From assembly GCA_913009315.1 (NCBI GenBank), contig CAJVZA010000068.1, positions 1 to 9,694 on the forward strand: 9,694 nucleotides of DNA, read 5' to 3'. Shown in pieces: positions 1 through 9,694 of the stretch. Below the pieces are notes generated by a model. The model was not told the DNA's origin and searched no databases. It saw only the letters and a list, made by a program, of their open reading frames with translations. A program made the position numbers and the translations under genes. The first letter of the stretch is position 1. Each line of letters begins with the position of its first letter. The DNA is from an uncultured Hippea sp. Lineage in GTDB: Bacteria > Campylobacterota_A > Desulfurellia > JAADFJ01.

Positions 1-2
1 TG

Positions 3-71
3 CAACGCAGAGGAGGCGAATTTGGGACTCAAGATGATCGTTTACGGATTAACAGAAGTGCCCTTAACTAA
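3..71 (+). CDS. Possible 3' end of an unidentified plus-strand gene
   Basis: From base 3 one plus-strand frame is open for 22 codons (QRRGGEFGTQDDRLRINRSA then LN) and stops at TAA 69-71. This leaves about 90 bp before the convergent end of dnaG. The peptide is hydrophilic and charged, as many C-termini are, but I do not recognise a family. A second frame (from base 1) is also open and runs on to 285. However, it overlaps dnaG by more than 120 bp and its later part reads like an antisense shadow, so I prefer the frame that stops at 71. The fragment may also be non-coding. Confidence 0.2.
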   Translation, partial: QRRGGEFGTQDDRLRINRSALN

Positions 72-80
72 CCGGTTAGT
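67..80. repeat. Perfect 14-bp palindrome ACTAACCGGTTAGT
   Basis: ACTAACCGGTTAGT reads identically on both strands. It lies in the space between the candidate gene end at 71 and the dnaG stop at 162. As RNA it could form a 5-bp stem with a CCGG loop. No clean T-tract follows on either strand, although the plus side is AT-rich. It could be a protein-binding site for a dimer, a weak bidirectional terminator or chance. The sequence does not decide between these. Confidence 0.4.
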
Positions 81-161
81 ACCTCAAATTTTAATTTCTA
101 AATCTCACCCTTTCTTTGACTTCTGTGTATCTGCTTATTGTGCAGTGGTTTCATTGCAATT

Positions 162-1835
162 TTATCTTTTAATAATATCCTGCTGTTCTTTGAGCAGATC
201 GCCCACAGGTTTTCCCTGCTCGGCTACCGATTTTATCCTTTTTATCAATAATGCTCTGTCCATTCGATTTCTCATCATTTTGTAATAGTTGATGCATTCA
301 TCAAAAAGATCAGTTGCCTTTTTGCTGTCAACCGGTACTGCTGAGTGTTCCGAAGCGGCTATACATAGAACATCCGAATCATCTTTATCAAGCATCATCA
401 TAATTTCGGATAGTTCCAAATCTCTGTTTTCAAATAAAATCGAAACTATTCTATTTATTCTCGCAGGCAAACAAGAGGCGGTCTCCTTATCAATTTTATC
501 AAGAAATGTTCGGTATGATAAAATAAGCGACAGAATAATCTTCTCCGCCTTTTCCGAATCGGTATGCTTCTGGTCTTCTGTGCCTTTTTTCGCATAATAT
601 GCTCTCGTGTATGGAACTCCTATCAGCTGTCCCGCTCTTTCCGAAAGCATCTCTCTTATTCTGATATCCTCAACAGAATTCAGCACAGGAGCAATTTTTT
701 TCCAGATTATACTTTTTTCCGAAACTGTGACTGCGCCATTCTTTTCCGATTTTATCCAAAAATCAAATGCATCTTCAGCTTTCTCGATCTTTCTGAGGAA
801 TGATTCCTTGCCGTTTTTCCTTATAAAACTGTCCGGATCATCACCTGGTGTAAGTCTGACAACCTTACCGATGACTTCATTTTTGATTAAAAGCGGGATT
901 AACTTAATCATGGCTTTTAAACCGGCTTCATCGGTATCATAGCAAAAATATATTTTATTGGTAAGTCTTTTTATTTTACTTATGTGAAACGCACTCAAAG
1001 CGGTCCCTAATGTAGCAACAGCATTGCTTACCCCATTTTCGTAGAGCGCTATCATATCAAAATAGCCTTCGCAGATTACTGCATAATCGCTCTTTAAGAT
1101 TCCATCCTTTGCCTTTTCCAGTCCGAACAGCAGCTTTCCTTTATTGAACGCTTCAGTTGCGGCAGTGTTGAGATATTTTGCCTGATCGGATTCCGTTATA
1201 ATCCTTCCGCCGAAGCCGACTATCATCTTTCCATTTTTTATAGGGATCATTATTCTTGAGCGAAATCGATCATAAATTTTTGAATCTTTTCCTATTACCG
1301 ATATACCTGCTTTTATCAAAGATTCTTTGCTGTATTTTTTCAAAAGCAGTTGAGTCAAATCATTCCAGAGAGAAGTTGAATAACCAATGTCGAATTCATC
1401 TATAGATCTTTTACTTATGCCTCTTTTTTTCAGATATTCAAGCGGAATATTGCTTTGTTTCAGAGATTGTTTAAAAAAGTCGGTTGCATCATTGTTGATA
1501 TTGGCGATTGCGCCTATAAAACTATCTTGAAAAGAAGGAAGAGCGATGCCCGCCCTATAGGCTAATTTGGCCAATGCATCTTTGAAATCTACCCTTTCCT
1601 GCATTTTGATAAATTCTATTACATCTCCGGAAACACCGCATCCAAAGCAATGAAAAAACTGTTTATCCTGATTTACGCTGAAAGAACCCGTTTTTTCCGA
1701 ATGAAAAGGACATAGACCTACAAAATTATTTCCCGTTTTTCTTAACGGAATATATTCAGAAATTATATCAACAATATCTACCGAATCTTTAACTCTAAAT
1801 ACTATCGATGACCAATCAGCTCCTATAGCTGGCAT
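162..1835 (-). CDS. dnaG: DNA primase DnaG
   Basis: Complete 557-residue primase that makes RNA primers for chromosome replication in complex with the replicative helicase. The N-terminal CHC2 zinc domain is intact, with ligands Cys42, His45, Cys63 and Cys66 in CPFHSEKT...HCFGCG. The core carries YDRFRSRIMIPI (188-199) and GFGGR (207-211). The TOPRIM fold shows EGYFD (Glu256) and the YDTDEAG pair Asp300/Asp302, which match the metal-binding acidic residues of E. coli DnaG. Residues from about 420 onwards form a divergent helical C-terminal region, the position of the helicase-binding domain in the family. The length is near the lower end for bacterial primases, but nothing essential is missing. 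The ATG at 1835 lies 20 bp inside the end of argJ with no clear Shine-Dalgarno. There is no later in-frame start before the zinc domain, so translation is probably coupled to argJ. Neither rpsU (upstream) nor rpoD (downstream) is present. Confidence 0.98.
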   Translation of the reverse strand: MPAIGADWSSIVFRVKDSVDIVDIISEYIPLRKTGNNFVGLCPFHSEKTGSFSVNQDKQFFHCFGCGVSGDVIEFIKMQERVDFKDALAKLAYRAGIALPSFQDSFIGAIANINNDATDFFKQSLKQSNIPLEYLKKRGISKRSIDEFDIGYSTSLWNDLTQLLLKKYSKESLIKAGISVIGKDSKIYDRFRSRIMIPIKNGKMIVGFGGRIITESDQAKYLNTAATEAFNKGKLLFGLEKAKDGILKSDYAVICEGYFDMIALYENGVSNAVATLGTALSAFHISKIKRLTNKIYFCYDTDEAGLKAMIKLIPLLIKNEVIGKVVRLTPGDDPDSFIRKNGKESFLRKIEKAEDAFDFWIKSEKNGAVTVSEKSIIWKKIAPVLNSVEDIRIREMLSERAGQLIGVPYTRAYYAKKGTEDQKHTDSEKAEKIILSLILSYRTFLDKIDKETASCLPARINRIVSILFENRDLELSEIMMMLDKDDSDVLCIAASEHSAVPVDSKKATDLFDECINYYKMMRNRMDRALLIKRIKSVAEQGKPVGDLLKEQQDIIKR

Positions 1836-2994
1836 TTATCTTTATATATTCATAACTCAAATCAGTAGTGAACATATTATATGAGGCAGTTCCTGCTCCA
1901 AGATCAATTGTTATACTGAAATGATCATTTTTCATAATTTTGGAAATTGCAGTCTCATCATATCTTTTTGATTTAACACCGTTCTCGCAAGCAGGCTTAT
2001 CGTCAAAAAATATCGATACGGATAGAGGATCAAATTGCGCACCCGAGGCTCCGGCTGCAGCATAAATTCTGCCCCAGTTAGGATCTTCGCCATATATAGC
2101 AGTCTTCACAAGTTCTGAATTTGCAATTCTTCCGGCTGCCGCCTTAGCGTCATCAACGCTGAGTGCGTTTTTGACAAAAATATTGACTACCTTGTGAACT
2201 CCCTCACCGTCTTCCAAAATTTGTTGAGACAGCTCCTTTGCAACTCTCAGCAATGCATTCTTAAAGTCAAAGTCGCTTATCTCGCTGCGGCTTTCTCCTA
2301 TAGAAAACAAAAACACCGAGTCATTTGTTGACATATCGCCGTCCACACTAATTTTATTGAAAGAATAATCCATAACTTCTTTTAACAGACCGTGCATTCC
2401 GCTCTGACGCAAAGGAAAATCCGTTATAATAAAAACAAGCATTGTAGCAAGATGCGGATGGATCATTCCGGCACCTTTTGCCATTGCCCATATATGAAAA
2501 TTGCGGCCGCAGCTCTCAAACGACATCCTGCTTATTTTACTTTTAGTATCAGTTGTCATTATTGCCCGGGCAACAGATTCATCAAAATCGCTGCAGTTTT
2601 GCAACAGCTCAGGAATTGCATCGGCAATCAGTTCTTTCGGCAGCGGCTCTCCAATGACACCGGTAGATGAAACAATGATTTCGTTCGGATCGACTCCGGA
2701 CAAATTCCCGATATTTTTTGTCAGAAAATCGATATCATCAAGTCCTTTCCTGCCTGTTGCAGCATTTGCATTTCCGCTGTTTATCAACAGGAAACTTGCG
2801 CGTCCGTTTCGTTTAAGAAGCGATTTTGCATGAATTACAGGAGCACCGGCACATCTATTTTTGGTGAAACAAGCTGTCCATACCGCAGGTTTGGAAAAAT
2901 GAATTAGGGCAAGATCGGGAACTCCATCTTTTTTTAAGCCGCAGCTGCAGGAGGATGAACCTACTCCGCTCTTGTAGATCCACTCATCTCTCAT
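1816..2994 (-). CDS. argJ: Bifunctional ornithine acetyltransferase / N-acetylglutamate synthase ArgJ
   Basis: ArgJ moves the acetyl group from N-acetylornithine to glutamate, closing the cyclic arginine pathway in the cytoplasm. Some family members also use acetyl-CoA. Visible family marks are NSGNANAATG near 75-84, the oxyanion-hole segment STGVIGEPLP near 113-122, and the self-cleavage site in MAKGAGMIHPHLATML. There the Thr of ATML (residue 187 from the longer start, 184 from the one used) becomes the N-terminal nucleophile of the beta chain. EDPNWGRI and the C-terminal YEYIKINASYRS are also typical. The length of about 392 is normal. I chose ATG 2994: it forms an ATGA overlap with the argC stop and has AGGCGG nine bases upstream. 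The ATG at 3003 (three residues longer) directly abuts that AGGCGG and is less likely. Whether the enzyme is mono- or bifunctional cannot be read from the sequence. Confidence 0.97.
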   Translation of the reverse strand: MRDEWIYKSGVGSSSCSCGLKKDGVPDLALIHFSKPAVWTACFTKNRCAGAPVIHAKSLLKRNGRASFLLINSGNANAATGRKGLDDIDFLTKNIGNLSGVDPNEIIVSSTGVIGEPLPKELIADAIPELLQNCSDFDESVARAIMTTDTKSKISRMSFESCGRNFHIWAMAKGAGMIHPHLATMLVFIITDFPLRQSGMHGLLKEVMDYSFNKISVDGDMSTNDSVFLFSIGESRSEISDFDFKNALLRVAKELSQQILEDGEGVHKVVNIFVKNALSVDDAKAAAGRIANSELVKTAIYGEDPNWGRIYAAAGASGAQFDPLSVSIFFDDKPACENGVKSKRYDETAISKIMKNDHFSITIDLGAGTASYNMFTTDLSYEYIKINASYRS

Positions 2995-4004
2995 CCCAGC
3001 CATCCGCCTATCGCTTCAGTTTCATCAAATCCGTAAGCAATATTCATATTTTGGACAGCCTGGCCCGATGCACCTTTCAACAGATTATCAATCGCAGAAA
3101 TAACAATAATTTTTCCGTTATGCTCATCAACAGCAGCATATATATGGCAGTCATTCGTTCCGACAACATCTAAAATCTGAGGAGGATCGTCTCTAACTTT
3201 TATAAACGGTTCGTTTTTGTACTGTTTTTTTATAATCATAGCAACTTCATTTTTATCAATTTTGCTTAAATTATCCATATAAATTGTTGAAAGAATGCCT
3301 CTTCGAATAGGAAGAAGATGCGGAACAAAAGAGAGTGCAATCTTTTGCCCTGATTTTTCGCCTATTGCCTCTTCTATCTCCGGCTGATGTTTATGAGCTG
3401 CTATGTTATATGCTTTATAGTTTTCATCTACCTTATAAAAAAGAAGCTCCTTTTTTAACGCTTTTCCTGCTCCGGAAACGCCGGATGCGGAGTCGGCAAC
3501 AGCAGATGAGCATAAACCGTTCCGGACGAAAGGGTAGATCGGCAGAATGATACTCGTTGCATAGCAACCAGGGTTTGCAATAAGTGTTGATCCGACTATC
3601 CTGTCTCTGAACAACTCAGGCAGCCCGTACACTCTGTTTGTAAGTTTATCCGGACAACTATGAACAGTGCCGTACCATTTTTCATATAGCGCACTGTTAT
3701 TAAATCTGAAATCTGCCGATAAATCTATTGCCGGTATTTTTATATCTTTCAGCAGCAGATGAGATGCAGTATGAGGCATCGCAAGAAATATCAGATCGCA
3801 CTTTTTGTTTATAAGATCGACATCAATTGAACTGAAACAAATCGGAGTATTTTCATAGTCTGAATTCAGCAGCGCATTTACGTTGCTTCCATTGTAGCTG
3901 TTAGAGCCGAGATATGAAATCAAAACCGAACTATGCTTATATAGAATTCTCAAAAGCATAGCACCTGTGAAGCCGGAGGCTCCACAGATCCCAACCTTTA
4001 ACAT
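2991..4004 (-). CDS. argC: N-acetyl-gamma-glutamyl-phosphate reductase ArgC
   Basis: ArgC performs the NADPH-dependent reduction of N-acetylglutamyl phosphate to the semialdehyde, the third step of arginine synthesis. Counting from the start used here, the nucleotide-binding motif GICGASGFTG is at 5-14. The catalytic Cys147 lies in NPGCYATS, and the His-rich HKHQPEI (204-210) matches the family's catalytic His region. LSADFR (95-100) and the C-terminal NLLKGASGQAVQN are also typical. The frame is open upstream to 4058, but those 18 extra codons only overlap the conserved tail of rpsI and have no counterpart in the family. MLKVGICGASG at 4004 is therefore the natural start. It lies 7 bp after the rpsI stop behind an A-rich spacer without a clear Shine-Dalgarno, so coupling to rpsI is likely. 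The stop overlaps argJ. argB and argD are not in the window. Confidence 0.97.
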   Translation of the reverse strand: MLKVGICGASGFTGAMLLRILYKHSSVLISYLGSNSYNGSNVNALLNSDYENTPICFSSIDVDLINKKCDLIFLAMPHTASHLLLKDIKIPAIDLSADFRFNNSALYEKWYGTVHSCPDKLTNRVYGLPELFRDRIVGSTLIANPGCYATSIILPIYPFVRNGLCSSAVADSASGVSGAGKALKKELLFYKVDENYKAYNIAAHKHQPEIEEAIGEKSGQKIALSFVPHLLPIRRGILSTIYMDNLSKIDKNEVAMIIKKQYKNEPFIKVRDDPPQILDVVGTNDCHIYAAVDEHNGKIIVISAIDNLLKGASGQAVQNMNIAYGFDETEAIGGWLG

Positions 4005-4011
4005 TTTTTTA

Positions 4012-4407
4012 TTATCGCTTAGACCACTGAAAGGACGCTCTTGCTCCCTTATGACCATATTTTTTTCGCTCCTTTGCCCGAGGATCTCTTGTTAAAAACC
4101 CTCTTTTTTTAAGCGATTGTCTATATGTCTGGTCAAAGAGCAATAAAGCTTTTGAAATACCATGTCTCACGGCTTCAGCTTGTGCCGATTTTCCGCTTCC
4201 CTTAACCGTAGCTTTCACATCAAATTTTGCTTCAGAATTGACAGTTAAAAACGGCTCTTCAATAATTTTTATATAATCTGAATAGCCCTGAAAGTAATCA
4301 TCAACGCTCTTATTGTTTACATTGATTTTTCCATCACCTACACTTATCCACACCCTTGCGGTTGCAGTCTTCCTTCTTCCCGTACTATATAAACGTTTGC
4401 TTTCCAT
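4012..4407 (-). CDS. rpsI: 30S ribosomal protein S9
   Basis: Complete 131-residue S9, a protein of the 30S head whose C-terminal tail reaches the P-site tRNA. The N-terminal YSTGRRKTATARVWI, the central GSGKSAQAEAVRHGISKALL and the basic end KKYGHKGARASFQWSKR, with the invariant SKR terminus, identify it. The ATG at 4407 shares its A with the rplM stop (TAATG), so the two are translationally coupled in the classical rplM-rpsI pair. AAAGGA immediately precedes it. The gene is followed after 7 bp by argC, an arrangement that mixes a ribosomal operon with arginine genes. Confidence 0.99.
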   Translation of the reverse strand: MESKRLYSTGRRKTATARVWISVGDGKINVNNKSVDDYFQGYSDYIKIIEEPFLTVNSEAKFDVKATVKGSGKSAQAEAVRHGISKALLLFDQTYRQSLKKRGFLTRDPRAKERKKYGHKGARASFQWSKR

Positions 4408-4850
4408 TATCCTTTATCCCCATCTAATTCCAGTAATTTAGGTTTTTGAGCCTCATGCGGATGTGCTTCACCCTTGTATATCTTTAACTTAGTTATTAAT
4501 CGATCCGAAAGTCTGTTTTTTGGAAGCATGCCTTTAACCGCATGCCATATAAGATATTCAGGCTTTTTCTCAAGCATTCTTCTGGCATTGGTTTCCTTTA
4601 AGCCTCCGATATATCCAGAATAGCTTCTATATAATTTATTATCCAGTTTCTTGCCTGTAAGAGCGATCTTCTCTGCATTGGTAACAATAACAAAATCACC
4701 CGTATCGACAAAAGGGGTATAGATAGGTTTGTCTTTTCCCATCAATATCATTGCTATTTCAGTGGCAAGTCTCCCTAAAATCTTATCTTTGGCATCAATA
4801 ACATGCCAGTTTCTACTAATTTCTCCGGTTTTAGCTATTGTGCTTCGCAC
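4407..4850 (-). CDS. rplM: 50S ribosomal protein L13
   Basis: L13, an early-assembling 50S protein that binds 23S rRNA. Recognised by [20 protein letters not shown], the segment [31 protein letters not shown] and [12 protein letters not shown], then the [16 protein letters not shown] tail. Length 147 is typical. Three starts are possible. The GTG at 4871 would add seven residues unlike the family. The ATG at 4853 lies only 2 bases from the GGGAGG at 4856-4861. The GTG at 4850 has a 5-base spacer and gives the family's usual distance to the W-x-V-x-DA motif, so I prefer it. It overlaps the end of rpsT by 20 bp and touches rpsI at its stop. Confidence 0.98.
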
Positions 4851-5154
4851 CATCGCCTCCCTTCTCTGCACTTACTTCACTTTTTGATCTCAGTTTGTTG
4901 AACATCAGATTAAGCCTGCTTGTAATGCGTCCGGCTCTCCCTTTAGGAATGATGCCTTTTGAACTAATACGGTTAACAACTGATACAGCCTTTTTGAGCA
5001 GATCGCCGGCATAAGCAGGTTCAACATTCTCGCCGTTTATAGCGTCTTTTGCAGCTTTTATACTGTTTTTCAGGCGCGTCCGGTAAAATTTGTTTCTCGT
5101 ATATCTTTTTTTACTCTGTCTAATACTTTTTATCGTAGATTTATGGTGAGCCAA
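4831..5154 (-). CDS. rpsT: 30S ribosomal protein S20
   Basis: S20, a helical 16S rRNA-binding protein of the 30S body. [17 protein letters not shown] at the N-terminus, [11 protein letters not shown] in the middle and [23 protein letters not shown] near the end match the family. The start is TTG at 5154, fixed by an excellent AAGGAGG with a 6-base spacer and by the family's universal MA-HKS opening. At 107 residues it is about 20 longer than usual. The extra tail (from about [18 protein letters not shown]) is polar and is encoded partly where the gene overlaps rplM. It is the first gene of a six-gene unit with its own promoter 33 bp upstream. In E. coli rpsT also begins with UUG, and that codon takes part in S20 autoregulation. 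The same may hold here, but this is inference. Confidence 0.98.
4856..4861 (-). promoter_or_regulatory. Ribosome binding site of rplM (GGGAGG)
   Basis: GGGAGG lies inside the coding sequence of the rpsT C-terminal tail. Its spacing is 2 bases to ATG 4853 and 5 bases to GTG 4850, which favours the GTG as the true start of L13. Confidence 0.6.
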
Positions 5155-5160
5155 AAATAT

Positions 5161-5167
5161 CCTCCTT
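5161..5167 (-). promoter_or_regulatory. Ribosome binding site of rpsT (AAGGAGG)
   Basis: AAGGAGG with a 6-base spacer to the TTG at 5154. It is the reason for accepting a TTG start for S20, since no ATG or GTG lies at a suitable place. Confidence 0.85.
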
Positions 5168-5186
5168 TTTTCTCAAAACTCCAAAG

Positions 5187-5214
5187 TTTATAACACATAT
5201 ATTATAAAAATCAA
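5187..5214 (-). promoter_or_regulatory. Sigma-70-type promoter of the rpsT-dnaG unit
   Basis: On the minus strand TTGATT (5209-5214) is followed after 16 bases by TATAAA (5187-5192). The expected transcription start is about 20 bases before the rpsT ribosome binding site. The promoter lies in the 64-bp gap after the scaffold gene, so the ribosomal/arg/dnaG unit can be transcribed independently of the Fe-S genes. I see no terminator between them, so read-through is also possible. Confidence 0.6.
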
Positions 5215-5218
5215 GTAT

Positions 5219-5608
5219 TTAATTTCGGTGCGGTTCCAGCTCCCTCATCTTTCGCGAAAGCAGCTTTCTTGCCAAAACAAAATGATCATATCCTATATCC
5301 GAATTTCCTCCCAAAGCTTCTTCATACATCATTTTACCCAATTTGTCAATCTCTTTGCGGACTTTACCAATAGAAAGTTTGCATAAAATGTCGGCTGCCA
5401 CAAACATATACGGATCACATGATTTGCAAATATAGCTTAATGACATTAATCTGCCATCTTTTAGTGTTCCATAAAGACTCAGCATATCACGATTATCTTC
5501 GCATGCTTTGCCTTCAACTATAATATCGGCATTCTCGATTTTACCCATATTTGTATTTTTTTTATTGAAAAGGCTTTGAAAATATTCTCGTATATTTTTA
5601 TCGCTCAT
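5219..5608 (-). CDS. IscU/NifU-N-like Fe-S cluster scaffold protein, variant ligand set
   Basis: A 129-residue protein resembling IscU/SufU/NifU N-terminal scaffolds, on which Fe-S clusters are built with sulfur from a cysteine desulfurase. GKACEDNRDMLSL aligns with the IscU first-Cys segment (A-C-G-D), keeping Cys36 and Asp38. ICKSCDPYMFVAADIL aligns with the second-Cys segment (YGCGSAIASSS), giving Cys64 with an extra Cys61 just before it. IGKV matches the following V-K-G-K. At the place of the third IscU cysteine (LHCSILA) the sequence reads GYDHFVLA: His109 stands where Cys would be and Asp108 precedes it. The first ~25 residues are a short polar extension. The gene is joined to the desulfurase gene by an ATGA overlap without a clear ribosome binding site, so the two are made together. 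Function as scaffold is inferred from family and context. A sulfur-relay protein is the alternative. Confidence 0.8.
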   Translation of the reverse strand: MSDKNIREYFQSLFNKKNTNMGKIENADIIVEGKACEDNRDMLSLYGTLKDGRLMSLSYICKSCDPYMFVAADILCKLSIGKVRKEIDKLGKMMYEEALGGNSDIGYDHFVLARKLLSRKMRELEPHRN

Positions 5609-6903
5609 TTCGGGAAATCCGGAAGATCGGACAGCTCATCAACAATATTTTCCAATTCATCAATAAATTGGTCAATCTCATGTTTAGTATTATATGCGGC
5701 AAATGATGCACGGTAAAATACCGGATCAAATCCAGGCATTATTTCGAAAAAGTAATCTTCATGAATAGAACACCAGGAATAGACACAAAATTTTCCTTTT
5801 CTTATCATTATATTCTTTCTGATACTGAGTTTCTCGTCAATATCCAACTCATCATCATTGTGCTTTATGACCGGCTTTCTGAAATAAAAGGCCAATATTC
5901 CGGATCGCTTCTCCGGTTCCGGCGGCCCGAGAATTTCAATTGAATCAAGGGTTTTGATTTTTTCAGTTGCATATCTGTTAAGCTCAGTTTCATAATCCGA
6001 AATTTCATCAGGATTGAGTTTAACGGTATATTCGGCAGCCGCTTTAGCTCCGCAGATTCCGGCGTAATGCTGAAGACCTGCTTCAAACCGCTCAGGTATC
6101 TCAAGATAAACAGGCATATAATTATTATCCAGTCTTTCAACTGTTCCTCCTCCAAGTATAAAGGGGGACAACTTTTCAAGATTGCTTTTTTTGCCCCACA
6201 ACACTCCTAAACCGGTTGGGCCCATCATCTTATGAATAGAAAATGCTATGAAATCCGCCTCTACCTTTTTTACATCAACAGGTCTGTGCATAACAGCCTG
6301 GGCAGCATCAAGAATTAAAATTGCGTCAGGGAATAGCTGCTTTAATCTTTTATTTATGTTTATAATCTCATAATCACTTATGAATGTTCCATCAAGGTTT
6401 GATACCCAGCATAAACTTACGACCGAAAGCTTCTTGTCTTTTTTATAAAGATTTTCAATCGTTTCTATAATATTGTCGGCATTGGTATAAATATGCTCTT
6501 TGATTACTCCTTCTTGTTCCAAAATTCTCCAGATAATAAAGTTTGAGTTGTGTTCTTTATCCGTTGTTAAAACAATTGAATTGCTGCTGAATTTTATTGA
6601 TCGGCAAAGAAGATTAAGCGATTCCGTACAGTTTTTTGTAAAAATTATTTCGTCCCGACTGCCGTTTATAAGTTTGGCAATTGCTGCCCTTGACTCATTA
6701 ATTTTTTGATCAACAATCTTACCGAATTTGTGATAGCTTCTTCCGCCGCAAGCCGGATAATGATGGTAATAATCGCATATTTCATTTAAAACCGATTCGG
6801 GTTTCAATGTCATACATGCATTATCGAAATATATCGGAAGCGCTTCATCCATCTTTTCAGATAGTATTTGAAAGTCGTTTCTACACCCTTTTAATCCGTT
6901 CAT
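5605..6903 (-). CDS. SufS-type cysteine desulfurase (class V PLP enzyme)
   Basis: A 432-residue PLP enzyme that most likely removes sulfur from cysteine to form a protein persulfide. In order: YFDNACMTLKP (25-35), an N-terminal substrate/PLP segment; His118 in TTDKEHNSN, stacking on the cofactor; LDAAQA with Asp199 and Gln202; and the Schiff-base Lys225 in SIHKMMGPTGLGVLWG. Then come ERFEAGLQHYAGI and RKGKFCVYSW, where Cys373 aligns with the active-site Cys of the SufS motif RxGHHCA. The C-terminal YRASFAAYNTKHEID is typical of the family. The ATG at 6903 has GAGGT 7 bases upstream. The enzyme is expressed from a near-perfect promoter and is coupled to a scaffold-like protein, which supports a role in Fe-S assembly rather than as a selenocysteine lyase. 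No SufBCD genes lie in the window, and I avoid a symbol because the SufS/CsdA/IscS-like grouping is not certain. Confidence 0.9.
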   Translation of the reverse strand: MNGLKGCRNDFQILSEKMDEALPIYFDNACMTLKPESVLNEICDYYHHYPACGGRSYHKFGKIVDQKINESRAAIAKLINGSRDEIIFTKNCTESLNLLCRSIKFSSNSIVLTTDKEHNSNFIIWRILEQEGVIKEHIYTNADNIIETIENLYKKDKKLSVVSLCWVSNLDGTFISDYEIININKRLKQLFPDAILILDAAQAVMHRPVDVKKVEADFIAFSIHKMMGPTGLGVLWGKKSNLEKLSPFILGGGTVERLDNNYMPVYLEIPERFEAGLQHYAGICGAKAAAEYTVKLNPDEISDYETELNRYATEKIKTLDSIEILGPPEPEKRSGILAFYFRKPVIKHNDDELDIDEKLSIRKNIMIRKGKFCVYSWCSIHEDYFFEIMPGFDPVFYRASFAAYNTKHEIDQFIDELENIVDELSDLPDFPK

Positions 6904-6934
6904 TTAATTTACCTCATTTCTAATTGACTATTGT

Positions 6935-6949
6935 CTACTAAATAAGTAG
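6935..6949. promoter_or_regulatory. Inverted repeat resembling an IscR/Rrf2-family operator
   Basis: CTACT-AAATA-AGTAG: two 5-bp arms around 5 bases. The inner pattern ACT-N5-AGT, with an A/T-only centre, is that of the type-1 IscR site (GACT-RWWWY-AGTC), with the outermost G/C of each half changed. It begins 2 bp downstream of the -10 box of the desulfurase promoter and so covers the expected transcription start, where a bound repressor would block transcription. That it is read by an Rrf2-family Fe-S sensor is inference. No such regulator gene is in the window. Confidence 0.5.
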
Positions 6950-6951
6950 TA

Positions 6952-6979
6952 ATTATAAGAAATCTATAATTGATGTCAA
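6952..6979 (-). promoter_or_regulatory. Consensus sigma-70 promoter of the desulfurase-scaffold unit
   Basis: On the minus strand a perfect TTGACA (6974-6979) and a perfect TATAAT (6952-6957) are separated by 16 bases. The leader to the ATG at 6903 is about 40 bases and contains the operator-like inverted repeat and the GAGGT ribosome binding site. So strong a promoter would be expected to be held down by a repressor. Confidence 0.8.
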
Positions 6980-7014
6980 CAAAGAATTTACATTATATTT
7001 TTAGCATTGCACTA

Positions 7015-7042
7015 TTGATAATTTGATAACTTTGTATATTAT
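7015..7042 (+). promoter_or_regulatory. Sigma-70-type promoter of the flavoprotein gene
   Basis: TTGATA (7015-7020) and TATTAT (7037-7042), each one mismatch from consensus, are separated by 16 bases. Transcription would begin near 7049, leaving a leader of about 30-40 bases before the candidate starts of the downstream gene. It diverges from the desulfurase promoter, with about 35 bp between the two -35 boxes. Confidence 0.5.
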
Positions 7043-7089
7043 TACGGGTATTATGAATTTTATTGGAGTTATTAATTAATGAAAAAAAG

Positions 7090-8175
7090 ATGTTGCCTCC
7101 TCTGAGGATAGGTAATCTGATCGCCGAAATACCCATTATACAGGGCGGCATGGGTGTGGGTATCTCGCTTTCCAAACTCGCTTCTGCGGTAGCTAACGAG
7201 GGAGCGATAGGAATAATATCGGCAGCTGAAATTGGATTTATGGAATCGGATTTTAACAGAAATCCGATGAAAGCAAACCAGCGCGCACTTGCAAAAGAAC
7301 TTAAAAAAGCAAAAGAGGCAAGCAGCGGTCCAATCGGCGTCAACATAATGGTTGCCTCGTCTGATTTTAATGAACTCGTGACAATAAGCGTTGAGAATGG
7401 TGCAGATCTCATAATTTCAGGAGCCGGACTTCCGCTTAACCCTGCACCTAAAGAAATACTCAAAAATGCCGAAACAAAATTTGTTCCCATAGTATCATCA
7501 GCAAGAGCGGCAAAGCTGATTTTCAGATACTGGGCAAATCATCATAGCAGGCTTCCTGATGCTGTTGTTGTTGAGGGGCCGCTTGCCGGAGGACATTTAG
7601 GTTTTAAGAAAGAGCAGATTGACGATGAAAATTTTCGGCTCGAAAAAATACTTCCCGATATCATCTCGATAGTAAAATCATATGAAGAGAAATTCAAAAA
7701 ACTGATCCCGGTTATTCCTGCAGGAGGAATATACACCGGAGCAGATATTGCAAAATATCTGCAGATGGGAGCATCTGGAGTTCAAATGGCAACTCGTTTT
7801 GTTGCTACATACGAGTGCGATGCATCTGATGCATTTAAGCAGGCATTCATAAAATGCAGAAAAGAGGATATAGTAATTATCCAAAGTCCGGTAGGGATGC
7901 CCGGAAGAGCCATAAAAAATGATTTTCTTGAAGATGTGGAAAGAGGTTTAAAGAAGCCTTACAAATGCGTATGGCACTGTTTGAAGCCGTGTGACGGCGA
8001 ACCGTTATACTGCATTGCATCTGCATTGTATAATGCGCAAAAAGGATTTCTTAGAAACGGCTATGTATTTGCAGGAGCCAATGCATGGAGGATAGACAAA
8101 ATGATGTCGGTTAAAGAACTTATAAAAGTTCTTATAGATGAATATGAGATTGCCGTAAGTCAGACAAACTGCTGA
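7090..8175 (+). CDS. Nitronate monooxygenase / FabK-type FMN flavoprotein with Cys-rich C-terminus
   Basis: A 361-residue TIM-barrel flavoprotein of the 2-nitropropane dioxygenase/FabK superfamily. These proteins bind FMN and oxidise nitronates or reduce enoyl-ACP. Family marks are IPIIQGGMGVGISLS (14-28), GPIGVNIMVA (80-89), the SGAGLP turn (110-115), VEGPLAGGHLGF with the family His169, and PVIPAGGIYTGADI followed by GASGVQMATRFVAT (207-240), the FMN phosphate region. After the barrel, Cys293, 297, 301 and 308 form a CX3CX3CX6C cluster, then YNAQKGFLRNGYVFAGANAWR. I recall this tail from clostridial and deltaproteobacterial members of the family; its role is unknown to me. MLPPLRIG at 7090 gives the usual N-terminus, but the ribosome binding site GGAG (7065-7068) is badly placed for it. 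A TTG at 7063 is also in frame. The exact enzyme activity cannot be told apart from sequence. Confidence 0.88.
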   Translation: MLPPLRIGNLIAEIPIIQGGMGVGISLSKLASAVANEGAIGIISAAEIGFMESDFNRNPMKANQRALAKELKKAKEASSGPIGVNIMVASSDFNELVTISVENGADLIISGAGLPLNPAPKEILKNAETKFVPIVSSARAAKLIFRYWANHHSRLPDAVVVEGPLAGGHLGFKKEQIDDENFRLEKILPDIISIVKSYEEKFKKLIPVIPAGGIYTGADIAKYLQMGASGVQMATRFVATYECDASDAFKQAFIKCRKEDIVIIQSPVGMPGRAIKNDFLEDVERGLKKPYKCVWHCLKPCDGEPLYCIASALYNAQKGFLRNGYVFAGANAWRIDKMMSVKELIKVLIDEYEIAVSQTNC

Positions 8176-8197
8176 GACCAATTCCTTGATCCAAAAA

Positions 8198-8668
8198 TTA
8201 TCGCTTTACGATTTCAACTTTCCTGGATAAAGGAAGTATAAGCAAATCATGCGGATCTATCTCTGCCAGCATGTTGCCGGCGCCGGCAGATATCCATATT
8301 TTCTCAAATATAAAGAGTGATTCGTCAACAAAAACAGGTATTTCGGATATTAGTCCGAATGGAGTCACTTCTCCAACGCTGAATCCGGTTGTCTGCTTCG
8401 CAAACTCCGGAGACGATATTTTCAATTTTGTTCCATAAACTTCAGACACTCTGTTTTTATCTATTCTGTTTGCTCCCGATGCAACAACCAAAACAGGATG
8501 TCCGTCTTTCGTTTTGAAAACGATTGATTTGGCAATCCTGGACAATGTACAGCCGACTGCAACAGCCGCATCCTGCGCAGTTCCGGCATCCTGTTCAAAA
8601 CGAATGATGCTGTTTTTTATGCCAAATTTTTTAAATGAATCTATAACTCGTTCTATGCTGGATTTCAA
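8198..8668 (-). CDS. YbaK/ProX-type aminoacyl-tRNA deacylase
   Basis: A 156-residue single-domain protein of the YbaK/EbsC/ProX editing family, which hydrolyses mischarged tRNA in trans (for example Ala- or Cys-tRNA(Pro), depending on subgroup). RIAKSIVFKTKDG contains Lys47, at the position of the essential YbaK lysine. GFSVGEVTPFG (95-105) is the family's glycine-rich substrate loop, with Glu where Gly is common, and ISAGAGNMLAEIDPHDLL is the conserved C-terminal part. The start is TTG at 8668, with AGGAGG and a 6-base spacer. It converges on the flavoprotein gene with 22 bp between the stops and no obvious terminator. Its own promoter lies in the 81-bp region shared with the thiol-disulfide gene. 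The precise substrate is not determined. Confidence 0.93.
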   Translation of the reverse strand: MKSSIERVIDSFKKFGIKNSIIRFEQDAGTAQDAAVAVGCTLSRIAKSIVFKTKDGHPVLVVASGANRIDKNRVSEVYGTKLKISSPEFAKQTTGFSVGEVTPFGLISEIPVFVDESLFIFEKIWISAGAGNMLAEIDPHDLLILPLSRKVEIVKR

Positions 8669-8674
8669 TTTTTG

Positions 8675-8680
8675 CCTCCT
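8675..8680 (-). promoter_or_regulatory. Ribosome binding site of the deacylase gene (AGGAGG)
   Basis: AGGAGG with a 6-base spacer to the TTG at 8668. It decides in favour of a TTG start, since no ATG or GTG lies at a fitting distance. Confidence 0.8.
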
Positions 8681-8686
8681 ATCTGT

Positions 8687-8714
8687 TTGACAATTTCATA
8701 ATAACAATTAGTAT
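8687..8714 (+). promoter_or_regulatory. Candidate promoter of the thiol-disulfide gene
   Basis: A perfect TTGACA (8687-8692) is followed after 16 bases by TAGTAT (8709-8714), a 4/6 match; TATTAG at 8712-8717 is an alternative with a longer spacer. The boxes interleave with the deacylase promoter on the other strand. The -10 assignment is uncertain. Confidence 0.4.
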
Positions 8715-8726
8715 TAGTTATATCAA
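8698..8726 (-). promoter_or_regulatory. Sigma-70-type promoter of the deacylase gene
   Basis: On the minus strand TTGATA (8721-8726) and TATTAT (8698-8703) are separated by an ideal 17 bases, with one mismatch each. Transcription would start near 8691, about 11 bases before the ribosome binding site. Confidence 0.6.
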
Positions 8727-8749
8727 ATTTTTTTGGAGGAATCAAAACT

Positions 8750-9604
8750 ATGGGTAAAATAAAAACAATTGCTATTTTTGCTATTATAATATTGTTTTCG
8801 ATATCGGTAAACAGCAGCAGCTATGCTTCCAGCAAAATTGCAACCGGTTTTGTCAACAAACTTCAATCCCTTTTTGATAAAAGAGGATTGCCTGTCAAAG
8901 TAAAGCTCATAAATGATAAACCGTATAAACTTGAGGGATTCAGGGAAGTTGTAATCGATATAAAAGGAAGAAAAAGTGTTTATCTCACCAATGGAAAACT
9001 GATTATTCCGGCTGTAATTGATCAGAATACCGGAGTAAATCTGCTGAAGCAGGAGGCTTTGCTTCTTAACAAGGTTGACATGAAAAGGTTCAGCTTTGGG
9101 CAATACAACAGGGTGATCGGCAAAAAAGATGCAAAGATCAAAATAGTATTATTCAGCGATTTTCAATGTCCTTACTGCAGACGTCTATGGCCGTATCTCG
9201 TTAATCTTCCTAAAACGTACAATGTTGCCGTATACGAAAAAAATTATCCTCTTCCATTTCACAAAGACGCTATGCTGCTTGCCAAAATTGCTGAAGCGGT
9301 TCGCATAGCATCAGGCAAAAAGATAAATGATTATTTGAACAGAAATGATTTCTCCGGCGGCAATAAAGCAATAACCAAAAAGGTTATAAAAGATAATAAG
9401 CTCGGAAAATATGCCGAAAAAATAAACAAACTCATAGACTCCAAACAAGTCAAAGAAATCATATCAAAAGATATGGCTGAAGGACACAGTGTTGATATAA
9501 CGGGGACTCCAACTCTGTTTATAGATGGATATCGTGTAACAGGAGCGGATGTTCGTTCCATCGAAATGATATTAAAACAAGAAACAAAGAATAAGAAAAG
9601 CTGA
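8750..9604 (+). CDS. Exported DsbC/DsbA-like thiol-disulfide oxidoreductase
   Basis: A 284-residue protein with a Sec signal peptide: basic MGKIK, a hydrophobic stretch at about 6-20 and a likely cleavage after SYA (26). Residues about 30-110 form a small domain whose YLTNGKLIIPAVID and LLKQEALLLNK segments resemble the N-terminal dimerisation domain of DsbC/DsbG. The thioredoxin-fold part follows: IVLFSDFQCPYCRRLWPYL with the redox pair Cys140/Cys143, an inserted helical region (about 170-245), and the cis-proline loop TGTPTLFIDG with Pro254. The architecture suggests a periplasmic disulfide isomerase or oxidase. The CPYC dipeptide does not by itself separate the two. ATG 8750 has GGAGG 10 bases upstream. 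No DsbB/DsbD partner is in the window. Membrane anchoring is unlikely apart from the signal peptide. Confidence 0.92.
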   Translation: MGKIKTIAIFAIIILFSISVNSSSYASSKIATGFVNKLQSLFDKRGLPVKVKLINDKPYKLEGFREVVIDIKGRKSVYLTNGKLIIPAVIDQNTGVNLLKQEALLLNKVDMKRFSFGQYNRVIGKKDAKIKIVLFSDFQCPYCRRLWPYLVNLPKTYNVAVYEKNYPLPFHKDAMLLAKIAEAVRIASGKKINDYLNRNDFSGGNKAITKKVIKDNKLGKYAEKINKLIDSKQVKEIISKDMAEGHSVDITGTPTLFIDGYRVTGADVRSIEMILKQETKNKKS

Positions 9605-9636
9605 AAAAAATAATATTCAAGGGCATGCTCGGAACT

Positions 9637-9694
9637 TTACAGTATGTTTAGGCCCGAGTTCTGATCTTCTAATTCGGGAGCAGTCGGTTGCATT
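9637..9694 (-). CDS. Possible 3' end of an unidentified minus-strand gene
   Basis: On the minus strand, from the window edge, a frame reads MQPTAPELEDQNSGLNIL and stops at TAA (9637-9639). The following 32 bp lead to the convergent end of the thiol-disulfide gene. The acidic, polar composition suits a protein C-terminus, and the Met need not be a start. I do not recognise the family, and the stretch is too short to be sure it is coding. Confidence 0.2.
   Translation of the reverse strand, partial: MQPTAPELEDQNSGLNIL
9653..9678 (+). other. RNA hairpin candidate downstream of the thiol-disulfide gene
   Basis: CCCGAGTT (9653-9660) pairs with AATTCGGG (9671-9678), including one G-U, around a 10-base loop. 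On the minus strand the same site has an A-C mismatch, so the structure favours plus-strand RNA. CCGAG could instead pair with CTCGG at 9628-9632. No T-tract follows, so it is not a clear terminator. Confidence 0.25.

Follow-up and report, generated by a model that had tools for sequence, protein, structure and literature searches.

A predicted lineage variant of the Rrf2 Fe-S feedback circuit, with one candidate operator motif at a sufS-like gene pair and at the isc operon of an uncultured Hippea species

Analysis of the window, meaning the whole stretch of 9,694 nucleotides from an uncultured Hippea sp. considered here, revealed on its minus strand a promoter that reads into two genes, one for a SufS-family cysteine desulfurase and the other for a diverged U-type protein (Table 1). 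In the direction of transcription its elements are arranged as TTGACA, a spacer of 16 bp, TATAAT, the two bases TA and the word CTACTTATTTAGTAG, a candidate operator located 31 bp ahead of the ATG of the desulfurase gene. The two hexamers with this spacing constitute the sole 12/12 match to the consensus promoter in the window, which bears out the near-perfect promoter claimed in an earlier note on this DNA, where the site was placed 2 bp past TATAAT and TATAAT itself 16 bp from TTGACA. The same note had proposed an IscR-like site with an ACT-N5-AGT core at this place, and both sequence and position were confirmed, CTACTAAATAAGTAG at 6935-6949 being a palindrome that carries ACT-N5-AGT as its inner core.

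Table 1. Coordinates of the features discussed; positions refer to the window unless another contig is named.
Feature	Position	Strand	Basis
Diverged U-type (NifU/SufU-like) partner protein	5219..5608	-	weak NifU-like similarity; locus comparison
SufS-family cysteine desulfurase	5605..6903	-	TIGR01979 match; tree
Likely ribosome-binding GAGG ahead of ATG at 6903	6912..6915	-	sequence
Candidate operator CTACTTATTTAGTAG (minus-strand reading), TAC-N7-GTA dyad	6935..6949	-	sequence, match counts, conservation
Predicted transcription start region, ~7 nt past -10, within operator	6943..6947	-	inferred from promoter geometry
-10 hexamer TATAAT	6952..6957	-	sequence; identical in G001 and G002
-35 hexamer TTGACA, 16-bp spacer to -10	6974..6979	-	sequence; kept in G001 and G002
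IscR-like Rrf2 protein	contig C50, L057 8112-8522	-	Rrf2 homology, beside isc operon

Regarding the controlled gene pair, the desulfurase matches TIGR01979 with 298 bits, under that model's cut-off of 475, and its partner is only weakly NifU-like, the third IscU ligand position of this U-type protein not being a cysteine. Genes encoding SufB/SufD (PF01458) were detected in none of the three genomes of the genus and in all 14 controls, from which it follows that the second desulfurase pair would work without the SUF scaffold; the genus has two minimal desulfurase/U-type pairs in place of SufB/SufD. The description of the downstream genes as Fe-S assembly genes is thus correct in essence, qualified by the remote NifU likeness of the partner and the absence of SufB/SufD from the genus. 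In the tree, the SufS-like protein falls inside WOR-3/Stahlbacteria sequences, in a nine-row clade (100/99) outside which further WOR-3 sequences are placed, and relatives of the U-type partner adjoin SufS in those same WOR-3 loci. The WOR-3 relatives have no such operator upstream of SufS, and this SufS was not found in other members of the class, which is probably Desulfurellia. Since the pair is nested in WOR-3 in this way, it was probably acquired from another phylum by horizontal transfer and then brought under a host operator. The U-type protein has no Pfam match, and its occurrences so far are confined to this genus and to the SufS loci of WOR-3/Stahlbacteria.

Genome-wide counts of the palindrome show no enrichment over chance. 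The bare ACT-N5-AGT core has one match in the whole window compared with 1.2 expected by chance, which is not significant, and the 1.74-Mb draft genome, of which the window is contig C68, has two matches to the full CTACT-N5-AGTAG palindrome compared with four to the reversed control pattern. The operator is significant only because of its conservation and of a second site at the isc operon. Other candidates were rejected as sites, namely a near-identical CCACTAAATAAGTAG at C16:27053 and an exact palindrome at C22:4604, each within coding sequence, and CAACTAATTTGGTAG at C2:56244, inside a third desulfurase-like gene.

The operator ahead of sufS is carried by three genomes only, those of the present organism (G000) and two congeners, and both of the latter keep the repeat ahead of the orthologous operon, which is the conservation that the earlier note had asked to be checked. 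In the closer congener (G001, 92% protein identity) promoter and palindrome are identical to those of the window, even though a repeat element that has matches elsewhere in these genomes now adjoins the -35 on its upstream side, while in the more distant one (G002, 79% protein identity) both hexamers, the 2-bp gap and the dyad, there CTACTTAATAGGTAG, are kept with unchanged spacing. From the -10 through the operator end 18 of 23 positions are identical in G002, compared with 10 of 22 downstream; the flanks are about half identical, the intergenic sequence around the site having diverged. The changes in the G002 dyad affect the loop and one arm base and it remains TAC-N7-GTA, the inner core reading GGT in place of AGT both here and at isc.

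A second site was detected in the promoter of an iscS-iscU-dsrE-like operon on contig C50 of the same genome, the IscS of which is 79% identical in G002; the isc operon is present in two of the three assemblies, that of G001 being without the contig that bears it. The G000 isc promoter reads TTATACTTGACTTAAATGGTAGAGATAGTATAAT, and 33 of 34 bases of this promoter-operator region are identical in G002, compared with only 14 of the next 60 bases upstream. The 14-base word ACTTAWWWRGTAGA is common to the suf operator and the isc promoter of both genomes, so that the motif does recur at other Fe-S genes of the same genome, and at zero mismatch it occurs only at the suf and isc sites in the three genomes (G000, G001, G002); as these sites themselves supplied the pattern, the informative part of this search is the absence of other matches. 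A pattern built from the suf sites alone has an exact match in the G002 isc promoter and a one-mismatch match in that of G000, the chance expectation of the latter kind of match being ~7e-4 per 222-bp region. The isc dyad is GAC-N7-GTA and is positioned in the -35/spacer, unlike the suf dyad, which lies past the -10.

Three Rrf2 genes were found in the genome, in keeping with the earlier expectation of such a regulator, and one of them, IscR-like and with three cysteines, adjoins the isc operon on C50, being convergent with iscS-iscU-dsrE in both G000 and G002. Its product has the Rrf2 domain (PF02082, 118 bits) and is by sequence closest among solved structures to the Thermincola IscR 4cic (E 4e-21), but it scores 106 bits against the IscR equivalog model TIGR02010, below the cut-off of 207.55. 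The three cysteines are arranged as C-x7-C-x7-C, kept in G002, compared with C-x5-C-x5-C in Escherichia coli, and the minor-groove wing RGPKGGYKL is retained, with the Arg59 and Gx2GGx2L features present. The base-reading residues of E. coli IscR have been named as Ser40, Glu43 and Gln44 (PMC9973013), and at these positions the protein differs by S40K, E43S and Q44K in G000 as well as in G002. Among the next relatives in other phyla the majority have retained YLEQ or YLE at the recognition-helix position, and no adjoining ACT-N5-AGT that could be linked to Fe-S genes was found for IscR relatives of other phyla. The change of the operator arm from GAC to TAC fits the altered reading residues, as co-evolution would give, which is a correlation and not proof; the earlier idea that the outer half-site base marks a lineage-specific variant gains support from the changed recognition helix. 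The iscR gene comes after polA and has no operator upstream, and it therefore shows no sign of autoregulation.

Regarding known systems, RisR of Myxococcus xanthus, a regulator of Rrf2 group IS6, acts when cluster-bound as a repressor of isc as well as suf, through the footprinted core GAC-N7-GTC (PMC9973013). In each system there is one Rrf2 protein with three cysteines, a single N7-spaced dyad in the promoters of isc and of suf or the second desulfurase, an overlap of the sites with promoter elements, and base-reading residues that differ from those of E. coli. The arms differ, being TAC-N7-GTA (suf) and GAC-N7-GTA (isc) here and GAC-N7-GTC for RisR, as do the second target, a SufS/U-like pair without SufBCD, and the cysteine spacing, x7/x7 compared with C92, C102 and C108 in RisR. 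With the E. coli system the present one shares a homologous regulator and the ACT-N5-AGT core, and at isc the left half-site, ATACTTGACT, fully fits the type-1 consensus ATASYYGACTRWWWYAGTCRRSTAT (PMC3899308, PMC6599224), whereas the outer arm base has changed from G to T. Over the 25 bp of this consensus the isc sites match at 19 positions and the suf site of the window at 17, a score that is common, as 71 of 315 200-bp windows of the organism's own sequence reach at least 17. E. coli suf is controlled through a type-2 site and activation by apo-IscR (PMC12594620), while here one motif serves both operons; the Thermincola potens IscR (4cic) differs in having the recognition helix YLEQ where YLSK is found here. 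The predicted wiring thus resembles that of Myxococcus RisR more than the type-1/type-2 scheme of E. coli IscR.

The palindrome is therefore likely to be the operator of the C50 IscR-like Rrf2 repressor, which would control both the sufS-like/U-like pair and iscS-iscU, with DNA binding, the cluster and repression all predicted. With the transcription start taken ~7 nt past the -10, the operator extends over about -4 to +11 at suf, and when Fe-S supply is adequate a cluster-loaded dimer would bind TAC-N7-GTA there and the half-variant GAC-N7-GTA within the -35/spacer of isc, sterically blocking RNA polymerase at both promoters; on loss of the cluster the repressor would leave and both gene pairs would be transcribed. 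That the holo form represses is assumed by analogy with RisR. The altered recognition helix would account for the arm TAC in place of the IscR/RisR half-site GAC, and the SufS pair, horizontally acquired, would have been put under the host repressor. The feedback circuit by an Rrf2-family Fe-S sensor that the earlier note envisaged is thus supported, as a lineage variant with one motif for both operons, by the conserved site, the IscR-like Rrf2 and the common word at isc. The balance is about even for the more specific proposition that a WOR-3-like desulfurase/U-type pair came under the host Fe-S-sensing Rrf2 via a newly evolved host-type operator in a genus without SufBC, with repressor and operators co-evolving to TAC/GTA through residues 40, 43 and 44.

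It is unlikely that the dyad is instead the operator of another regulator, either the RirA/NsrR-like Rrf2 protein of contig C1, the CymR-like one of C29 or an unrelated factor answering to cysteine, sulfur, iron or NO. With three Rrf2 genes in the genome and cysteine desulfurases as targets a CymR-like sulfur signal would be plausible, and the best equivalog match of the C29 protein is the CymR model; however, of the three proteins that of C50 alone has its gene next to a target operon, as seen in both genomes where it is present, the dyad agrees in half-site and spacing with the GAC-N7-GTC core of IscR/RisR, and no ACT-N5-RGT site is present upstream of the other two Rrf2 genes. Very improbable is a palindrome that arose by chance in an AT-rich promoter and persisted only through RNA polymerase contact and initiation constraints, a reading with which the lack of enrichment of core and palindrome would agree: the same 14-base word lies elsewhere in the isc promoter, and this different position means that initiation constraints cannot explain the common word, while the G002 dyad, altered in loop and arm, has still kept TAC-N7-GTA. 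The least probable reading, a 5'-terminal RNA hairpin stabilising or regulating the mRNA, for which the inverted repeat would be at the transcript 5' end, was rejected since transcription is predicted to begin within the repeat, the minimum-energy fold lacks the hairpin (z -1.3) and the isc repeat is upstream of the start.

The IscR-like repressor would extend the predicted Fe-S feedback circuits to a Campylobacterota lineage that has received little study, with a single Rrf2 word governing two minimal pairs of desulfurase and scaffold where SufBC is absent. A second family of the same class (f3) likewise has an Rrf2 gene convergent with a desulfurase/scaffold operon, nifSU, that bears a conserved dyad on its promoter. 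This dyad, AGTTA-N9-TAACT over the nifS -10 in six genomes (L188, L189, L190, L191, L192, L193), is a second, distinct candidate Rrf2 operator, and the helix and wing residues differ as well, so that sister lineages seem to pair distinct Rrf2 helices with distinct operators. With this second Rrf2 and dyad in a neighbouring family, the co-evolution of repressor and operator becomes directly testable.

Further elements were observed in these genomes. On contig C9 (L058:310-345), TTGACA followed by ATACTTTATAAGTAGA lies ahead of a tungstate-type ABC transporter (tupA), a possible third target; the site is kept in G001 as ACTTTATAGGTAGA and absent in G002, and it was left out of the regulon for this reason. 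Several loci of these genomes, including L068:4720-5010 of G001 and positions 1-160 of the window, bear a dispersed repeat that has an inverted terminal stretch; in G001 one of the copies closely precedes the -35 of the sufS promoter, and at the left end of the window related pieces are present. The word AAGATAATTTATATAGTAGAGG recurs upstream of several G002 genes (L166, L178, L181) and is apparently another repeated element.
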